Part shown: one piece after another, positions 1 to 64,000 of the stretch
Position numbering within the stretch: the stretch's first letter is position 1
Layout of the letters: each line of letters starts with the position of its first letter
NCBI RefSeq assembly: GCF_014646815.1
Contig: NZ_BMNZ01000001.1
Span: 124,001 to 188,000, forward strand
Source of the DNA: Terrabacter tumescens
Lineage (GTDB): Bacteria; Actinomycetota; Actinomycetes; Actinomycetales; Dermatophilaceae
Direction of reading: 5' to 3'
Length of the DNA: 64,000 nt
The notes under the pieces: generated by a model
Told to the model about the DNA's origin: nothing
The model's database searches: none
The model's input: the letters and a program-made list of their open reading frames with translations, nothing else
Position numbers and translations under genes: made by a program

Positions 1-182
1 CCGTGCCACGCGGCAACGCGCGGTTCGGCGACGGCCACGACGCCGACCCCGAGGCGCCTGCGAACCGGCGCTACGTCGGCGGGCAACGCCTCTACCTCGA
101 GGCGGCCGACCCGCGCGGCCGCGCGACCTGGGTGCTCGACAACACCGACCTCGACCGTCCGGTCCTGCACACCCGCGCCTGA
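1..182 (+). CDS. C-terminal end of a uridine-kinase-like P-loop protein (partial)
   Basis: The window opens inside this gene. Reading from base 3 gives 59 residues up to a TGA at 180-182. The segment YVGGQRLYLEAADPRGRA followed by WVLDNTDLDRP resembles the C-terminal lid and product-side region of actinobacterial uridine kinase family proteins, which phosphorylate uridine or cytidine with ATP or GTP. The P-loop and nucleoside site lie outside the window, so substrate and even kinase activity cannot be checked. A diverged nucleotide kinase of the same fold is the main alternative. Confidence 0.6.
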   Translation, partial: VPRGNARFGDGHDADPEAPANRRYVGGQRLYLEAADPRGRATWVLDNTDLDRPVLHTRA

Positions 183-261
183 GCGCGCCCCGGGAGCGCT
201 GTGACGCGTTCGTGAGGCGCGCCGGGGTGACACCCGGGCCGTGGGAAGGCACTCTTGGGAG

Positions 262-1107
262 GTGCTCCGCCAACGACTCCCCGTGCGCCCCCTGTCGGCG
301 GCCGACCTCGATACGGCGCTCGAGGTGTGCGCGCGCGACCGGGTGGCCAACGCCTTCGTGGCGGCACGCATCGTCGAGGGCTCGCTGCGCACGTCCCCGG
401 GCGCGCTCCTCGGCCACTGGGCCGACGGCGAGCTGCGGGGTCTGGCCTGGGTCAGCGCCAACGTCGTCCCGGTCGAGCTCGACGAGGACGGCGTCTCCGC
501 CGTCGCGGCGCGGATCAGCCGGATGCGGCGCCAGTGCGCCTCGATCTTCGGTCCCAGCGAGCAGGTCAGGGGCCTCTGGGACCGCCTGGGGCCGACGTGG
601 GGCCCGGTCAGGGCCATCCGCACGCACCAGCCCCTGCTGACGACGCGGACGCTGCCCTCGGGCCTCGGCCTCACCCTGGACCCGGACGTGCGTCCGGCGC
701 GTCTCGACGAGGTCGACCTCGTGCTCCCGGCGGCCGCCGCGATGTTCACCGAGGAGATCGGCTACCCGCCCTACTTCGGGTCCGACCGCAGCTACCGGGC
801 GAGCATCGGCTCGCTCATCCGGGCGGGACACACCTTCGTCAAGGTCGAGGACGGCGAGGTCGTCTTCAAGGCGGACGTCGGCTCCCTGGCGCTCGGTTGC
901 GCCCAGGTGCAGGGGGTCTGGCTGCACCCCCGGCTGCGCGGACAGGGCCTGTCGGTCCCTGCCATGGCGAGCGTCGTCGAGCAGTGCCTGTCGGGCCTGG
1001 CCGACGAGGTCTCGCTCTACGTCAACGACTTCAACGTCGCGGCCCGGGCCACCTACGCGCGGTGCGGCTTCCATGAGGTCGGGGCCTTCACGACCGTCCT
1101 GCTCTAG
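262..1107 (+). CDS. GNAT N-acetyltransferase with DUF4081-type N-terminal half
   Basis: The protein is about 281 residues with two halves. The N-terminal part (VRPLSAADLDTALEV and onward) resembles the DUF4081 domain. The C-terminal part from about residue 140 is a GNAT fold, with the acetyl-CoA loop around VWLHPRLRGQGLS and the typical end segment YVNDFNVAARATYARCGF. Its acceptor is unknown. In actinobacteria this family often lies near proS, as it does here about 7 kb away. I chose the GTG at 262 because CACTCT at 250-255 leaves a 6-nt spacer, matching the leaderless pattern seen elsewhere in the window. An in-frame GTG at 241 is an alternative that adds seven residues. Confidence 0.8.
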   Translation: MLRQRLPVRPLSAADLDTALEVCARDRVANAFVAARIVEGSLRTSPGALLGHWADGELRGLAWVSANVVPVELDEDGVSAVAARISRMRRQCASIFGPSEQVRGLWDRLGPTWGPVRAIRTHQPLLTTRTLPSGLGLTLDPDVRPARLDEVDLVLPAAAAMFTEEIGYPPYFGSDRSYRASIGSLIRAGHTFVKVEDGEVVFKADVGSLALGCAQVQGVWLHPRLRGQGLSVPAMASVVEQCLSGLADEVSLYVNDFNVAARATYARCGFHEVGAFTTVLL

Positions 1108-1123
1108 CCCGCGGTCGTCCGCC

Positions 1124-1129
1124 TAGGGT
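1124..1129 (+). promoter_or_regulatory. -10 box TAGGGT for the DoxX-like gene
   Basis: TAGGGT lies 6 nt before the ATG at 1136, so transcription would start at or next to the start codon and give a leaderless mRNA. No convincing -35 hexamer is visible. Confidence 0.4.
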
Positions 1130-1135
1130 GAGGTC

Positions 1136-1546
1136 ATGAAGACCGCCACCAACGCCCCGCTCGGCAAGGACGCCATCGCCCTGGCCGGACTCTTCCTCAC
1201 CTCGGGCACGATGCACTTCGTCAAGCCCGAGCCGTTCGAGGCGATGGTGCCGAAGCAGCTGCCGTCGCGACGCGCGCTGGTGTATGCGTCGGGTGCCCTC
1301 GAGATCGCTTGTGCGGTGGGCCTGTTCGTCCCTCGCACGCGTCGTGTCGCCGGGCTGGTCTCCGCGGCGCTCCTCGTCGCCGTCTTCCCTGCGAACGTCA
1401 CCATGACGGGGCAGGCCAAGCGCCGCCTCGACCGCAAGCCGGACGACGCCAAGCGGCAGGGCTACCTCGCCGCCACGGTGGCGCGGTTGCCGCTCCAGTG
1501 GCCGATGATCCGGACGGCCCTGCGCGCCGGGGAAGTCATGCGCTGA
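1136..1546 (+). CDS. DoxX-like small membrane protein
   Basis: This 136-residue protein looks like the DoxX-like family of four-helix membrane proteins: a first hydrophobic segment near residues 12-25 with the family-like GTMHFVKPEPFE stretch, a second near 45-62 (LVYASGALEIACAVGLFVP), a third near 68-85, and a weaker one toward the C terminus. The C-terminal half contains a basic stretch (KRRLDRKPDDAKRQ) that is probably cytosolic. Relatives have been linked to quinone or redox homeostasis, but nothing here fixes a substrate. The gene converges with the GNAT gene on the other strand and overlaps it by 11 bases. Confidence 0.7.
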   Translation: MKTATNAPLGKDAIALAGLFLTSGTMHFVKPEPFEAMVPKQLPSRRALVYASGALEIACAVGLFVPRTRRVAGLVSAALLVAVFPANVTMTGQAKRRLDRKPDDAKRQGYLAATVARLPLQWPMIRTALRAGEVMR

Positions 1547-2399
1547 GGCCGGCCCGGCCGAACCCGATCGTGACGCTCTCGCCGACCCGGCGGTAGCCCA
1601 GCGCCCGGTAGATCGCGTTGGAGGTCGGGTTGGCGAGGTCCGTGTAGAGCATGCACGCCTCGCCCGCGTCCTGCCGGTCGCTGCTCAGTGCGGCGACGAC
1701 CGCGCTCGCGTAGCCGTGCCCGCGCAGCTCGCGAGGGGTCCAGACGCCGGAGATGCGGGTCACGCCCCCACTCGGGGACGACGCATACGCCATCGAGACC
1801 GTCCGGCCGTCGTGCTCCCACAGTCCGACCCGCCCGGCCTCGACGGTCCGCACCAGCGAGGCGACGGTGCGGCCACCGCCCTCGATGGCGTCGACGAACT
1901 GCTGGTGCCACTCGTCGACGAGCGCGCAGTCGGCACCGGTGGCGACGCGGAAGGATCCGGCGACCTCGAAGGGCATCCGGGGACGCTCGGGCAGGTCGAA
2001 ACGACCGACCCGCATGGTCACCGTCGCCGTGTCGTCCGTTCGGGCCGTCCACTCGTCGGCGAACGCCTCGGCCGGCTCCCGCAGACCGCCCACGCCGGGC
2101 AGTGTGTCTCCGTCGGCCGCGAGCAGCGCTGCCAGGTCGCGGGCCTGCTCCGCGGTGGCCAGCGCGACGTGCAACGGGTGCGGTGGCGTGTGCATGAAGG
2201 CGCCCACGACCTCGCCGGCCGTGTCCGCGACCACCCACCACCGCGGCCCCGCGTAGCGGTCGGGCTCCGCGACGAGCGACTCGGTCACGCTTGCGATGAC
2301 GCTGAGGGACTCGGGCTCGCGGGTCACGAGCCCGGCGAGTCGGCTGCGAGCGACGGCCGCGTCGGTGACGAGGGTGAACGTGTGGGAGGGACGCGGCAT
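1536..2399 (-). CDS. GNAT family N-acetyltransferase
   Basis: A 287-residue protein with a clear GNAT domain in the C-terminal half: ISGVWTPRELRGHGYASAV is the acetyl-CoA pyrophosphate loop and ANPTSNAIYRALGYRRVGES is the usual final strand and helix. The N-terminal half (DRYAGPRWWVVAD, VVGAFMHTPPHPLHVA) is a diverged first domain seen in related two-part acetyltransferases. The substrate is unknown. The ATG at 2399 is preceded on its strand by CAGAGT with a 6-nt spacer, a weak -10 that would make it leaderless. The 3' end overlaps the convergent DoxX-like gene. Confidence 0.8.
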   Translation of the reverse strand: MPRPSHTFTLVTDAAVARSRLAGLVTREPESLSVIASVTESLVAEPDRYAGPRWWVVADTAGEVVGAFMHTPPHPLHVALATAEQARDLAALLAADGDTLPGVGGLREPAEAFADEWTARTDDTATVTMRVGRFDLPERPRMPFEVAGSFRVATGADCALVDEWHQQFVDAIEGGGRTVASLVRTVEAGRVGLWEHDGRTVSMAYASSPSGGVTRISGVWTPRELRGHGYASAVVAALSSDRQDAGEACMLYTDLANPTSNAIYRALGYRRVGESVTIGFGRAGLSA

Positions 2400-2471
2400 A
2401 CGACCACTCTGGCAAAGTCCACCAGCTGACCGCGACCAGGTTCCCTGTCGTCCCTAGGGCCCTCGTCCGGC

Positions 2472-3275
2472 TCAGACGTGCGCCACGATCTCGGCGTGGG
2501 TCATCGCGAACCACGCGTCGGGATGCGTCGACCAGTCCTGCCACGCGGCGCTGATCTGCGCGAGGTCCGCGGGCGTCGCGAGGCCGTGGTCCACCGCCTG
2601 GGCGGCGAAGGTCGACTCGAGCGTGCGGCGGGCCCACGTGCCGCCCCACCAGGCGCACTGCTCCGGTGTCGCGTAGGTCCACAAGGACGCGGACGGAGTG
2701 AGCCGGGTGAGCCCTGCGGCGTGTGCCCAGGCCACGAGATGGCGGCCGGCGTCCGGCTCGGCGTGGTTGAGCCTGGCGAGGTGTCGGTAGAGCTCGAGCC
2801 ATCTGGTCATGAGGTCGGACGCCGGGTGCCACACCATCGAGGCGTAGTCGACGTCGCGCACGGCGACGAGTCCTCCGGGCCGGGTCACGCGCGCCATCTC
2901 GCGAAGGGCGCCGACCGGCTCGGTGAGGTGCTGGAGCACCTGGTGCGCGTGCACGACGTCGAAGGACGCGTCGGCATACGGAAGTCCCATGACGTCGGCG
3001 AGCTCGAACGACGTGCGCACGTCGCCGCGGGCGGCGGCGCTGCGGCGGGCGTGCTCGAGCGGACCGGTGACGTTCTCGACGCCGACGACGCGACCCGACG
3101 GTCCGACCGCCTCGGCGAGGTCGAGCGTGATCGTGCCGGGCCCGCAGCCCACGTCGAGGACGTGCATACCGTCGTGCAGGTGGGGGAGGAGGTAGGCCGC
3201 GGAGTCCGCGGCCGTGCGCGCCCCGTGCGACGCGAGGACGCTCGGATGGTGCCCGTGGAGATAGACGTCCGCCAT
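2472..3275 (-). CDS. Class I SAM-dependent methyltransferase (UbiE-like)
   Basis: A 267-residue Rossmann-fold methyltransferase. Motif I, VLDVGCGPGTITLDLAEAV, lies near residues 40-58. The acidic ribose-binding position follows at VVGVEN, and LPYADASFDVVHAHQVLQHL is the typical motif II/post-II block of Methyltransf_11 and UbiE-like enzymes. The N terminus with its histidines (YLHGHHPSVLASH) is typical of actinobacterial family members. The methyl acceptor cannot be predicted, since the gene stands alone between a GNAT and a sugar transporter. The start is supported by TAGCGT six bases upstream. Confidence 0.85.
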   Translation of the reverse strand: MADVYLHGHHPSVLASHGARTAADSAAYLLPHLHDGMHVLDVGCGPGTITLDLAEAVGPSGRVVGVENVTGPLEHARRSAAARGDVRTSFELADVMGLPYADASFDVVHAHQVLQHLTEPVGALREMARVTRPGGLVAVRDVDYASMVWHPASDLMTRWLELYRHLARLNHAEPDAGRHLVAWAHAAGLTRLTPSASLWTYATPEQCAWWGGTWARRTLESTFAAQAVDHGLATPADLAQISAAWQDWSTHPDAWFAMTHAEIVAHV

Positions 3276-3281
3276 GGCGCG

Positions 3282-3287
3282 ACGCTA
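3282..3287 (-). promoter_or_regulatory. -10 box TAGCGT for the methyltransferase gene
   Basis: On the minus strand TAGCGT is followed by a 6-nt spacer and the ATG at 3275, implying a leaderless transcript. Confidence 0.35.
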
Positions 3288-3350
3288 CGCCGCGTCGGGG
3301 TCCCGGCGCGGTCGGTGTCCAGCGGTGGGACGCGCGCCCGGACACGACGA

Positions 3351-3376
3351 AGGCCCGCCCCTGACGGGACGGGCCT
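3351..3376 (-). terminator. Terminator hairpin after the sugar transporter operon
   Basis: An inverted repeat (AGGCCCG on one arm, CGGGCCT on the other, with an inner CCC/GGG pair and one mismatch) lies 32 bases past the stop of the binding-protein gene. It has no T-tract, as is common in high-GC actinobacteria. Confidence 0.55.
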
Positions 3377-3407
3377 CCACCGAGAGCGGTGACGCGGCGG
3401 GCTCAGC

Positions 3408-4511
3408 TCACTTGGTGAGCGGGGCCAGCGTCGGGTCGTTCGCGTAGGCCTCGGCTGCGTTCTCCTTGGTCACGATGACCGGGGGGAGCAGGTTGGCCGG
3501 GACGACCTTGACACCGTTGTTGTAGGACTTGGTGTCGTTGACCGTCGGGGTCTGGCCCTTCTGGAGGGCGGAGACCATGGCGATGGTCTCCTTGACGAGG
3601 TTGCGCGTGTCCTTGTTGATCGTGGAGTACTGCTCGCCGGCCATGATCGACTTGACCGACTCGACCTCGGAGTCCTGACCGGTGACGATCGGGACGGGCT
3701 TGCCGGCCGCCTTGACCGACGTGATGATCGCGCGGGCCAGGGTGTCGTTGGGCGACAGGACGCCGTCGAGGGCGGCGCTCTGGTAGTTCGCCGACAGGAG
3801 CGTGTCCATGCGCTTCTGGGCGTTCTCGGCCTTCCAGCCCTGCGTGACGACCTGGTTGAAGTCCTTCTGGCCGGAGACGACCTTCAGGGTGCCGTCGTCG
3901 ATCTTCGGCTTGAGCACCTTCATGGCGCCGTCGAAGAACACCTGGGCGTTGGCGTCGTCGGGCGAGCCGGCGAAGAGCTCGATGTTGTACGGGCCGTTGG
4001 CCTTCTTCTTGGCCATGCCGTCGAGCAGGGCCTGGCCCTGCAGCTCGCCGACCTTGAAGTTGTCGTAGGCGACGTAGTAGTCGACGGCCGCCGTGTTCTT
4101 CACGAGGCGGTCGTAGGCGATGACCGTCGCGCCGGCGTCCTTGGCGGCCTTGAGCTGGGTGCCCAGCTGCGAGCCGTCGATGGCGCCGACGACGATGACC
4201 TTCGCGCCCTTGGTGACCATGGCCGAGATCTGGTTCTGCTGCTCGGACACGCCACCGTTGGCGAACTGCACGTCGCCCTTGAAGCCGGCTGCGGACAGGC
4301 CGTCCTTGAACAGCTGCTCGGCGAGCACCCAGTTCTCTGACGTCTTCTGCGGCAGCGCGATGCCGATGACCGAGTCGGCCGGGAAGCCCGCTGCGGCGGA
4401 TCCCCCGTTGGATGCGCCCGGCGTCGTGCCGGTGTCGCTGCTCCGACCGCAACCGGTCAAAGCAAGGGCAGCCACAGCCGTGACGCCCAGCACCTTGGTG
4501 AAGGTACGCAT
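3408..4511 (-). CDS. chvE: Sugar ABC transporter substrate-binding lipoprotein (ChvE-like)
   Basis: The 367-residue precursor begins with a lipoprotein signal: basic MRTFTK, a hydrophobic core, and the lipobox LTGC with Cys21 as the predicted lipidated residue. A Ser/Gly/Thr linker follows, then a Peripla_BP_4 sugar-binding fold (IGIALPQKTSENW, ISAMVTKGAKVIVVGAIDG, PIVTGQDSEVESV). This matches the binding protein of ChvE/MmsAB multiple-monosaccharide importers. The ATG at 4511 has a purine-rich site (GAGGAAAGAGAG) just upstream. An upstream in-frame start would spoil the signal peptide. It is the last gene of the operon, 138 bases behind the permease with a strong hairpin between. The exact sugar is not decidable. 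Confidence 0.9.
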   Translation of the reverse strand: MRTFTKVLGVTAVAALALTGCGRSSDTGTTPGASNGGSAAAGFPADSVIGIALPQKTSENWVLAEQLFKDGLSAAGFKGDVQFANGGVSEQQNQISAMVTKGAKVIVVGAIDGSQLGTQLKAAKDAGATVIAYDRLVKNTAAVDYYVAYDNFKVGELQGQALLDGMAKKKANGPYNIELFAGSPDDANAQVFFDGAMKVLKPKIDDGTLKVVSGQKDFNQVVTQGWKAENAQKRMDTLLSANYQSAALDGVLSPNDTLARAIITSVKAAGKPVPIVTGQDSEVESVKSIMAGEQYSTINKDTRNLVKETIAMVSALQKGQTPTVNDTKSYNNGVKVVPANLLPPVIVTKENAAEAYANDPTLAPLTK

Positions 4512-4595
4512 GTGCTCTCTTTCCTCTCGTCGCGTCCGGGCGAACGCGGATCCTTCTCGGTCACGGGCGGCGCCCTGACCGGGTCTGTGGTGGGT

Positions 4596-4643
4596 CGTGC
4601 CGGGCCGTCCCCGGTGGCTGTCGGCCACCGGGGTCCCGGCACG
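4596..4643 (-). other. Large intercistronic hairpin between permease and binding-protein genes
   Basis: Nested perfect arms CGTGCCGGG/CCCGGCACG and CCCCGGTGGC/GCCACCGGGG enclose a 5-nt loop, giving about 19 base pairs. It sits in the 138-base gap. Such stems commonly act as partial terminators or as RNA-stabilising elements that uncouple binding-protein abundance from that of the membrane parts. Which one applies is inference. Confidence 0.6.
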
Positions 4644-4649
4644 GGGGAT

Positions 4650-6004
4650 TCAGCTGGACTGGCGGATGGTCTCGCTCACCGACGAGGTCTCGGTGGCCGC
4701 CGACGGCGGCGGCGTGGCCGACGTGTCGTCGTCGTTGCCGCGACGGAAGTTGCGCATCATCATCCCGATGAGCGAGGCCCGCCCCTGCGACTTGTTGTAG
4801 ACGTCGAACGCGACGGCGACGAGGAGCACGAGGCCCTTGATCATCTGGGTCGCGTCGGCGCCGATGCCCTGCAGCTGCAGGCCGTTGTTGAGCACGGCCA
4901 TGACGAGGCCTCCGACGATCGAGCCGACCACGGTGCCCACACCGCCGGTGACGGCAGCGCCACCGATGAAGACGGCCGCGATGGCGTCGAGCTCCCAGCC
5001 GACACCGTCGGACGGGCCGGAGGCGGTCGAGCGGGCCACGAAGATCATGCCGGCGAGGGCCGCCAGGATCGACATGTTCATCATGACGAGGAAGTTGACC
5101 TTCTTGCTCTTGACGCCCGACAGCTCCGCGGCGTGCCGGTTGCCACCGACGGCGTAGATGTGGCGGCCGATGACGGTGCGGTTGGAGATGAAGCCGTAGA
5201 GCAGGACGAGGACCGCGAGGATGATGCCGGAGATCGGGAACGACGTGCCGGGTCGGCCGGAGCCGAAGAGCAGCGTGGCGCCGATGATCGCCGCGCAGAT
5301 GAGCCCGAGGCGCACCCACATGATCCACGCGTCCTCGACCTCGGCGCCGAGCTTGACGAGCGCGCGGCGGCTGCGCACGGCGCCGACGACGATGCCGACG
5401 GCGAGGAGCAGGCCGATGAGGACGGTCAGGTTGTTGTAGCCGGTGTTGGGCCCGATCTCGGGGAGGTAGCCGCCACCGATGACCTGGAAGTCCTCGGACA
5501 CGGGCACCGAGTTCGACTTGCCGACGTACTGGTTGGCGCCGCGGAAGAGCAGCATGCCCGACAGCGTCACGATGAAGGCGGGGATCCCGACGTAGGCCGT
5601 CCAGAGCCCCTGCCACGCGCCGACGAGCGCACCGATGGCGAGGCCGAGGAGGATGCCCATCCACCAGCTGAGGTTCCAGTCACGCATCGCGATGGCCACG
5701 CAGATCCCGACGAACGCCGCGACGGAGCCGACGGAGAGGTCGATGTGGCCGGCGATGATGACGAGCACCATGCCGATCGCGAGCACGAGGATGTAGGAGT
5801 TCTGCTGGAAGATGTTGATGACGTTGTCCGGCGTGAGCGTGAGCCCACCGGTCCAGATCTGGAAGAAGATGATCAGCGCCACGAGGGCGAAGATCATGCC
5901 GAGCTGACGGGTGTCGCCACCGAAGATCTTCTTGACCTTGTCCATGGGTGCAGTCCTGGCTGTGTGGAGTGTGGATGGGGGAGTGGTCGGGGCCGGCTCG
6001 CCGC

Positions 6005-6008
<4 letters not shown>
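4650..6008 (-). CDS. mmsB: Multiple-monosaccharide ABC transporter permease
   Basis: A 452-residue polytopic protein of the BPD_transp_2 family. Hydrophobic segments run through the protein, and the family-typical stretch [18 protein letters not shown] followed by [14 protein letters not shown] is the conserved core of ribose/xylose-type permeases. The coupling region after the [17 protein letters not shown] loop also fits. Length and the long inserted hydrophilic loop (about residues 215-235) agree with MmsB/GguB rather than the shorter RbsC. The GTG at 6008 overlaps the ATPase stop as GTGA, which argues for this start over the internal ATG at 5945. The C-terminal tail is Ser/Thr-rich and polar. 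Confidence 0.92.
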
Positions 6009-7654
<1,646 letters not shown>

Positions 7655-7985
7655 CTGGTCGTCAACACTCCTTTGTGGTGTTCGTGAGGCGCACGCGCCC
7701 GTCCCGATTGTTCCTCACGGTTCGTGCTCACGTGGCCGAACACCGCGTCGTGGTGTCACAAGGACGTCACGATCTCCGGACAAGCTGACGTCGTCATCCG
7801 GCAGGGGTCACTGAACCCGCGGTGCTGCCTGTCGTCAAGCCCGTGACCACGTCTTGTCCGGTCAGGACAACAACCGGACAATTGCCGGGCCGACGGCACC
7901 CTACGGCACCGTCCGGCAGGTGCGCCGGGTGGCCGATATCCTTCCAAGGTTCCGCACCACGCCCAGCACCACAAGAGGAGACCCG
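7655..7985. promoter_or_regulatory. Divergent intergenic region with TTGTCCGG/CCGGACAA repeats
   Basis: No gene is visible in these 331 bases. TTGTCCGG at 7854-7861 and CCGGACAA at 7874-7881 form an 8-bp inverted repeat with a 12-base spacer. Another CCGGACAA lies at 7776-7783. A shorter TTGTCC/GGACAA pair overlaps the first repeat. These look like operator half-sites for a regulator of the sugar operon or of proS. TATCCT at 7937-7942 is a possible -10 for proS, which would give a leader of roughly 37 nt. Confidence 0.4.
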
Positions 7986-9764
7986 GTGGCCCTGCACATG
8001 TCGTCCCTGTTCCTGCGAACCCTTCGCGAGGACCCGGCGGACGCAGAGGTCCCGAGCCACCGGCTGCTCGTGCGCGCCGGCTACGTGCGGCGCGTCAGCC
8101 CCGGCGTCTACACGTGGTTGCCGCTCGGCCTGCGCGTGCTGCGCAACGTCGAGAGGATCGTGCGCGAGGAGATGGACGCCATCGGCGCCCAGGAGCTGCT
8201 CTTCCCGGCGCTGCTGCCCAAGGAGCCCTTCGAGGCCACCGGACGCTGGACCGAGTACGGCGACAACATCTTCCGCCTCCAGGACCGCAAGGGCGCCGAC
8301 CACCTCCTCGGCCCGACCCACGAGGAGATGTTCACCCTCACGGTCAAGGACCTCTACAGCTCCTACAAGGACCTGCCGCTCTCGATCTACCAGATCCAGA
8401 CGAAGTACCGCGACGAGGCGCGCCCCCGGGCGGGCGTGCTGCGCGGACGCGAGTTCGTCATGAAGGACAGCTACTCCTTCGACGTCGACGCTGCGGGGCT
8501 CGACAAGAGCTACCAGCTGCACCGCGAGGCGTACGTCCGCATCTTCGACCGGCTCGGCTTCCACTACGTCATCGTCGAGGCGATGGCCGGGGCCATGGGC
8601 GGCAGCAAGAGCGAGGAGTTCCTCGCGACGGCCGAGGTCGGCGAGGACACCTACGTCCACTGCACGAGCTGCGGGTATGCCGCCAACGTCGAGGCCGTAC
8701 GCGTGCCCGCGCCGGACCCCGTCGGGTGGGACGGCGTCCCTGCCGCGCACGCCGAGGAGACCCCGGACACCCCGACGATCGAGACGCTCGTCGCCCACCT
8801 CAACGAGCGCTTCCCGCGCGAGGACCGTCCGTGGGCGGCCGGCGACACGCTCAAGAACGTCGTCGTGACGCTCGTGCAGCCCGACGGCACCCGCGAGCCG
8901 CTCGCCATCGGCGTGCCGGGTGACCGCGAGGTCGACGAGAAGCGTCTCGGCGCCCAGGTCGAGCCGGCCGAGGTCGAGGCCTTCACCGAGGCCGACTTCG
9001 CCGCCAACCAGGCCCTCGTCAAGGGCTACATCGGCCCCGGCGCGCTCGGGCTCGAGGGCACGAGCGGCATCCGCTACCTGCTCGACCCCCGCATCGCCGA
9101 GGGCACCCGCTGGGTGACCGGCGCCAACGTCGCCGGGCAGCACGTCATCGACCTCGTCGCGGGCCGCGACTTCACGGCCGACGGCACCATCGAGGCCGCC
9201 GAGGTGCGGGCCGGTGACCCCTGCCCGAACTGCGAGCACACGCTCTCGACGGCGCGCGGCATCGAGATGGGACATGTCTTCCAGCTCGGCACGAAGTACG
9301 CCGAGGCGCTCGACCTCAAGGTGCTCGACCAGAACGGCAAGCTCGTCACCGTCGTCATGGGCTCCTACGGCGTGGGCGTCTCACGCGCGGTGGCCTGCGT
9401 CGTCGAGGGCAACCACGACGAGTCGGGCATCATCTGGCCGCGCGAGCTCGCGCCGGCCGACGTGCACATCGTGGCCGCCGGCAAGGACGAGGCGCTCTTC
9501 GTCAAGGCCGAGGAGATCGCCCGCGAGCTCGAGGTGCAGGGCCTGACCGTCCTCGTCGACGACCGCAAGGGCGTCAGCCCCGGCGTCAAGTTCAAGGACT
9601 CCGAGCTCATCGGCGTCCCGACGATCCTCGTCATCGGGCGCGGCCTCGCCGAGGGCAAGGTCGAGATCAAGGACCGCCGCACCGGTGAGCGCCGTGAGGT
9701 CGCCGTCGACGACGCCGTGGCCGCCCTGACCGCCGAGGTCACCGCGGAGGTCGAGCGCTCGTGA
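7986..9764 (+). CDS. proS: Prolyl-tRNA synthetase (bacterial type)
   Basis: A 592-residue class II synthetase that charges tRNA-Pro. The N-terminal catalytic part shows [32 protein letters not shown] with [17 protein letters not shown] (motif 2 region) and [12 protein letters not shown]. The editing insertion (INS) domain spans roughly residues 225-400. Motif 3 ([14 protein letters not shown]) and the anticodon-binding domain follow. Length and the INS domain mark the bacterial form. I chose the GTG at 7986, with AAGAGGAG about 7 nt upstream. An ATG four codons later is the alternative. The last bases overlap the HAD gene. Confidence 0.97.
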
Positions 9765-10546
9765 CCGCTTCCCGGCGCCCCGTGGAGGCCGTGGTCTTCG
9801 ACTGGGGTGGCACGCTGACGCCCTGGCACGAGGTGGACCTCCCGCAGCCGTGGCGGGTCTTCGCTCGCACCGTGCACGGGCTCCCCGTCGAGGACCCCGC
9901 CATGCCGGCCGAGGACCTCGCCGAGGCCGACTCGCTCGCGATGCGCATCCACGACGCGGAGGAGCACGCCTGGCGACGCGGTCGGGAGACGCACGAGAGT
10001 GCGTCGATCGCGGCGATCCTCGAGGCCGCGGGTGTCGACCCGGAGCACGACCGGCACCACTTGGCGCTCGCGGCATACCAGCGCTTCTGGGAGCCGCACA
10101 CCCACACGGACGAGCAGGTTCGTCCGCTCTGGGAGTCTTTGCAGCGCAAGGGAATCCGGGTCGGTGTGCTGTCCAACACCATCTGGACCCGCGACTACCA
10201 CCGGGAGGTCTTCGAGCGTGACGGGGTGCTCGACCTGCTCGACGCCGACGTCTACTCGTCCGAGATCCACGTCGTGAAGCCGCACCCGGACGCGTTCCGC
10301 ACCGTGTGCGATGCGCTCGGGGTGGCACCCGAGCGCGCGGTCTACGTCGGCGACCGGATCTTCGAGGACGTCCACGGCCCGCAGCAGGTCGGCATGCGCG
10401 CGATCCTCGTGCCGCACTCCGACATCCCGGCGGGCCAGCGCACGGCGGTCGAGGCCCGCCCCGACGCCGTCGCCCACGAGCTGCTCGACGTCGCGGGGAT
10501 CGTCGCCCTCTGGAACCACGAGGCCCAGGAGCCGGAAGGGGCGTGA
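9761..10546 (+). CDS. HAD superfamily hydrolase
   Basis: A 261-residue HAD phosphatase. Motif I is [10 protein letters not shown] with the nucleophile Asp near residue 14, motif II is VGVLSNTIW, motif III supplies Lys in [10 protein letters not shown], and motif IV is [11 protein letters not shown] helical cap lies between motifs I and II (about residues 25-110), so it is subfamily I, similar to phosphoglycolate-phosphatase-like enzymes. The substrate is unknown. It is coupled to proS by a GTGA overlap and to the TSUP gene by another, suggesting one transcript. No link to proline metabolism is evident. Confidence 0.87.
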
Positions 10547-11325
10547 GCGACCCGACCACCACGACCCTCGCCTTCCTCGCGGCAGCGGCCTTCGTCGCCG
10601 GATGGATCGACGCCGTCGTCGGCGGGGGAGGGCTCGTCCAGCTGCCCGCGCTGCTCATCGGGATGCCGGGGGCCACGCCCGCGCAGCTGCTCGCGACGAA
10701 CAAGTTCGGCTCGATCTTCGGCACGGCGACGAGCTCGATCACCTTCTACCGGCGGGTCCGGCCCGACCTGCGCACCGCCCTGCCCATGGCCGCCGTCGCC
10801 TACGTCGGCTCGATCGGTGGCGCGCTCATCGGGCTGCACATCCCGAAGTCGGCGTTCAACCCGATCATCCTCGTGCTCCTCGTCCTCGTCGGGGCCTACA
10901 CGCTCTTCAAGCCCGACCTCGGCTCCGAGTCGATCCGGCGGTTCCACGGTGCCCGCCACACCGTCCTCGCGATGCTGACCGGCTTCGTCATCGGGGCCTA
11001 CGACGGGGCGCTCGGGCCCGGCACCGGCAGCTTCCTCGTCTTCGCGCTCGTCGGGCTGCTCGGCTACAACTTCCTCGAGGCCAGTGCCAAGGCCAAGATC
11101 GCGAACTTCGCGACCAACCTCGGTGCGCTGACGATCTTCGCCCCGATGGGCCTCGTCATCCTCAAGGTCGGCGTCGTCATCGCCGCGGCCAACCTGCTCG
11201 GCGGCTACGTCGGGGCGCGCACCGCGGTCGCCAAGGGCAGCGGCTTCGTGCGCGCGGTCTTCGTCGTCATCGTCAGCGCCTTCATCGTCAAGATCGGTGG
11301 CAGCCTGCTGGGCTGGTGGCCCTGA
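10543..11325 (+). CDS. TSUP (TauE/SafE) family membrane transporter
   Basis: A 260-residue polytopic protein with about eight hydrophobic segments. The first (AAAFVAGWIDAVVGGGGLVQLPALL) and its internal repeat (LTGFVIGAYDGALGPGTGSFLVF) are the duplicated family hallmark. The ATNKFGSIFGTATSS and SAKAKIANFATN loops are also typical. Characterised members move sulfite, sulfonates, taurine or similar anions, and nothing here decides the cargo. The GTG start overlaps the HAD stop as GTGA. It converges with the P450 gene, leaving a 41-base gap with no clear terminator. Confidence 0.9.
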   Translation: MSDPTTTTLAFLAAAAFVAGWIDAVVGGGGLVQLPALLIGMPGATPAQLLATNKFGSIFGTATSSITFYRRVRPDLRTALPMAAVAYVGSIGGALIGLHIPKSAFNPIILVLLVLVGAYTLFKPDLGSESIRRFHGARHTVLAMLTGFVIGAYDGALGPGTGSFLVFALVGLLGYNFLEASAKAKIANFATNLGALTIFAPMGLVILKVGVVIAAANLLGGYVGARTAVAKGSGFVRAVFVVIVSAFIVKIGGSLLGWWP

Positions 11326-11366
11326 CCTTCGGTGTCGTCGACCGACCGCCAGCCGGAGGGCCGTCG

Positions 11367-12638
11367 TCAGCCGCGAGCGACGACGAGCCTGCGGTAGGTC
11401 GGGATGAGGACACGGCGGGCCGGCTCGCGCTCCACGACGGCCCAGGGCCCGGCATCGGCCAGCGCTCCGAGCACGGCGCGCAGCTCGGCCCGCGCCACCG
11501 GCGCCCCGAGGCAGAGGTGGCGTCCGGCGCCGAACCACAGGTGCCGGTTGTCCGGCAGGTAGGGCCGGTCGAGGTCCAGGGCACCGGGAGCGGTGTTGGC
11601 GACGTAGGTCAGGGCGAGCACCCGGTCGCCGGCCCGCAGCGTCCGTCCGCCGACGGTGACGTCCCGGGTGACGTGGCGGCCGATGACGGGTGCCGGGGTC
11701 GTGACCCGCAGGCCCTCGCGGACGGCGACGTCGAGCAGGTCGTCGCGCTCGTCACCCGTCGCGGCGCAGAGCCGCGACGCCTGGCCGGTGTCGGCGAGCA
11801 GGGCCGTCGTCCGCGCGATCGCGCTCGCTGCCGTCTCGGTCCCCGCGACGAGCAGGAGGGAGGCCAGACCCGTGGCCTCCTGCTCGGTGACCCCGAGCTC
11901 CCGGCAGCGGCCGAGCACCGTCGTGACCGGCGAGGAGCGGTAGGCCGCGGGGACCCCTGAGGTGAGCCCGCCGAGGAGCTCGCGGGCGCGGGCGACCGTG
12001 GGGTCGGAGAGCGTGGTGTCGGCCTGGGTCCCCAGGGCGAGGGCGGCGAGCTCCTCACCACGGGCGAAGACGAGCCGGTAGGCACCCCAGCCGTCGTCGT
12101 CGAGCCCAGCAATCGCGGCCTCGTCGGCGAGGGTCGTCGCGTCGAGGCCGAGCATCGCCACCACGAGGCGTCCGACGAGGACCTTGGCCAGGTCGGCGAC
12201 GTCCACGGTGTCCCCGTCACGCAGGCGACGTCGGAGGAGCTCGGTCACCGGTCCCGCGGCCACCGACACGAGGTCACGGGCTGCGGCCTCGGTGAAGAGG
12301 TCGCGGGCGCGGGTACGCAGCGAGTGGTGGCCCCGGCCGTCGAAGAGGTCCTCCACCCAGTCGCCGAGCACCTGGGACCAGAGGTGCCCGACACCGCCCT
12401 CGCCGAGGAGCGAGGTGGAGCGGTGGTCGACGAGCAGCTCTCGGATGAGCGCGGGATCCCGGACCAGCCAGCCGAGGCCCGGCGCCCTCACGATCCGCGG
12501 ACCGCGTCGGGCGAGGGCGACGAGCAGACCCAGACGGGGGTCGGCCGACCTGATCACGCGGCGCTCGTGACGCGTGGCCAGCCGGTGGCCCGTCGGCGAC
12601 GACACGGGGTGAGTACGTCGGCTCAGCACGGGCTCCAT
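11367..12638 (-). CDS. Cytochrome P450 (divergent member of the Ole-like cluster)
   Basis: A 423-residue soluble P450. The haem-ligand loop is WFGAGRHLCLGAPVAR with the ligand Cys at about residue 376. The I-helix oxygen-activation motif LLVAGTETAAS is intact, and the K-helix ExxR is EGLR. Together with the C-terminal RRVLIPTYRRLVV it closely parallels the second P450 of the cluster (14504-15745), so the two are likely paralogues. It is transcribed away from the ketosynthase gene with overlapping -10 boxes. The ATG at 12638 follows TACGGT by 6 nt, favouring a leaderless start there over the GTG at 12662. Substrate is unknown. By context it may hydroxylate the acyl chains or product of the cluster. 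A redox partner gene is not adjacent. Confidence 0.92.
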   Translation of the reverse strand: MEPVLSRRTHPVSSPTGHRLATRHERRVIRSADPRLGLLVALARRGPRIVRAPGLGWLVRDPALIRELLVDHRSTSLLGEGGVGHLWSQVLGDWVEDLFDGRGHHSLRTRARDLFTEAAARDLVSVAAGPVTELLRRRLRDGDTVDVADLAKVLVGRLVVAMLGLDATTLADEAAIAGLDDDGWGAYRLVFARGEELAALALGTQADTTLSDPTVARARELLGGLTSGVPAAYRSSPVTTVLGRCRELGVTEQEATGLASLLLVAGTETAASAIARTTALLADTGQASRLCAATGDERDDLLDVAVREGLRVTTPAPVIGRHVTRDVTVGGRTLRAGDRVLALTYVANTAPGALDLDRPYLPDNRHLWFGAGRHLCLGAPVARAELRAVLGALADAGPWAVVEREPARRVLIPTYRRLVVARG

Positions 12639-12644
12639 GGCCTC

Positions 12645-12654
12645 ACCGTAAACT
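12645..12654. promoter_or_regulatory. Overlapping divergent -10 boxes (P450 versus ketosynthase operon)
   Basis: The ten bases hold TACGGT on the minus strand (12645-12650), 6 nt from the P450 ATG, and TAAACT on the plus strand (12649-12654), giving a start near 12661 for the ketosynthase operon. The two hexamers share two bases, so one polymerase would exclude the other. Confidence 0.45.
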
Positions 12655-12708
12655 GCCCGCACGGTGCCGGGAGGGCCCGGACGCCGAGCCAGGGAGGGTC
12701 ACGCGCGC

Positions 12709-13719
12709 ATGTCCAGTCGCATCGCCGGCGTCAGCGCCCACGTCGCCGAGCACGCCCTCGACGTCGAGCAGGTCGAGGCCCGCATCGTCGGGTCAAGCAG
12801 CGGGTTCGTCCCTCCCGCGGGCGTGCTGGGACGCCTGACGGGCGTGAGGCGGATCCACCACGCCGGCCCGGACACCCAGGCGTCCGACCTCGCTGCGGCC
12901 GCCGCCCGCACGTCGCTCGCCTCGCTCGACCTCGAGATCGGCGACGTCGACCTTCTCGTGTTCGCCTCCGCGTCGCAGGACCTCGTCGAGCCGGCGACGT
13001 CGCACATCGTGGCCGACCTGCTCGGCGCTCGGTGCCCGGTCATGGACGTCAAGAACGCGTGCAACTCCTGGCTCAACGGCGTCCAGGTCGCGGAGGCCCT
13101 GATCGCCATGGGGCAGTACGACCGCGTGCTCGTCGTGACGGGAGAGATGCCGTCGCGTGCGGCCCGGTGGTCCGTACGCGACGCGGCGCAGTTCGTCGAG
13201 TCGGTGCCCGGCTACACGATGAGCGACGCCGGGGCGGCAGCCCTGGTCGAGCGGGCCGCACCGGGCGCCCGAGGCGAGATCCTGCACCGCTGGTTCACCG
13301 CGGAGTCGCGGCACTGGTCGGTCGGCCAGCTTCCGGCCGGTGGCACCAGGCACCCGCGCGACGTCGACAAGGGCTACTTCGTCATGGACGGCGCCCGCCT
13401 GCGCCAGGCGTTCGACAGCGTCGACGTCGAGGAGATCCACCGCGCGCTCAAGTCCGACGGACTCGGCGTCGAGGACTTCGTGGCGGTTGCCGTCCACCAG
13501 GTCGCAATGCCCTACCTCGACGTCTTCGCCGCGCGCCTCGGGCTGCGGCGCGACCTCGTCGTCGAGACGCTGCCCGAGCACGGCAACTGCGCCTCGGCCA
13601 CGCTGCCCCTCCAGTGGCAGCAGGTGCAGCGGCTCGGGCTCGCCGAGCCGGGCGACCCGGTGCTGCTCGTCGGGCTCGCGGGCGGCATCAGCGTCGGCAC
13701 CATGGCGGTGCGCTGGTGA
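12709..13719 (+). CDS. OleA-like beta-ketoacyl synthase III (thiolase fold)
   Basis: A 336-residue KAS III family enzyme with a complete Cys-His-Asn triad by position: Cys118 in VKNACNSWLNGV, His263 in AVHQVAMP and Asn293 in HGNCASATLPL. The NAC..(x)LNG pattern resembles OleA-type enzymes, which join two acyl-CoAs head to head to a 2-alkyl-3-keto acid, more than FabH. The following OleC- and OleD-like genes support this reading. An initiating FabH-type ketosynthase is the main alternative. The ATG at 12709 has AGGGAGGG 10-17 bases upstream. An in-frame GTG at 12664 would add a poorly conserved Gly/Arg tail. First gene of a five-gene operon joined by 4-base overlaps. Confidence 0.88.
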   Translation: MSSRIAGVSAHVAEHALDVEQVEARIVGSSSGFVPPAGVLGRLTGVRRIHHAGPDTQASDLAAAAARTSLASLDLEIGDVDLLVFASASQDLVEPATSHIVADLLGARCPVMDVKNACNSWLNGVQVAEALIAMGQYDRVLVVTGEMPSRAARWSVRDAAQFVESVPGYTMSDAGAAALVERAAPGARGEILHRWFTAESRHWSVGQLPAGGTRHPRDVDKGYFVMDGARLRQAFDSVDVEEIHRALKSDGLGVEDFVAVAVHQVAMPYLDVFAARLGLRRDLVVETLPEHGNCASATLPLQWQQVQRLGLAEPGDPVLLVGLAGGISVGTMAVRW

Positions 13720-14507
13720 CGGGTCCGGCACCCCTCGGAGCCGGTGACGTCCGGCTCTGGGTCGTCGTCCCGGCCTTCGACGAGGAGGCCGGCATCGCGC
13801 GCACCATCGCCGCGCTCGCAGCACAGCACGACCGCGACTTCAGACTCGTCGTCGTCGACAACGCCAGCACCGACGGGACGGTGCTCGCCGTCGAAAGTGC
13901 TTGTGCGGCATACGGACTCGGCGTCACGATCGTCACGGAGAGGCGCAAGGGCACGGGCGCGGCCTCCGACACGGGGGTGCGCCACGCCATCGCGCACGGG
14001 GCCACGCACGTGCTGCGCACCGACGCGGACACGTTGCCCACTCCTCGGTGGACCGCCGTCGGGCGCCGCGCGTTCGCGGCCGGCGCCGATCTCGTCACCG
14101 GACCCATGCGGGCCCGCACCGACGAGGTGCGGCTGCGTCCGTGGGAGCGCGTCGTCCTGCCGGGAGTCATCGGCTTCTGCCAGGCGTTCGGCCGCTTCCG
14201 CCCGAGCAACCGCTCACCCGAGCTGCTCGGCCCCTACCGGATGAGCCCGGGCTGCAACCTCGGCGTCAGCGCCCGCGCCTACGAGGCGAGCGGCGGCTTC
14301 CCCCGCACGGCGATCGAGGAGGTCCACGAGGACCGCGAGCTCGTCAACCGGGTGCGGCGCGTCAGCTCGCGCCTCGAGCACCACCGCGGCCTCGTCGTGC
14401 ACGCGTCGGTCCGGCGGCTGCGCGCCTACGGCCTGCGCAACACCCTGCGCTGGTACCTCGACCACGGCCACCGCCCGGACGTCGTCGACGTGCGGGTCGT
14501 CGCGTGA
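13716..14507 (+). CDS. Family 2 glycosyltransferase
   Basis: A 263-residue GT-A fold enzyme. WVVVPAFDEEAGIARTIAAL is the nucleotide-sugar-binding start, VVVDNASTDGT follows, LRTDADTLP carries the DxD-like metal site, and IEEVHEDRELVNRVRR supplies the ED base motif. No clear membrane span is present, though FCQAFGRF and the basic C-terminal helix (RRLRAYGLRNTLRWY) could touch the membrane. Such enzymes move a sugar from an NDP-sugar or a lipid-linked donor to an acceptor. In this operon the acceptor may be a hydroxylated lipid made by the neighbours, which is inference. It overlaps the ketosynthase and P450 genes by GTGA on both sides. Confidence 0.88.
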   Translation: MTGPAPLGAGDVRLWVVVPAFDEEAGIARTIAALAAQHDRDFRLVVVDNASTDGTVLAVESACAAYGLGVTIVTERRKGTGAASDTGVRHAIAHGATHVLRTDADTLPTPRWTAVGRRAFAAGADLVTGPMRARTDEVRLRPWERVVLPGVIGFCQAFGRFRPSNRSPELLGPYRMSPGCNLGVSARAYEASGGFPRTAIEEVHEDRELVNRVRRVSSRLEHHRGLVVHASVRRLRAYGLRNTLRWYLDHGHRPDVVDVRVVA

Positions 14508-15745
14508 GGGCGCTCGCGCGCACCGACCCCGGGAGCCGCTGGGAGTCACGGCTGGTGCGTTCGGCCCACCCCGTGGTCGCCCGCGTGGTCGACGCGGCCG
14601 TGTCGCGTCGCGGGGTCGTACGCGTGCCCGGAGTCGGCGTGCTCGTGGCCGACCCGGGGGTGGCCCGGCGGGTGCTGACCGACCCGGACGCCTTCGCCAA
14701 GAACGGTCCCGGCTCGTCTGGGGCGCTGTGGACGCCGGTCCTCGGCGAGCGGGTGCTGCTCAACATGGAGGGCGCGGCCCACCGCGCCCTCCGACGCTCG
14801 CTGTCCGACCTCTTCTCGCCGCGTGTCGTCCGCGAGGTCTGCGACGCCGCCGCCGGGCCGCTGGTCGCCGCGGCAGCGTCGAGGCTGAGGGCGGGTGAGG
14901 ACCTCGACGTCGTCCGGCTCGCGCGCGAGGTGTCGGCCGCGGCCATCGGGGTCGTCGTCGGGCTCGACCCCGCCACTCCACCTGCGACGCTGCTGGAGGC
15001 GAGCGATGCCATCGAGTCGATGGTCAGCTGGCGCACCCGCGGGTTCGACGAAGGTGCGGTCCGCCGGGCGCGTGCCGCGCTCGCCGTCGTGCAGGACGCG
15101 GCCGAGTCCGCCCACGCGGCAAAGGGACCCGACACCGTCATGGGCCGACTGGCACGCCAGGGCGCCTCGCTCGACGACGCCCGGTCCCTCGCCGCAGCAC
15201 TCTTCCTCACGGGCACGGGCACCGTCAGCAGTGCGTTCCCGCGGATCGCCGGCCAGCTCGCCGACGCCGACCTCCTCGCTCCCGGACGGGTCCTCTCCCA
15301 CGACGTCGACGCAGTCGTCGCCGAAGGCCTGCGCATGACGACGCCGAGCCTCGCGACCCTGCGCCGGTGCGTGCGTGTCACGGACCTCGGCGGGGTCCGC
15401 GTGCGCGCCGACGAACGCGTCGTCGTGCTGCTCTGGTGGGCGACCCGGCGCGAGGGCGGCTTCGACCCAGGTCGCGCGGCCACGGGCGACCTGCGCCACC
15501 TGTGGTTCGGTGCCGGCAGCCACTTCTGCCTCGGGGCTCCGCTCGCCCTCGCCGAGCTGCGCGCGATGACCGCGATGCTGCTCGACGTGGCCGGCGAGCA
15601 GGGGCTCGTCGTCTCGTCGCGCCGGGCCGCCCGTCGCGTCCTCGTGCCGCGCTACGCAGAGCTGACCGTGCGGACGCCGAACGGGCGTCAGGTCGACCGT
15701 CTGGCGCGGCCGGCAGGGCCGAGCCGATCGGACCGGGCGGCGTGA
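14504..15745 (+). CDS. Cytochrome P450 (in-operon paralogue)
   Basis: A 413-residue P450 with haem loop LWFGAGSHFCLGAPLALAE (ligand Cys near residue 342), ExxR as EGLR, and C-terminal RRVLVPRYAELTV. The I-helix reads FLTGTGTVSSA. The Thr is kept, but the usual acidic residue before it is Gly, unlike the partner P450 with AGTET. That substitution occurs in some P450s with altered oxygen activation, so unusual chemistry is possible. The N terminus (RLVRSAHPVVARVV, GVGVLVADPGVARRVL) aligns well with the divergent P450. GTGA overlaps join it to the genes before and after. Confidence 0.9.
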   Translation: MRALARTDPGSRWESRLVRSAHPVVARVVDAAVSRRGVVRVPGVGVLVADPGVARRVLTDPDAFAKNGPGSSGALWTPVLGERVLLNMEGAAHRALRRSLSDLFSPRVVREVCDAAAGPLVAAAASRLRAGEDLDVVRLAREVSAAAIGVVVGLDPATPPATLLEASDAIESMVSWRTRGFDEGAVRRARAALAVVQDAAESAHAAKGPDTVMGRLARQGASLDDARSLAAALFLTGTGTVSSAFPRIAGQLADADLLAPGRVLSHDVDAVVAEGLRMTTPSLATLRRCVRVTDLGGVRVRADERVVVLLWWATRREGGFDPGRAATGDLRHLWFGAGSHFCLGAPLALAELRAMTAMLLDVAGEQGLVVSSRRAARRVLVPRYAELTVRTPNGRQVDRLARPAGPSRSDRAA

Positions 15746-17310
15746 CCCCTCGCGACGACCTCGTCACGACGATCCTCGCGAGGGCCGGCGAGTCACCACG
15801 TCGCGTGGCCATCCGCGACCACCGGGGCCGGTCGGTGACGTTCGGCGAGCTCGGCGCGGACGTCACGCGCGTCGCCGCACATCTCGCGTCCCGCGGTCTC
15901 GCCGCCGGGGAGGGCGTGCTGCTGGCCGTCCGGCCCTCGCCGCGGGCCGTGTCCGCAGCCCTGGGGGTCGTCCTCGCCGGGGGAGTCGTCGTCGTGGCCG
16001 ACCCCGGAGCCGGCGAGGCGCTGCTCGACGTGCGCCGCCGGACCGTGCCGGTGCGCGGGGCGGTCGCCGACACCGTCGTGCACGCCGCCACCCACCGGCC
16101 GCTGTCGTCCCTGCTCGCGCGGCTGCCGGCCACATCGGGGCTGCAGCTGCCGGACCTGTCGACGCCGGGGCTGGTCCACGTCGTCACCGGCCCGCGCCTG
16201 CCCGGTGTGCCGAGGTCGGCGACGCGCTGGGAGCAGCTTCCGACCGGCAGTCCGCCTGCGGCCGTGGGGGATCCGGCACGCGACGCGCTCGTCGTGTTCA
16301 CGTCCGGGACGACGGCCGCGCCCCGTGCGGTCGTGCACACCCTGCGCTCGCTCTCTGCCGGCATCGAGGCCGCCGTCATGGCCCTCGAGCTCGACGAGCG
16401 TGTCGTGATGCACACCGACCAGCTCATGATCGGGCTGCCGACACTCCTCGCCGGAGCGACGTGGTCGTTGCCGCCCGTCACAGCCACGACGCGGGCCTGG
16501 CTGCGCCAGGCCGAGCGCGAGCGGGCGACCCACGCGTATGCCGTGCCGACCAAGATGCTGGCCGCCGCGTCCCGTGGGCTGCCGCCGGCGATCCGACAGC
16601 TCGGCATGGGCGGCGCTCCCGTCCTGCCGGTCACCGTCCGTCGACTGGGTTCGCTCGCTCCCGGCGTGTCCGTGCGGGCGGTCTACGGGCTGACCGAGGC
16701 CCTCCCCGTCGCCGTCGCCACCGGGGATCAGGTGCTCGCGTCGCCGCCGGGCCGCACCTGCCTCGGACCCCCGCTGCCGGGGGTCACGGTGCGCATCGAG
16801 ACCCCCGACCGCGACGGTGTCGGCGAGATCGTCGTCCGTGCCCCGCAGGCCCGCCACCGCCTCGCGGGTGAGTCGCCGACCGAGGAGGTGCGCACCGGCG
16901 ATCTCGGCGAGCTCGGCCCCGACGGCACGCTGCTGCTCGCCGGGCGGTCCAAGAACATGATCATCCGGGGGCAGGCCAACATCTACCCCGAGCTCGTCGA
17001 GCCGCTGCTGCTCGACCGGCTCGGGGACGCCATCGCCGACTGCGCCCTCGTCGGGGTCGCCCACCCCGTGACGGGGGACGAGCGCGTCGTCCTGGCCGTG
17101 GTCCCGGTCCGTGCGGGGTCGCCGGAGACGGAGGCTGCCACCCTGTCGCGCCTCGTGCTGCGTGCCTGGTCGGGACTCGCGGACGACGCCTGGCGTCCAG
17201 ACGAGGTCGTCACGGTCGCGGAGGTGCCGCGCCGGGGGCGCTCGGCGGGCGTCGACCTCGAGGCCCTGCGTGGCCTCGTGGACAGCAGGCGTGAGGAAGC
17301 GCCGGCATGA
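15742..17310 (+). CDS. OleC-like adenylate-forming enzyme (putative beta-lactone synthetase)
   Basis: A 522-residue ANL-superfamily protein. The P-loop VFTSGTTAAPRAVVHT has its Ser at about residue 188. The A5 block YGLTEALPVAVATG and the early VVVADPGAGEALLD recall OleC, which has a DPGMG stretch and TEALPVA, better than ordinary acyl-CoA ligases. OleC activates a beta-hydroxy acid with ATP and closes a beta-lactone. The A8 region RTGDLGELGPDG and GRSKNMIIRGQANIYPE is present. The A10 segment reads VPRRGRSAGVDLEALR, where the catalytic Lys of most family members seems to be Gly, so activity may be altered. Coupled by GTGA to the P450 and by ATGA to the reductase. Confidence 0.82.
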   Translation: MTPRDDLVTTILARAGESPRRVAIRDHRGRSVTFGELGADVTRVAAHLASRGLAAGEGVLLAVRPSPRAVSAALGVVLAGGVVVVADPGAGEALLDVRRRTVPVRGAVADTVVHAATHRPLSSLLARLPATSGLQLPDLSTPGLVHVVTGPRLPGVPRSATRWEQLPTGSPPAAVGDPARDALVVFTSGTTAAPRAVVHTLRSLSAGIEAAVMALELDERVVMHTDQLMIGLPTLLAGATWSLPPVTATTRAWLRQAERERATHAYAVPTKMLAAASRGLPPAIRQLGMGGAPVLPVTVRRLGSLAPGVSVRAVYGLTEALPVAVATGDQVLASPPGRTCLGPPLPGVTVRIETPDRDGVGEIVVRAPQARHRLAGESPTEEVRTGDLGELGPDGTLLLAGRSKNMIIRGQANIYPELVEPLLLDRLGDAIADCALVGVAHPVTGDERVVLAVVPVRAGSPETEAATLSRLVLRAWSGLADDAWRPDEVVTVAEVPRRGRSAGVDLEALRGLVDSRREEAPA

Positions 17311-18269
17311 GGGTGGCCGTCACGGGGGCCAGCGGCTTCGTCGGGGGAGCGGTCCTCGACCTCCTGCTGGCGCGAGGACACGACGTGCTCGCCCTGAGCC
17401 GACGCCCCGTCGCCTCGCGTCCGGGCCTCGAGCACCGACAGTGGGACCTCACGAGCGGAGCGCTGCCGGACGCGCCGAACGTCGACGTCGTGGTCCATGC
17501 GGCAGCGCACGTCGACGAGTGGGACCCGTGGGCCGTGCACCAGGCCGTGACCGTCGGGGGCACGCAAGCCGTCCTCTCGACCTGGCCCGCCGCACGGGTC
17601 GTGCTCGTCTCGTCGTGCAGCGTCTACCCGCTCCGGGCCCCTCGACCTCCCCGGGAGGTCCTGACCGAGGACGTCGCACCGACCCGGCGCCACCTGTCGG
17701 CGTACTCCCGGGCCAAGGCGGTCCAGGAGCGGCTCGTGCTCGACCGTCCCCGCACCGTCGTGCTGCGGCCCCATGCCGTGCACGGCCCCGGGGACCCGAC
17801 GCTCCTGCCGAGACTGGCCCGGGCACGCCGACGGGGCCGACTGTTCTGCCCCGGCGACCCCGACACCCTCGTCCACCTCACCGACGTCCGGCTCGTCGCC
17901 GAGGCGGCGGTCGCGGCCTGCGAGATCCCCTGCGACGCAACGGTCCTCAATGTCGCGGACGCGGACCCACTCCCGCTGGCCGCCGTCGCCGCCGGGGTGG
18001 CCACCGCCAACGGCTGGACCGAACGACCGCTGTTCACCGGTGCACCCACCGCGTGGGCCGCGGCGCTCGCCCTGGAAGGCGCCGCACGCCTCCTGCGCGC
18101 ATCCACGCCACCGCTGCTCACGGCATACGCCGTCTCCCACCTCGCGGTGAGCCGGATCTTCGGCACGGACCTGCTGCGTCAGCAGCTCGGGGTCGAGCCC
18201 CGCGCGACCGACCTCTCTCGCTGGCGACCCACCCCCACACCCGAGGGGGCCGGGGACTCACACGCGTGA
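17307..18269 (+). CDS. OleD-like NAD(P)-dependent short-chain reductase (3beta-HSD family)
   Basis: A 320-residue extended SDR. The cofactor loop is VTGASGFVGGAVL near residues 4-16, VVHAAAHVDEW follows, and the catalytic Tyr and Lys are in SAYSRAKAVQE. The stretch VLRPHAVHGPGDPTLLPRLARA followed by RRRGRLF is typical of the 3beta-HSD/OleD group. OleD reduces the keto acid made by OleA to the beta-hydroxy acid used by OleC. The match of all three partners in one operon supports that assignment over a sugar epimerase, though a sugar epimerase serving the glycosyltransferase cannot be excluded. Start ATGA overlaps the ligase stop. Last gene of the operon. Confidence 0.85.
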   Translation: MRVAVTGASGFVGGAVLDLLLARGHDVLALSRRPVASRPGLEHRQWDLTSGALPDAPNVDVVVHAAAHVDEWDPWAVHQAVTVGGTQAVLSTWPAARVVLVSSCSVYPLRAPRPPREVLTEDVAPTRRHLSAYSRAKAVQERLVLDRPRTVVLRPHAVHGPGDPTLLPRLARARRRGRLFCPGDPDTLVHLTDVRLVAEAAVAACEIPCDATVLNVADADPLPLAAVAAGVATANGWTERPLFTGAPTAWAAALALEGAARLLRASTPPLLTAYAVSHLAVSRIFGTDLLRQQLGVEPRATDLSRWRPTPTPEGAGDSHA

Positions 18270-18319
18270 CATCCTCGTGACACAGCACACGCACAGGATC
18301 TGCGCCGAACCTGAGTGCC

Positions 18320-19741
18320 ATGACCTCACTCGCCCTCTCCGAGAGCCGCGACCTCTCGGTGCCGGCCGCGTCGCGGCGCCAGGCCCTCGCCCCGACGCCC
18401 CGCTGGCTGCGGGACGCGTCCGCCGTGTTCGCCTGGGGCGTCACGCTGTTCGTCGTCGCCCTCTGGGTGGCCGGCGGGGGACTGACCGCCTTCGGCACGC
18501 TCGGTGAGAGCCTCATCAACATCGGTCGCCTCACGGGTCTCGTCGCCTCGGTGCTCATGCTCCTGCAGGTGCTGCTCATGGCGCGCATCCCGTTCGTCGA
18601 GCAGGCCTGGGGCCAGGACGAGCTCGCCCGCGTGCACCGGCTCGTCGGCTTCACCTCGTTCAACCTCATGGTCGCCCACATCGTGCTCACGACCGTCGGC
18701 TACAGCGCCGGCACCGACCTGGGCGTCATCGCGACGTTCGTCGACCAGGTGCTGCACTCGCCGGGCATGCTCCTCGCCCTCGCCGGCACCGTCGCGCTCG
18801 TCATGGTCGTCGTGACCTCGGTGAAGAAGGCGCGCGCGAGGCTGCGCTACGAGTCGTGGCACCTGCTGCACCTCTATGCCTACCTCGGCGCCGGGCTCGC
18901 CCTGCCGCACCAGCTGTGGACCGGACAGGACTTCACGTCGAGTGTCACGGCCACCGTCTTCTGGTGGGGGCTGTACGCGTTCGCGCTCGTCGCCGTCCTC
19001 GTCTACCGCATCGGGCTGCCGCTCGTCCGGTCCCGTCGCCACCGCCTGGTGGTCTCCGAGGTCGTCGCCGAGACCCCCACCGTGACGTCGGTCGTCATGA
19101 CGGGGCGCCGACTCGACCGACTGCCCGTCCGCGCCGGTCAGTTCTTCCAGTGGCGCTTCCTCGACGGTCCGGGCTGGACGCGAGGCAACCCCTACTCCCT
19201 GTCCGCCGCGCCGGACGGCCGCTCGCTCCGCATCACGGCCGAGGCCGTCGGATCCTCCAGCGCCCGGCTCGCCACGCTCCGGCCCGGCACCAAGGTCGTC
19301 GTCGAAGGGCCCTATGGACGACTTCACGCCGGGGTCCGCACGCGCGACAAGGCCGTGCTCATCGGCGCCGGGATCGGCATCACCCCGCTGCGTGCCCTCC
19401 TCGAGGAGCTGCCAGCAGCACCGGACGGCGTCGTCGTCATCTACCGCGTCGGCAGCCAGGCCGACATCGTGCTCGCCGACGAGCTGCTCGACCTCACCCG
19501 CGCCAAGGGCGGCCGCGTCGTCGCCGTCGTCGGCCACCGCAACCGCGAGCGTGCCAGCTGGCTGCCCGTCGAGTCGAGCCACCTCACCGACGCCGAGGCC
19601 CTGACCCGGATCGTGCCCGACATCGCCGAGCGCGACGTCTACGTGTGCGGCAACCCCGCCTGGATGGACACCGTCATCACCGCCGCCCACGAGGCCGGCG
19701 TGCCGCCCGAGGCCGTGCACCACGAACGCTTCACCTACTGA
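18320..19741 (+). CDS. Ferric-reductase-like membrane flavohaem oxidoreductase
   Basis: A 473-residue protein. The first ~215 residues hold about six membrane helices of the ferric reductase domain, with likely haem His residues in RVHRLVGFTSFNLMVAHIVL and SWHLLHLYAYLGAG plus LPHQL. A cytosolic FNR-type module follows: FAD binding at RGNPYSLSAAP, and NAD(P) binding at IGAGIGITPLRALLEEL with the terminal YVCGNPAWMD. It would pass electrons from NAD(P)H across the membrane. The next two genes encode an exported FMN-binding protein and the enzyme that attaches flavin, so the three likely form one trans-membrane electron route. Acceptor (iron, quinone or other) is unknown. Upstream bases 18270-18319 show no obvious promoter. 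Confidence 0.88.
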   Translation: MTSLALSESRDLSVPAASRRQALAPTPRWLRDASAVFAWGVTLFVVALWVAGGGLTAFGTLGESLINIGRLTGLVASVLMLLQVLLMARIPFVEQAWGQDELARVHRLVGFTSFNLMVAHIVLTTVGYSAGTDLGVIATFVDQVLHSPGMLLALAGTVALVMVVVTSVKKARARLRYESWHLLHLYAYLGAGLALPHQLWTGQDFTSSVTATVFWWGLYAFALVAVLVYRIGLPLVRSRRHRLVVSEVVAETPTVTSVVMTGRRLDRLPVRAGQFFQWRFLDGPGWTRGNPYSLSAAPDGRSLRITAEAVGSSSARLATLRPGTKVVVEGPYGRLHAGVRTRDKAVLIGAGIGITPLRALLEELPAAPDGVVVIYRVGSQADIVLADELLDLTRAKGGRVVAVVGHRNRERASWLPVESSHLTDAEALTRIVPDIAERDVYVCGNPAWMDTVITAAHEAGVPPEAVHHERFTY

Positions 19742-19825
19742 CCCTTCGACCCGAGCGGACCCGCGACGACGCGACGTACGCCCCCGCATCCGCCCCGCAT
19801 CCGCCCCGAACGAATCGAGCCCCCA

Positions 19826-20377
19826 ATGCGACGCATCGTCCTCTGGGCCATGAGCACCCTGACCGTGCTCGTCCTCCTCTTCAGCTACAGCACCTCGCGC
19901 AGCTCCTCCGCCCTCGTGGCAGCCGAGACCCGGACGGTGACGACCACGAGCAAGACCTCGGACAGCACCGGCTCCACGTCGGGATCCTCGTCGGCGTCGG
20001 CGACCGACTCCTCGGGCCAGCAGCCGACCGGCACCTCCGCGACGCCGAGCGGCTCGTCGGGCTCGTCGGGCTCGTCCGGCTCGTCCGGCTCGTCGTCAGC
20101 GACCAAGACGTACGCCGGTGACGCGGTCATGACGCGCTACGGCAACGTCCAGGTCCAGATCACCGTCAAGGACGGCAAGATCACCGCGGCCGAGGTGCTC
20201 CAGGTCCCGTGGAACGACCGTCACGACCAGATGATCAACTCCGAGGCCGTCCCGGTCTACAACCAGGAGGCCGTTGCCGCCCAGTCGGCCCGGATCGACG
20301 TGGTGTCCGGTGCGACCTACACGTGGGACGGCTACACCCAGTCCCTGCAGTCCGCCATCGACCAGGCCAACCTGTGA
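19826..20377 (+). CDS. Exported FMN-binding domain protein
   Basis: A 183-residue protein with one N-terminal membrane segment (IVLWAMSTLTVLVLLFSYS), a Ser/Thr/Gly linker from residue 35 to about 92, and an FMN_bind domain. The linker contains repeated Gly-Ser-Ser units encoded by a near-perfect 9-base repeat around 20049-20096. The domain ends with VVSGATYTWDGYTQSLQSAI. The Thr in SGATYT is the site where ApbE links FMN by a phosphoester in RnfG/NqrC-like proteins. The domain is predicted outside the membrane, with the linker letting it reach a partner. It lies between the reductase and apbE. Confidence 0.87.
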   Translation: MRRIVLWAMSTLTVLVLLFSYSTSRSSSALVAAETRTVTTTSKTSDSTGSTSGSSSASATDSSGQQPTGTSATPSGSSGSSGSSGSSGSSSATKTYAGDAVMTRYGNVQVQITVKDGKITAAEVLQVPWNDRHDQMINSEAVPVYNQEAVAAQSARIDVVSGATYTWDGYTQSLQSAIDQANL

Positions 20378-20411
20378 GGCACTCTTGAGACAGGCGACCG
20401 AGGAGCCCACC

Positions 20412-21281
20412 ATGAGCCGACCCGCGACCCCCAGCCAGCCCGTCCCCTCCACCAAGCCCGTCCTGCCGCTCCAGCCCCTGGAGCCCGTGCAGGGCATACG
20501 TCCCCCGCTGCCCGCGCAACCGGGCGCGGCTCCCGCGCCGGCCCGGCGCGCCTGGGTGGAGCAGATCATGGGGATGCCGATCTCGATCCACCTGCGCGGC
20601 GACGACGTCGACCGGCCCGAGGCGCAGCAGGCCGTCGCGGAGGCCTTCCGGATCCTGCGCGAGATGGACTCGATCTTCTCGACCTACCGCGACGACTCCG
20701 ACCTCATGCGCCTGCGCCGTGAGGAGGTCCAGGTGTCGCAGTGCAGCCCGCTCGTCGAGGAGGCGCTGCGCATCGGGCAGGAGGCCGAGGTCGTGACGAA
20801 GGGAGCGTTCACGACGCTCCTGCCCACGGGTGACGGCGACCTCGCCTTCGACCCGACCGGCCTCGTCAAGGGGTGGGCCGTCGACCGCGCCTCGGTGCCG
20901 ATGCGGTCGCTCGAGCGGATCTCCTTCTGCATCAACGCCGGTGGGGACATCCTCATCGGCGCCCACCCCGACATGCCTACGACCGGGCCAGATGCGATCG
21001 TGTGGCGCGTCGGTGTCGAGGACCCGCTCGACCGGCAGCGGATCGCGAGCACCCTGACCCTCGCGCGGGGAGCGGTGGCGACGTCCGGGACCGCGGCGCG
21101 GGGAGCGCACCTCTACGACCCGCACTCGCGCGAGCTCGTCGGGCGCCTGGGGTCGGTGACCGTCACGGGGCCCACTCTGCTGTGGGCCGACATCTGGGCG
21201 ACAGCGCTCTTCGTCGGCTCGGAGCGCACGAGCGAGGCCTTCGCCACGAGCGCCACGGACTACCTCTCCACCGCCCTCTGA
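20412..21281 (+). CDS. apbE: FAD:protein FMN transferase
   Basis: A 289-residue ApbE family enzyme, which uses FAD and a divalent metal to attach FMN to a Thr of partner proteins. Family features are MGMPISIHL, the acidic STYRDDSDLMRLRR, DPTGLVKGWAVDRA, CINAGGDILIG and VATSGTAARGAHLYDP. A Pro/Ala-rich 45-residue lead replaces a normal signal or lipobox, so the protein may work in the cytoplasm or be anchored another way, which is unusual because its presumed partner is exported. The ATG at 20412 follows a GAGGAG-like site. The neighbour upstream carries the SGATYT acceptor motif. Confidence 0.92.
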   Translation: MSRPATPSQPVPSTKPVLPLQPLEPVQGIRPPLPAQPGAAPAPARRAWVEQIMGMPISIHLRGDDVDRPEAQQAVAEAFRILREMDSIFSTYRDDSDLMRLRREEVQVSQCSPLVEEALRIGQEAEVVTKGAFTTLLPTGDGDLAFDPTGLVKGWAVDRASVPMRSLERISFCINAGGDILIGAHPDMPTTGPDAIVWRVGVEDPLDRQRIASTLTLARGAVATSGTAARGAHLYDPHSRELVGRLGSVTVTGPTLLWADIWATALFVGSERTSEAFATSATDYLSTAL

Positions 21282-21485
21282 GTCCGAGGCGCAAGGACAA
21301 AAGGAGCACGGCGTAGCGAAGCGGAACGGGCTTGCGAGTTTCTTGCGCAAACCATGCGTGCGACGGGCTTCGGCCCTTGCAGTTGGCCCGGCAGAGTCGT
21401 CTCTGTCAGCAGGAGCGGTCGGGGGACCGCCGGCTGACACAGAGACCTTCGGGCGAGTGCCCGCCGATCCGGGGAGAGGAGCGCC
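21282..21485 (+). other. Structured non-coding stretch with stacked hairpins
   Basis: No gene is evident. GGGC-TTCG-GCCC at 21365-21376 is a small tetraloop hairpin. GTCTCTGTCAGC (21399-21410) pairs with GCTGACACAGAGAC (21433-21446), with a two-base bulge, and encloses GCGGTC/GACCGC at 21415-21430. CGGGC-GAGT-GCCCG follows near 21449-21462. GGGGAGAGGAGCG then precedes the ATG at 21486. It may be a 5' leader or small RNA. I do not recognise a known riboswitch in it. Confidence 0.4.
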
Positions 21486-21707
21486 ATGACCGCCACCACC
21501 GACACTGACCCTGCAGTGAAGGAGCGCGGCCCCGGCGCCCGCCCCGGACGGCGGGCCCACTCGAGGACTCCGTGGGGGGGAGGTAGCAGGAACGGGGCGG
21601 GCCACCTGGTGGGAGGCCGGCCCGCCCCGATCCAGCTCGTCGCAGGGCGTCCGCGCCGCGAGAGCTCCCCCGCCCGAGGCGTCATCGGCGCCGAACGTGG
21701 CCGCTGA
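21486..21707 (+). CDS. Short reading frame with strong RBS, probably the 5' part of the Hpt-like gene
   Basis: The 73-codon frame starts with an ATG behind an excellent GAGAGGAG site, but after about 20 residues (MTATTDTDPAVKERG) it turns into Gly/Arg/Pro-rich sequence. The frame of the downstream Hpt-like gene is open from 21517. A run of seven G at 21574-21580 lies between. Losing one G would fuse the two frames into a single protein of about 206 residues ending at 22104. I therefore think this is the true start of that gene, interrupted by a frameshift or a sequencing slip. An independent small protein is less likely. Confidence 0.35.
   Translation: MTATTDTDPAVKERGPGARPGRRAHSRTPWGGGSRNGAGHLVGGRPAPIQLVAGRPRRESSPARGVIGAERGR
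21594..21628 (+). other. Perfect 10-bp hairpin upstream of the Hpt-like frame
   Basis: GGGGCGGGCC at 21594-21603 pairs with GGCCCGCCCC at 21619-21628 around a 15-nt loop, without a T-tract. It could be an attenuator, or simply GC-rich coding sequence if the frameshift model for this gene is right. Confidence 0.35.
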
Positions 21708-22104
21708 GCTGCTCGTGGGCCCGGTCTGTCCCGGACTCACGGCAGAGGAGCTCGACCCGGGCGCGCTGACGCGCCTCGCCTCGGAGCTGGAGAGCGAAGA
21801 GCTCGCCCGTTCCATCGCACAGACCTACCTGCGGATGCTCGAGGCGCGACTGACACGCGCCGCCACCGCTCTGGACCGCCGCGACGAGGTCGCCGCCATG
21901 GACGTCCTGCTGAGCCTTCGCGTCTCCTCGGCCACCGTCGGACTCGTCCGGCTCGAGTCGGCCGTCCGGTGCGTCATCGACGCCGTGCGCCGCGGCGAGC
22001 ACGATCTGGCGCGCGAGCGCGGTGCCTCGATGCTCGCTCTCGCGACGGGAGCGCGCCAAGCGCTGTGCGAGCACCTCGACGGAGCCGTCGAGAGCCCGGT
22101 CTGA
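21697..22104 (+). CDS. Hpt-domain-like protein lacking the phosphoacceptor His
   Basis: The 135 residues form a helical domain. The centre, LLSLRVSSATVGLVRLESAV, aligns with the Hpt consensus around HxLKGSSxxxG, but the phosphorylated His is Leu, Lys is Arg and the first Gly is Val, so phosphotransfer by the usual route is not possible. Hpt-like folds without His act as binding or inhibitory partners of receiver domains in some systems. An OmpR-type regulator lies convergently 71 bases away, which makes interaction plausible but unproven. The GTG at 21697 has no good ribosome site. The true start is probably 21486 in another frame (see that entry). Confidence 0.55.
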   Translation: MAAELLVGPVCPGLTAEELDPGALTRLASELESEELARSIAQTYLRMLEARLTRAATALDRRDEVAAMDVLLSLRVSSATVGLVRLESAVRCVIDAVRRGEHDLARERGASMLALATGARQALCEHLDGAVESPV

Positions 22105-22175
22105 CCGGTCCATCAGTCTGACGTGTTCCGCCCCGTCCGCCGCTCCAAGGGCGCCGGGCCCGGCCCGCCCGGACG

Positions 22176-22973
22176 TCAGAAGGCGTCGGGCTCCTCCATG
22201 CGGTAGCCCACGCCGCGGACGGTCCGGATCGGGGCGCGCGTGCCGTCCGGGCCCAGGCGGCTGAGCTTGCGGCGCAGGTTGCCGACGTGCACCTCGACGA
22301 GGTGCTCCTCCGACCATCCCGGCCCCCAGAGGCTGTCGAGCAGCACCGCACGCGACCACACCCGGCGCGGAGCGCTGAGCAGGGTCGTGAGCAGGTCGAA
22401 CTCGGTGCGCGTGAGGTCGACCTCCTGCTCGTCGACCGTGACGACGCGACCCTCCGGGTCGACCGCGATGCGGCCGTGGCGCACGAGCGGGTGCTCCGCG
22501 TCGACGCTCGACTCCGCCGCTCGGGGCGCACCCTCCGTGGCAGGAGCCGGGACCGGGGCGACAGGGCCGGCTCCGTCGGCGGCGCCGTTGGACCCTCCCG
22601 TGCGGGGACGGCGGAACATGGCGTTGACGCGGGCCTGGAGCTCGCGAGGGCTGAACGGCTTGGTGAGGTAGTCGTCGGCGCCGATCTCGAGGCCCATGAG
22701 GCGGTCGATCTCGTCGGTGCGCGCACTGATCATGACGACGTAGGCCTGGCTCACGTCGCGGACCCGGCGGCACACCTCGATGCCGTCGAGGTCCGGGAGC
22801 CCGAGGTCGAGGGTGACGAGGTCGGGGTCCGTGGCGACGACGAGCTCGAGACCGGCCTGCCCGGACGACGCGGTGGACACCGCGAAGCCCTGCATCGTCA
22901 GGCTGTGCGTGATGAGCTCACGGATGTCGTCGTCGTCCTCGACGACGACTGCGGTGCGTGCGGAGCCCATCAT
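22176..22973 (-). CDS. OmpR/PhoB-family response regulator (orphan)
   Basis: A 265-residue two-domain regulator. The receiver has the acidic cluster VVVEDDDDIRELI, the phosphoacceptor Asp in VTLDLGLPDLDG, and Lys in YLTKPFSPRE. A Pro/Ala/Gly-rich linker of about 50 residues (122-172) is longer than usual. The C-terminal winged helix shows VDLTRTEFDLLTTLL, RAVLLDSLWG and VHVGNLRRKLSRLG with RTVRGVGYRM, as in OmpR/PhoB proteins. No sensor kinase gene is adjacent. The paired ATGATG start at 22973/22970 follows AAGAAT by 6 nt, so a leaderless start is possible. The gene converges with the Hpt-like gene. Confidence 0.9.
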   Translation of the reverse strand: MMGSARTAVVVEDDDDIRELITHSLTMQGFAVSTASSGQAGLELVVATDPDLVTLDLGLPDLDGIEVCRRVRDVSQAYVVMISARTDEIDRLMGLEIGADDYLTKPFSPRELQARVNAMFRRPRTGGSNGAADGAGPVAPVPAPATEGAPRAAESSVDAEHPLVRHGRIAVDPEGRVVTVDEQEVDLTRTEFDLLTTLLSAPRRVWSRAVLLDSLWGPGWSEEHLVEVHVGNLRRKLSRLGPDGTRAPIRTVRGVGYRMEEPDAF

Positions 22974-23037
22974 GCGGCGATTCTTGCAGAATGCACGGGT
23001 TTGGCCGAACAGATCCGCAAGATGGGCGGTTCGCGCC

Positions 23038-25029
<1,992 letters not shown>

Positions 25030-25094
25030 GGATCCACTCTCGCGCACGCCGGCCGGAGACGGACGACTGGTGCGTCACAACCGGGCGCCGACCA

Positions 25095-25109
25095 TACCCC
25101 CCGGGGTTA
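25095..25109. promoter_or_regulatory. CsoR-like copper operator overlapping a -10 box
   Basis: TACCCCCCGGGGTTA contains ACCCC-CC-GGGGT, the palindrome type bound by actinobacterial CsoR copper repressors. TAGGTT at 25108-25113 could be the -10, putting the start at about the ATG at 25120, so a bound repressor would block polymerase. The same 90-base gap serves the DUF255 gene on the other strand. Confidence 0.5.
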
Positions 25110-25119
25110 GGTTCGTCGT

Positions 25120-25755
25120 ATGGCAGGACGTGCTCGCAACCGGGGTCGGCGTCGTGGCTGGGCGACCGCGCTCGCAGCCGGCGTGGTGCTCGCCGGGTGC
25201 TCGACGACCACCGTGTCGATGACCCCCGGCAGTGGCATGGGCAGTGTTATGGGTGGCGGCATGAACGGTCTGCGCGCGACGCCGACCCCGGGCGCGCACC
25301 TGGCGGCGCCGCTGTCGTGCGCCGCCCCCACCGACCTGGCCGCGGAACGCGTCATGGTGACCCTCGTCGACATGGGGATGTCGCGGATGATGGGCGGGGT
25401 GGCCCCGATGGGCTCGCACATGCTGCTCAGCGCAGCGCCCACGACGGTCCGCACCGGTCGGGTCAGCATCGTGGTGGACAACACCGGATGGCGCACCCAC
25501 GAGCTCGTCGTCCTGCCGCTGGCCCCCGGGGCCGAGGCGGGTCAGCGCGTCGTCCGGTCCGACGGCACGGTGGACGAGGCCGGGAGCCTGGGGGAGGCGT
25601 CGGCCTCGTGCGCGGCCGGCGAGGGCGACGGCATCACGTCGGGCAGCGTCGGCTGGGTCACGCTCACCCTGCCGCCCGGCCACTACGAGCTGGTCTGCAA
25701 CCTGCAGAACCACTACGCGAGCGGCATGCGTCAGGAGCTCGTCGTCACGTCCTGA
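25120..25755 (+). CDS. Met-rich cupredoxin-like lipoprotein
   Basis: The 211-residue precursor has a basic N terminus, a hydrophobic core and the lipobox VLAGC (lipidated Cys near residue 27). Next comes a Met/Gly-rich stretch (SGMGSVMGGGMNG) and a second Met patch (VDMGMSRMMGGVAPMG), typical of extracytoplasmic Cu(I)-binding proteins. The C-terminal domain has the spacing of a type 1 copper site: His in RTHELVVLP, Cys in ELVCNLQNHY, His in the same loop and Met in ASGMRQELVV, as in sulfocyanin-like cupredoxins. It likely binds or carries copper at the outer face of the membrane. The CsoR-like palindrome upstream supports copper control. The start is probably leaderless. It overlaps the convergent MATE gene by 25 bases. 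Confidence 0.75.
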   Translation: MAGRARNRGRRRGWATALAAGVVLAGCSTTTVSMTPGSGMGSVMGGGMNGLRATPTPGAHLAAPLSCAAPTDLAAERVMVTLVDMGMSRMMGGVAPMGSHMLLSAAPTTVRTGRVSIVVDNTGWRTHELVVLPLAPGAEAGQRVVRSDGTVDEAGSLGEASASCAAGEGDGITSGSVGWVTLTLPPGHYELVCNLQNHYASGMRQELVVTS

Positions 25756-27164
25756 GGCTGTGCGGGGCTGGCCGGTCGCGCCGCCTTGGCGACGAGCACG
25801 TCCCAGCGCACCCGCTTGGCGCGCCAGGTGAAGATCGCGAGCTTGGCCAGCTCCTCGAGGATGCGCGCGACGAAGATCCCGACGTAGCCGAGCGGAGTGT
25901 GCAGCCCGAGGACCACGGCGAGCGGCAGCCCGATGGCGAAGGCACCGACGACGTCGCCCATGATGACGCCGCGCACGTCGTTCGCGCTGGGGAGCACGCC
26001 CGCGCCGACGATCATGTTGCGCACCTTGACCACCTGGAAGGCGGCGTTGATGAGGATGCCGACGCCGGCCATCGTGCGCACGTCGCGACCGGCCTCGCCG
26101 AAGAGGACGTCGAGGAGCAGCACCGACACCGCGAAGAGCACGCCGAAGACGACGGCCGTCCCGATGCCGGCGCGCGTCAGGCGGCGCACCCAGGCCATCG
26201 CGTCGGCGACGTCCCCGCGCCCGACCGAACGACCCACGAGGGTCGTCGTGGCGCTCATCAGGCCGATGCTGCCGACGACGAAGACGCCCTCGAGGGTCGT
26301 GACGATCTGGGCGGCGGCGAGCGCCTCGTCGCCGAGCTGCTGGAAGACGACGTTGTAGAGGAACGTCCCGACGGTCCAGAACAGCTCGGTGACGCCGAGC
26401 GGCAGGGCCAGGACGAACAGCGGCACGATGACGGCCCGCCACTGGCGGAGGCTGTCGGGCAGGCTCCAGCCCACGACGCCGTGGCGACCGTAGGTCATCC
26501 ACAGCAGGATGAGGGCCTTGGCGACGGCGGTGACGAGGGTGGCCCAGCCGGCGCCCGCGACGCCGAGCGAGGGCAGCGGGCCGAGGCCGACGACGAGGGA
26601 GTACGCGATCACCGAGTTGGCGACGACCGTGACCATCGTCGCGATCATCGGGCTCGTCGGCCGTCCGGCCGAGCGCAGCACGCCCGACAGGATCGCGCTC
26701 AGCATGACGGGCAGCGTCGCGAGGACGGTGAGCCGGAAGTAGTCGGTGCCCGCTGCGGCGACCGAGGGCGACGCGCCGACGAGACCCATGAGGTGGTCGG
26801 CGAAGAACCACGGCACGAGCGAGACGACGACACCGAGACCGACGGCCACGAGCAGCGCCGCCGTCACGGTGTGGTCGAGGGCGTCACGCCGCCCAGCGCC
26901 GTGCGCACGGGCCACGAGGATGCTCACCGACGTCCCGAGGCAGCCGAGCGTCACGGCGAGGATGAAGGTCAGGCTGTTGGAGAAGCCGACGGCCGCGATG
27001 GCCGTGGCGCCGAGGCTGCCCACGACGATCTGGTTGACGAAGTTCAGCACCAGCATGAGGACGAACTCCATGCTCACCGGCACGGCGATGCGCGCGATCT
27101 CGCGGGCCGGCGTCGGCGGGGCCGCGCGACGGTCGCGGGAGGTGGGCATGGCAAGGCGAGGCAT
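25731..27164 (-). CDS. MATE family efflux transporter
   Basis: A 477-residue protein with about twelve membrane helices in two homologous halves. The first helix block IARIAVPVSMEFVLMLVLNF followed by VNQIVVGSLGATAIAAVGFSN and the matching block in the second half (IVPLFVLALPLGVTELFW) are typical MatE repeats. Such proteins export cationic or amphipathic compounds using Na+ or H+ gradients. The substrate is unknown. The ATG at 27164 has GAAAGG seven bases upstream and was preferred over a TTG six codons earlier. An APH(6)-like kinase gene follows upstream on the same strand with a 114-base gap. Confidence 0.92.
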   Translation of the reverse strand: MPRLAMPTSRDRRAAPPTPAREIARIAVPVSMEFVLMLVLNFVNQIVVGSLGATAIAAVGFSNSLTFILAVTLGCLGTSVSILVARAHGAGRRDALDHTVTAALLVAVGLGVVVSLVPWFFADHLMGLVGASPSVAAAGTDYFRLTVLATLPVMLSAILSGVLRSAGRPTSPMIATMVTVVANSVIAYSLVVGLGPLPSLGVAGAGWATLVTAVAKALILLWMTYGRHGVVGWSLPDSLRQWRAVIVPLFVLALPLGVTELFWTVGTFLYNVVFQQLGDEALAAAQIVTTLEGVFVVGSIGLMSATTTLVGRSVGRGDVADAMAWVRRLTRAGIGTAVVFGVLFAVSVLLLDVLFGEAGRDVRTMAGVGILINAAFQVVKVRNMIVGAGVLPSANDVRGVIMGDVVGAFAIGLPLAVVLGLHTPLGYVGIFVARILEELAKLAIFTWRAKRVRWDVLVAKAARPASPAQPQDVTTSS

Positions 27165-27278
27165 GCGAGTGCCTTTCGACAACGAAGGGGGGAGCGCGAC
27201 ACAGGCTACGGCGTCCGACCGTCGGAGTCGAAACGATTTGATCCGACCCGTCGCGCACGGTCGCGACGGGCCCCGACG

Positions 27279-28247
27279 TCAGTCGTTCATCGCCTTGATG
27301 ATCGTCACCGCGAGGCTGATCCGGTCGTGCGCCCACGCGTCGTCGGCCGGGCTCGCGGCGAGCCCCTCGGCGGCGTCGAGGGCGTTGTCGGCCTCTCGGA
27401 CGATGGTCCACGCCCGGGCGCGTCCCTCGTCGAGACCGGCCCGCTCGCAGATGATCTCGAGGCGTCGGCGCAGGGACCACCGCACCTCCGATCCCGTGCC
27501 GAGCTCGTCGGCGCGGTTCCACAGCGCGGGCGCCACCTCGAACGCGGGGTCGCCGGCCATCGGCTTGGGGTCGATGGCCACCCAGGGGGCGCGGTAGGCG
27601 GCGAGCACGTTCGTGTAGTGCAGGTCGGTGTGCAGCAGGCGGTCCTCGGACGGTGCGCGGTCGGTGAGCTCCTTGGCGAGTGCCGCCGCCTGGTCGAGGT
27701 AGCGACGCGGCAGCACCGCGGGTGCGGCGCGCAGCTCGTCGGCCTGACGGAGGGCGTATGCCGTGAGGCTGGGGACGCGTGGGTGTGGCGGTCGCCGCAG
27801 GACGCCGAGGAGGTCGCCGATGACCCCGCACGCCTCGTCGATGTCGACACGCGTCAGGTCTCGGGTGTGCAGCCGCTCGAGCAGCAACGCGAAGCGCGAC
27901 GGATCGGCGCGCACGAGGCGCACGGCGCCGTGGCCGTTCCACGTCTGCAGGGCGAGATGCTCGGTAGCCGCCTCGCGGTGGGGCCAGGAGATCTTGAGGA
28001 CCCCCTCGCCGCTGACCCCGACGACGTCACGTCCCGCGCCGAGGAGGCGCACCGGGATGGCGACGGCGCAGACGCCGCTCGAGCTGCGACCGATGGGCTC
28101 GAGCTCCCACTCGGCGAGCAGGTCGCGGATGAGACCGGGGAGCGCGTCGAGCCAGTCGTCACCCGACTCGTGCCCGTCGGGCTCGTAGGCGCTGACGGCA
28201 TGGGCGAAGTGGGCGGGGATGAGGTCGTACATAGGGTCGTAGCTCAT
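27279..28247 (-). CDS. APH(6)/hydroxyurea-phosphotransferase-like kinase
   Basis: A 322-residue protein with the phosphotransferase core RLLHTDLHYTNVL (catalytic Asp and Asn) and the metal-binding AIDPKPMAGDPAFEVAP, matching the aminoglycoside 6-phosphotransferase/hydroxyurea kinase family. The N-lobe has VLKISWPH with the likely ATP Lys. Characterised relatives phosphorylate streptomycin or hydroxyurea, but most chromosomal copies in actinobacteria have no known substrate, so resistance should not be assumed. The start overlaps the stop of the DUF4439 gene as ATGA, so the two are co-translated. Confidence 0.85.
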   Translation of the reverse strand: MSYDPMYDLIPAHFAHAVSAYEPDGHESGDDWLDALPGLIRDLLAEWELEPIGRSSSGVCAVAIPVRLLGAGRDVVGVSGEGVLKISWPHREAATEHLALQTWNGHGAVRLVRADPSRFALLLERLHTRDLTRVDIDEACGVIGDLLGVLRRPPHPRVPSLTAYALRQADELRAAPAVLPRRYLDQAAALAKELTDRAPSEDRLLHTDLHYTNVLAAYRAPWVAIDPKPMAGDPAFEVAPALWNRADELGTGSEVRWSLRRRLEIICERAGLDEGRARAWTIVREADNALDAAEGLAASPADDAWAHDRISLAVTIIKAMND

Positions 28248-29281
28248 GCCGAGGCTCCCGGGAAGGCGGTCAGGGGCACGCGCCAGTCGACGGCGAGTGC
28301 CTGCAGGTGGGCGCTCCAGCGGGCCACGTCCTCGAGGGTGGCCGCGTCAGGGCGTGTCCCCATGAGCTCGGTCGAGGCGTCCAGCGCCGACGACAGCGTC
28401 TCGGTCGCGAGGCGGCGGGCGGCGTCCGGGCTGGTGACCGGATGGGGCAGGGCCCAGCCGGCGGGCGTCGTCGAGCTCGTGCCCGAGACGGCGATCTCGA
28501 GGCGGACGAGGGCCTCGAGGGTGTCCTCGGCCTGCTGCCGCTGGTCCCCGACGCTCTGGGCGGCGACGACCTCGAAGGCGTAGACGAGTGGCTGGGTGCG
28601 GGCGACCACGGCTGGCCGGGCGGTGCTGGGCGAGGCCAGCACGACCTCCCGGCCCAGCAGCACGGCGCCGGCCAGGCGCTCGGACCAGACGGCCGCCAGC
28701 AGGTCGCGGGTGCCGGCCGTCGCGGCGGCGAGCTCGGCCCAGTCGTCCCGGTCGAGCGAGTCGAGCAGCGCGGCCAGCTCCGCGCGGGTGCGCACGGGCG
28801 CACCGGCCTCGGGGGTCCCCGAGGTGGTGGGGCTGGCCGTGCTCCCGGGTGTGGGCGTGCCCGTCGGGGCTGCTGTCGGGGCTGCTGACGGGGACGCGCT
28901 CGGACCCCGCGCCACGGCTGCGGCAATGACGGCGGTCGGGACGCCCGCGTTGGTCAGGCGTCCGCGCAGGACCCGGAGCTGCTCGCGGCTCACCGTGCGC
29001 AGCTGCCGGACCAGGGCGCCGCCGGCCTCGCCCGCGAGGACGGACGTCTCCGCCGCGACGACGCGCGAGAGGTCGGCCACGGCATGCAGCAGGAGGGCCT
29101 CGTTGGGAGCGGGGCGCCGGGTCGGCACCGGCGGCGGAGGCGGCGGGACGTCGAGGCGAAGGCCCCGGTCGACGAGCACGGCGAGGGCGGCTGCGCCGGC
29201 TCCCAGCGCGAAGAGACGCCGAGGCGGACGACCCATGCCGTCCATCACCCGTGACCCGGGTCCACGGGTGTCGCCGTCCAT
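28244..29281 (-). CDS. DUF4439 ferritin-like domain protein with N-terminal membrane segment
   Basis: A 345-residue protein. RRLFALGAGAAALAVLVDRG near residues 21-40 is an anchor or twin-Arg-like signal, followed by a poly-Pro stretch. A first helical region (about 60-115), a Ser/Pro/Thr-rich linker (about 125-160), and a helical bundle from about residue 165 (RTQPLVYAFEVVAAQSVGDQ) fit the DUF4439 family, which has a ferritin-like fold. The clustered acidic and His metal ligands expected of active ferritins are not evident to me. Families of this kind sit next to rimP in many actinobacteria, as here. The start at 29281 is 133 bases from rimP, divergently. Confidence 0.8.
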   Translation of the reverse strand: MDGDTRGPGSRVMDGMGRPPRRLFALGAGAAALAVLVDRGLRLDVPPPPPPVPTRRPAPNEALLLHAVADLSRVVAAETSVLAGEAGGALVRQLRTVSREQLRVLRGRLTNAGVPTAVIAAAVARGPSASPSAAPTAAPTGTPTPGSTASPTTSGTPEAGAPVRTRAELAALLDSLDRDDWAELAAATAGTRDLLAAVWSERLAGAVLLGREVVLASPSTARPAVVARTQPLVYAFEVVAAQSVGDQRQQAEDTLEALVRLEIAVSGTSSTTPAGWALPHPVTSPDAARRLATETLSSALDASTELMGTRPDAATLEDVARWSAHLQALAVDWRVPLTAFPGASA

Positions 29282-29332
29282 GCCGAGATCTTCGCACGCG
29301 GCCGGCGGTCGGCGACGACGCCCCGGCGCCGA

Positions 29333-29338
29333 TAGAGT
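29333..29338 (+). promoter_or_regulatory. -10 box TAGAGT for the rimP-nusA operon
   Basis: TAGAGT would place the transcription start near 29345 and give a leader of about 70 nt before rimP. The leader contains GCCCTTCGGGGTG, a short hairpin-prone stretch. Confidence 0.4.
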
Positions 29339-29414
29339 GGAGGCCACGCGGCGTCCGTCGTGCCCTTCGGGGTGTCGGCGCCGGACATTCGAGAAGAGCA
29401 GGAGGCGTCGACTG

Positions 29415-30020
29415 ATGAGCACGGCCCAGGAGATCAGAGCGACGCTCGAGCCGGTGCTCGCGCCCCTCGGGCTCGTCGTCGAGGACGTCTCCGTCTCGCC
29501 CGCCGGCAAGCGGCGGCTCGTGCGCGTGCTCGTCGACTCCGACATCGCCGACCTCGACGTCGCCGACACGACCAGCGCCGTCCCGCCGCTGTCGCTCGAC
29601 GCCGTCGCCGACGCGACGAGGGCCGTGAGCGACGAGCTCGACGCGAGCGACGTCATGGGCGAGGCGCCCTACGTCCTCGAGGTGTCCTCGCCCGGCGTGG
29701 GCCGTGGCCTCACCTCGCGCGACCAGCTCCGGCGCCAGGTCGGCCGACTCGTCGAGGTCGCCCACCAGGGCGGCAGCGACACCGGCCGCCTCGTCGAGGT
29801 GGGCGCCGACTCGCTCACCCTCGAGGTCGCCGCGACGAAGAAGATGCCGGCGCGACGGCTGACCCTCGAGCTCGACACCGTGCACCGCGGCACCGTGCAG
29901 GTCGAGTTCAAGCGGTCCGACGCCGGCACCGACCCAGACCTCGGGACGGACGTCGAGACCGACGCCGACCCCGACACCGACGAATCGGACGAGACGTCCG
30001 CCCTGGAAGGGGACCACTGA
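29415..30020 (+). CDS. rimP: Ribosome maturation factor RimP
   Basis: A 201-residue protein that helps 30S subunit maturation. The conserved core includes [21 protein letters not shown] with RLVRVLVD, the segment [30 protein letters not shown] that joins the two domains, and the C-terminal SH3-like barrel ending VQVEF. An acidic Asp/Thr/Glu tail of about 30 residues goes beyond the usual length of the family. The GCAGGAGG site lies about 9 nt before the ATG. The TGATG arrangement couples it to nusA. Confidence 0.95.
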
Positions 30021-31075
30021 TGGACATCGATCTCGCAGCCCTGCGCGCCCTCGAACGGGAGCGCGACATCAGCCTCGACGTGCTCATCCCGGCCATCGAG
30101 CAGGCGCTGCTCGTGGCCTACCACCGCACCGACGGCAGCCAGCGCATCGCCCGCGTCGAGCTCGACCGCAAGACGGGCCACGTCATCGTGTGGGCCCGGG
30201 AGGAGGGCGAGCTGCTCCCCGTGACGGAGGAGGGCGAGCGCCCGCAGCGCGGCGAGCCCGGTCCGGAGTTCGACGACACGCCGGTGGGCTTCGGACGCAT
30301 CGCCGCATCGACGGCCCGCCAGGTCATCGTCCAGCGACTGCGCGACCTCGAGGACGAGGCGATCCTCGGCGACTTCAAGGGCCGTGAGGGCGACGTCATC
30401 TCCGGCATCATCCAGCAGAGCCAGGACCCCCGGAACGTCCTCGTCGACTTCGGCACCGTCGAGGGGATCCTGCCGCTCGCCGAGCAGGTGCCGGGCGAGA
30501 AGTACGTCCACGGCGAGCGCCTGCGGTGCTTCGTCGTCAGCGTGAAGCGCGGCCCCAAGGGGCCCCAGGTGGGCCTCAGCCGCACCCACCCCAACCTCGT
30601 GCGCACCCTGTTCAAGTTCGAGGTGCCCGAGATCGCCGACGGCACCGTCGAGATCGCGGCGCTGGCCCGTGAGGCCGGGCACCGCACCAAGATCGCGGTC
30701 CACAGCAAGGTCGCCGGGGTCAACGCCAAGGGCGCCTGCATCGGCCCGATGGGGGCGCGCGTGCGCGCGGTCATGACCGAGCTGCGCGGTGAGAAGATCG
30801 ACATCGTCGACTACGCGGACGACCCGGCCACCTTCGTGGCGGCCGCGCTGTCGCCGGCGCGGGTCCAGTCGGTCGAGATCGTCGACGCGGCGGCCCGCGC
30901 GGCACGCGTCGTCGTGCCGGACTACCAGCTCAGCCTGGCCATCGGCAAGGAGGGCCAGAACGCCCGCCTCGCGGCCAAGCTGACCGGGTGGCGCATCGAC
31001 ATCCGGCCCGACACCGAGGCCGGGGCCGCGTCCGGCCCCCGTGGCGGCGCCGGGACCACCCCTGACGACGTCTGA
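30020..31075 (+). CDS. nusA: Transcription termination/antitermination factor NusA
   Basis: A 351-residue NusA with the order expected for actinobacteria: N-terminal RNA-polymerase-binding domain ([34 protein letters not shown]), S1 domain from about residue 110 ([20 protein letters not shown]), then two KH domains ([21 protein letters not shown] and the following [16 protein letters not shown], with [19 protein letters not shown]). The acidic C-terminal repeats of E. coli NusA are absent, as usual in this phylum. It shares one base with rimP. Confidence 0.97.
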
Positions 31076-31122
31076 GCGGCCGGGAGGCGGCCCCCATGGA
31101 GCGGGCGGCCGCCCGGACGCGG

Positions 31123-31128
31123 TAGACT
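31123..31128 (+). promoter_or_regulatory. -10 box TAGACT for ylxR
   Basis: TAGACT is 5 nt before the GTG at 31134, so ylxR (and perhaps infB) can be transcribed from a leaderless start inside the nusA-ylxR gap. Confidence 0.45.
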
Positions 31129-31133
31129 TGTCT

Positions 31134-31439
31134 GTGGCCGACCGGACTGGACTCCGTGCTGAGCCGTCCCGCACCTGTGTGGGATGTCGAGGAATGGATA
31201 GCTGGTCGGCCCTGCTGCGAGTGGTCGCGGTGACGGACGGAGACGCCGGAGGCAACCCCCCGGTCACGCTCCGCCCCGACCCTCGGCACCGGATGCCGGG
31301 ACGCGGTGCATGGATGCACCCGACCCCCGACTGTTTCGAGCTGGCAGTGCGCCGCAAGGCGTTCGGACGTGCCCTGCGCCTGCAGGCCGCGGTCGACGTG
31401 AGCGCGGTGGCACGACACCTCGGAGTCCAGCACGAGTAG
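31134..31439 (+). CDS. ylxR: YlxR-family RNA-binding protein (DUF448)
   Basis: A 101-residue protein between nusA and infB, its usual place. The family signature [20 protein letters not shown] is near the N terminus. Further conserved elements are [20 protein letters not shown] and KAFGRALR. YlxR proteins bind RNA, and in some Firmicutes they affect RNase P and translation-related transcription. I chose the GTG at 31134 since longer versions start inside nusA and the -10 box supports this point. Confidence 0.88.
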
Positions 31440-31616
31440 CACGCACTGGTGCTGCCCCTTGCGGGTTGCACCGGATCAGTCAGAGATCAGTCAACGAACC
31501 ACAAGGCGGGTTGAAACGCTATGAGCACCCGATGAGTACTCAGCGATGAGCAAGCCCCAGCAATAACCCACGGTTCGGCCACTTCCTGTTCAGGCCGGAC
31601 CAGGAACAGGAGAGAT
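31440..31616 (+). promoter_or_regulatory. infB leader with hairpin covering the ribosome site
   Basis: Two direct copies of GATCAGTCA lie at 31474-31482 and 31485-31493. TCCTGTTC (31584-31591) pairs with GAACAGGA (31604-31611) around a 12-nt loop. The 3' arm includes the AGGA of the Shine-Dalgarno sequence for the GTG at 31617, so folding would hide it. Confidence 0.45.
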
Positions 31617-34553
31617 GTGGCTAAGGTCCGGGTCTACGAGCTCGCCAAGGAGCTCGGAGTCGAGAGCAAGACACTGCTCGCACACTTGAAGAGCCAGGGA
31701 GAGTTCGTCCGGTCGGCGTCGTCGACCATCGAGCCCCCCGTCGTCCGCAAGATCATCGAGACCTTCCCCAGGGAAGGCTCGTCAGGCGGCGACAACAAGC
31801 CGGCGGCCCCCAAGGCCGCCCCCAAGGGCGCGACTCCGTCCGCCCCCCAGAAGGCTGCTCCGGCAGCCCCCGCGCCGTCGGCCCCTGCGCCGGCTGGCCC
31901 CGCCGCAGCAGCGCCGTCGGCCCCCGCGCCGGCCGCTCCCGCGGCACCGGCGGCCCGCGCGGCGGCCCCGGCGCCCGCCAAGGCTGCTCCGGCACCTTCG
32001 GCTCCGGCACCCAAGGCTCCCGCCCCGGCGGCTCCGGCCCCGGCTGCTCCCGCAGCCCCGGCGGCGTCCGCTCCCGGTCGGGTGCAGTCCAGCCGTGACG
32101 GTGGTCAGCAGACCTCCGGCGTCCCGGCCTCCCCGCGTCCGGCTCCCCGTCCGGGTCAGCCGCGACCGGGCAACAACCCGTTCGCCCCGAGCCAGGGCAT
32201 GGGCCAGACCCGCGCCCCGCGTCCCGGTGGCGACGCCGGCCCGCGTCCGGGCAACAACCCGTTCAGCCCCAGCCAGGGCATGCCGCGTCCGCAGCAGCGT
32301 CCCGGCGGCCAGGGCGGTCCCGGTGGACAGCGTCCCGGCGCTCCCGGTGGCGCTCCGCGTCCCGGCGCTGCCGCAGGCGGTCGTCCGGGCGGTGCTCCTG
32401 GTGGCGCGCCGCGTCCCGGTGGCCCGCGTCCGAGCCCCGGCATGATGCCGGAGCGCAGCACCGTCGGCCGTCCGGGTCAGCGCCCGGCCGGTGGCCCGGG
32501 CCGTGGTGGTCCCGGTGGTGGCGCAGGCCGTGGCGGCTTCGGTGGTGGCCCCGGTGGTGCCCCCGGTCGTCCCGGTGGCTTCGGTGGTCCCCGCGGTGGC
32601 GGCGGCGGTCGTGGCTCGACGGCAGGTGCCTTCGGTCGCGGTGGCGGTCGTCCGGTCCGAGGCCGCAAGTCCAAGCGCGCCAAGCGCCAGGAGTTCGAGC
32701 AGATGCAGGCGCCGAGCCTGGGTGGCGTCACCGTCCCCCGTGGCGACGGCAAGACGACCATCCGTGTCCGTCGTGGCTCCTCGCTGACCGACTTCGCCGA
32801 CAAGATCAACGCCAACCCGGCATCGCTCGTCACCGTGCTCTTCCACCTCGGTGAGATGGCCACGGCGACGCAGTCCCTCGACGAGGACACCTTCAAGGTG
32901 CTCGGCGCCGAGCTCGGCTACGACATCCAGGTCGTCTCCCCGGAGGAGGAGGAGAAGGAGCTCTTCGACTCCTTCAACATCGACCTCGAGACCGGTATCG
33001 AGGGTGAGGACGACGAGGACCTCGAGGCCCGTCCGCCGGTCGTCACCGTCGTCGGCCACGTCGACCACGGCAAGACCCGCCTGCTCGACGCGATCCGCAA
33101 CGAGGACGTCGTCGCCGGCGAGGCCGGTGGCATCACCCAGCACATCGGTGCCTACCAGGTCCACCGTGAGCACGAGGGCGTCGAGCGCGCGATCACCTTC
33201 ATCGACACCCCCGGTCACGAGGCCTTCACGGCCATGCGTGCCCGTGGTGCCAAGGTGACCGACATCGCGATCCTCGTCGTGGCTGCGGACGACGGCGTCA
33301 TGCCGCAGACCATCGAGGCGCTCAACCACATGCAGGCGGCCGACGTGCCGATCGTCGTGGCGGTCAACAAGATCGACGTCGAGGGTGCCAACCCGGCCAA
33401 GGTGCGTCAGCAGCTGACCGAGTACAACCTCGTCGCGGAGGAGTACGGCGGCGAGACGATGTTCGTCGACGTCTCGGCCCGCCAGGGTCAGAACATCGAC
33501 GGTCTCCTCGAGGCGGTCCTCCTCACGGCGGACGCGGCCCTCGACCTCCGGGCCAACCCGGACAAGGAGGCTCGCGGCGTCGCGATCGAGGCCAACCTCG
33601 ACCGTGGTCGCGGTGCCACGGCGACGGTGCTCGTCCAGACCGGAACCCTGCACGTCGGTGACTCCATCGTCGCCGGCTCGGCCCACGGTCGCGTCCGCGC
33701 CATGCTCGACGAGCACGGCCAGAACGTCGACGAGGCAGGCCCGTCCCGCCCGGTCCAGGTGCTCGGTCTCAGCTCGGTGCCGCGCGCCGGTGACACGTTC
33801 GTCGTGGCGCCGGACGACCGCACAGCCCGCCAGATCGCCGAGCGGCGTGAGGCAGCCGACCGTCAGGCCGTGCTCGCCAAGTCCCGCAAGCGCATCTCGC
33901 TCGAGGACCTCAACGAGGCCCTCGCCGCGGGCAAGGTCGAGACCCTCAACCTCATCCTCAAGGGTGACGTGTCGGGCTCGGTCGAGGCGCTCGAGGACGC
34001 GCTGCTCAAGATCGACGTCGGCGACGACGTGGACCTGCGCATCATCGACCGTGGGGTCGGCGCGATCACGATGAACAACATCAACCTCGCGATGGCCTCG
34101 AACGCCATCATCATCGGCTACAACGTTCGGGCCGAGGGCCAGAACGCCGACTACGCCGAGCGCGAGGGTGTCGAGATCCGCTACTACTCGGTGATCTACC
34201 AGGCCATCGACGAGGTCGAGGCGGCGCTCAAGGGCATGCTCAAGCCGGAGTTCGAGGAGGTCGAGCTCGGCACGGCGGAGATCCGCGAGATCTTCCGTTC
34301 GAGCAAGTTCGGCAACATCGCCGGCTCGATCGTGCGCAGCGGCGAGATCAAGCGTGGCTCCAAGGCCCGCATCACCCGCAACGGTGTCGTCGTGTCCGAG
34401 AACGTCGAGGTGGCCGGTCTGCGCCGCTTCAAGGACGACGTCACCGAGGTCCGCGACGGCTTCGAGTGCGGTATCAACCTCGGGTCGTACAACGACCTGC
34501 AGCTCGGTGACCTCATCGCCACCTACGAGATGCGTGAGAAGCCGCGAGCCTGA
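31617..34553 (+). CDS. infB: Translation initiation factor IF-2
   Basis: A 978-residue GTPase that places initiator tRNA on the 30S subunit. Residues 1-50 form the IF2_N domain ([21 protein letters not shown]). Residues 55-360 are Ala/Pro- and then Gly/Arg/Pro-rich low-complexity sequence. A second IF2_N-like domain follows near residues 375-450. The G domain has G1 [10 protein letters not shown] near residue 480, DTPGHEAF (G3) and NKID (G4). Domains II-IV end at [14 protein letters not shown]. The GTG start has AGGAGA just upstream. Length fits actinobacterial IF-2. Confidence 0.97.
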
Positions 34554-34568
34554 GCTCGCGACACGACC

Positions 34569-34602
34569 GACGGCGCCGGCCCCCACGGGGGTCGGCGCCG
34601 TC
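34569..34602 (+). terminator. Terminator after infB
   Basis: GACGGCGCCG and CGGCGCCGTC form a perfect 10-bp stem, extended by a G-T pair and C/G pairs toward a tiny loop. It begins 16 bases after the infB stop and lacks a T-tract. Confidence 0.65.
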
Positions 34603-34680
34603 GCCGTCCGCTCGGCGCCACCCGGCCCGCGGACGCCCCGGGACGCAGCCGGGGAATGTGGGCCGTCCGCGGCCCGCTAC

Positions 34681-34686
34681 TAGGGT
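34681..34686 (+). promoter_or_regulatory. -10 box TAGGGT for rbfA-truB
   Basis: TAGGGT follows the infB terminator. A start near 34693 would give a leader of about 55 nt before rbfA. Confidence 0.35.
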
Positions 34687-34748
34687 GAACACCACGTCGG
34701 GCCGGCTCGACCGGTCCGACCGCACGTCACACGAAAGCAGAGGTAGTC

Positions 34749-35243
34749 ATGGCTGACCCCGCCCGCGCCCGCAAGATCGCCGACCGGATCAAGGTCATCG
34801 TCGCCGAGTACCTCGAGTTCCGGCTCAAGGACGAACGACTCGGGTTCGTCACCATCACCGACGCCCGCGTCACGGGCGACCTCCAGCAGGCGTCGGTCTT
34901 CTACACCGTCTTCGGCAGCAACGAGGACCGCCAGGCCACGGCCGACGTCCTCGAGGCCAACAAGGGCCGCATCCGCTCCGCCGTCGGCAAGGGCATCGGC
35001 ATCCGCCTGACGCCGTCGATCGAGTTCATCGCCGACGCGCTGCCCGAGGGCGCCGCGCACCTCGAGGACCTCGTGGCCCAGACGCGTGCCCGGGACGAGG
35101 AGCTCGCCCGCGCTGCGGCGAACGCCAAGCCCGCGGGAGACGCCGACCCGTACCGCAAGCCGGTCGACCGCTCCGAGGCCGAGGACACCGATGGCGACGA
35201 CACCGTGGACGCCGAGGTGGACGCGGACGTCGACGCACGATGA
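34749..35243 (+). CDS. rbfA: Ribosome-binding factor A
   Basis: A 164-residue protein with a KH-like RbfA domain in the first ~115 residues: ARKIADRIKVIVAEYLEF, LKDERLGFVTITDARVTGDL, ASVFYTVFG and RLTPSIEFIADALPEGAAHLEDLV. RbfA helps late maturation of the 30S subunit and is needed for cold adaptation in other bacteria. A polar, acidic tail of about 45 residues (ending DTVDAEVDADVDAR) extends past the conserved domain. The stop overlaps truB as ATGA. Confidence 0.95.
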   Translation: MADPARARKIADRIKVIVAEYLEFRLKDERLGFVTITDARVTGDLQQASVFYTVFGSNEDRQATADVLEANKGRIRSAVGKGIGIRLTPSIEFIADALPEGAAHLEDLVAQTRARDEELARAAANAKPAGDADPYRKPVDRSEAEDTDGDDTVDAEVDADVDAR

Positions 35244-36190
35244 CCGACCGTTCGGGAGGCCTGCTCGTCGTCGACAAGCCGGCCGGCTGGACGAGCCATG
35301 ACGTCGTGGCGCGTGCGCGCCGGCTCTGCGGCACCCGCAGGGTCGGCCACGCGGGCACGCTCGACCCCATGGCCACCGGCGTCCTCGTGCTCGGCGTCGA
35401 CCGGGGCACCAAGCTGCTGACCTTCCTCGTCGGCTGCGACAAGTCGTATGCCGCGACGATCCGTCTCGGCATGGCGACCCTCACCGACGACGCCGAGGGA
35501 GAGACGACCGCGGCGCTGGGCGTCGACGACGTGCCGGCCCTCGAGGCCGCGCTGCCCGCCGCCGTCGCAGCGCTCACGGGCGACATCGAGCAGGTGCCGA
35601 GCGCCGTCAGCGCGATCAAGGTCAAGGGCGTGCGCAGCTACACCCGTGTGCGCCAGGGCGACACGGTCGAGCTGCCTGCGCGTCCGGTGACGGTGAGCCG
35701 CTTCGACGTGCTCGCGGTCCGCCCGGCCACGGCGACGCCCGAGGTCGGTCCGGCCATCGACGTCGTCGACGTCGAGGTCGAGGTCGACGTCTCGTCGGGC
35801 ACCTACGTGCGAGCGCTCGCCCGCGACCTCGGCGCCGCGCTCGGCGTCGGGGGCCATCTGACGGCGCTGCGGCGCACGCGGGTGGGCCGGTTCGGGCTCG
35901 AGGACGCCATGTCGCTCGAGGCACTGACGGCCACGTCGGAGACCGACGGGCCGGACGGCATACCCCTGCTCCCGATCGCGGAGGCGGCCCGCGCGCAGCT
36001 GCCCGTGCACGAGGTCTCGGCCCAGGAGGCCGTCGCACTCGGCTACGGCCAGCGCATCCCGAGCGTCGTGGCCGGCTCCGACGCCGTAGCCGCGATCGAC
36101 CCCGACGGACGCCTCGTCGCCGTTCTGGACGAGACCCGGGCCACGGCCCGGGCCAAGGTGGTCTTCGCCGCGTCCGGAGCGGGTGCCTGA
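35240..36190 (+). CDS. truB: tRNA pseudouridine(55) synthase
   Basis: A 316-residue TruB that makes pseudouridine 55 in the T-loop of tRNAs. GLLVVDKPAGWTSHDVV opens the domain, and the catalytic Asp42 is in GHAGTLDPMATGVLVL. Later conserved parts are QVPSAVSAIKVKGVRSYTRVRQG, SSGTYVRALARDLG and GGHLTALRRTRVG. A C-terminal region with LPVHEVSAQEAVALGYGQRI corresponds to the PUA-like or actinobacterial TruB C-terminal domain. ATGA overlap with rbfA. The stop shares a base with an upstream start option for ribF. Confidence 0.97.
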   Translation: MTDRSGGLLVVDKPAGWTSHDVVARARRLCGTRRVGHAGTLDPMATGVLVLGVDRGTKLLTFLVGCDKSYAATIRLGMATLTDDAEGETTAALGVDDVPALEAALPAAVAALTGDIEQVPSAVSAIKVKGVRSYTRVRQGDTVELPARPVTVSRFDVLAVRPATATPEVGPAIDVVDVEVEVDVSSGTYVRALARDLGAALGVGGHLTALRRTRVGRFGLEDAMSLEALTATSETDGPDGIPLLPIAEAARAQLPVHEVSAQEAVALGYGQRIPSVVAGSDAVAAIDPDGRLVAVLDETRATARAKVVFAASGAGA

Positions 36191-36233
36191 TGCCCGTACC
36201 CGAGCCGTCGGACGGCCGCTCCGGCGTGGCCAC

Positions 36234-36239
36234 TACAGT
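36234..36239 (+). promoter_or_regulatory. -10 box TACAGT for ribF
   Basis: TACAGT is 7 nt upstream of the GTG at 36247 and supports that start as a leaderless one. It also suggests ribF can be read independently of truB. Confidence 0.4.
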
Positions 36240-36246
36240 GGGCGCC

Positions 36247-37218
36247 GTGCAGCGCTGGTACGGACTCGACGACATCCCGGCCGACCTCGGGGCCACCGTC
36301 GTCACCCTCGGCAACTTCGACGGGGTGCACCGCGGGCACCGAGAGGTTCTGACGCGCGTCGTGCGCGAGGCCGCCGACCGTGACGCGCTGCCGGTCGCCG
36401 TGACCTTCGAGCCGCACCCCATCGCCGTGCTCTACCCCGACCGTGCGCCGGCGGCCGTCATGTCGCTCGAGCAGCGTCTTGACGCGCTCGAGTCGGTCGG
36501 CCTCGCCGCGGTGCTCGTCATCGAGTTCACCCGCGAGTTCGCCCAGCAGACGCCCGAGGAGTTCGTCCGCGGCACGTTCGTCGACGCGCTCGGGGCGTGC
36601 GCGGTCGTCGTCGGCAAGGACACCCGCTTCGGGGTGCGCAACTCCGGCGACGTCGACACCCTGCGCGAGCTCGGCGGAGCGCACGGCTTCGAGGTCGTCG
36701 CGCTCGACGACATCGGCGAGGGCGCGACCGAGGGCGCCCGCTGGAGCTCGACGCAGCTGCGCGCCGAGCTGCTCGGCGGCAACGTCGACCACGCGGCCCA
36801 GATCCTGGGGCGCCCCCACCGCGTCACGGGTGCGGTCGTCCACGGCGACCACCGCGGCCGCGAGCTCGGCTACCCCACGGCGAACCTCTCCCAGGACCAC
36901 GAGGGCCTCGTGCCCGCCGACGGGGTGTATGCCGGGTGGCTCGTCCGTCTCGACCTCGACGAGAGTGCCCCCGACCGGACGCTCCCGGCCGCGGTGTCGG
37001 TCGGGACCAACCCGACGTTCGACGGTCACCAGCGGCGCGTCGAGGCCTACGTCCTCGACCGCACCGACCTCGACCTCTACGGGGAGCGCGTCGCCGTCGA
37101 GTTCGTCTCGCACCTGCGGCCCACGTTGCGGTTCGAGTCGATCGACATGCTCGTCGAGCAGATGGCGCAGGACGTGGCGCGGTGTCGCGAGATCCTCTCG
37201 GCGATCGTCCCGTCGTAG
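36247..37218 (+). CDS. ribF: Bifunctional riboflavin kinase/FAD synthetase
   Basis: From GTG 36247 the protein has 323 residues. The N-terminal FMN adenylyltransferase domain has VVTLGNFDGVHRGHREVL and ARWSSTQLRAEL. The C-terminal kinase domain has GAVVHGDHRGRELGYPTANL and VSVGTNPTFDG, ending with VEFVSHLRPTLRFESIDMLVEQM shared with RibF proteins. It converts riboflavin to FMN and then FAD, feeding flavin enzymes such as those at 18.3-21.3 kb and LpdA. An ATG at 36190 overlapping truB would add 19 unconserved residues. rpsO, its usual next gene, is missing here and appears only at 63876. Confidence 0.95.
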   Translation: MQRWYGLDDIPADLGATVVTLGNFDGVHRGHREVLTRVVREAADRDALPVAVTFEPHPIAVLYPDRAPAAVMSLEQRLDALESVGLAAVLVIEFTREFAQQTPEEFVRGTFVDALGACAVVVGKDTRFGVRNSGDVDTLRELGGAHGFEVVALDDIGEGATEGARWSSTQLRAELLGGNVDHAAQILGRPHRVTGAVVHGDHRGRELGYPTANLSQDHEGLVPADGVYAGWLVRLDLDESAPDRTLPAAVSVGTNPTFDGHQRRVEAYVLDRTDLDLYGERVAVEFVSHLRPTLRFESIDMLVEQMAQDVARCREILSAIVPS

Positions 37219-37268
37219 GGACCCTCCCGCGTCCCGCGCGCGGCGGGTCGCGGACCGGTGCCCGGTGG

Positions 37269-38444
37269 GTGCCCGGGTCGGGCCGTCGAGCCGGGCCGAG
37301 GTGGCAGCAGGTCGACCTCGGCCTGTTCATCGGGGCCCTCGGCCTCTCGGTCGTCGGTGTCGTGCTCGTGTGGTCGGCGACGCGGGCCTCGTCCGGTGGC
37401 AGCGCCGCGCTCAAGCAGCTCGTCGCCCTCGGGGTCGGGATCGCGTGCGCGGCCGTCGTCGCACGCCTCGACGTGCGCTCGGTACGCGCGCTCGCGCCCG
37501 TCGTCTACGTGCTGGCCGTCCTGGGCCTCGCCGCCGTCGTGTCCCCGCTGGGGTCGACCGTCAACGGCTCACGGTCGTGGATCCGGCTGCCCGGTGGCAT
37601 GACCCTGCAGCCCTCGGAGCTGATGAAGGTCGCCCTGGCCGTCGGTCTGGCCATGCTGCTCGCGGAGCGCGCCGAGCGGGGGCTGCGCCAGCGGCACCGC
37701 GACGTCGTCCTCGCGTGGGTCGTGGCCGGCATACCGGTGCTCCTCGTCCTGGCCCAGCCCGACCTCGGTTCCGCCCTGGTGCTCGTCGCGATGTCCGTCG
37801 TCATCATCGCGGCCGCGGGCGCGCCGTGGCTGTGGACCGTCGCGGTGCTCGTCGCGGGGGCCGGCGCCGTCGCCGCCGCGTTCCTGACCCCGCTGCTCTC
37901 GGGCTACCAGCGCAACCGGCTGCGGGCCTTCCTCGACCCCTCCCTCGACCCGCAGGGCATCGGCTACCAGACGCGCCAGGTCCGGGTCGCGATCGGGTCC
38001 GGCGGCCTCGGCGGGCAGGGCCTGTTCGAGGGCCGGCAGACCCAGGGCGGTTTCATCCCCTTCCAGGAGACCGACTTCGTCTTCTCGGTCGCGGGGGAGG
38101 AGCTGGGCTTCCTGGGGGCCGCGGGTCTCGTGGTGCTCATCGGCTTCATCGTCGTGCGCTGCGTCGTCGTCGCGCGCCGGGCAGACGCGTTCGGGCGGCT
38201 CGTCGCCATCGGGGTGGCCGTGTGGCTCGGTGTCCAAGCCTTTGAGAACATCGGGATGAATCTCGGTCTCATGCCGGTGACCGGCCTGCCGCTGCCGTTC
38301 GTCTCGAGCGGCGGGTCCTCGCTCATCGCGTCGTGGGTCGCCATCGGCCTCGTCGGCAACGTGGCGGCGGCGTCCGTGCGGCACCGCGGTCCGGCAGGCC
38401 CGGCGGGCGTCGGCGCCGGTGGGCCGTCCCGCGCGACGCGGTAG
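37269..38444 (+). CDS. rodA: RodA-type SEDS peptidoglycan glycosyltransferase
   Basis: A 391-residue polytopic SEDS protein with about ten membrane helices. Family hallmarks are LQPSELMKVALAVGLA, AQPDLGSALVL, SGYQRNRLRAFLDP, the long extracellular loop GIGYQTRQVRVAIGSGGLGG with GGFIPFQETDFVFSVAGEELG, and LPFVSSGGSSLIASWVAIG near the end. This wording fits RodA better than FtsW. RodA polymerises glycan strands with its partner PBP2. Here its partner gene mrdA lies 18 kb away at the end of the mre operon. The GTG at 37269 is the first usable start in frame after ribF, with a weak ribosome site. Confidence 0.88.
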   Translation: MPGSGRRAGPRWQQVDLGLFIGALGLSVVGVVLVWSATRASSGGSAALKQLVALGVGIACAAVVARLDVRSVRALAPVVYVLAVLGLAAVVSPLGSTVNGSRSWIRLPGGMTLQPSELMKVALAVGLAMLLAERAERGLRQRHRDVVLAWVVAGIPVLLVLAQPDLGSALVLVAMSVVIIAAAGAPWLWTVAVLVAGAGAVAAAFLTPLLSGYQRNRLRAFLDPSLDPQGIGYQTRQVRVAIGSGGLGGQGLFEGRQTQGGFIPFQETDFVFSVAGEELGFLGAAGLVVLIGFIVVRCVVVARRADAFGRLVAIGVAVWLGVQAFENIGMNLGLMPVTGLPLPFVSSGGSSLIASWVAIGLVGNVAAASVRHRGPAGPAGVGAGGPSRATR

Positions 38445-38612
38445 GGACGCGGTAGGACGGCGGGTCCCGGCCGCGGGGTTACCCGGCGGTCACGTTTCGG
38501 TGAGGAACGTCGACAATGCGTGACTGACGCGTCGAATCTTGACATCATCCCGGCATGGCGGGCGCCCGCAGACGCCGATGACGGGCCGGCCCGCAGCGAC
38601 AAAGGAGTCCAC

Positions 38613-40466
38613 ATGCCCCTCCAGGCACTCGCCGAGCGGGACGTCGACCAGAACGTCCTCGACGGTCGCGCTCCCAGCGTGGGCGCGCTCTTCCGCAGCC
38701 GGGTCCGCGCCACGCCCGACGCCCCCGCCTACCTCTACTTCGCCGAGGGGTCGAGCGAGCTCACCACCCTGACCTGGGGACAGACGCACGAGATCGTCGA
38801 GCAGTGGGCCGCCGGGCTCATCAGCCTCGGCGTGCAGCTGGAGGACCGGGTCGCGATCGCCTCGACGACGCGCGTCGAGTGGATCCTCGCCGACCTCGCC
38901 GTCATCTGCGCCGGTGGCGCGACCACGACCGTCTACCCGACGACGATCGCCGAGGACGTCGCCTACATCCTCGCCGACTCCGGCAGCGGCATCGTCTTCG
39001 CCGAGAACGAGGAGCAGGTCGCCAAGCTCCAGCACGTCCGCTCCGAGATCCCCGGCGTGCGCCAGGTCATCGCCCTCACCGGTCCCGGCAGCGACGACGG
39101 CTGGGTCATCACCACGGACGAGCTCGCCGAGCGCGGGCGCGAGTGGCTCGCCGCCACCCCCGACATCGTCGACTCGCGCGTCGACCAGCTCGGCCCCGAG
39201 TCGCTCGCGGTCGTCATCTACACCTCCGGCACGACAGGCCGCCCCAAGGGCGTGCGCCTCGTGCAGGACAGCGTCGTCTACGAGGGCGCCGTCATCGACG
39301 CCATCGGCACGTTCACCAAGGACGACCTGCAGTTCCTCTGGCTGCCGTTGTCGCACGTCTTCGGCAAGATGCTCGTCGCGACGGGCCTGCAGATCGGCTT
39401 CCCGACGGCGGTCGACGGCCGGGTCGACAAGATCGTCGACCACATGGCCGTCATCAAGCCCACCTTCATGGCGGGTCCGCCCCGCATCTTCGAGAAGGCC
39501 CACGGCCGCATCGCGCTGATGTTCGCGCAGGAGCAGGGCGTCAAGAAGCGGCTCATCGACTGGGCCCTCAAGGTCGGCGGCGAGATGCGCGACGTCCTCG
39601 CCCGGGGCGAGGAGCCCTCGTCGGGCCTGCAGCGCCGGCACGCCCTCGCCACGAAGCTCGTGCTGCACAAGGTCCAGGAGCGCTTCGGCGGCCGGGTCCG
39701 CTTCATGATCAGCGGCTCCGCCCCGCTCAACGCCGACGTCGCGCGCTGGTTCGGCTCGGTCGGGCTGCTCGTCCAGGAGGGCTACGGCCTCACCGAGACC
39801 TCGTCGGGCACGACCGTCAACGCCCCCGAGCACGGCTCCTACCAGTACGGCTCGGTCGGCTGGCCCCTCCCGGGCACCGAGGTCCGCATCGCGGAGGAGG
39901 ACGGCGAGATCCTCGTCAAGGGTCCGGGTGTCATGCGCGGCTACCACAACAACCCCGAGGCGACGGCCGAGGTGCTCACCGAGGACGGCTGGTTCCACAC
40001 CGGCGACATCGGCCGCATCGACGAGCGCGGCTTCCTCTACGTCACGGACCGCAAGAAGGACGTCTTCAAGACGAGTGGCGGCAAGTACATCGCGCCGGCC
40101 GAGATCGAGGCGCGCTTCAAGGGCCTGTGCCCGTTCGTCAGCCAGTTCCTCGTGCACGGCGCCGGCCACAACTACGCGACGGCGCTCGTGACCCTCGACC
40201 CCGACGCGGTGGCCGGCTGGGCGCCGACGGTCGGCCTGGGCGGCAAGTCCTACGCCGAGGTCGCCACCTCGCCGGAGGCGCACGCGCTCGTCCAGCGCTA
40301 CGTCGACCAGCTCAACGACGGCCTCAACCGCTGGGAGACGATCAAGAAGTTCACGATCCTCGACCAGGACCTCACGGTCGAGGGCGGCGACCTCACGCCG
40401 AGCATGAAGCTGCGCCGCAAGGCCGTGACCGAGAAGCACCGCGCCGAGCTCGACGCGATGTACTGA
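38613..40466 (+). CDS. Long-chain fatty-acid-CoA ligase
   Basis: A 617-residue ANL-superfamily enzyme of the FadD15/long-chain acyl-CoA synthetase type. It shows VVIYTSGTTGRPKGVRL (P-loop), FLWLPLSHVFGKML, the linker region around MISGSAPLNADVARW, YGLTETSSGTTVN, DGWFHTGDIGRIDERGF and the C-terminal catalytic Lys in LTPSMKLRRKAV. It makes acyl-CoAs from fatty acids, and such thioesters would also be substrates of the OleA-like enzyme, although the genes are not linked. The ATG at 38613 has AAAGGAG upstream. The 168-base gap before it shows no sure promoter. A repeat array follows. Confidence 0.93.
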   Translation: MPLQALAERDVDQNVLDGRAPSVGALFRSRVRATPDAPAYLYFAEGSSELTTLTWGQTHEIVEQWAAGLISLGVQLEDRVAIASTTRVEWILADLAVICAGGATTTVYPTTIAEDVAYILADSGSGIVFAENEEQVAKLQHVRSEIPGVRQVIALTGPGSDDGWVITTDELAERGREWLAATPDIVDSRVDQLGPESLAVVIYTSGTTGRPKGVRLVQDSVVYEGAVIDAIGTFTKDDLQFLWLPLSHVFGKMLVATGLQIGFPTAVDGRVDKIVDHMAVIKPTFMAGPPRIFEKAHGRIALMFAQEQGVKKRLIDWALKVGGEMRDVLARGEEPSSGLQRRHALATKLVLHKVQERFGGRVRFMISGSAPLNADVARWFGSVGLLVQEGYGLTETSSGTTVNAPEHGSYQYGSVGWPLPGTEVRIAEEDGEILVKGPGVMRGYHNNPEATAEVLTEDGWFHTGDIGRIDERGFLYVTDRKKDVFKTSGGKYIAPAEIEARFKGLCPFVSQFLVHGAGHNYATALVTLDPDAVAGWAPTVGLGGKSYAEVATSPEAHALVQRYVDQLNDGLNRWETIKKFTILDQDLTVEGGDLTPSMKLRRKAVTEKHRAELDAMY

Positions 40467-40490
40467 GTCTTCTGGGCTCGCTTCGCTCGC

Positions 40491-40860
40491 CCGTGTTCGG
40501 CGCGCCTGACGTCACGCCTTCCCTCCTCGGCTTGCTCGCTGTGCTCGCATCGCTCGTCCGTGTTCGGCGCGCCTGACGTCACGCCTTCCCTCCTCGGCTT
40601 GCTCGCTGTGCTCGCATCGCTCGTCAGTCCAGGCGTGACGCGCGCCGAACGCTCGCATCGCTCGTCAGTCCAGGCGTGACGCGCGCCGAACCATCATTTT
40701 GGCTCGCTCTGCTCGCCGGGTCCGGCACGCCCCGTCGTCACGCCTTCCCTCCTCGACTGGCTCGCTGCGCTCGCTTCGCTCGTCAGTCCAGGCGCGACGG
40801 CGTGCCGGACCATCTTGGCTCGCTTCGCTCGTCAGTCCAGGCGCGACGGCGTGCCGAACG
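40491..40860. repeat. Composite tandem and inverted repeat array
   Basis: This 400-base gap has no gene. A 67-bp unit (40491-40557) is repeated exactly at 40558-40624. A 41-bp unit (40610-40650) is repeated exactly at 40651-40691. The left units carry GTTCGGCGCGC..GTCACGCC and the right units the inverse GGCGTGACGCGCGCCGAAC, so they can pair. A variant module at 40730-40809 has arms GTCCGGCACGCC and GGCGTGCCGGAC. GCTCGCATCGCTCGT or GCTCGCTTCGCTCGT runs through all units. I take it as a local expansion of an extragenic palindromic element. Confidence 0.8.
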
Positions 40861-40866
40861 TGGTTG

Positions 40867-42000
40867 TCAGGGGCGCGCGGGGAGGTCGAGGACGATCCCG
40901 GCTTCGGCGTGCCCCGGGTCGGGGTAGGTGGCGCGGTGCCCGTGTCGCTCGGTGAGCGCGGGGTCACCCCACCTCTCGGTGCGTGGGGTGCGGTAGTTGA
41001 ACCACAGCGTCGGTCCGGCCGGCGCGTCGAGCACGACACGGGCGAGGGCGGCGTCGTCGGGATGGTGGAAGACGTCACCGTTGGTCGAGACGAGGTAGTG
41101 GCTGGCCGGGGCGGCCGCGACCAGCCCCTTGACGACGTTCGCGCGGCTGGCGTGGTGCGGCAGCTTCAGGGCGTCGACGGGGAGGGTCTGGGCGCCACGC
41201 GCCCGGGCGACACCGTGCAGGCCGGCCGCCAGGACGCTGCCGTAGGCGTCCGCCCCGAGCACGATGCTGGCCCCGCGGTGCTCGACGAGCAGCGCGATGC
41301 TGCTGCCGTTGGGCACCGAGGAGTCCTGGGGCAACCGCTCGTCCGCGAGGTGCTGGAGGTCGTCGAGCGGTCCGAGCACGTCGAGCTCCGCACCGCGGTC
41401 GCGCTCCTGGCCGTGCAGCGCCTCGCGCAGGCTCGCTGACCACGTGTCCGCGAGCCGGGCGAGGCGACGGGTCGTCGGCGAGAGCACCGTGATCGTGGGC
41501 CCGCCCGGCACCGCGACCTCGAAGAAGCCGCCGGAGGCGCCGGTCTCGACGGGCCCGCCGTGGAAGGCGGTGTTCCACGGCAGCGTGCGGTCGTGCGAGG
41601 GGGCAGCCACGCCGGCGGCCAGGGGGTCGTCGAGGGGCCCGAGCAGCGCGGCGACGAGGCTCTCGCCCTGGTCGACGCTCCGCGAACGGCCCGGCGATCC
41701 CTCCGCCAGGTGCGTACGGCCGTTGAACCAGAAGTCGCGCACGTCGGCGGCGAGGTCGCTGGCCAGGAAGGCGAGCATCCCGCCGATGTGGTCGTTGTCG
41801 ATGTGGGTGACGACCGCGACGTCGATGTGACGGTCGGCCGGGTCGAGCCGGCGTAGTCGAGCCTCGAGCAGCGGCCACGTGTCGGGAGGTCCGCCGTCGA
41901 CGAGCATCCGCCACGTCGGGCCTCCGGGGCTCGGGCACTCGACGAGCAGGCAGTCGCCCAGCCTCGCGGGCAGCACCTCCACGTGGATCGCCGTCGGCAC
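40867..42000 (-). CDS. Metallo-beta-lactamase-fold hydrolase (ComEC C-domain-like)
   Basis: A 377-residue soluble protein. The metal-binding motif is VVTHIDNDHIGGMLAFL, with further ligands probable in SSIALLVEHRGASIVLGADA (Asp) and LKLPHHASRANVV (His). The start with ARLGDCLLVE and MLVDGGPP is the usual first strand pair of this subgroup, which resembles the C-terminal domain of ComEC without its membrane part. Substrate is unknown, and nuclease or phosphodiesterase activity would be plausible. The GTG at 42000 has AAAGGGTGGCGAG before it. Its stop lies just past the repeat array. Confidence 0.82.
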   Translation of the reverse strand: MPTAIHVEVLPARLGDCLLVECPSPGGPTWRMLVDGGPPDTWPLLEARLRRLDPADRHIDVAVVTHIDNDHIGGMLAFLASDLAADVRDFWFNGRTHLAEGSPGRSRSVDQGESLVAALLGPLDDPLAAGVAAPSHDRTLPWNTAFHGGPVETGASGGFFEVAVPGGPTITVLSPTTRRLARLADTWSASLREALHGQERDRGAELDVLGPLDDLQHLADERLPQDSSVPNGSSIALLVEHRGASIVLGADAYGSVLAAGLHGVARARGAQTLPVDALKLPHHASRANVVKGLVAAAPASHYLVSTNGDVFHHPDDAALARVVLDAPAGPTLWFNYRTPRTERWGDPALTERHGHRATYPDPGHAEAGIVLDLPARP

Positions 42001-42113
42001 CTCGCCACCCTTTCGCCCCTGCTCCCCAGACTAGGACCGGCGCCCACGGCTGTCCGGCCCTTGCAGGCGTGCGCACGGTTCGTCCGCGTTTTCGGTGACC
42101 GCCGGGCCGCACG

Positions 42114-42119
42114 TACGAT
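42114..42119 (+). promoter_or_regulatory. -10 box TACGAT for the radical SAM gene
   Basis: TACGAT is followed by a 6-nt spacer and the ATG at 42126, implying a leaderless transcript. Confidence 0.45.
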
Positions 42120-42125
42120 GGTCCA

Positions 42126-44117
42126 ATGCCCGGTGAGTCACTGTTCAACGCCCTCGAGCCCCTGCTGGAGCGGGTCAACAAGCCCATCCAGTACGTCGGC
42201 GGCGAGCTCAACTCGACGGTCAAGGACTGGAACGTCGGCGGCCACGGCCCCGGCGGCGAGGAGCTGACCACGCGTTGGGCGCTGATGTACCCCGACGCAT
42301 ACGAGGTCGGCGTGCCCAACCAGGGCGTCATGATCCTCTACGAAGTCCTCAACGAGCGTCCCGACGCCCTCGCGGAGCGGACGTATGCCGTGTGGCCCGA
42401 CATGGAGGCACAGCTGCGCGAGGCGGGTCTGCCGCAGTTCACGGTCGACGGTCACCGCTCGGTGCGCGACTTCGACCTCTTCGGCCTCAGCTTCTCGACG
42501 GAGCTCGGCTACACCAACATGCTGACGGCGCTCGACCTCGCCGGCATCCCGCTGCACGCGGTCGACCGTGACGTCGACGACCCGATCGTCATCGCCGGTG
42601 GCCACGCCGCCTTCAACCCCGAGCCGATCGCGTCGTTCATCGACGCGGCCATCGTCGGCGACGGCGAGCAGGCCGTGCTGACGGTCACCGACATCGTGGG
42701 GGAGTGGAAGGCCCAGGGGCGGCCCGGTGGTCGCCGCGAGGTGCTGCTGCGCCTCGCCCGCACCGGCGGCGTCTACGTGCCGGCGTTCTACGACGTCTCC
42801 TACCTGCCCGACGGGCGCATCCAGCGCGTCGCGCCGAGCTCGGACGCCTCCGGCGTGCCGTGGCGCGTGTCCAAGCACACCGTCATGGACCTCGACGCCT
42901 GGCCCTACCCGAAGAAGCCCCTCGTGCCGCTCGCAGAGTCGGTCCACGAGCGCATGTCGGTCGAGATCTTCCGCGGCTGCACCCGCGGCTGCCGCTTCTG
43001 CCAGGCGGGCATGATCACCCGTCCGGTGCGCGAGCGGTCGATCACCGGCATCGGCGAGATGGTCGAGCGCGGCCTGGCCGCGACGGGGTTCGAGGAGGTG
43101 GGCCTGCTGTCACTGAGCTCTGCCGACCACTCCGAGATCGCCGACCTCACCAAGGGCCTCGCCGACCGCTACGAGGGCACCCAGACCGGTCTGTCGCTGC
43201 CGTCGACGCGTGTCGACGCCTTCAACATCGACCTCGCCAACGAGCTGACCCGCAACGGTCGCCGGTCGGGCCTGACCTTCGCCCCGGAGGGCGGCTCCGA
43301 GCGCATCCGCAAGGTGATCAACAAGATGGTGTCCGAGGAGGACCTCATCAAGACCGTCGCTGCGGCCTACGGTGCCGGCTGGCGCCAGGTCAAGCTCTAC
43401 TTCATGTGCGGCCTGCCCACCGAGACCGACGAGGACGTGCTCCAGATCGCCGAGCTCGCCAAGCGGGTCATCGAGACCGGCCGCCAGGTCTCGGGTCGGC
43501 GCGACATCCGCTGCACCGTGTCGATCGGTGGCTTCGTGCCCAAGCCGCACACGCCCTTCCAGTGGGCCTCGCAGCTCGGTGTCGAGGAGACCGACGCCCG
43601 CCTCGCCAAGCTCCGTGACGCGATCCGGGCCGACAAGCGCTACGGCTCGTCCATCGGGTTCCGCTACCACGACGGCCAGCCCGGCATCGTCGAGGGACTG
43701 CTCTCCCGCGGTGACCGCCGAGTCGGCAAGGTCATCGAGGCCGTGTGGCGCGACGGTGGCCGCTTCGACGGGTGGAGCGAGCACTTCTCCTACGAGCGCT
43801 GGATGCGCTGCGCCGACGAGGCGTTCGCCGACGTCCCGGTCGACCTCGCCTGGTACACCACGCGCGAGCGGGGGGAGTCCGAGGTGCTGCCCTGGGACCA
43901 CCTCGACTCCGGCCTCGACAAGGACTGGCTGTGGGAGGACTGGCAGGACGCCCTCGACGAGACCGAGGTCGACGACTGCCGCTGGACCCCGTGCTTCGAC
44001 TGCGGCGTCTGCCCCCAGATGGGCACCGAGATCGAGATCGGCCCCACCGGCAAGACGCTGCTGCCGCTCACCGTTCTGGGCTCCGGCCGCCAGGACCTCC
44101 TCGAGCACCAGCACTGA
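42126..44117 (+). CDS. TIGR03960 family B12-binding-type radical SAM protein
   Basis: A 663-residue protein. The N-terminal half (YPDAYEVGVPNQGVMILYEVL, FGLSFSTELGYTNMLTALDL, VIAGGHAAFNPEPIA) is a B12-binding-like Rossmann region. The iron-sulfur cluster motif is EIFRGCTRGCRFCQAGMITRP with three Cys near residue 283. GLTFAPEGGSERIRKVINK and KLYFMCGLPTETDEDV follow. A Cys cluster near the C terminus (WTPCFDCGVCPQ) may bind another cluster or metal. The reaction is unknown. Family members usually precede a TIGR03936/DUF2344 gene and then an RNase E/G gene. Neither follows here. Confidence 0.9.
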   Translation: MPGESLFNALEPLLERVNKPIQYVGGELNSTVKDWNVGGHGPGGEELTTRWALMYPDAYEVGVPNQGVMILYEVLNERPDALAERTYAVWPDMEAQLREAGLPQFTVDGHRSVRDFDLFGLSFSTELGYTNMLTALDLAGIPLHAVDRDVDDPIVIAGGHAAFNPEPIASFIDAAIVGDGEQAVLTVTDIVGEWKAQGRPGGRREVLLRLARTGGVYVPAFYDVSYLPDGRIQRVAPSSDASGVPWRVSKHTVMDLDAWPYPKKPLVPLAESVHERMSVEIFRGCTRGCRFCQAGMITRPVRERSITGIGEMVERGLAATGFEEVGLLSLSSADHSEIADLTKGLADRYEGTQTGLSLPSTRVDAFNIDLANELTRNGRRSGLTFAPEGGSERIRKVINKMVSEEDLIKTVAAAYGAGWRQVKLYFMCGLPTETDEDVLQIAELAKRVIETGRQVSGRRDIRCTVSIGGFVPKPHTPFQWASQLGVEETDARLAKLRDAIRADKRYGSSIGFRYHDGQPGIVEGLLSRGDRRVGKVIEAVWRDGGRFDGWSEHFSYERWMRCADEAFADVPVDLAWYTTRERGESEVLPWDHLDSGLDKDWLWEDWQDALDETEVDDCRWTPCFDCGVCPQMGTEIEIGPTGKTLLPLTVLGSGRQDLLEHQH

Positions 44118-44129
44118 CCCGCCTCGTCG

Positions 44130-44156
44130 CCCCGCCCGCCGTGCTGGCGGGCGGGG
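44130..44156 (+). terminator. Terminator after the radical SAM gene
   Basis: CCCCGCCCGCC and GGCGGGCGGGG form a perfect 11-bp stem with loop GTGCT, 12 bases past the stop. No T-tract. Confidence 0.75.
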
Positions 44157-44208
44157 CAGACAGGCCGTATGCGGCGTTCCTGTCAGCGTATTCCGCGACT
44201 TGGGGTGC

Positions 44209-44742
44209 TTAGACGGGGAAGCCGACGTGGGCGAGGGCCTGCCGGACGAGGACGCCGTGCGAGCCGGGCATCTCGCCCCGGACCGCGAGCGACGCCGCCT
44301 CCTCGGGGGTCACCCACGACAGGTCGAGGGCGTCCTGCTGGGGCCGGCAGTCACCCGTGACGGCGACGACGAAGGCCAGCGACACCGCGTGCTGGCGCGG
44401 GTCGTGGAAGGGCGTGACGCCGGGGGTCGGGAAGAACTCGGCGACCGTGAACGGCTGCGGCGAGAGCGGGATGCGGGGGAGGGCCATGGGGCCGAGGTCG
44501 GACTCGACGTGCCGCACCAGGGCGTCTCGGATGCGCTCGTGGTAAAGCACGCGGCCGCCGACGACCTCCTGGCCGATGCCACCGTCGCTGTCCGCCCGCA
44601 GCAGCAGCCCGACGTGGGTGACGACGCCGCGGTCGTCGACGCGAACCGGGATCGCGTGGACGTAGAGGATCGGCAGTCGGTCACGGGCGTTGTCGAGGTC
44701 CTCGCGGCTCAGCCACGCACCCGTCGTGTCCACTTCGGTCAT
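44209..44742 (-). CDS. DUF4916 NUDIX-like protein
   Basis: A 177-residue protein in the DUF4916 branch of the NUDIX superfamily. Conserved blocks are WLSREDLDNARDRLPILYVH, VTHVGLLLRADSDGGIGQ, VLYHERIRDALVRHVESDLG, PMALPRIPLSPQPFTVAEFF and FHDPRQHAVSLAFVV. The helix that should hold the Nudix box (GX5EX7REUXEEXGU) is diverged at HERIRDALVRHVESDLG, so hydrolysis of nucleoside diphosphate compounds is not assured. The ATG at 44742 follows CAGTAT by 6 nt, a weak leaderless signal. It is head-to-tail with the M28 gene. Confidence 0.82.
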   Translation of the reverse strand: MTEVDTTGAWLSREDLDNARDRLPILYVHAIPVRVDDRGVVTHVGLLLRADSDGGIGQEVVGGRVLYHERIRDALVRHVESDLGPMALPRIPLSPQPFTVAEFFPTPGVTPFHDPRQHAVSLAFVVAVTGDCRPQQDALDLSWVTPEEAASLAVRGEMPGSHGVLVRQALAHVGFPV

Positions 44743-44803
44743 GACGTCATACTGCCAAACGCGGGACGTGACGCCGGGCCGGGTCCACGAGCGGCGCGTC
44801 GGC

Positions 44804-45856
44804 TCACCGCAGCGAGCGGATCCAGGCCCACAGCACGGCGCCTGACCGGCTGAGCTGGGCGGGGTCGACGACGGACGGCACGTCCCGGGCCGAGTGGTAC
44901 GCCGGGTAGGGCACGCTGCCGAGGCGCGCCGCTGGGATGCCGACCTTCTGGAACGACACGTGGTCGCTGGCCTTGTTGGTGCACGCCCGGGTCGCGGCCG
45001 GGCTGGCTGCGGCGCGGATCGCGTCGGCGAGCGAGGGGTCGGCCCCGGCGACGTGGCACACCGGCACCGGCGCTGCACGTACGCCCACGCGGTCGAGAGC
45101 GACCATCCCGCGGATGGCCGAGCGCTCGGCCCCGGTGAGCGAGGCGACGAAGTGTCGCGAGCCGAACGCATACAGCGTGCCGTTGCCGCCGCGCGCCTCC
45201 TCGGCGCCGAACGCGACGAACCGCACGGGGAGGGCGCCCGGCTGCCGGCGCGTCATCCGGGCCACCTCGGCCATGACCATGAGCCCCGACGCGTTGTCCT
45301 CGGCCCCGGGCGACTGGGGCACGGTGTCGAGGTGGGCGCCGACGACGACGTGCGGCCTCGTCGGGTCGAAGCCCGGCGGGTCGGCGACGACGTCGACCGT
45401 CGTGCCAGCCGGGACCCGGACACCCCACGAGACCCCCGCCGGCACGCCTAACGGGACGAGGGTGACCCGGTAGCCGGCGGTGCGCAGGCGGGCCGCGACG
45501 AAGGACGCGGCCCGGTCCGACGCCGGGCTCGCCGCATCCCGGGGTCCCATCGCGGCCAGGGTGCGTATGCCGTCCTGCACCGTCGCGACGTCGAAGCCCT
45601 CCGCGCGCGGCGGGGGAGCCGGCGTCGTCGTCGCGCTGGACGTGGTGCTGGACGTGGTGCTGGACGTGGTGCTGGACGTGGCGCTGGAGGTGTCGCTGGA
45701 CGTGGCGCTGGACGTGGCGCTGGACGTGGGCGTCGAGGCAGGGGGCAGCGAGCGGGCGTCAGGCGCGGGGCCGGCCTTCGTGCCGGCGGTCAGGCAGATT
45801 GCGACCGCGACGGCGGCGATCGAGGCGCCACGGCGGGCTCTCGCGCGTACGGGCAT
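44804..45856 (-). CDS. Secreted M28 family metallopeptidase
   Basis: A 350-residue precursor. A basic N terminus and hydrophobic core (ASIAAVAVAICLTAG) form a signal. A Ser/Thr linker of repeated Thr-Ser-Ser units follows (residues ~45-78). The zinc site residues of the M28 fold are seen in order: His in VVGAHLDTVP, Asp in GAEDNASG, the Glu pair in FGAEEARGG, Asp in MVALDRVG and His in YPAYHSARD. It is likely an extracellular aminopeptidase. TAGCGT 5 nt upstream favours the ATG at 45856, and GTG 45859 is an alternative. Confidence 0.87.
   Translation of the reverse strand: MPVRARARRGASIAAVAVAICLTAGTKAGPAPDARSLPPASTPTSSATSSATSSDTSSATSSTTSSTTSSTTSSATTTPAPPPRAEGFDVATVQDGIRTLAAMGPRDAASPASDRAASFVAARLRTAGYRVTLVPLGVPAGVSWGVRVPAGTTVDVVADPPGFDPTRPHVVVGAHLDTVPQSPGAEDNASGLMVMAEVARMTRRQPGALPVRFVAFGAEEARGGNGTLYAFGSRHFVASLTGAERSAIRGMVALDRVGVRAAPVPVCHVAGADPSLADAIRAAASPAATRACTNKASDHVSFQKVGIPAARLGSVPYPAYHSARDVPSVVDPAQLSRSGAVLWAWIRSLR
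45636..45732 (-). repeat. 12-bp coding repeat (Thr/Ser linker)
   Basis: About eight near-identical copies of GCTGGACGTGGY (plus strand) encode the linker of the M28 precursor. Copy number may vary between strains. Confidence 0.6.
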
Positions 45857-45861
45857 CACCC

Positions 45862-45867
45862 ACGCTA
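45862..45867 (-). promoter_or_regulatory. -10 box TAGCGT for the M28 peptidase gene
   Basis: TAGCGT on the minus strand is 5 nt from the ATG at 45856. Confidence 0.35.
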
Positions 45868-45912
45868 ACCCGGGCGGCGCTCACCGACCGGCCGACGAGA
45901 CCTCCCGCCTGG

Positions 45913-46767
45913 TCAGGCGCCTCCGCGGGTGAGCGTCGTGATGACCTCGACGGGAGGGATGCCTGCGGACTCGTAGAGCCGGACGCCGCTCGTGTTGGAC
46001 TGCCGCGTCGCGACGCGGACGGCTGCGGCGCCGCTCGCCGCCAGCGCCTGGACGGCCGCTTGCACGACGCGGCGCCCGTGCCCGGCGCCTCGGTGGTCGG
46101 CGTGCGTGGCGACGGGCTCGAGGAGACCGCACCGTCCGGGACCGGCCGACCACGCGGTGGCGGCAGCCACCGCCGTGCCGTCGGCGTCGCGCGCGACGAG
46201 ATCGAGCTCGGGGCGGAAGCCGGGCGCCGCGGCCATCCGGTGCCAGCCCTCCGCCGTGAAGGTCGAACGCTCGAAACCGCTGCGCTGCAGGGCAACCCGT
46301 TCGTCGACGGCGTCGCCGGTCGGGCCGACCCCGGTGGTCGCGGGCAGCGGCGTGCCGTCGAGGTCGAGGTGGAAGACGACCCACGCCTCGTCGGGACGCC
46401 ATCCCCTCCCGAGCAGGACCCGGCGGTGGGCAGTGGCCTCCTGGGCATCGGTCCAGGCGTGCTCCGGCAGCAGTCGGGAGACGTCGTCGGCCACGACGGA
46501 CGCCACCCCGTCGTCGTCGAGCCGGTCCGGCGCGACCCGCGGGCGCGCGACCTGCCCCTCGACGATCGAGACCGCGACCATCCGCCCGGCCTCCCACCAC
46601 GAGTGGACCGTGCCGTCGACGTGCTCGTCGGGATGCCGCAGGTACCAGCCGAGGTCGCCGGCGTGGAGGCAGTCGCCCGCGTAGCCGGCACCGGCCTCCC
46701 ACGACGCCAGCGCCTCCACCACCTCGGGCAGGTCGGTGCGGGTGTGGCTGCGGTGCTCGACAGGCAT
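45913..46767 (-). CDS. GNAT family N-acetyltransferase
   Basis: A 284-residue protein. The C-terminal GNAT domain shows GLLEPVATHADHRGAGHGRRVVQA (acetyl-CoA loop) and RQSNTSGVRLYESAGIPPVEVIT. The N-terminal half (SHTRTDLPEVVEALASW, VDGTVHSWWEAGRMVAVSIVEG) is a second, diverged GNAT-like unit. The acceptor is unknown. The ATG at 46767 follows TACACT by 6 nt. Longer frames upstream would run through the ileS leader region. Confidence 0.85.
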   Translation of the reverse strand: MPVEHRSHTRTDLPEVVEALASWEAGAGYAGDCLHAGDLGWYLRHPDEHVDGTVHSWWEAGRMVAVSIVEGQVARPRVAPDRLDDDGVASVVADDVSRLLPEHAWTDAQEATAHRRVLLGRGWRPDEAWVVFHLDLDGTPLPATTGVGPTGDAVDERVALQRSGFERSTFTAEGWHRMAAAPGFRPELDLVARDADGTAVAAATAWSAGPGRCGLLEPVATHADHRGAGHGRRVVQAAVQALAASGAAAVRVATRQSNTSGVRLYESAGIPPVEVITTLTRGGA

Positions 46768-46773
46768 CTGCGG

Positions 46774-46779
46774 AGTGTA
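46774..46779 (-). promoter_or_regulatory. -10 box TACACT for the GNAT gene
   Basis: TACACT on the minus strand has a 6-nt spacer to the ATG at 46767. Confidence 0.4.
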
Positions 46780-46880
46780 TGAGCGCCCGCCCGCGCGGCG
46801 CCCGGGCTTTTCCGTCACGACGGACATGACGGCATACGACTGATCGACCTCGCTCGGCCGGTCCGGCGACCCGGGCAGGC

Positions 46881-46886
46881 TAGAAT
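46881..46886 (+). promoter_or_regulatory. -10 box TAGAAT for ileS and its T-box leader
   Basis: TAGAAT precedes the T-box leader and would start transcription near 46893. Together with the leader and the divergent GNAT start it accounts for the 363 bases without a gene. Confidence 0.5.
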
Positions 46887-46892
46887 GGCGCG

Positions 46893-47122
46893 CACAGGCG
46901 TTCGAGCCGTCATCAGCGGCGAGCCTCCGGAAGAACAGGGCGCAAGCCCCCACTAGACCCGGACGGGTGGGCCCGTCACAGCCTTCGACAAGAGCGGCCG
47001 TATGCCGTCTGCCCGAGCGGGTGGGCAGCGTGCGGCAAGCGGGGTGGTACCGCGGCAGCCTCCGGCAGGAGACGTCGTCCTCGTGTCAGGGACGAGTGAC
47101 CAACAGACGCGAACGCAGGAGA
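46893..47122 (+). ncRNA. ileS T-box leader (tRNA-Ile-responsive riboswitch)
   Basis: The T-box core TGGTACCGCG at 47045-47054 pairs with the tRNA acceptor end. A plausible Ile specifier ATC lies at 46912-46914 in the stem I loop. The linker holds the GGGCGCAAGCCC hairpin and a GACCCGGACGGGTGGGCCCGTC block. After the T-box there is no terminator with a T-tract. CTCGTG at 47080-47085 can pair with CACGAG at 47124-47129 next to the ribosome site GCAGGAGA (47115-47122), consistent with the translational control known for actinobacterial ileS T-boxes. Uncharged tRNA-Ile should free the site. Confidence 0.88.
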
Positions 47123-47130
47123 CCACGAGC

Positions 47131-50100
47131 ATGACCTACCCCCGGGTCACCACGAACGACGACGGCGCGCCCACGACGGGCGTCACCTCCAACCCACGCT
47201 TCCCCGAGATCGAGCAGCGGGTCCTGAAGTACTGGGACGAGGACGGCACGTTCATCGCGTCGGTCGAGGGCCGCGACGCCGGGACCGACGGCGACAACGA
47301 GTTCGTCTTCTACGACGGCCCGCCCTTCGCCAACGGCCTGCCGCACTACGGCCACCTGCTCACCGGCTACGTCAAGGACATCGTCCCGCGCTACCAGACC
47401 ATGCGCGGCAAGCGTGTCGAGCGCCGCTTCGGCTGGGACACCCACGGCCTGCCCGCCGAGCTCGAGGCGCAGCGCCAGCTCGGGCTCAAGACGAAGCAGG
47501 ACATCGTCGAGCTCGGCATCGACCGCTTCAACGACGCCTGCCGCAGCTCGGTGCTCAAGTACACCGGCGAGTGGCGCGACTACGTGACGCGGCAGGCGCG
47601 CTGGGTCGACTTCGACCACGACTACAAGACGCTCGAGCCCGACTACATGGAGTCGGTCATCTGGGCGTTCAAGCAGCTGCACGACAAGGGCCTCGTCTAC
47701 GAGGGCTTCCGGGTGCTGCCGTACTGCTGGAACGACCAGACGCCCCTGTCCAACCACGAGCTGCGCATGGACGACGACGTCTACAAGATGCGTCAGGACC
47801 CGGCCGTCACCATCGGCCTGCGCCTCGAGACCGGCGAGCTCGCCCTCGTCTGGACGACGACCCCGTGGACCCTGCCGGCCAACCTCGGCATCATGGTCGG
47901 CCCCGACATCGACTACGTCGTCGTCGAGTCCGACGTCACCGGCACGACGGAGCGCTACGTCATCGGCGAGGCCCGCCTCGCGGCCTACGCCAAGGACCTC
48001 TTCGGCCCCGACGTCGACCAGAGCACGCTCGACCAGCGGATCGTCGAGCGCCTCAAGGGCTCCGACCTGCTCGGCCGCTCGTTCACCCCGCCGTTCTCCT
48101 ACTACCGGGGGCACGAGCGCGCGCACTTCGTCTTCCCGGCCGACTTCGTCACCACCGAGGACGGCACCGGGCTCGTCCACACGGCGGGCGCGTTCGGTGA
48201 GGAGGACAAGATCGTCACCGACGCGGCCGGCATCGAGCCGGTCGTGCCCGTCGGCGCCGACGGCCGCTTCCTCTGGCCCGTGACGGACTACGAGGGCATG
48301 CACGTCTTCGACGCCAACGCCCACATCATCGACCACCTCAAGGCCGCCACCCGCGGCGAGGGCGAGACCGGTTCGGTCACGGCCGGCACGGTGCTGCTGC
48401 GCCGCGAGACCTACGACCACAGCTACCCGCACTGCTGGCGCTGCCGCGAGCCCCTCATCTACATGGCCGTCTCGTCGTGGTTCGTCGAGGTCACGAAGAT
48501 CAAGGAGCGGATGCTCGAGCTCAACCAGGAGATCGAGTGGACGCCGTCGCACATCAAGGACGGCCAGTTCGGCAAGTGGCTGTCCAACGCCCGCGACTGG
48601 TCCATCTCGCGCAACCGCTTCTGGGGCAGCCCGATCCCCGTGTGGAAGTCCGACAACCCGGAGTTCCCGCGTCTCGACGTCTACGGCTCGTTCGAGGAGC
48701 TCGAGCGTGACTTCGGCGTCGAGGTCAAGGACCTGCACCGGCCGTTCATCGACAGCCTGACCCGTCCCAACCCCGACGACCCGTCGGGGAAGTCGACCAT
48801 GCGCCGGGTCGAGGACGTCCTCGACGTGTGGTTCGACTCGGGCTCGATGAGCTTCGCGCAGGTTCACTACCCGTTCGAGAACGCCGAGTGGTTCGAGCAC
48901 CACTTCCCGGGCGACTTCATCGTCGAGTACATCGGGCAGACCCGCGGCTGGTTCTACACGCTGCACATCCTCGCCACGGCGCTGTTCGACCGTCCCGCCT
49001 TCAAGACGTGCGTCAGCCACGGCATCGTCCTGGGCTCGGACGGGCAGAAGATGAGCAAGTCCCTGCGCAACTACCCGGACGTGCGCGAGGTCTTCGACCG
49101 CGACGGCGCCGACGCCATGCGGTGGTTCCTCATGAGCAGCCCGATCCTGCGCGGCGGCAACCTCGTCGTCACCGAGCAGGGCATCCGCGACGGCGTGCGC
49201 CAGGTGATGATCCCGCTGTGGAACGCGTGGTCCTTCTTCTCGCTCTACGCCAACACCGCACGCGGCGGCGAGGGCTACGAGGCCAAGCGCTCGACCACCT
49301 CCACCGACGTGCTCGACCGCTACCTGCTCGCCAAGCTGCGTGAGTTCGTCGGCGACATGACCGATCAGCTCGACGCCTACGAGATCGCGGCCGCCTGCGA
49401 CACGATGCGTGGCTTCCTCGACGTGCTGACCAACTGGTACATCCGCCGGTCGCGCGACCGCTTCTGGGGCGGCGAGAGCGACGAGTCGCTCGCGGCGTTC
49501 GACACGCTCTGGACCGCGCTCGAGACGGTCACGCGCGCCACGGCGCCGCTGCTGCCGCTCGTCACCGAGGAGATCTGGCGCGGCCTGACGGGCGGCCGCT
49601 CGGTGCACCTCGCCGACTACCCGACGGTCGACGACCTCCCGGCCGACCACGAGCTCGTCGTCGCGATGGACCGCGCCCGCGAGGTCTGCTCGACCGGCTC
49701 CAGCCTGCGCAAGGCCCGCAGCCTGCGCGCCCGCCTGCCGCTCGCCGAGCTGACGGTCGTGGCTGCCGACCCGGCCGCCCTCGAGCCGTTCCGCGCGATC
49801 ATCCAGGACGAGCTCAACGTCAAGGCGCTGACCCTCGTCGACGTCGCCACCGCCAGCGAGTCCGACTTCGGTGTCAGCCAGCGCCTGACGGTCAACGCCC
49901 GCGCGGCCGGCCCGCGCCTGGGCAAGGACGTGCAGCGCGCCATCAAGGGCAGCAAGTCCGGCGACTGGAGCGTCGACGCCGACGGCACCGTGACCGCCGG
50001 GGGCCTCGCCCTCGTCGAGGGCGAGTACGCCCTCGAGACGGTCGTGGCCGGCGACGCCGCCGAGTCCGGTGCCACGGCGATGCTGCCGTCCGGCGGGTTC

Positions 50101-50415
50101 GTCGTGCTCGACACCACGGTGACCCCTGCGCTGGCCTCCGAGGGCCTGGCCCGCGACCTCGTCCGTGCCGTCCAGCAGGCGCGGCGCGACACCGGCCTGC
50201 ACGTCAGCGACCGGATCAGCCTGACGGTCCAGGGCGGCGCCGAGGTCTTCGAGGCCACGGTGACCCACCGCGACCTCATCGTGGGGGAGACGCTCGCGAC
50301 GCAGTTCGCTGCCGCGGGTCCCGACCACACCCTGCCCGACGGGTTCCCGGGCACCCCGACCGACGTCGTCGTCGGCGACAACCACCCCGCGACGATCCTC
50401 GTGGTCAAGCGATGA
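47131..50415 (+). CDS. ileS: Isoleucyl-tRNA synthetase (eukaryote-like type 2)
   Basis: A 1094-residue class I synthetase. The HIGH motif is [20 protein letters not shown] near residue 75, CP1 editing parts follow ([18 protein letters not shown]), and KMSKS is [12 protein letters not shown] near residue 640. HYGH and the long C-terminal region mark the type 2 form found in eukaryotes, archaea and many actinobacteria, a group known for low sensitivity to mupirocin. The Cys pair [11 protein letters not shown] may bind zinc. I chose ATG 47131 because it follows the T-box and its GCAGGAGA site. The stop overlaps the next gene as ATGA. Confidence 0.96.
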
Positions 50416-50978
50416 TCGCCGCGAACCGCGAGCACGACCTGGAGGGCGCCGACGTGAGCACCACCGAACCCGACCCGACCGACGGGGTCGCCGTCCGCGG
50501 CGCCGTCGGAGACGACCTCACGGGCATCCTGTCCGTCGGGCACCGCACCTGGCTCGCGACCTACGAGCCGATCGCCGGCCCGGAGTACGTCGCCATGGGC
50601 CTCGCCAAGTGGTGGACGAGCGACGTGGTCACCGACGCCATCCGCAAGGGGCGCACCCTCGTGGCCGTCGACGGGGACGACGTCGTCGGCGTGGCGACCT
50701 TCGGCCCGCAGGACGACGCCTTCGTGCTGTGGAAGCTCTACGTCCTGCCCGGCCACCACGGCCACGGCATCGGGTCCCGGCTCATGGAGGCGGTCGTCGA
50801 GCGGGCACTCGAGAGCGAGCACCCGCGCATCACGCTGTCCTACCTCGAGGGCAACCAGCAGGCGGCCCGCTTCTACGCCAAGCACGGCTTCGTCGAGACG
50901 CACCGCGAGACGCCGGGGTCCGGCCTGCCCGAGAGCGTGTGGATGGCCCGCGACCTGAAGGCAGGTGACTCCGCATGA
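50412..50978 (+). CDS. GNAT family N-acetyltransferase
   Basis: A 188-residue single-domain [24 protein letters not shown], the acetyl-CoA strand [20 protein letters not shown], and the end [21 protein letters not shown]. It resembles small acetyltransferases acting on amines or protein N termini. The acceptor is unknown. It is wedged between ileS and folC by ATGA overlaps on both sides, so it is part of the same transcript. A GTG at 50454 with GAGGG upstream is a possible shorter start. Confidence 0.87.
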
Positions 50979-52366
50979 GCGGCCGCCCCGACGCCGCCGC
51001 CCTCGAGGCTGCGCGCAACCTCGAGGAGATGAAGCGGATGCGCGAGATCGAGGAGGAGATCCTCGCCCGCGCGCCCGAGAACGACATCGGCCCGTCGCTC
51101 GACCGCATCCGTGCGGTGATGGAGCTCGCGGGCGACCCACAGCGGACCTACCCCTCGATCCACCTCACCGGCACCAACGGCAAGACGTCGACCAGCCGGA
51201 TGATCGACGCCATCCTGCGCGAGAGCGGCCTGTCCACGGGACGCTTCACCTCGCCGCACCTGCACGACATCAGGGAGCGGATCACCCTGTCGGGCAAGCC
51301 GATCCCGCGCGAGAAGTTCATCGCCGCCTACGACGAGGTGGCTCCGCTCATCGAGCTCGTCGACGCCCGCTCCCTCGAGTCGGGCGGGCGGAGGATGAAC
51401 TTCTTCGAGGTGCTCGTCGCGCTCGCCTACGCCGCGTTCGCCGACGCCCCCGTCGACGTCGCCATCATCGAGGTCGGGCTCGGCGGCTCGTGGGACGCGA
51501 CCAACGTCATCGACGCCCAGGTCGCCGTGGTGACGCCCGTCGACCTCGACCACACGCACCTGCTCGGTGACGACGTCGTCTCCATCGCCGAGGAGAAGAG
51601 CGGCATCATCAAGGCCGACTCCGTGACCGTCTCGGGCGTCCAGGACGAGGACGTCGCACGCGTGCTCCTCGACCGCGTCGAGGAGGTCGGTGGTGCGCGG
51701 ATCGTCTTCGAGGGCAACGACTTCGGCGTCCTCGCACGCGAGGTCGCCATCGGTGGCCAGCAGGTCTCCGTCCGCGGCCTGGCGGGGGAGTATGCCGACC
51801 TCTTCCTCCCGCTCCACGGCGCGCACCAGGCGAGCAACCTCGCGACTGCCGTCGCCGCGGTGGAGGCCTTCGTGGGAGGCGGTGACCAGCGCATCGAGCA
51901 GGACGTGCTGGCGGCCGCCGTCGCGTCGATGACCTCACCGGGGCGCCTCGAGATCGTCCGCCGGTCGCCGACCGTCCTCGTCGACGCGGCCCACAACCCC
52001 CACGGCGCCCGATCGCTCGTCGCAGCGATCGAGGAGGCGTTCGCCTTCACCCGCCTCGTCGGCCTCGTCGGCATCGTCGCCGACAAGGACGCCGCCGGGA
52101 TGCTCGAGGTGCTGGAGCCTGCGCTCGACCACATCGTCGTCACGCGCAGCTCGTCACCGCGCGCGATGCGCCCGGACGACCTCGGCAAGCTCGCGGTCGA
52201 GATCTTCGGCGAGTCCCGGGTGACCGTGGTCCGCGACCTGCCTGACGCGCTCGAGCAGGCCGTGACGCTGGCCGAGGAGGACGGCATGGGTGGCGGCGTC
52301 ATCGCCACCGGGTCGGTCATCACCGCCGGCGAGGTCCGCATGCTGCTCGGTCTCACCGACGTCTGA
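50975..52366 (+). CDS. folC: Bifunctional folylpolyglutamate/dihydrofolate synthase
   Basis: A 463-residue Mur-ligase-like enzyme that joins glutamate to dihydropteroate and to folates. The ATP loop is HLTGTNGKTSTSRMIDAIL near residues 62-80. ISLS-region FTSPHLHDIRERI and the Mg-binding SIAEEKSGIIKADSV follow, then VDAAHNPHGARSLVAAIEEAF in the C-terminal domain. The first 35 residues (ARNLEEMKRMREIEEEILAR) form a charged helix typical of actinobacterial FolC. ATGA overlap with the GNAT gene. Confidence 0.95.
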   Translation: MSGRPDAAALEAARNLEEMKRMREIEEEILARAPENDIGPSLDRIRAVMELAGDPQRTYPSIHLTGTNGKTSTSRMIDAILRESGLSTGRFTSPHLHDIRERITLSGKPIPREKFIAAYDEVAPLIELVDARSLESGGRRMNFFEVLVALAYAAFADAPVDVAIIEVGLGGSWDATNVIDAQVAVVTPVDLDHTHLLGDDVVSIAEEKSGIIKADSVTVSGVQDEDVARVLLDRVEEVGGARIVFEGNDFGVLAREVAIGGQQVSVRGLAGEYADLFLPLHGAHQASNLATAVAAVEAFVGGGDQRIEQDVLAAAVASMTSPGRLEIVRRSPTVLVDAAHNPHGARSLVAAIEEAFAFTRLVGLVGIVADKDAAGMLEVLEPALDHIVVTRSSSPRAMRPDDLGKLAVEIFGESRVTVVRDLPDALEQAVTLAEEDGMGGGVIATGSVITAGEVRMLLGLTDV

Positions 52367-52404
52367 GCACCGTCTGTCGGCTCGGTCACCGTCCGTCCTC
52401 GACC

Positions 52405-52410
52405 TAGGCT
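52405..52410 (+). promoter_or_regulatory. -10 box TAGGCT for the L12-domain gene
   Basis: TAGGCT is 7 nt before the ATG at 52418 and supports a leaderless start in the folC-downstream gap. Confidence 0.4.
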
Positions 52411-52417
52411 GGGAGCC

Positions 52418-52861
52418 ATGAACCCCGGAAAGATCGTCCTCGTCGCGATCGTCGTCGTCGTGCTCGTCGTCATCTGGGGGCGGGTCATGGGCCGCAAGGA
52501 CCCCGACCGCGAGCTCGTGGGTCTCACCGACACCGTCCGCGCCAAGGTGAGCCGGGAGATCAGCGCCGGCCACAAGATCAACGCGATCAAGATCTACCGC
52601 GAGGCGACCGGCGCGCCCCTCGCCGACGCCAAGCGCGCCGTCGACGCCTGGTTCGTGCCGGGACAGGGGCCCGGGGTGCGGGACGCGGCAGCGTCCTACA
52701 CCGAGGGTCGACTCACCGACGAGGGTCGCGCCCGCATCAGCGAGCTGATCCTCGCCGGGCGGCGTGAGGACGCGATGAGCCTCTACGCCGAGGCGACGGG
52801 CGCGAGCCAGTCCGAGGCCCAGGCCATCATCCGAACGTGGGACACCAGCCAGCATTACTGA
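52418..52861 (+). CDS. Membrane-anchored protein with two L7/L12 C-terminal-like repeats
   Basis: A 147-residue protein with one membrane helix near the N terminus (IVLVAIVVVVLVVIWGRVMG). Two similar helical units follow: EISAGHKINAIKIYREATGAP with LADAKRAVDAW (about 50-80) and ISELILAGRREDAMSLYAEA with QSEAQAIIRTW (about 108-142). The first strongly recalls the ribosomal L7/L12 C-terminal domain pattern (KxxAIKxxREATGxxLxxAK). It is not a ribosomal protein by length or anchor. Function unknown. Some L12-CTD-like domains may bind translation factors. It lies between folC and DUF4233 genes in an otherwise conserved block. Confidence 0.65.
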   Translation: MNPGKIVLVAIVVVVLVVIWGRVMGRKDPDRELVGLTDTVRAKVSREISAGHKINAIKIYREATGAPLADAKRAVDAWFVPGQGPGVRDAAASYTEGRLTDEGRARISELILAGRREDAMSLYAEATGASQSEAQAIIRTWDTSQHY

Positions 52862-52940
52862 GGACCCACGACGGGTCGACCACCCACCACCACTCATCCA
52901 CCACGACAGAGCCGCACGACAGCCGAGGCGACCACACCCC

Positions 52941-53381
52941 ATGCGTTCGATCATCTTCTACGGACAGACCGGCAAGTTCACCTTCCGCATGCTCGCGACG
53001 GTGCTCGGCGGCCAGTCCATCTGCATCCTGCTCGGCGCCCTCGTCGCCCGCGCCATCGCGGCGACCGACGAGGGCAGCCGGTCGAGCACGGCATACCTCG
53101 TCGTCGGTCTCGGCCTCGGAGCGCTCTGCATCGTGGCCGCGGGGCTCATGCGCCGGCCGTGGGGCCTGACCCTGGGCTGGGTCGTGCAGGCCCTCACCCT
53201 GCTCAGCGCCCTCGTCGTGCCGATGATGCTCGTCGTCGGTCTGTTCTTCCTCGCCCTGTGGGTCACCTGCCTCGTCAAGGGCGCCCAGGTCGACCGCGAG
53301 ATGGCCCGTCGCGAGGCGGCCGCGGCCGCAGGTGAAGCGGGCGCGGGCGGCGACGACACGGCCGATAGGGTGGACGGGTGA
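52941..53381 (+). CDS. DUF4233 membrane protein
   Basis: A 146-residue protein with about four membrane helices: LATVLGGQSICILLGALVARAI, TAYLVVGLGLGALCIVAAGLM, GLTLGWVVQALTLLSALVV and MMLVVGLFFLALWVTC. It ends in a charged, Ala/Gly-rich tail. The DUF4233 family typically lies between folC and ndk in actinobacteria, as here, but has no assigned function. The stop overlaps the ndk start as GTGA, and an ndk promoter lies inside its end. Confidence 0.85.
   Translation: MRSIIFYGQTGKFTFRMLATVLGGQSICILLGALVARAIAATDEGSRSSTAYLVVGLGLGALCIVAAGLMRRPWGLTLGWVVQALTLLSALVVPMMLVVGLFFLALWVTCLVKGAQVDREMARREAAAAAGEAGAGGDDTADRVDG
53366..53371 (+). promoter_or_regulatory. -10 box TAGGGT for ndk inside the preceding gene
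   Basis: TAGGGT is followed by a 6-nt spacer and the GTG at 53378, so ndk can be read leaderless as well as from the operon. Confidence 0.4.
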
Positions 53382-53806
53382 CCACCGAACGCTCCCTCGT
53401 CCTCGTCAAGCCCGACGGTTTCCAGCGCGGCCTCACCGGTGAGGTGCTGCGTCGCATCGAGGGGAAGGGCTACCGCCTCGTGGCCCTCTCCGTGCTGACG
53501 CCCACCCGTGAGCAGCTCGCGGCCCACTACGCCGAGCACGAGGGCAAGCCCTTCTACGAGCCCCTCGTCGAGTTCATGAGCTCCGGCCCCGTCACGGCGG
53601 TCGTCATCGAGGGCCAGGACAGCGTCAAGGGCTTCCGCAGCCTCGCCGGCGCCACCAACCCGACCGACGCCGCCCCGGGCACCATCCGCGGCGACCTCGG
53701 CCGCGACTGGGGCACCAAGGTCCAGCAGAACATCGTCCACGGATCGGACTCCCACGAGTCCGCCACACGCGAGATCGGCATCTGGTTCCCCGATCTCGAG
53801 GGCTGA
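53378..53806 (+). CDS. ndk: Nucleoside diphosphate kinase
   Basis: A 142-residue NDPK that balances nucleoside triphosphates by ping-pong phosphate transfer. RSLVLVKPDGFQRGLTGEVL opens the fold, RSLAGATNPTDAAPGTIRGD binds nucleotide, and the phosphorylated His121 is in NIVHGSDSHESA. Length and motifs are typical. The GTG start gives M-T-T-E-R-S as in relatives. mreB begins 18 bases later. Confidence 0.97.
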   Translation: MTTERSLVLVKPDGFQRGLTGEVLRRIEGKGYRLVALSVLTPTREQLAAHYAEHEGKPFYEPLVEFMSSGPVTAVVIEGQDSVKGFRSLAGATNPTDAAPGTIRGDLGRDWGTKVQQNIVHGSDSHESATREIGIWFPDLEG

Positions 53807-53824
53807 TCGGGGCACAATCTCGGC

Positions 53825-54859
53825 ATGACCTCCCGACCGTGGCTGCGCTCTCTCGGGCGTGACCTCGCGGTCGACCTCGGCACGGCCAACACGCTGATCC
53901 ACGTGCGGGGGCGCGGGGTGGTCGTCGAGGAGCCGTCGGTCGTGGCGGTCGAGGTCGGCACCGGGCGTCTCGTCGCGGCCGGCAGCCGCGCCAAGGAGAT
54001 GCTCGGCCGGGCGCCCGGCACCATCCGGGCCGTGCGTCCCCTGCGCGACGGCGTCGTCTCGGACGCCGACGAGACCGAGCGCATGCTGCGCTGGTTCATC
54101 GACCAGGTGCGCACGTCGCGCCTCGTGCGCCCGCGCATGGTGCTCTGCGTCCCCAGCGAGGTGACGGGGGTCGAGCGCCGGGCCCTCGAGGACGCCGCCA
54201 CGCGGTGCGGCGCCCGACGCGTCTACATGATCGAGGAGCCCATGGCGGCTGCCATCGGTGCTGGTCTGCCCGTCTACGAGACGGCCGCGAGCATGGTCGT
54301 CGACATCGGCGGGGGCACCACGGACGTCGCGGTCATCAGCCTCGGCGGCATCGTCACCTCGAGCTCGCTGCGCATCGCCGGCGACGAGATCGACGAGGCG
54401 CTCGTCAGCCACGTCAAGAGCGAGTACTCCCTCCTGCTCGGCGAGCGCAGCGCCGAGGACATCAAGGTCGCGGTCGGCTCGGTGTTCCCGCTCCGTGAGG
54501 AGCTGACCACCCGGGTGCGTGGGCGTGACCTCGTGACGGGCCTGCCCAAGACGGTGCAGGTGAGCTCGGTCGAGGTGCGCCGCGCCATCGAGACCCCGGT
54601 GCTCCAGATCATCGAGCTCGTGCGGGCCACGCTCGACGTCTGCCCGCCCGAGCTCGCCGGCGACATCCTCGACCGCGGCATCACGCTGACCGGCGGGGGA
54701 GCGCTGCTGAGGGGCCTCGACGAGCGGATGCGCCACGAGCTCGGGGTGCCCGTCCAGGTCGCCGAGGACCCGCTGCGGGCCGTGGCCCGTGGCGCCGGTC
54801 GGTGCGTCGACGACTTCGACAGCCTCGAGCGCGTCCTCGTCGGGGACCACCGCCTCTAG
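53825..54859 (+). CDS. mreB: Rod shape-determining protein MreB
   Basis: A 344-residue actin-like filament protein. ATP-binding motifs are VDLGTANTLIHVRG (phosphate 1), VVDIGGGTTDVAVISLGG (phosphate 2) and LTGGGALLRGLDERM (adenosine). EEPMAAAIGAGLPV is the connecting motif. MreB guides cell-wall synthesis along the cylinder and is found only in some actinobacteria, so it argues for a rod stage in this organism. It heads the mreB-mreC-mreD-mrdA cluster. Confidence 0.97.
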   Translation: MTSRPWLRSLGRDLAVDLGTANTLIHVRGRGVVVEEPSVVAVEVGTGRLVAAGSRAKEMLGRAPGTIRAVRPLRDGVVSDADETERMLRWFIDQVRTSRLVRPRMVLCVPSEVTGVERRALEDAATRCGARRVYMIEEPMAAAIGAGLPVYETAASMVVDIGGGTTDVAVISLGGIVTSSSLRIAGDEIDEALVSHVKSEYSLLLGERSAEDIKVAVGSVFPLREELTTRVRGRDLVTGLPKTVQVSSVEVRRAIETPVLQIIELVRATLDVCPPELAGDILDRGITLTGGGALLRGLDERMRHELGVPVQVAEDPLRAVARGAGRCVDDFDSLERVLVGDHRL

Positions 54860-54863
54860 CCGC

Positions 54864-55736
54864 ATGCAGCCCGCCGCCCGCCGCCGTCTCCTCGTCGTCC
54901 TCGCCTCGCTGACCCTCGCCCTGCTCCTCGCGGACCTCGCCGGCTGGGCCGGCGCCGACCGGCTGCGCAGCGTCGGAGGGCTCGTGCTCGGTCCCGTCCA
55001 GCGGGCCCTGTCGGGAGCGCCGCACGACGAGCTCGCCGCGGTCCAGGCCGAGAACGTCAGGCTGCGGACCGTCGCCGCGGAGCAGCAGCACCGGCTCGAC
55101 GAGCTCGGCCGCCTCGAGGAGCTCCTCGGCTCGGGCGTGACGACGGGCCGCACGCTCGTCCCCGCCCGCGTCGTCGCCACCGACGTCAGCCCTCTCGGAG
55201 GCCGCAGCGTGACCATCGACGTCGGCTCGCGCGACGGCGTCCGGCCGGACTCGACGGTCGTGGCGGCCGACGGCCTCGTCGGCCGCGTCACCGCCGTGTC
55301 GCCGTGGACGGCCGACGTGCAGGTCCTCGGCAGCGCCGGGTCCGTCGTGGCCGTGCGGGTCGGGCCGGCCGGCACGCTCGCCACCGTGTCGCCGCCGGCA
55401 GCAGGCGACTCCGAGTCCCGCCCGCGTGGCTCGCTCCGGCTCACCGGTGTCGTCCCAGCGACCCCGGTGGTGGGTGACGTCGTGCGCACCCTCGGCAGCG
55501 TCGACGAGACCCCGTATGCCGCGGGCATCGTCGTCGGCACCGTGACGGCCGTCGACCCCGACCGGGGGCAGCTGACCCGCAGCGCGACGGTGCGACCCGC
55601 CATCGACGTCGACGCGATCGACGTCGTCGGCGTCCTCGTGCCGACCGCGCGCAGCACGACCCGCCCGACCACCCGCCCGACCACCCGCCCGACCACCCTG
55701 GCGACCACGGGGCCGACGACCGGAGCCCCTCGATGA
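54864..55736 (+). CDS. mreC: Rod shape-determining protein MreC
   Basis: A 290-residue protein. One N-terminal membrane helix (RLLVVLASLTLALLLADLAG) is followed by a coiled-coil (residues ~50-85, DELAAVQAENVRLRTVAAEQ) and the beta-rich MreC domain (PARVVATDVSPLGGRSVTID, VGSRDGVRPDSTVVAADGLVG). The C terminus ends with repeated Thr-Thr-Arg-Pro units, encoded by a 12-bp repeat near 55658-55695, an addition likely to be flexible. It starts 5 bases after mreB and overlaps mreD by ATGA. Confidence 0.93.
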   Translation: MQPAARRRLLVVLASLTLALLLADLAGWAGADRLRSVGGLVLGPVQRALSGAPHDELAAVQAENVRLRTVAAEQQHRLDELGRLEELLGSGVTTGRTLVPARVVATDVSPLGGRSVTIDVGSRDGVRPDSTVVAADGLVGRVTAVSPWTADVQVLGSAGSVVAVRVGPAGTLATVSPPAAGDSESRPRGSLRLTGVVPATPVVGDVVRTLGSVDETPYAAGIVVGTVTAVDPDRGQLTRSATVRPAIDVDAIDVVGVLVPTARSTTRPTTRPTTRPTTLATTGPTTGAPR

Positions 55737-56233
55737 GGCCGACGCTGCTGGGGCTGCTGCGGACGGCATACGTGCTCGTCGCGGCACTGCTCGTGGCGAC
55801 CCTGCTGCCGCGTCTCGGGGTCCCCCCGCGGTGGGTGCCGGACCTCGTGCTCGTCGGCGTCGTCGCCACCGCCGTGCTCCGCGGGCCCGTCCACGGCGCC
55901 CTCGTGGGGCTGCTCGCCGGCTGGGTCGTCGAGCTCGTGCCGCCGGTCGGCAGCCCGCTCGGACTGACCGCCCTCGTCATGATGGTCGCCGGGTTCGTGG
56001 CCGGCTTCTTCCGTCGCACCTCGTCGCGGTCCCGGCTGCGTGCCCCCGTCGCGCTGCTCGTGGCCGGCGTCGTGGTGCTCGCCGGACGTCTGGCCGCAGC
56101 GGTCGTCGGCGACGGCAGCGTCGAGGTCGTCGAGGGCCTGTGGCGGCTCGGGGTGACCGTCGCCCTCGGCGCGCTGCTGCTCCCGGCCTTCCTCGCGCTC
56201 GACCGCGCCCTCGTGCGCCGGAGGCTCGGATGA
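55733..56233 (+). CDS. mreD: Rod shape-determining protein MreD
   Basis: A 166-residue membrane protein with about five helices, including LLRTAYVLVAALLVATLLP, WVPDLVLVGVVATAVLRGP and GALVGLLAGWVVELVPPVGS. It is the least conserved Mre partner, and the call rests on the hydrophobic pattern and position between mreC and mrdA, joined by ATGA overlaps at both ends. It is thought to help connect MreC to the SEDS/PBP2 pair. Confidence 0.9.
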   Translation: MRPTLLGLLRTAYVLVAALLVATLLPRLGVPPRWVPDLVLVGVVATAVLRGPVHGALVGLLAGWVVELVPPVGSPLGLTALVMMVAGFVAGFFRRTSSRSRLRAPVALLVAGVVVLAGRLAAAVVGDGSVEVVEGLWRLGVTVALGALLLPAFLALDRALVRRRLG

Positions 56234-58266
56234 GCCCGCGGCCCCGAGGTGGTCGCGTGCAGAGCCTGCGCCCTCGCCGGCGCCGGGTGGGCGTGGCGGG
56301 GGTGGTGCTCGTCCTGCTCGTCACGCTCTTCGGTCTGCTGCTCGGCCGGCTCGGTCAGCTCCAGCTCGTCCAAGGACCCCAGCTGGCCCGGGCGGCCGTC
56401 ACCGTCAACACCCGCACCGTCACCGAACAGGCCCTGCGTGGTCGCATCCTCGACCGCACGGGTGCACCCCTCGTCGACAACACGTTCGACACCGTCGTGA
56501 CGGTGCAGCGCTCGGTCCTCGTCCGCGCGGACGACGGCGGCCGTGCCCTCGTGACCCGCGTCGCGACGGCGCTGGGCCTGCCCTTCGAGCGGCTCTGGGG
56601 CAAGACGATGCTGTGCGGCACCCAGGGGGCGCCGGCAGCGCCGGCCTGTTTCAACGGATCGCCCTACGTCCCGATCCCGGTGGCCACCGGTGTCGACGCC
56701 CGCCGAGCGCTGACCCTGCTCGAGCAGCCGGAGAAGTTCCCCGGCGTCGGCGTCTCGGCCGCGCCGGCGCGGTCCTACCCGCGGCCCGCCGGCGCGCTCG
56801 CACCGCACGTGCTCGGCTGGGTCGCCCGGGCGTCCGCGGACGAGGTGACCGCGGGCCGAGGACGCATCGGCGCCGAGGACGCCGTCGGACGCTCCGGGCT
56901 CGAGGCCCAGTACGACGGCGTGCTGCGGGGGACCAACGGCGCCACCGTGGTCGCCATCGACCCGCGGGGCATCGTCACGAGCACCGTCAGCTCCACCCCG
57001 CCGGTCCCCGGGCGCGACGTCGTGACCCACCTCGACGCCGGGCTCCAGGCCCGCACCGAGGCCACGCTGGCGCGCGCTGTCGCGTCGGCGCGGTCGCAGA
57101 AGCTGCGCGCCGACACCGGAGCTGCCGTCGTCCTCGACGTGACCAACGGCGCCGTCGTCGCGGCGGCGAGCTACCCCTCCTACGACCCGTCCGTCTTCTC
57201 CGGCGGCATCAGCAGCGCCGACCTCGCGCGCCTCGACGACGAACGGTCGGGCACCCCGCTGCGCTCGCGCCTGACGGCAGAGACCTTCCCGCCGGCGTCG
57301 ACGTTCAAGGTCATCTCGGTCCCCGCGGCCGTCAACGCCGGCGCCGCCCTCAGGGGGACCTACGACTGCTCGCCGAACCTCTCGGTCGGGGGCCGCCTCT
57401 TCAACAACTACGAGTCGCGCGGCTACGGACCGATCGACCTGCACCAGGCCCTCGTCGTCTCGTGCGACACCGTCTTCTACCGCCTCGCGTATGCCGCGTG
57501 GCTCGAGCAGGGCGGTCTCGCCGCGCCCGTGACGGCCGCCGACCCGTTCGTGTCGATGGCCAAGGCGTTCGGGCTCGGGCAGCGCACGGGGATCGACCTG
57601 CCCGGCGAGGCCGCGGGCCGCGTCCCCGACCGCGCGTGGAAGGAGCAGTACTGGGCGGCGACCAGGAGCGAGACGTGCAAGCGGGCGAGCTCGGGCTACC
57701 CCGAGGTCGCTCGCACCGACCGGGTGCGGGCCGACTACCTCAAGCGGCTCGCGGCGGAGAACTGCACCGCCGGCTACCAGTACCGCGCCGGCGACGCCGT
57801 GAACTTCTCCATCGGCCAGGGCGACACCGCGGTCACGATCCTGCAGATGGCAGGCGTCTACGCCGCGATCGCCAACGGCGGCACCCTGTGGCAGCCCCAG
57901 CTGGCCTCCGCATACCGCTCGCCGTCCGGCACGACCGCGATCCCGCCGAAGCGCGTCGGCACGGTGCCCCTGCGACCCGACGTCGCGGCATACGTCCGAG
58001 CCGCGCTCGCCGACGTGACGCGGCCTGGCGGCTCGGCGGGCACGGCCTTCAAGGGATTCCCGCAGGACCGCTACCCCGTCGCGGGCAAGACGGGCACCGG
58101 TGAGGTCTTCGGCAAGCAGGCGACCGCGTGGTTCGCGGGCTACGGTCCGACGACGAAGCCGAGGTATGCCGTCGTGGTCGTCGTCGGACAGGGCGGCTCC
58201 GGCTCGAAGGTGGCCGCCCCTGCCGTCCGGCAGATCTTCGATGCCATCCTTGCCCTGGGCCTGTAG
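56230..58266 (+). CDS. mrdA: Penicillin-binding protein 2 (class B transpeptidase)
   Basis: A 678-residue bitopic protein. A membrane helix at residues ~20-45 (VGVAGVVLVLLVTLFGLLLG) is followed by the pedestal domain (LRGRILDRTGAPLVDN) and the transpeptidase domain with SxxK as PPASTFKVIS (Ser357), SxD as VVSCDTVFYRLAY (Ser411) and KTG as VAGKTGTGEVF (Lys620). It cross-links peptidoglycan with RodA. The paired Cys in CGTQGAPAAPACF and ETCKRASSG..ENC could form extracellular disulfides. rodA, usually next, is not here. Confidence 0.95.
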   Translation: MSPRPRGGRVQSLRPRRRRVGVAGVVLVLLVTLFGLLLGRLGQLQLVQGPQLARAAVTVNTRTVTEQALRGRILDRTGAPLVDNTFDTVVTVQRSVLVRADDGGRALVTRVATALGLPFERLWGKTMLCGTQGAPAAPACFNGSPYVPIPVATGVDARRALTLLEQPEKFPGVGVSAAPARSYPRPAGALAPHVLGWVARASADEVTAGRGRIGAEDAVGRSGLEAQYDGVLRGTNGATVVAIDPRGIVTSTVSSTPPVPGRDVVTHLDAGLQARTEATLARAVASARSQKLRADTGAAVVLDVTNGAVVAAASYPSYDPSVFSGGISSADLARLDDERSGTPLRSRLTAETFPPASTFKVISVPAAVNAGAALRGTYDCSPNLSVGGRLFNNYESRGYGPIDLHQALVVSCDTVFYRLAYAAWLEQGGLAAPVTAADPFVSMAKAFGLGQRTGIDLPGEAAGRVPDRAWKEQYWAATRSETCKRASSGYPEVARTDRVRADYLKRLAAENCTAGYQYRAGDAVNFSIGQGDTAVTILQMAGVYAAIANGGTLWQPQLASAYRSPSGTTAIPPKRVGTVPLRPDVAAYVRAALADVTRPGGSAGTAFKGFPQDRYPVAGKTGTGEVFGKQATAWFAGYGPTTKPRYAVVVVVGQGGSGSKVAAPAVRQIFDAILALGL

Positions 58267-58339
58267 CCCGCCCGAACCGCCGGCCGACCCACCGACCGCA
58301 CCGCCCGCACCCGACCGCACCCGACCGAGAGGCGCCTTC

Positions 58340-59476
58340 GTGGACGACTACCTGAAGAGCGACGCCCCGGTCGTCGAGGCGCTCGACCGCGCGTGGGACC
58401 GCAGTCGGCTCAGCGTCCGCACCCGGCTCGACCGACTGCGCTCGCGCGGCTTCCTGCTCGTCCAGTGCGCCGTCGCGGCGGGCGTCGCCTGGTGGGTCGC
58501 GACGGACGTCTTCCGCCACCCGTCGCCGTTCTTCGCGCCGATCGTCGCCGTCGTCTGCCTCGGGATGTCCTACGGGCAGCGGCTGCGCCGCGTCTTCGAG
58601 GTCGCCATCGGGGTCGCCGTCGGCGTCTTCACGGCCGACGTCTTCGTGCACGTCGCCGGCAGCGGTCCGTGGCAGATCTCGGCGGTGGTCCTCGTGTCGA
58701 TGGCGATCGCGACGCTCCTCGACGGCAGCGCGGTCATCGTCACGCAGTCGGCCGTGCAGGGCATCGTCATCGCTGCCCTCGTCGCGAGCCCCGGACAAGC
58801 CTTCGGCCGCTGGACCGACGCCCTCATCGGTGGAGGCATCGCGCTCATCGCGGCGACGGTCGTGCCCCAGGCGCCCCTGCGCCGGCCCCGGGTCGCGGCC
58901 GCCGAGGCCGTGCGCAAGATCGGGGAGCTGCTGCGGCGGGCGGCCGCCAGTGCCCGGGACGGCGACGTCGAGGGCGCCGCCGAGGTGCTCGCGTCGGCGC
59001 GCGGCACCGAGTCGCTGCTGCGCGAGCTGAGGTCGGCCGCCGACGAAGGGCTGTCGGTCATCTCGTCGTCGCCGTTCAAGCGGCACCACGGCCCGGGCGT
59101 GCGCAAGATGGTCGACCTCGTCGAGCCGCTCGACCGTGCCATGCGCAGCACCCGGGTGCTCGTGCGTCGAGTCACCGTCGCCGTCGGTCGTGGCGAGCCC
59201 CTGCCGCCCGGCTACGGGACGCTCCTGATCGAGCTGGCCGACGCCACCGACGTCATCGGGCGCGCCCTGTCCGAGAACGCGTCACCCGAGATCGGGCGCC
59301 CGGCGCTGCTCGCCGTCGCGGCCGCGACGGGGGAGGTGCCGCGCACCCCGAGCCTCGCGACGGAGACCGTGCTCGCCCAGGTGCGCTCGACGCTCGTCGA
59401 CCTGCTCCAGGTCACCGGCCTCGACGTCGACCAGGCCATCGCGGCGCTCCCACCCGAACGCCCCCGCGACGCCTGA
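58340..59476 (+). CDS. FUSC/aromatic-acid-exporter-like membrane protein
   Basis: A 378-residue protein. About six membrane helices lie in the first half (GFLLVQCAVAAGVAWWVATD, FFAPIVAVVCLGMSYGQRLR, VFEVAIGVAVGVFTADVFVH and others). The RRVFEVAIGVAVGVFTADV and ALIGGGIALIAATVVPQAPL segments are typical of the FUSC_2/ArAE group. The second half is a cytosolic helical domain (residues ~190-370). The family exports aromatic or phenolic acids in some bacteria, but function here is unknown. The GTG at 58340 has GAGAGGCG upstream. A 73-base gap separates it from mrdA, so it may be read with the mre cluster. Confidence 0.8.
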   Translation: MDDYLKSDAPVVEALDRAWDRSRLSVRTRLDRLRSRGFLLVQCAVAAGVAWWVATDVFRHPSPFFAPIVAVVCLGMSYGQRLRRVFEVAIGVAVGVFTADVFVHVAGSGPWQISAVVLVSMAIATLLDGSAVIVTQSAVQGIVIAALVASPGQAFGRWTDALIGGGIALIAATVVPQAPLRRPRVAAAEAVRKIGELLRRAAASARDGDVEGAAEVLASARGTESLLRELRSAADEGLSVISSSPFKRHHGPGVRKMVDLVEPLDRAMRSTRVLVRRVTVAVGRGEPLPPGYGTLLIELADATDVIGRALSENASPEIGRPALLAVAAATGEVPRTPSLATETVLAQVRSTLVDLLQVTGLDVDQAIAALPPERPRDA

Positions 59477-59502
59477 CCCCGCAGCCCCGGCTCACTCCCT
59501 GA

Positions 59503-59612
59503 CCACTCGAGTGGCCCCGTCGTCACACTCGCCGACCGCCGCCTCCCGTCGAGTGGCCCCGCTGTCCCAGGGGCAGAGATGGGGCAGGTGAGGTTGCGGG
59601 GCCACTCGAGTG
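59503..59612. repeat. Three copies of an ACTCGAGTGGCCCC-type repeat
   Basis: CCACTCGAGTGGCCCC lies at 59503-59518, a shorter GTCGAGTGGCCCC at 59548-59560, and the inverse GGGGCCACTCGAGTG at 59598-59612. The outer two can pair as a long inverted repeat. It fills the gap between two convergent genes. Confidence 0.6.
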
Positions 59613-59646
59613 AAGCGGGGGAGTCGGGAGCCCGGGCGGGGACGCG

Positions 59647-59680
59647 CGCAGGGCCGGGTCCTCGCGGACCCGGCCCTGCG
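59647..59680. terminator. Bidirectional terminator hairpin
   Basis: A perfect 15-bp stem with a 4-nt loop (core GCAGGGCCGGGTCC/GGACCCGGCCCTGC) stands between the convergent FUSC-like and mctP genes, 25 bases from the mctP stop. Confidence 0.75.
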
Positions 59681-59705
59681 GCATACCTGCTCGGTGACGC
59701 GGCGA

Positions 59706-61400
59706 CTAGGCCGACGGCGTCGTCTCGTGCGGACCCACGGCGAGCTTCTCGACGCGCGGGTCACCGGCGTCGGCGAAGTAGTCGGCCGGGATCGTCTCGT
59801 CCTTGCCCTCCGGCGCCTTGGCCGCGCGCAGGACGAGGGTCAGGACTGCGGCGACGATCACGTTGGCGGCGAAGGCCGTCACCGCGATGTAGCCGAGCTG
59901 TCCGATGACCGGGATGTTGGCCACGGACCCCGCGAACGGCGCCCCCGTCGCCTTGTTGGTCACGTTGTACGCGGCGAGCGTGCCGTAGACCATGCCGACG
60001 GCCCAGCCGGCGAGCAGCGCCCACCGGTGGAACCAGCGCGTGTAGAGGTAGAACACCAGCGACGGGAACGTCTGCAGGATCCAGATGCCGCCGAGGAGCT
60101 GGAAGTTGATCGCGTTGCTCTTGTCGAGGGTCAGCACGAAGATCAGCGCGAAGCCCTTGACGACGAGCGAGGTGATCTTGCTGACCTTGGCCTCCTGCTG
60201 CACCGTCGCCTCGGGCTTGATCCACGCCTTGTAGATGTTGCGTGTGAAGGTGTTGGCCGCGGCGATCGACATGATCGCGGCCGGAACGAGCGCGCCGATC
60301 GCGATGGCGGCGAAGGCGACTCCCGCGAACCACGCCGGGAACATGTCCTCGAAGAGCTGCGGGATGACGAGCTGGCCGTTGACCTTGCCGTCGAGACCGA
60401 CCGGCTTGGTGCCGGCCGCGATCGCGACCCAGCCGAGGAGCGCGAGCAGGCCGAGCAGGAAGGAGTATGCCGGCAGGATCGAGGCGTTCTTGCGGATCGT
60501 GTTGCGGCTCTTGGCCGACAGCGTCGCCGTGACCGAGTGGGGGTACATGAACAGGGCCATGGCCGACCCGAGGGCGAGCGTCGCGTAGGCCCAGTACGCC
60601 TTGGGTCCCGGGATGAAGACGTTCGGGTTGCCCGTGGCCGCGTTGGTCGTCGTCTTCATCTTCTCCTCGGCCGCGTCGAAGACGTGGCCCCAGCCGCCGA
60701 CCTTCGAGGGCAGGTAGATGACGGCGACGATGATGACGATGTAGATGAGGATGTCCTTGACGAACGCGATGATCGCCGGCGCCCGCAGACCCGAGGTGTA
60801 GGTGTAGAGCGCCAGGACGAGGAACGCGATGAAGAGCGGCAGGTCCTTGGCGACCCAGTTGCCACCGCCGCCGACGCCTGCCACCTCGAGGACGGCCTGG
60901 ATGCCGACGAGCTGCAGGGCGATGTAGGGCATCGTCGCGAGGAAGCCGGTGACCGCGACGGCCAGGGACAGGCCGCGCGAGCCCGACCGGCCGTGGACGA
61001 AGTCGGCCGGCGTGACGTAGCCGTGGCGGTGCGAGACCGACCACAGGCGCGACATGAAGATGAAGATGATCGGGTAGAGGATGATCGTGTACGGCACGGC
61101 GAAGAAGCCGTTGACGGCGCCGAAGGCCCACATCGCCGCGGGCACCGCGACGAACGTGTAGGCCGTGTAGAGGTCGCCGCCGAGCAGGAACCACGTGATC
61201 CACGTGCCGAACGAGCGGCCGCCGAGGCCCCACTCCTCGAGGCTCTCCATGCTCGTCGGGCGACGCCAGCGCGCGGCCCAGAAGCCGGCCGCTGCGACGA
61301 CGACGAAGAAGAAGATGAGCACGGTCAGGGCGACGCCGTTGACGCCGCCGGTGTCGGCGGACGGGGCGAGTGCTGCCACTGCAGGGGCGCTGGCGGTCAT
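59706..61400 (-). CDS. mctP: Sodium:solute symporter, monocarboxylate permease type (MctP-like)
   Basis: A 564-residue SSS-family protein with about 13 membrane helices. Typical elements are EEWGLGGRSFGTWITWFLLG, GDLYTAYTFVAVPAAMWAFG, the sodium-site region PYIALQLVGIQAVLEVAG, and AIMSIAAANTFTRNIYKAW. The partner DUF3311 gene directly upstream is the usual companion of MctP-type carboxylate (lactate, pyruvate, propionate, alanine) symporters. The actual substrate is inference. ATGA overlap with the DUF3311 gene sets the start. Confidence 0.9.
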   Translation of the reverse strand: MTASAPAVAALAPSADTGGVNGVALTVLIFFFVVVAAAGFWAARWRRPTSMESLEEWGLGGRSFGTWITWFLLGGDLYTAYTFVAVPAAMWAFGAVNGFFAVPYTIILYPIIFIFMSRLWSVSHRHGYVTPADFVHGRSGSRGLSLAVAVTGFLATMPYIALQLVGIQAVLEVAGVGGGGNWVAKDLPLFIAFLVLALYTYTSGLRAPAIIAFVKDILIYIVIIVAVIYLPSKVGGWGHVFDAAEEKMKTTTNAATGNPNVFIPGPKAYWAYATLALGSAMALFMYPHSVTATLSAKSRNTIRKNASILPAYSFLLGLLALLGWVAIAAGTKPVGLDGKVNGQLVIPQLFEDMFPAWFAGVAFAAIAIGALVPAAIMSIAAANTFTRNIYKAWIKPEATVQQEAKVSKITSLVVKGFALIFVLTLDKSNAINFQLLGGIWILQTFPSLVFYLYTRWFHRWALLAGWAVGMVYGTLAAYNVTNKATGAPFAGSVANIPVIGQLGYIAVTAFAANVIVAAVLTLVLRAAKAPEGKDETIPADYFADAGDPRVEKLAVGPHETTPSA

Positions 61401-61705
61401 CGGGTGCCGTCCTCTCGGGGCGCGTCGTCGGCGTCGAGGTAGGCGTCACCCTCGGGGTTCATCGGCACGTGCGGTCGTGCCTTGAGCACGATCCGGTAGG
61501 CGGAGTAGGTCAGCGCCGAACAGATGATGACCCAGAGGAACTGGTACCAGATGAAGAAGGGGAAGCCCCCGAGTCGCGGCTCGTCCTTGGCGTAGGTGCC
61601 GACGAGGAGCAGGGCGACGATGGGGATGGCGAGGAGCACGCCGGCAAGGGCGAGCAGGCCCTTGTTCGCCGGCGGTGCCTCGTGGCGGTGCGGAGTGGTG
61701 CTCAC
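61397..61705 (-). CDS. DUF3311 small membrane subunit of the symporter
   Basis: A 102-residue protein with two membrane helices (GLLALAGVLLAIPIVALLLVG and FIWYQFLWVIICSALTYSAY) joined by the conserved PRLGGFPFF loop, and a polar acidic tail. DUF3311 proteins regularly precede SSS symporters and may be needed for their assembly or function. GGAGGT, a near-perfect ribosome site, stands 7 nt before the GTG at 61705. TAAGTT at 61756-61761 (minus strand) is a possible -10. Confidence 0.88.
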   Translation of the reverse strand: MSTTPHRHEAPPANKGLLALAGVLLAIPIVALLLVGTYAKDEPRLGGFPFFIWYQFLWVIICSALTYSAYRIVLKARPHVPMNPEGDAYLDADDAPREDGTR

Positions 61706-61867
61706 GCTGGTGACCTCCGTTGGTCGGGCCGGACAGTTCGGCCGTGCGTCGCGGAAACTTACTCCCGTGACCGTGCGGGATGTGGTCTGCGACACCGTCA
61801 TTTCAACAGTTCTGTGCAGATCGTGATGTGGGGCCGGACGCCGTCTCGGCACGCGCGGGCGCACGGA

Positions 61868-61873
61868 TAGGGT
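61868..61873 (+). promoter_or_regulatory. -10 box TAGGGT for lpdA
   Basis: TAGGGT has a 6-nt spacer to the ATG at 61880, implying a leaderless lpdA mRNA. Confidence 0.45.
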
Positions 61874-61879
61874 GTGGTC

Positions 61880-63277
<1,398 letters not shown>

Positions 63278-63305
63278 CCAGCCGGCCTTCGGAGGCCACA
63301 GCACG

Positions 63306-63352
63306 ATGACGTATGCCGTCCGCCCACCTCGGGCGGACGGCATACGTCATCT
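63306..63352 (+). terminator. Long perfect hairpin after lpdA
   Basis: Two 21-nt arms (63306-63326 and 63332-63352) are exact reverse complements around a 5-nt loop. The arms contain GTATGCC and GGCATAC, the 7-mer common in this window. It lies 29 bases past the lpdA stop. Confidence 0.75.
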
Positions 63353-63382
63353 CGTGGTCGCGGGGGCACGACAGCACAGACA

Positions 63383-63419
63383 GCACGAAGCCCCCGCGGT
63401 GACCGCGGGGGCTTCGTGC
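63383..63419. terminator. Second hairpin, probably for the small membrane protein gene
   Basis: A 17-bp perfect stem (core GAAGCCCCCGCGG/CCGCGGGGGCTTC) with a 3-nt loop sits between the convergent lpdA and DUF6131 genes, 23 bases past the stop of the latter. Confidence 0.75.
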
Positions 63420-63441
63420 ACTTGCCGGTTCCTGCGACCGA

Positions 63442-63600
63442 TCAGTACCAGTGCTTCCTGCCACCGATGGCGCGACCCGTCGCACCGAGCACGAAGAGCA
63501 CGATGCCAATCACCAGGATGATTGCGCCGATGGTCACAAGGATGCTGAGGGACTTCACCAGAAGTCCGATGATCAGCAAGATGAGTCCGAGAACGATCAT
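63442..63600 (-). CDS. DUF6131-like small membrane protein
   Basis: A 52-residue protein with two hydrophobic helices (MIVLGLILLIIGLLV and ILVTIGAIILVIGIVLFVLG) and the tail GATGRAIGGRKHWY. It resembles DUF6131-type small actinobacterial proteins. Its GC content is visibly lower than that of neighbours. I chose the ATG at 63600, with AGGAG 12 bases upstream. A frame from 63639 would add 13 residues that break this pattern. Role unknown, and a stress-related membrane role is often suggested for such proteins. Confidence 0.75.
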   Translation of the reverse strand: MIVLGLILLIIGLLVKSLSILVTIGAIILVIGIVLFVLGATGRAIGGRKHWY

Positions 63601-63647
63601 GGTGTCGCTTAGCTCCTTCAAGATGGATTCCCCGAGCAATTGACGAC

Positions 63648-63674
63648 GTACCCAAGCCGTGGCAGTCCTCGAAC
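63648..63674 (-). promoter_or_regulatory. Possible alternative-sigma promoter for the small membrane protein
   Basis: On the minus strand GTTCG (63674-63670) and GGGTAC (63653-63648) resemble the GTTT/GGGTAT pattern of SigB-type promoters with a 16-nt spacing. The -35 half is imperfect. Confidence 0.3.
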
Positions 63675-63775
63675 ACCTCCACGGTCACGAAACGATCACG
63701 TGGCGGCGACGAGGTCACGTCGGCGTCGGGGCGTGGGGTGGGCTGGGCCGATTAGGGGCGTACGAACCCCACTGT

Positions 63776-63781
63776 TACGCT
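63776..63781 (+). promoter_or_regulatory. -10 box TACGCT for rpsO
   Basis: TACGCT would start transcription near 63789 and leave a leader of about 87 nt before rpsO. S15 often represses its own mRNA through such leaders. Confidence 0.35.
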
Positions 63782-63875
63782 TGGAGACGCCGTAGACCGG
63801 CCGCGGACCGATAGCGCCCAGGTGGACATGCCCTGGAGCACCGCGCAACGAGAATGAGAAGGAGTCGGTTCATCC

Positions 63876-64000
63876 ATGCCTTTGGACGCTGACGTGAAGA
63901 AGCAGATCATGACCGAGTACGCCACGGTCGAGGGCGACACCGGCTCTCCCGAGGTCCAGATCGCGATGCTGACGCAGCGCATCAAGGACCTGACCGAGCA
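63876..64000 (+). CDS. rpsO: 30S ribosomal protein S15 (5' part)
   Basis: The window ends 41 codons into the gene. [20 protein letters not shown] with [21 protein letters not shown] is the conserved N terminus of bacterial S15, which binds 16S rRNA helices in the central domain. AAGGAG lies about 12 nt before the ATG. pnp would be expected downstream. In most actinobacteria rpsO directly follows ribF, which here is 26.7 kb away. Confidence 0.95.

Follow-up and report, generated by a model that had tools for sequence, protein, structure and literature searches.

A patchily distributed six-gene block in Terrabacter tumescens with an OleA-like ketosynthase, a glycosyltransferase and two P450s: a candidate specialised-lipid locus

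The window that we analysed is a 64,000-nucleotide stretch of Terrabacter tumescens DNA (contig NZ_BMNZ01000001.1, positions 124,001–188,000). Its open reading frame list places six genes at 11367–18269, five on the plus strand and one divergent P450 gene. The divergent gene encodes P450a, a cytochrome P450 of 431 aa (12662–11367, minus strand; GTG start at 12662, with an in-frame ATG 24 bases further in). The plus-strand genes encode an OleA-like ketosynthase of the KASIII fold (12709–13719), a GT2 glycosyltransferase of the GT-A fold (13716–14507), a second cytochrome P450, P450b (14504–15745), an ANL-superfamily enzyme of a sister lineage of OleC (15742–17310), and an OleD-like extended SDR (17307–18269). 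All four plus-strand junctions are exact 4-base overlaps; the coordinates thus bear out the layout given in an earlier sequence-only reading of this DNA. The two P450s, which that reading called paralogous, are 36% identical. At least one Pfam family was found above its gathering score for each of the six proteins. A promoter and terminator scan found none.

We compared the locus with genomes of the same genus. All three congeners that hold the flank but not the block (G001, G004, G007) have an empty site, in which a TSUP-like gene directly adjoins a ferric-reductase-like gene; the missing segment corresponds to 11326–18278, its right edge being approximate. No ANL match was found in four of nine genus genomes, one of those four being 74% complete. 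A longer operon that would include the downstream ferric-reductase-like, FMN-binding and ApbE-like genes was rejected, because all of these are present at the empty sites too. Further afield, 14 of the 16 actinomycete loci compared share the five-gene order, a conservation that supports the sequence-only reading. From the precise absence of the block in three congeners and the reappearance of the five-gene order in distant actinomycetes, we concluded that the six genes form an inherited, patchily distributed unit.

Within the class, a GT2-bearing cluster occurred in 21 of 394 genomes, its own genome counted. A variant order, KAS-GT2-ANL-P450-SDR, was seen on Streptomyces viridifaciens pKVP2 and at seven places in the class sample. 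Gene fusions join GT2 to ANL (L022 and L079) and GT2 to P450b (L086), which argues for a functional tie among the cluster genes; the GT2 reading frames of 374 to 638 aa at some loci are start-picking artefacts, and the real fusions are confined to L022/L076, L079 and L086. Beside the clusters of L022 and L079 there is no SDR or P450 of the window kind, and the genes nearby include one for an adh_short-type SDR and one for an acyl-CoA dehydrogenase. At the distant loci the neighbouring genes (among them 6PGD, LytR and acyl-CoA dehydrogenase) differ from lineage to lineage, and we did not count them as cluster members.

The ketosynthase carries a Cys-His-Asn triad (Cys118, His263, Asn293) that is present in all 50 OleA-side alignment rows. 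Its Glu94-Pro95 corresponds to Glu117-Pro in the numbering of X. campestris OleA; this pair was found in 55 of 55 OleA-side rows (the 50 and five further ones) versus 0 of 13 FabH or other KASIII rows. The tree placed the ketosynthase with OleA at a split of 100/98 (31 versus 13 rows), with a long-branch warning among the outgroup rows and with one mis-extracted FabH row of 96 aa (L131) left out. Among the 31 OleA-side rows, five canonical OleA sequences separate from the 26 others, which include the window's (98/93). Because of the triad, the Glu-Pro pair and the grouping with OleA, we class the enzyme on its sequence as OleA-like and not FabH, in agreement with the sequence-only reading; tree and motif rule out a FabH identity.

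Profile scores gave a different ranking. On the window proteins, the OleA, OleC and OleD models all stayed below their curated cut-offs. The generic KASIII profile exceeded PRK09258, which we take to be the OleA-type model, on the ketosynthase (146.6 versus 130.8 bits; the PRK09258 cut-off is 285, and L108, a control, and L098 scored 466 and 147). The best PDB match, 3row (1.3e-28), is deposited as a 3-oxoacyl-[ACP] synthase III and is presumably X. campestris OleA. The generic profile would suit a common fatty acid gene set of the FabH type whose neighbours have nothing to do with it, but the tree, the Glu-Pro pair, the gene order, the empty sites and a separate FabH encoded elsewhere in the same genome all speak against that reading, which we consider extremely improbable.

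The SDR has Ser105, Tyr133 and Lys137, found in 16 of 16 aligned rows. The OleD model NF042422 was its best NCBIfam match (105.7 bits; the next distinct family, HpnA, scored 51), although the cut-off of 580 was missed by this protein and by the OleD controls (283 and 368) alike, and another SDR of the same genome scored 80 bits with the OleD profile. The pattern RPHxxxGPGDP, which the sequence-only reading gives as that of OleD, is present as RPHAVHGPGDP; of the 16 rows, 14 have RPH and 13 have GPGD, and both occurred in the window SDR and in both OleD controls. On its motifs and its best-ranking model, the window SDR is OleD-like, as had been proposed.

The glycosyltransferase assignment draws on Pfam (GT2, 72 bits), on an RTDAD motif that all 24 aligned rows share, and on an AF2 model (pLDDT 86.4) whose nearest folds are WrtF and PcManGT. 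P450a scored 43.6 bits with Pfam p450, and its AGTET, ExxR and heme Cys were kept in all nine rows. It has been lost through different deletions in L010 and L023, an argument that draws on a ketosynthase tree with two FabH rows only. A GT2-P450 'activator' role (TIGR04515) was set aside: the model gave 57 bits on P450a and 67 on its Catellatospora homologue, both far below the cut-off of 343, and P450a retains the heme Cys. P450b, assigned by Pfam, has lost the I-helix acid in seven of seven Terrabacter-type rows (GTGT for GTET) and keeps its heme Cys and ExxR. GTET is likewise missing from L096, the sole group-2 row of the P450b alignment, and a distant row, L015, has Asp in place of the Glu of ExxR.

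The tree united the GT-cluster ANL enzymes with OleC in one clade (100/99), in which they lie outside OleC as its sister. They were set against 41 other ANL enzymes, and 11 of 65 rows were flagged for letter make-up. The 41 came out of 60 matches listed and comprise all 13 of the same genome plus 28 from G043 and G431, the last being 28 of 30 loci from 50 matches, with the OleBC and cluster ANL of G043 left out. The DPGAG and TEALPVA stretches that had suggested OleC are present: at the first site OleC rows have DPG (five of six group-B rows) or D[ATQ]G (eight of eight OleBC rows) and the seven ordinary ligases shown have N[PY] or similar, and TE.[LM] occupies the second in OleC rows but not in those seven ligases. 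In contrast, the best profile of the window ANL was a long-chain acyl-CoA ligase (133.7 bits, versus 65 for OleC), and PRK09274 gave 98 bits versus 354 and 528 on controls. The four GT-cluster ANLs scored with the OleC profile reached 64–89 bits, and the OleC controls 315 and 541.

The C-terminal half pointed the same way. The OleC A10 motif RHN[AS]KI was found in 14 of 14 OleC rows and 0 of 35 GT-cluster rows, and a common ligase-type half (A8 GR.[KR]DM...N[ILV]YP, A10 GR..K[LPV]DR) in all 28 GT-cluster rows outside Terrabacter. On profile and A10 motif we rejected OleC itself: of the earlier OleC-like assignment, the sister relationship is supported and the identity is not. Going by scores alone, the profile search proposed in that reading would nominally refute it, since the generic KASIII and ligase models scored best; trees and motifs overrule this ranking for the ketosynthase and by half for the ANL enzyme. 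The A10 lysine itself is absent from seven of seven Terrabacter-type rows (Gly in the window) and present in all 42 remaining rows of OleC and of the GT clusters; 17 of the 41 other ANL rows also show none, mostly because they were extracted short, and that count was not used. The hinge Asp is Asn in the window ANL, at a position that varies among other ANLs and OleC and is weak evidence alone. The predicted structure shows the full two-domain fold (pLDDT 82.9), and a fold search ranked McbA and aryl/acyl ligases first. In the wider family the enzyme carries the residues needed for acyl adenylation and would probably form a lactone or pass on the acyl group; normal adenylation by the Terrabacter lineage is doubtful.

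Loss of the A10 lysine and of the P450b I-helix acid, together with the P450a deletions and the genus genomes without an ANL match, could be taken to mean that the cluster is decaying in Terrabacter, with ANL and P450b dead and a pathway that stops early or yields nothing. Against this, all six window genes are intact, and dN/dS was 0.10–0.34 in 34 of 34 comparisons, with purifying selection on both the ANL (0.23–0.30) and P450b (0.18–0.28). The Terrabacter-type rows also retain the A5 Glu, the A7 Asp and the A8 Arg of the ANL, as well as the heme Cys and ExxR of P450b. A pseudogene reading is disfavoured by dN/dS, and we regard decay as very unlikely.

From the observed gene content, inheritance as a unit, conservation, residues and tree positions we infer the following chemistry. 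The ketosynthase, given its triad, Glu-Pro pair and tree position, would condense a pair of acyl chains head to head and so yield a 2-alkyl-3-oxo acid, which the OleD-like SDR would convert to a 2-alkyl-3-hydroxy acid. One or both P450s may oxidise the chain, the glycosyltransferase, by its fold and motifs, would add a sugar from an NDP-sugar, and the ANL enzyme would act on the carboxylate. The block would then be a specialised-lipid locus whose product is a glycosylated, oxidised 2-alkyl-3-hydroxy fatty acid, a mycolate-like glycolipid, and not a proven beta-lactone; we give this reading a probability of roughly 0.5. An olefin end product was rejected, because a search of the genome for OleB at E 1e-5 gave 0 matches (positive control G043, 283.6 bits) and no OleC match at 1e-60 was found in it, a match that 67 of 149 genomes from its order do have.

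Two other roles for the ANL enzyme were weighed. It could adenylate the 3-hydroxy acid and close the four-membered ring as OleC does, giving a glycosylated beta-lactone, the type of product put forward for Actinoplanes by Smith et al. The sister position to OleC, the shared stretches and a genome without an OleB match to decarboxylate the lactone favour this, and so does L098: the profile marks its ANL as a true OleC (541 bits), and its ketosynthase falls in the window's group of 26. But ring closure is not established, because the best profile is an ordinary ligase and both RHN[AS]KI and the A10 lysine are missing, and with the low OleC scores across the GT clusters we judge a beta-lactone unlikely. 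The enzyme might instead be a starter ligase that supplies acyl-CoA or acyl-AMP to the ketosynthase, with no ring closure and an open hydroxy-acid glycolipid as product. Its best profile, the ligase-type C-terminal half and the fold search fit such a role, but the tree sets it beside OleC and away from the 41 ordinary enzymes, and loss of the A10 lysine would affect this role too; it seems quite improbable to us. A more speculative extension of the glycolipid reading, which we consider fairly unlikely, is that the Terrabacter enzyme no longer adenylates and that an OleA-initiated pathway has been rerouted from lactones to mycolate-like glycosylated 2-alkyl-3-hydroxy acids, or that the enzyme carries out a non-adenylating acyl transfer. 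To our knowledge these bacteria lack mycolic acids, and we know of no such transfer in the ANL superfamily.

The six-gene unit is intact and has evolutionary bounds, and some congeners naturally have the empty site; it therefore lends itself to testing what this actinobacterial OleA group does. The loss of the A10 lysine likewise lets nature's own variant show how much the ANL step matters. That OleC and its sister ANL clade are separate also calls into question the beta-lactone prediction for a family of clusters in Streptomyces, Streptosporangiaceae and relatives. Our searches of the open-licence PMC literature yielded a single report on such a cluster at the enzyme level. That report states that the Actinoplanes OleA from a like-named cluster did not condense C8–C16 acyl-CoAs, little protein having been purified, and that one actinobacterial OleA clade, not necessarily the window's, showed weak activity only, in one homologue (PMC7064751). 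Because of these results, the window ketosynthase may use substrates other than those acyl-CoAs.

The sequence-only reading knew of no described cluster of this exact order, but the five domains do occur together in print: Smith et al. 2020 report OleA, a glycosyltransferase, OleC, a P450 and OleD in Actinoplanes atraurantiacus and propose a glycosylated beta-lactone as the product (PMC7064751). This kind of cluster is therefore already known, its chemistry unproven. By that list, the Actinoplanes cluster has the same five protein families as the window and no oleB, and the kind of product proposed is alike (PMC7064751). The window order is KAS-GT2-P450-ANL-SDR with a divergent P450, whereas the Actinoplanes list may not follow gene order (PMC7064751), and the window ANL differs in missing the A10 lysine. 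No description of the window's own gene order together with a second, divergent P450 turned up in the open-licence PMC literature. The oleACD beta-lactone clusters include those for lipstatin and nocardiolactone (PMC7064751). Group-3 loci (L097–L102) have ketosynthases 39–42% identical to the window's, those of L098, L101 and L102 lying in the same ketosynthase group. In group 3, unlike the window, the ANL is an OleC both by profile (L098) and by A10 motif (L098–L102), and there is no GT2 or P450 match to the window proteins at 1e-5. The oleABCD clusters of Micrococcales with an OleBC fusion (L108–L115) differ in having OleB, and their ketosynthases are 25–29% identical to the window's; OleC, OleA and OleD profiles scored 315, 466 and 283 bits on L108 versus 65, 131 and 106 on the window. 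They share with the window a ketosynthase with the Cys-His-Asn triad and Glu-Pro pair, an OleD-type SDR, and an ANL enzyme of the sister clade.

The six open reading frames lay where the sequence-only reading had placed them (window 11367-18269), and their positions bore out its claim that the plus-strand genes are joined by 4-base overlaps, at 13716-13719, 14504-14507, 15742-15745 and 17307-17310. Pfam assigned the six window proteins to the KASIII, GT2, P450, AMP-binding, epimerase-type SDR and second P450 families. These six genes make up the 7.0 kb separating a TSUP-like gene (end at 11325) from a ferric-reductase-like gene (start at 18320). An ANL match at E 1e-30 or better was found in 5 of 9 genomes of the genus, the window's own included; the four without one include G002, merely 74% complete, in which a search for the flank gene gave no match. 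In the others (G001, G004, G007), the TSUP-like and ferric-reductase-like genes adjoin, with aligned parts 84-152 bases apart. The right edge of the block has sequence in common with these empty sites, and no word of at least 10 bases common to both block edges was found. Window 18320-21281 holds in a row genes read as a ferric-reductase-like membrane protein, an FMN-binding protein and an ApbE-like protein, a trio that looks like a flavin-based electron-transfer set; because it is kept at the empty sites, it lies outside the cluster.

The closest named loci were in Terrabacter, Terracoccus and Humibacillus (Intrasporangiaceae; KAS identity 87-93%). A scan of genome contigs gave 17 loci, of which L025, from a Gemmatimonadetes MAG, had a KAS only 26% identical and was set apart. 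Gene order, which the earlier reading expected relatives to share, proved conserved in the cluster comparison: KAS-GT2-P450-ANL-SDR stood in line at 14 of the other 16 loci. The ANL was inverted relative to this order at L014, and L022 carried a GT2-ANL fusion (10995-13349) with no neighbouring P450 or SDR match. Searching 394 class genomes with a KAS profile at 1e-70 returned 33 places in 32 genomes, a set in which the own genome was entered from the window and some places repeat named records (L076 = L022, L077 = L019). The window order occurred at 9 of the 33, with one further place lacking an SDR match (L085), and KAS-GT2-ANL-P450-SDR at seven; one had KAS-GT2-ANL-P450 with no SDR match (L095), one had a second GT2 (L096), two consisted of KAS plus a GT2-ANL fusion (L076, L079), and 12 had no GT2 match. 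The fusion at L079 (6740-9145) likewise had no P450 or SDR of the cluster kind alongside, and L086 carried a GT2-P450b fusion (7631-9589). A named case of the KAS-GT2-ANL-P450-SDR order is the linear plasmid pKVP2 of Streptomyces viridifaciens (L212, CP090842.1), where genes for a 3-hydroxyacyl-CoA dehydrogenase and for another P450 accompanied by ferredoxin lie downstream. The KAS/ANL/SDR loci L097-L100 and L102 had an ORF of 2,348-2,564 aa alongside (one family, f35). Genome G043, of the same order as the window genome, carried both an oleA/oleBC/oleD locus (L115) and the GT2-type cluster at L085; thus the two locus types are not alternatives.

The ketosynthase was OleA-like rather than FabH, as first proposed, though the generic KASIII profile scored best (NCBIfam PRK09352, 146.6 bits; OleA-type PRK09258, 130.8; FabH, 126.2; all under cut-off). 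In a tree of 44 KAS rows, 31 OleA-like rows split from 13 FabH or other KASIII rows at 100/98. Five canonical OleA rows stood apart from the 26 others (98/93), a group that takes in the window KAS as well as that of L098, whose locus encodes a true OleC. All 50 KAS rows and all 5 X rows had a Glu-Pro motif, which none of the 13 outside rows had. The top twelve PDB sequences for the window KAS (3row and others) are presumably the X. campestris OleA series. Close matches in the own genome were the window KAS and one FabH only. According to Smith et al. 2020 (PMC7064751), Glu-Pro occurs in all but two of their OleA proteins and is essential in X. campestris.

The likeness of the ANL enzyme to OleC showed in the tree as a sister position, outside OleC itself, and did not extend to profiles or C-terminal motifs. 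Among 65 ANL rows (11 flagged for letter make-up), 16 from GT2-bearing clusters formed one clade (100/100) and eight OleC rows its sister (100/99), the two together separating at 100/99 from 41 further ANL enzymes drawn from three genomes. The OleC profile NF045786 gave 65 bits for the window, 79, 89 and 64 for the cluster loci L015, L016 and L087, and 315 and 541 for the controls L108 (OleBC-type) and L098. A common acyl-CoA ligase model (PRK06187) scored best on the window, L015 and L016 proteins; for L087 the best was PRK09274 (103 bits), a wider family including OleC. At A10, OleC rows read RHN[AS]KI (14/14), and non-Terrabacter GT-cluster rows GR..K[LPV]DR (28/28), with a common A8 motif too. 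In the ANLs of the window and six relatives (7/7), Gly, Ala or Val took the place of the A10 lysine; at the hinge, which also varies in other ANLs, Asn or Ser replaced Asp. The predicted window ANL model retained the full two-domain fold; its closest structures were McbA, an amide synthetase, and acyl/aryl ligases.

The SDR had OleD as its best model, as proposed, at 105.7 bits (relatives 83-158) versus 283 and 368 for controls. Ser, Tyr and Lys were conserved in all 16 SDR rows, and most rows also carried the RPH..xGPGD stretch (RPH 14/16, GPGD 13/16). P450b retained the heme Cys and ExxR; its I-helix read GTET in all 17 far group-1 rows, whereas the 7 Terrabacter-type rows all had GTGT or GVGT. 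P450a read AGTET in 9 of 9 rows. Two Terrabacter-type loci have lost it through distinct deletions upstream of KAS: L010 keeps both gene ends, L023 the 5' end only. An earlier KAS tree paired L010 with L011 (100/86) and L023 with the window (100/84), and these separate positions fit two losses. GT2 carried RTDAD in 24 of 24 rows, and its model resembled WrtF, a fucosyltransferase whose structure was solved with GDP-fucose, and PcManGT, a mannosyltransferase; this likeness points to an NDP-sugar donor without indicating which sugar.

Nei-Gojobori dN/dS values, comparing the window with up to six relatives (34 comparisons), were 0.10-0.13 for KAS, 0.15-0.25 for GT2, 0.18-0.28 for P450b, 0.23-0.30 for ANL, 0.21-0.34 for SDR and 0.17-0.21 for P450a. 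All six genes are constrained, ANL and SDR least; therefore, the odd ANL and P450b residues do not look like decay.

Read from protein families, the pathway would comprise condensing, reducing, oxidising and glycosylating steps. In lysine-bearing relatives, the ANL could plausibly adenylate and then form a lactone or ester, in agreement with Smith et al. 2020. General ANL knowledge makes normal adenylation unlikely in the Terrabacter lineage, and because of this our first choice of product there is an open hydroxy-acid glycolipid. No OleB match was found in the window genome, which excludes an olefin end product as far as sequence tells.

The sequence-only reading knew of no described cluster in this exact order. 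However, Smith et al. 2020 (PMC7064751) describe an Actinoplanes atraurantiacus cluster with these five domains and predict a glycosylated beta-lactone; that cluster is akin to ours by gene content. For its OleA, the same paper reports p-nitrophenyl ester activity, and no condensation with the little protein that could be purified. We therefore regard the window cluster as a variant of a known, uncharacterised kind. As far as literature searches go, new for this kind are its wide conservation and empty sites, an ANL sister to OleC with different C-terminal motifs, and lineage-specific residue losses and gene fusions.
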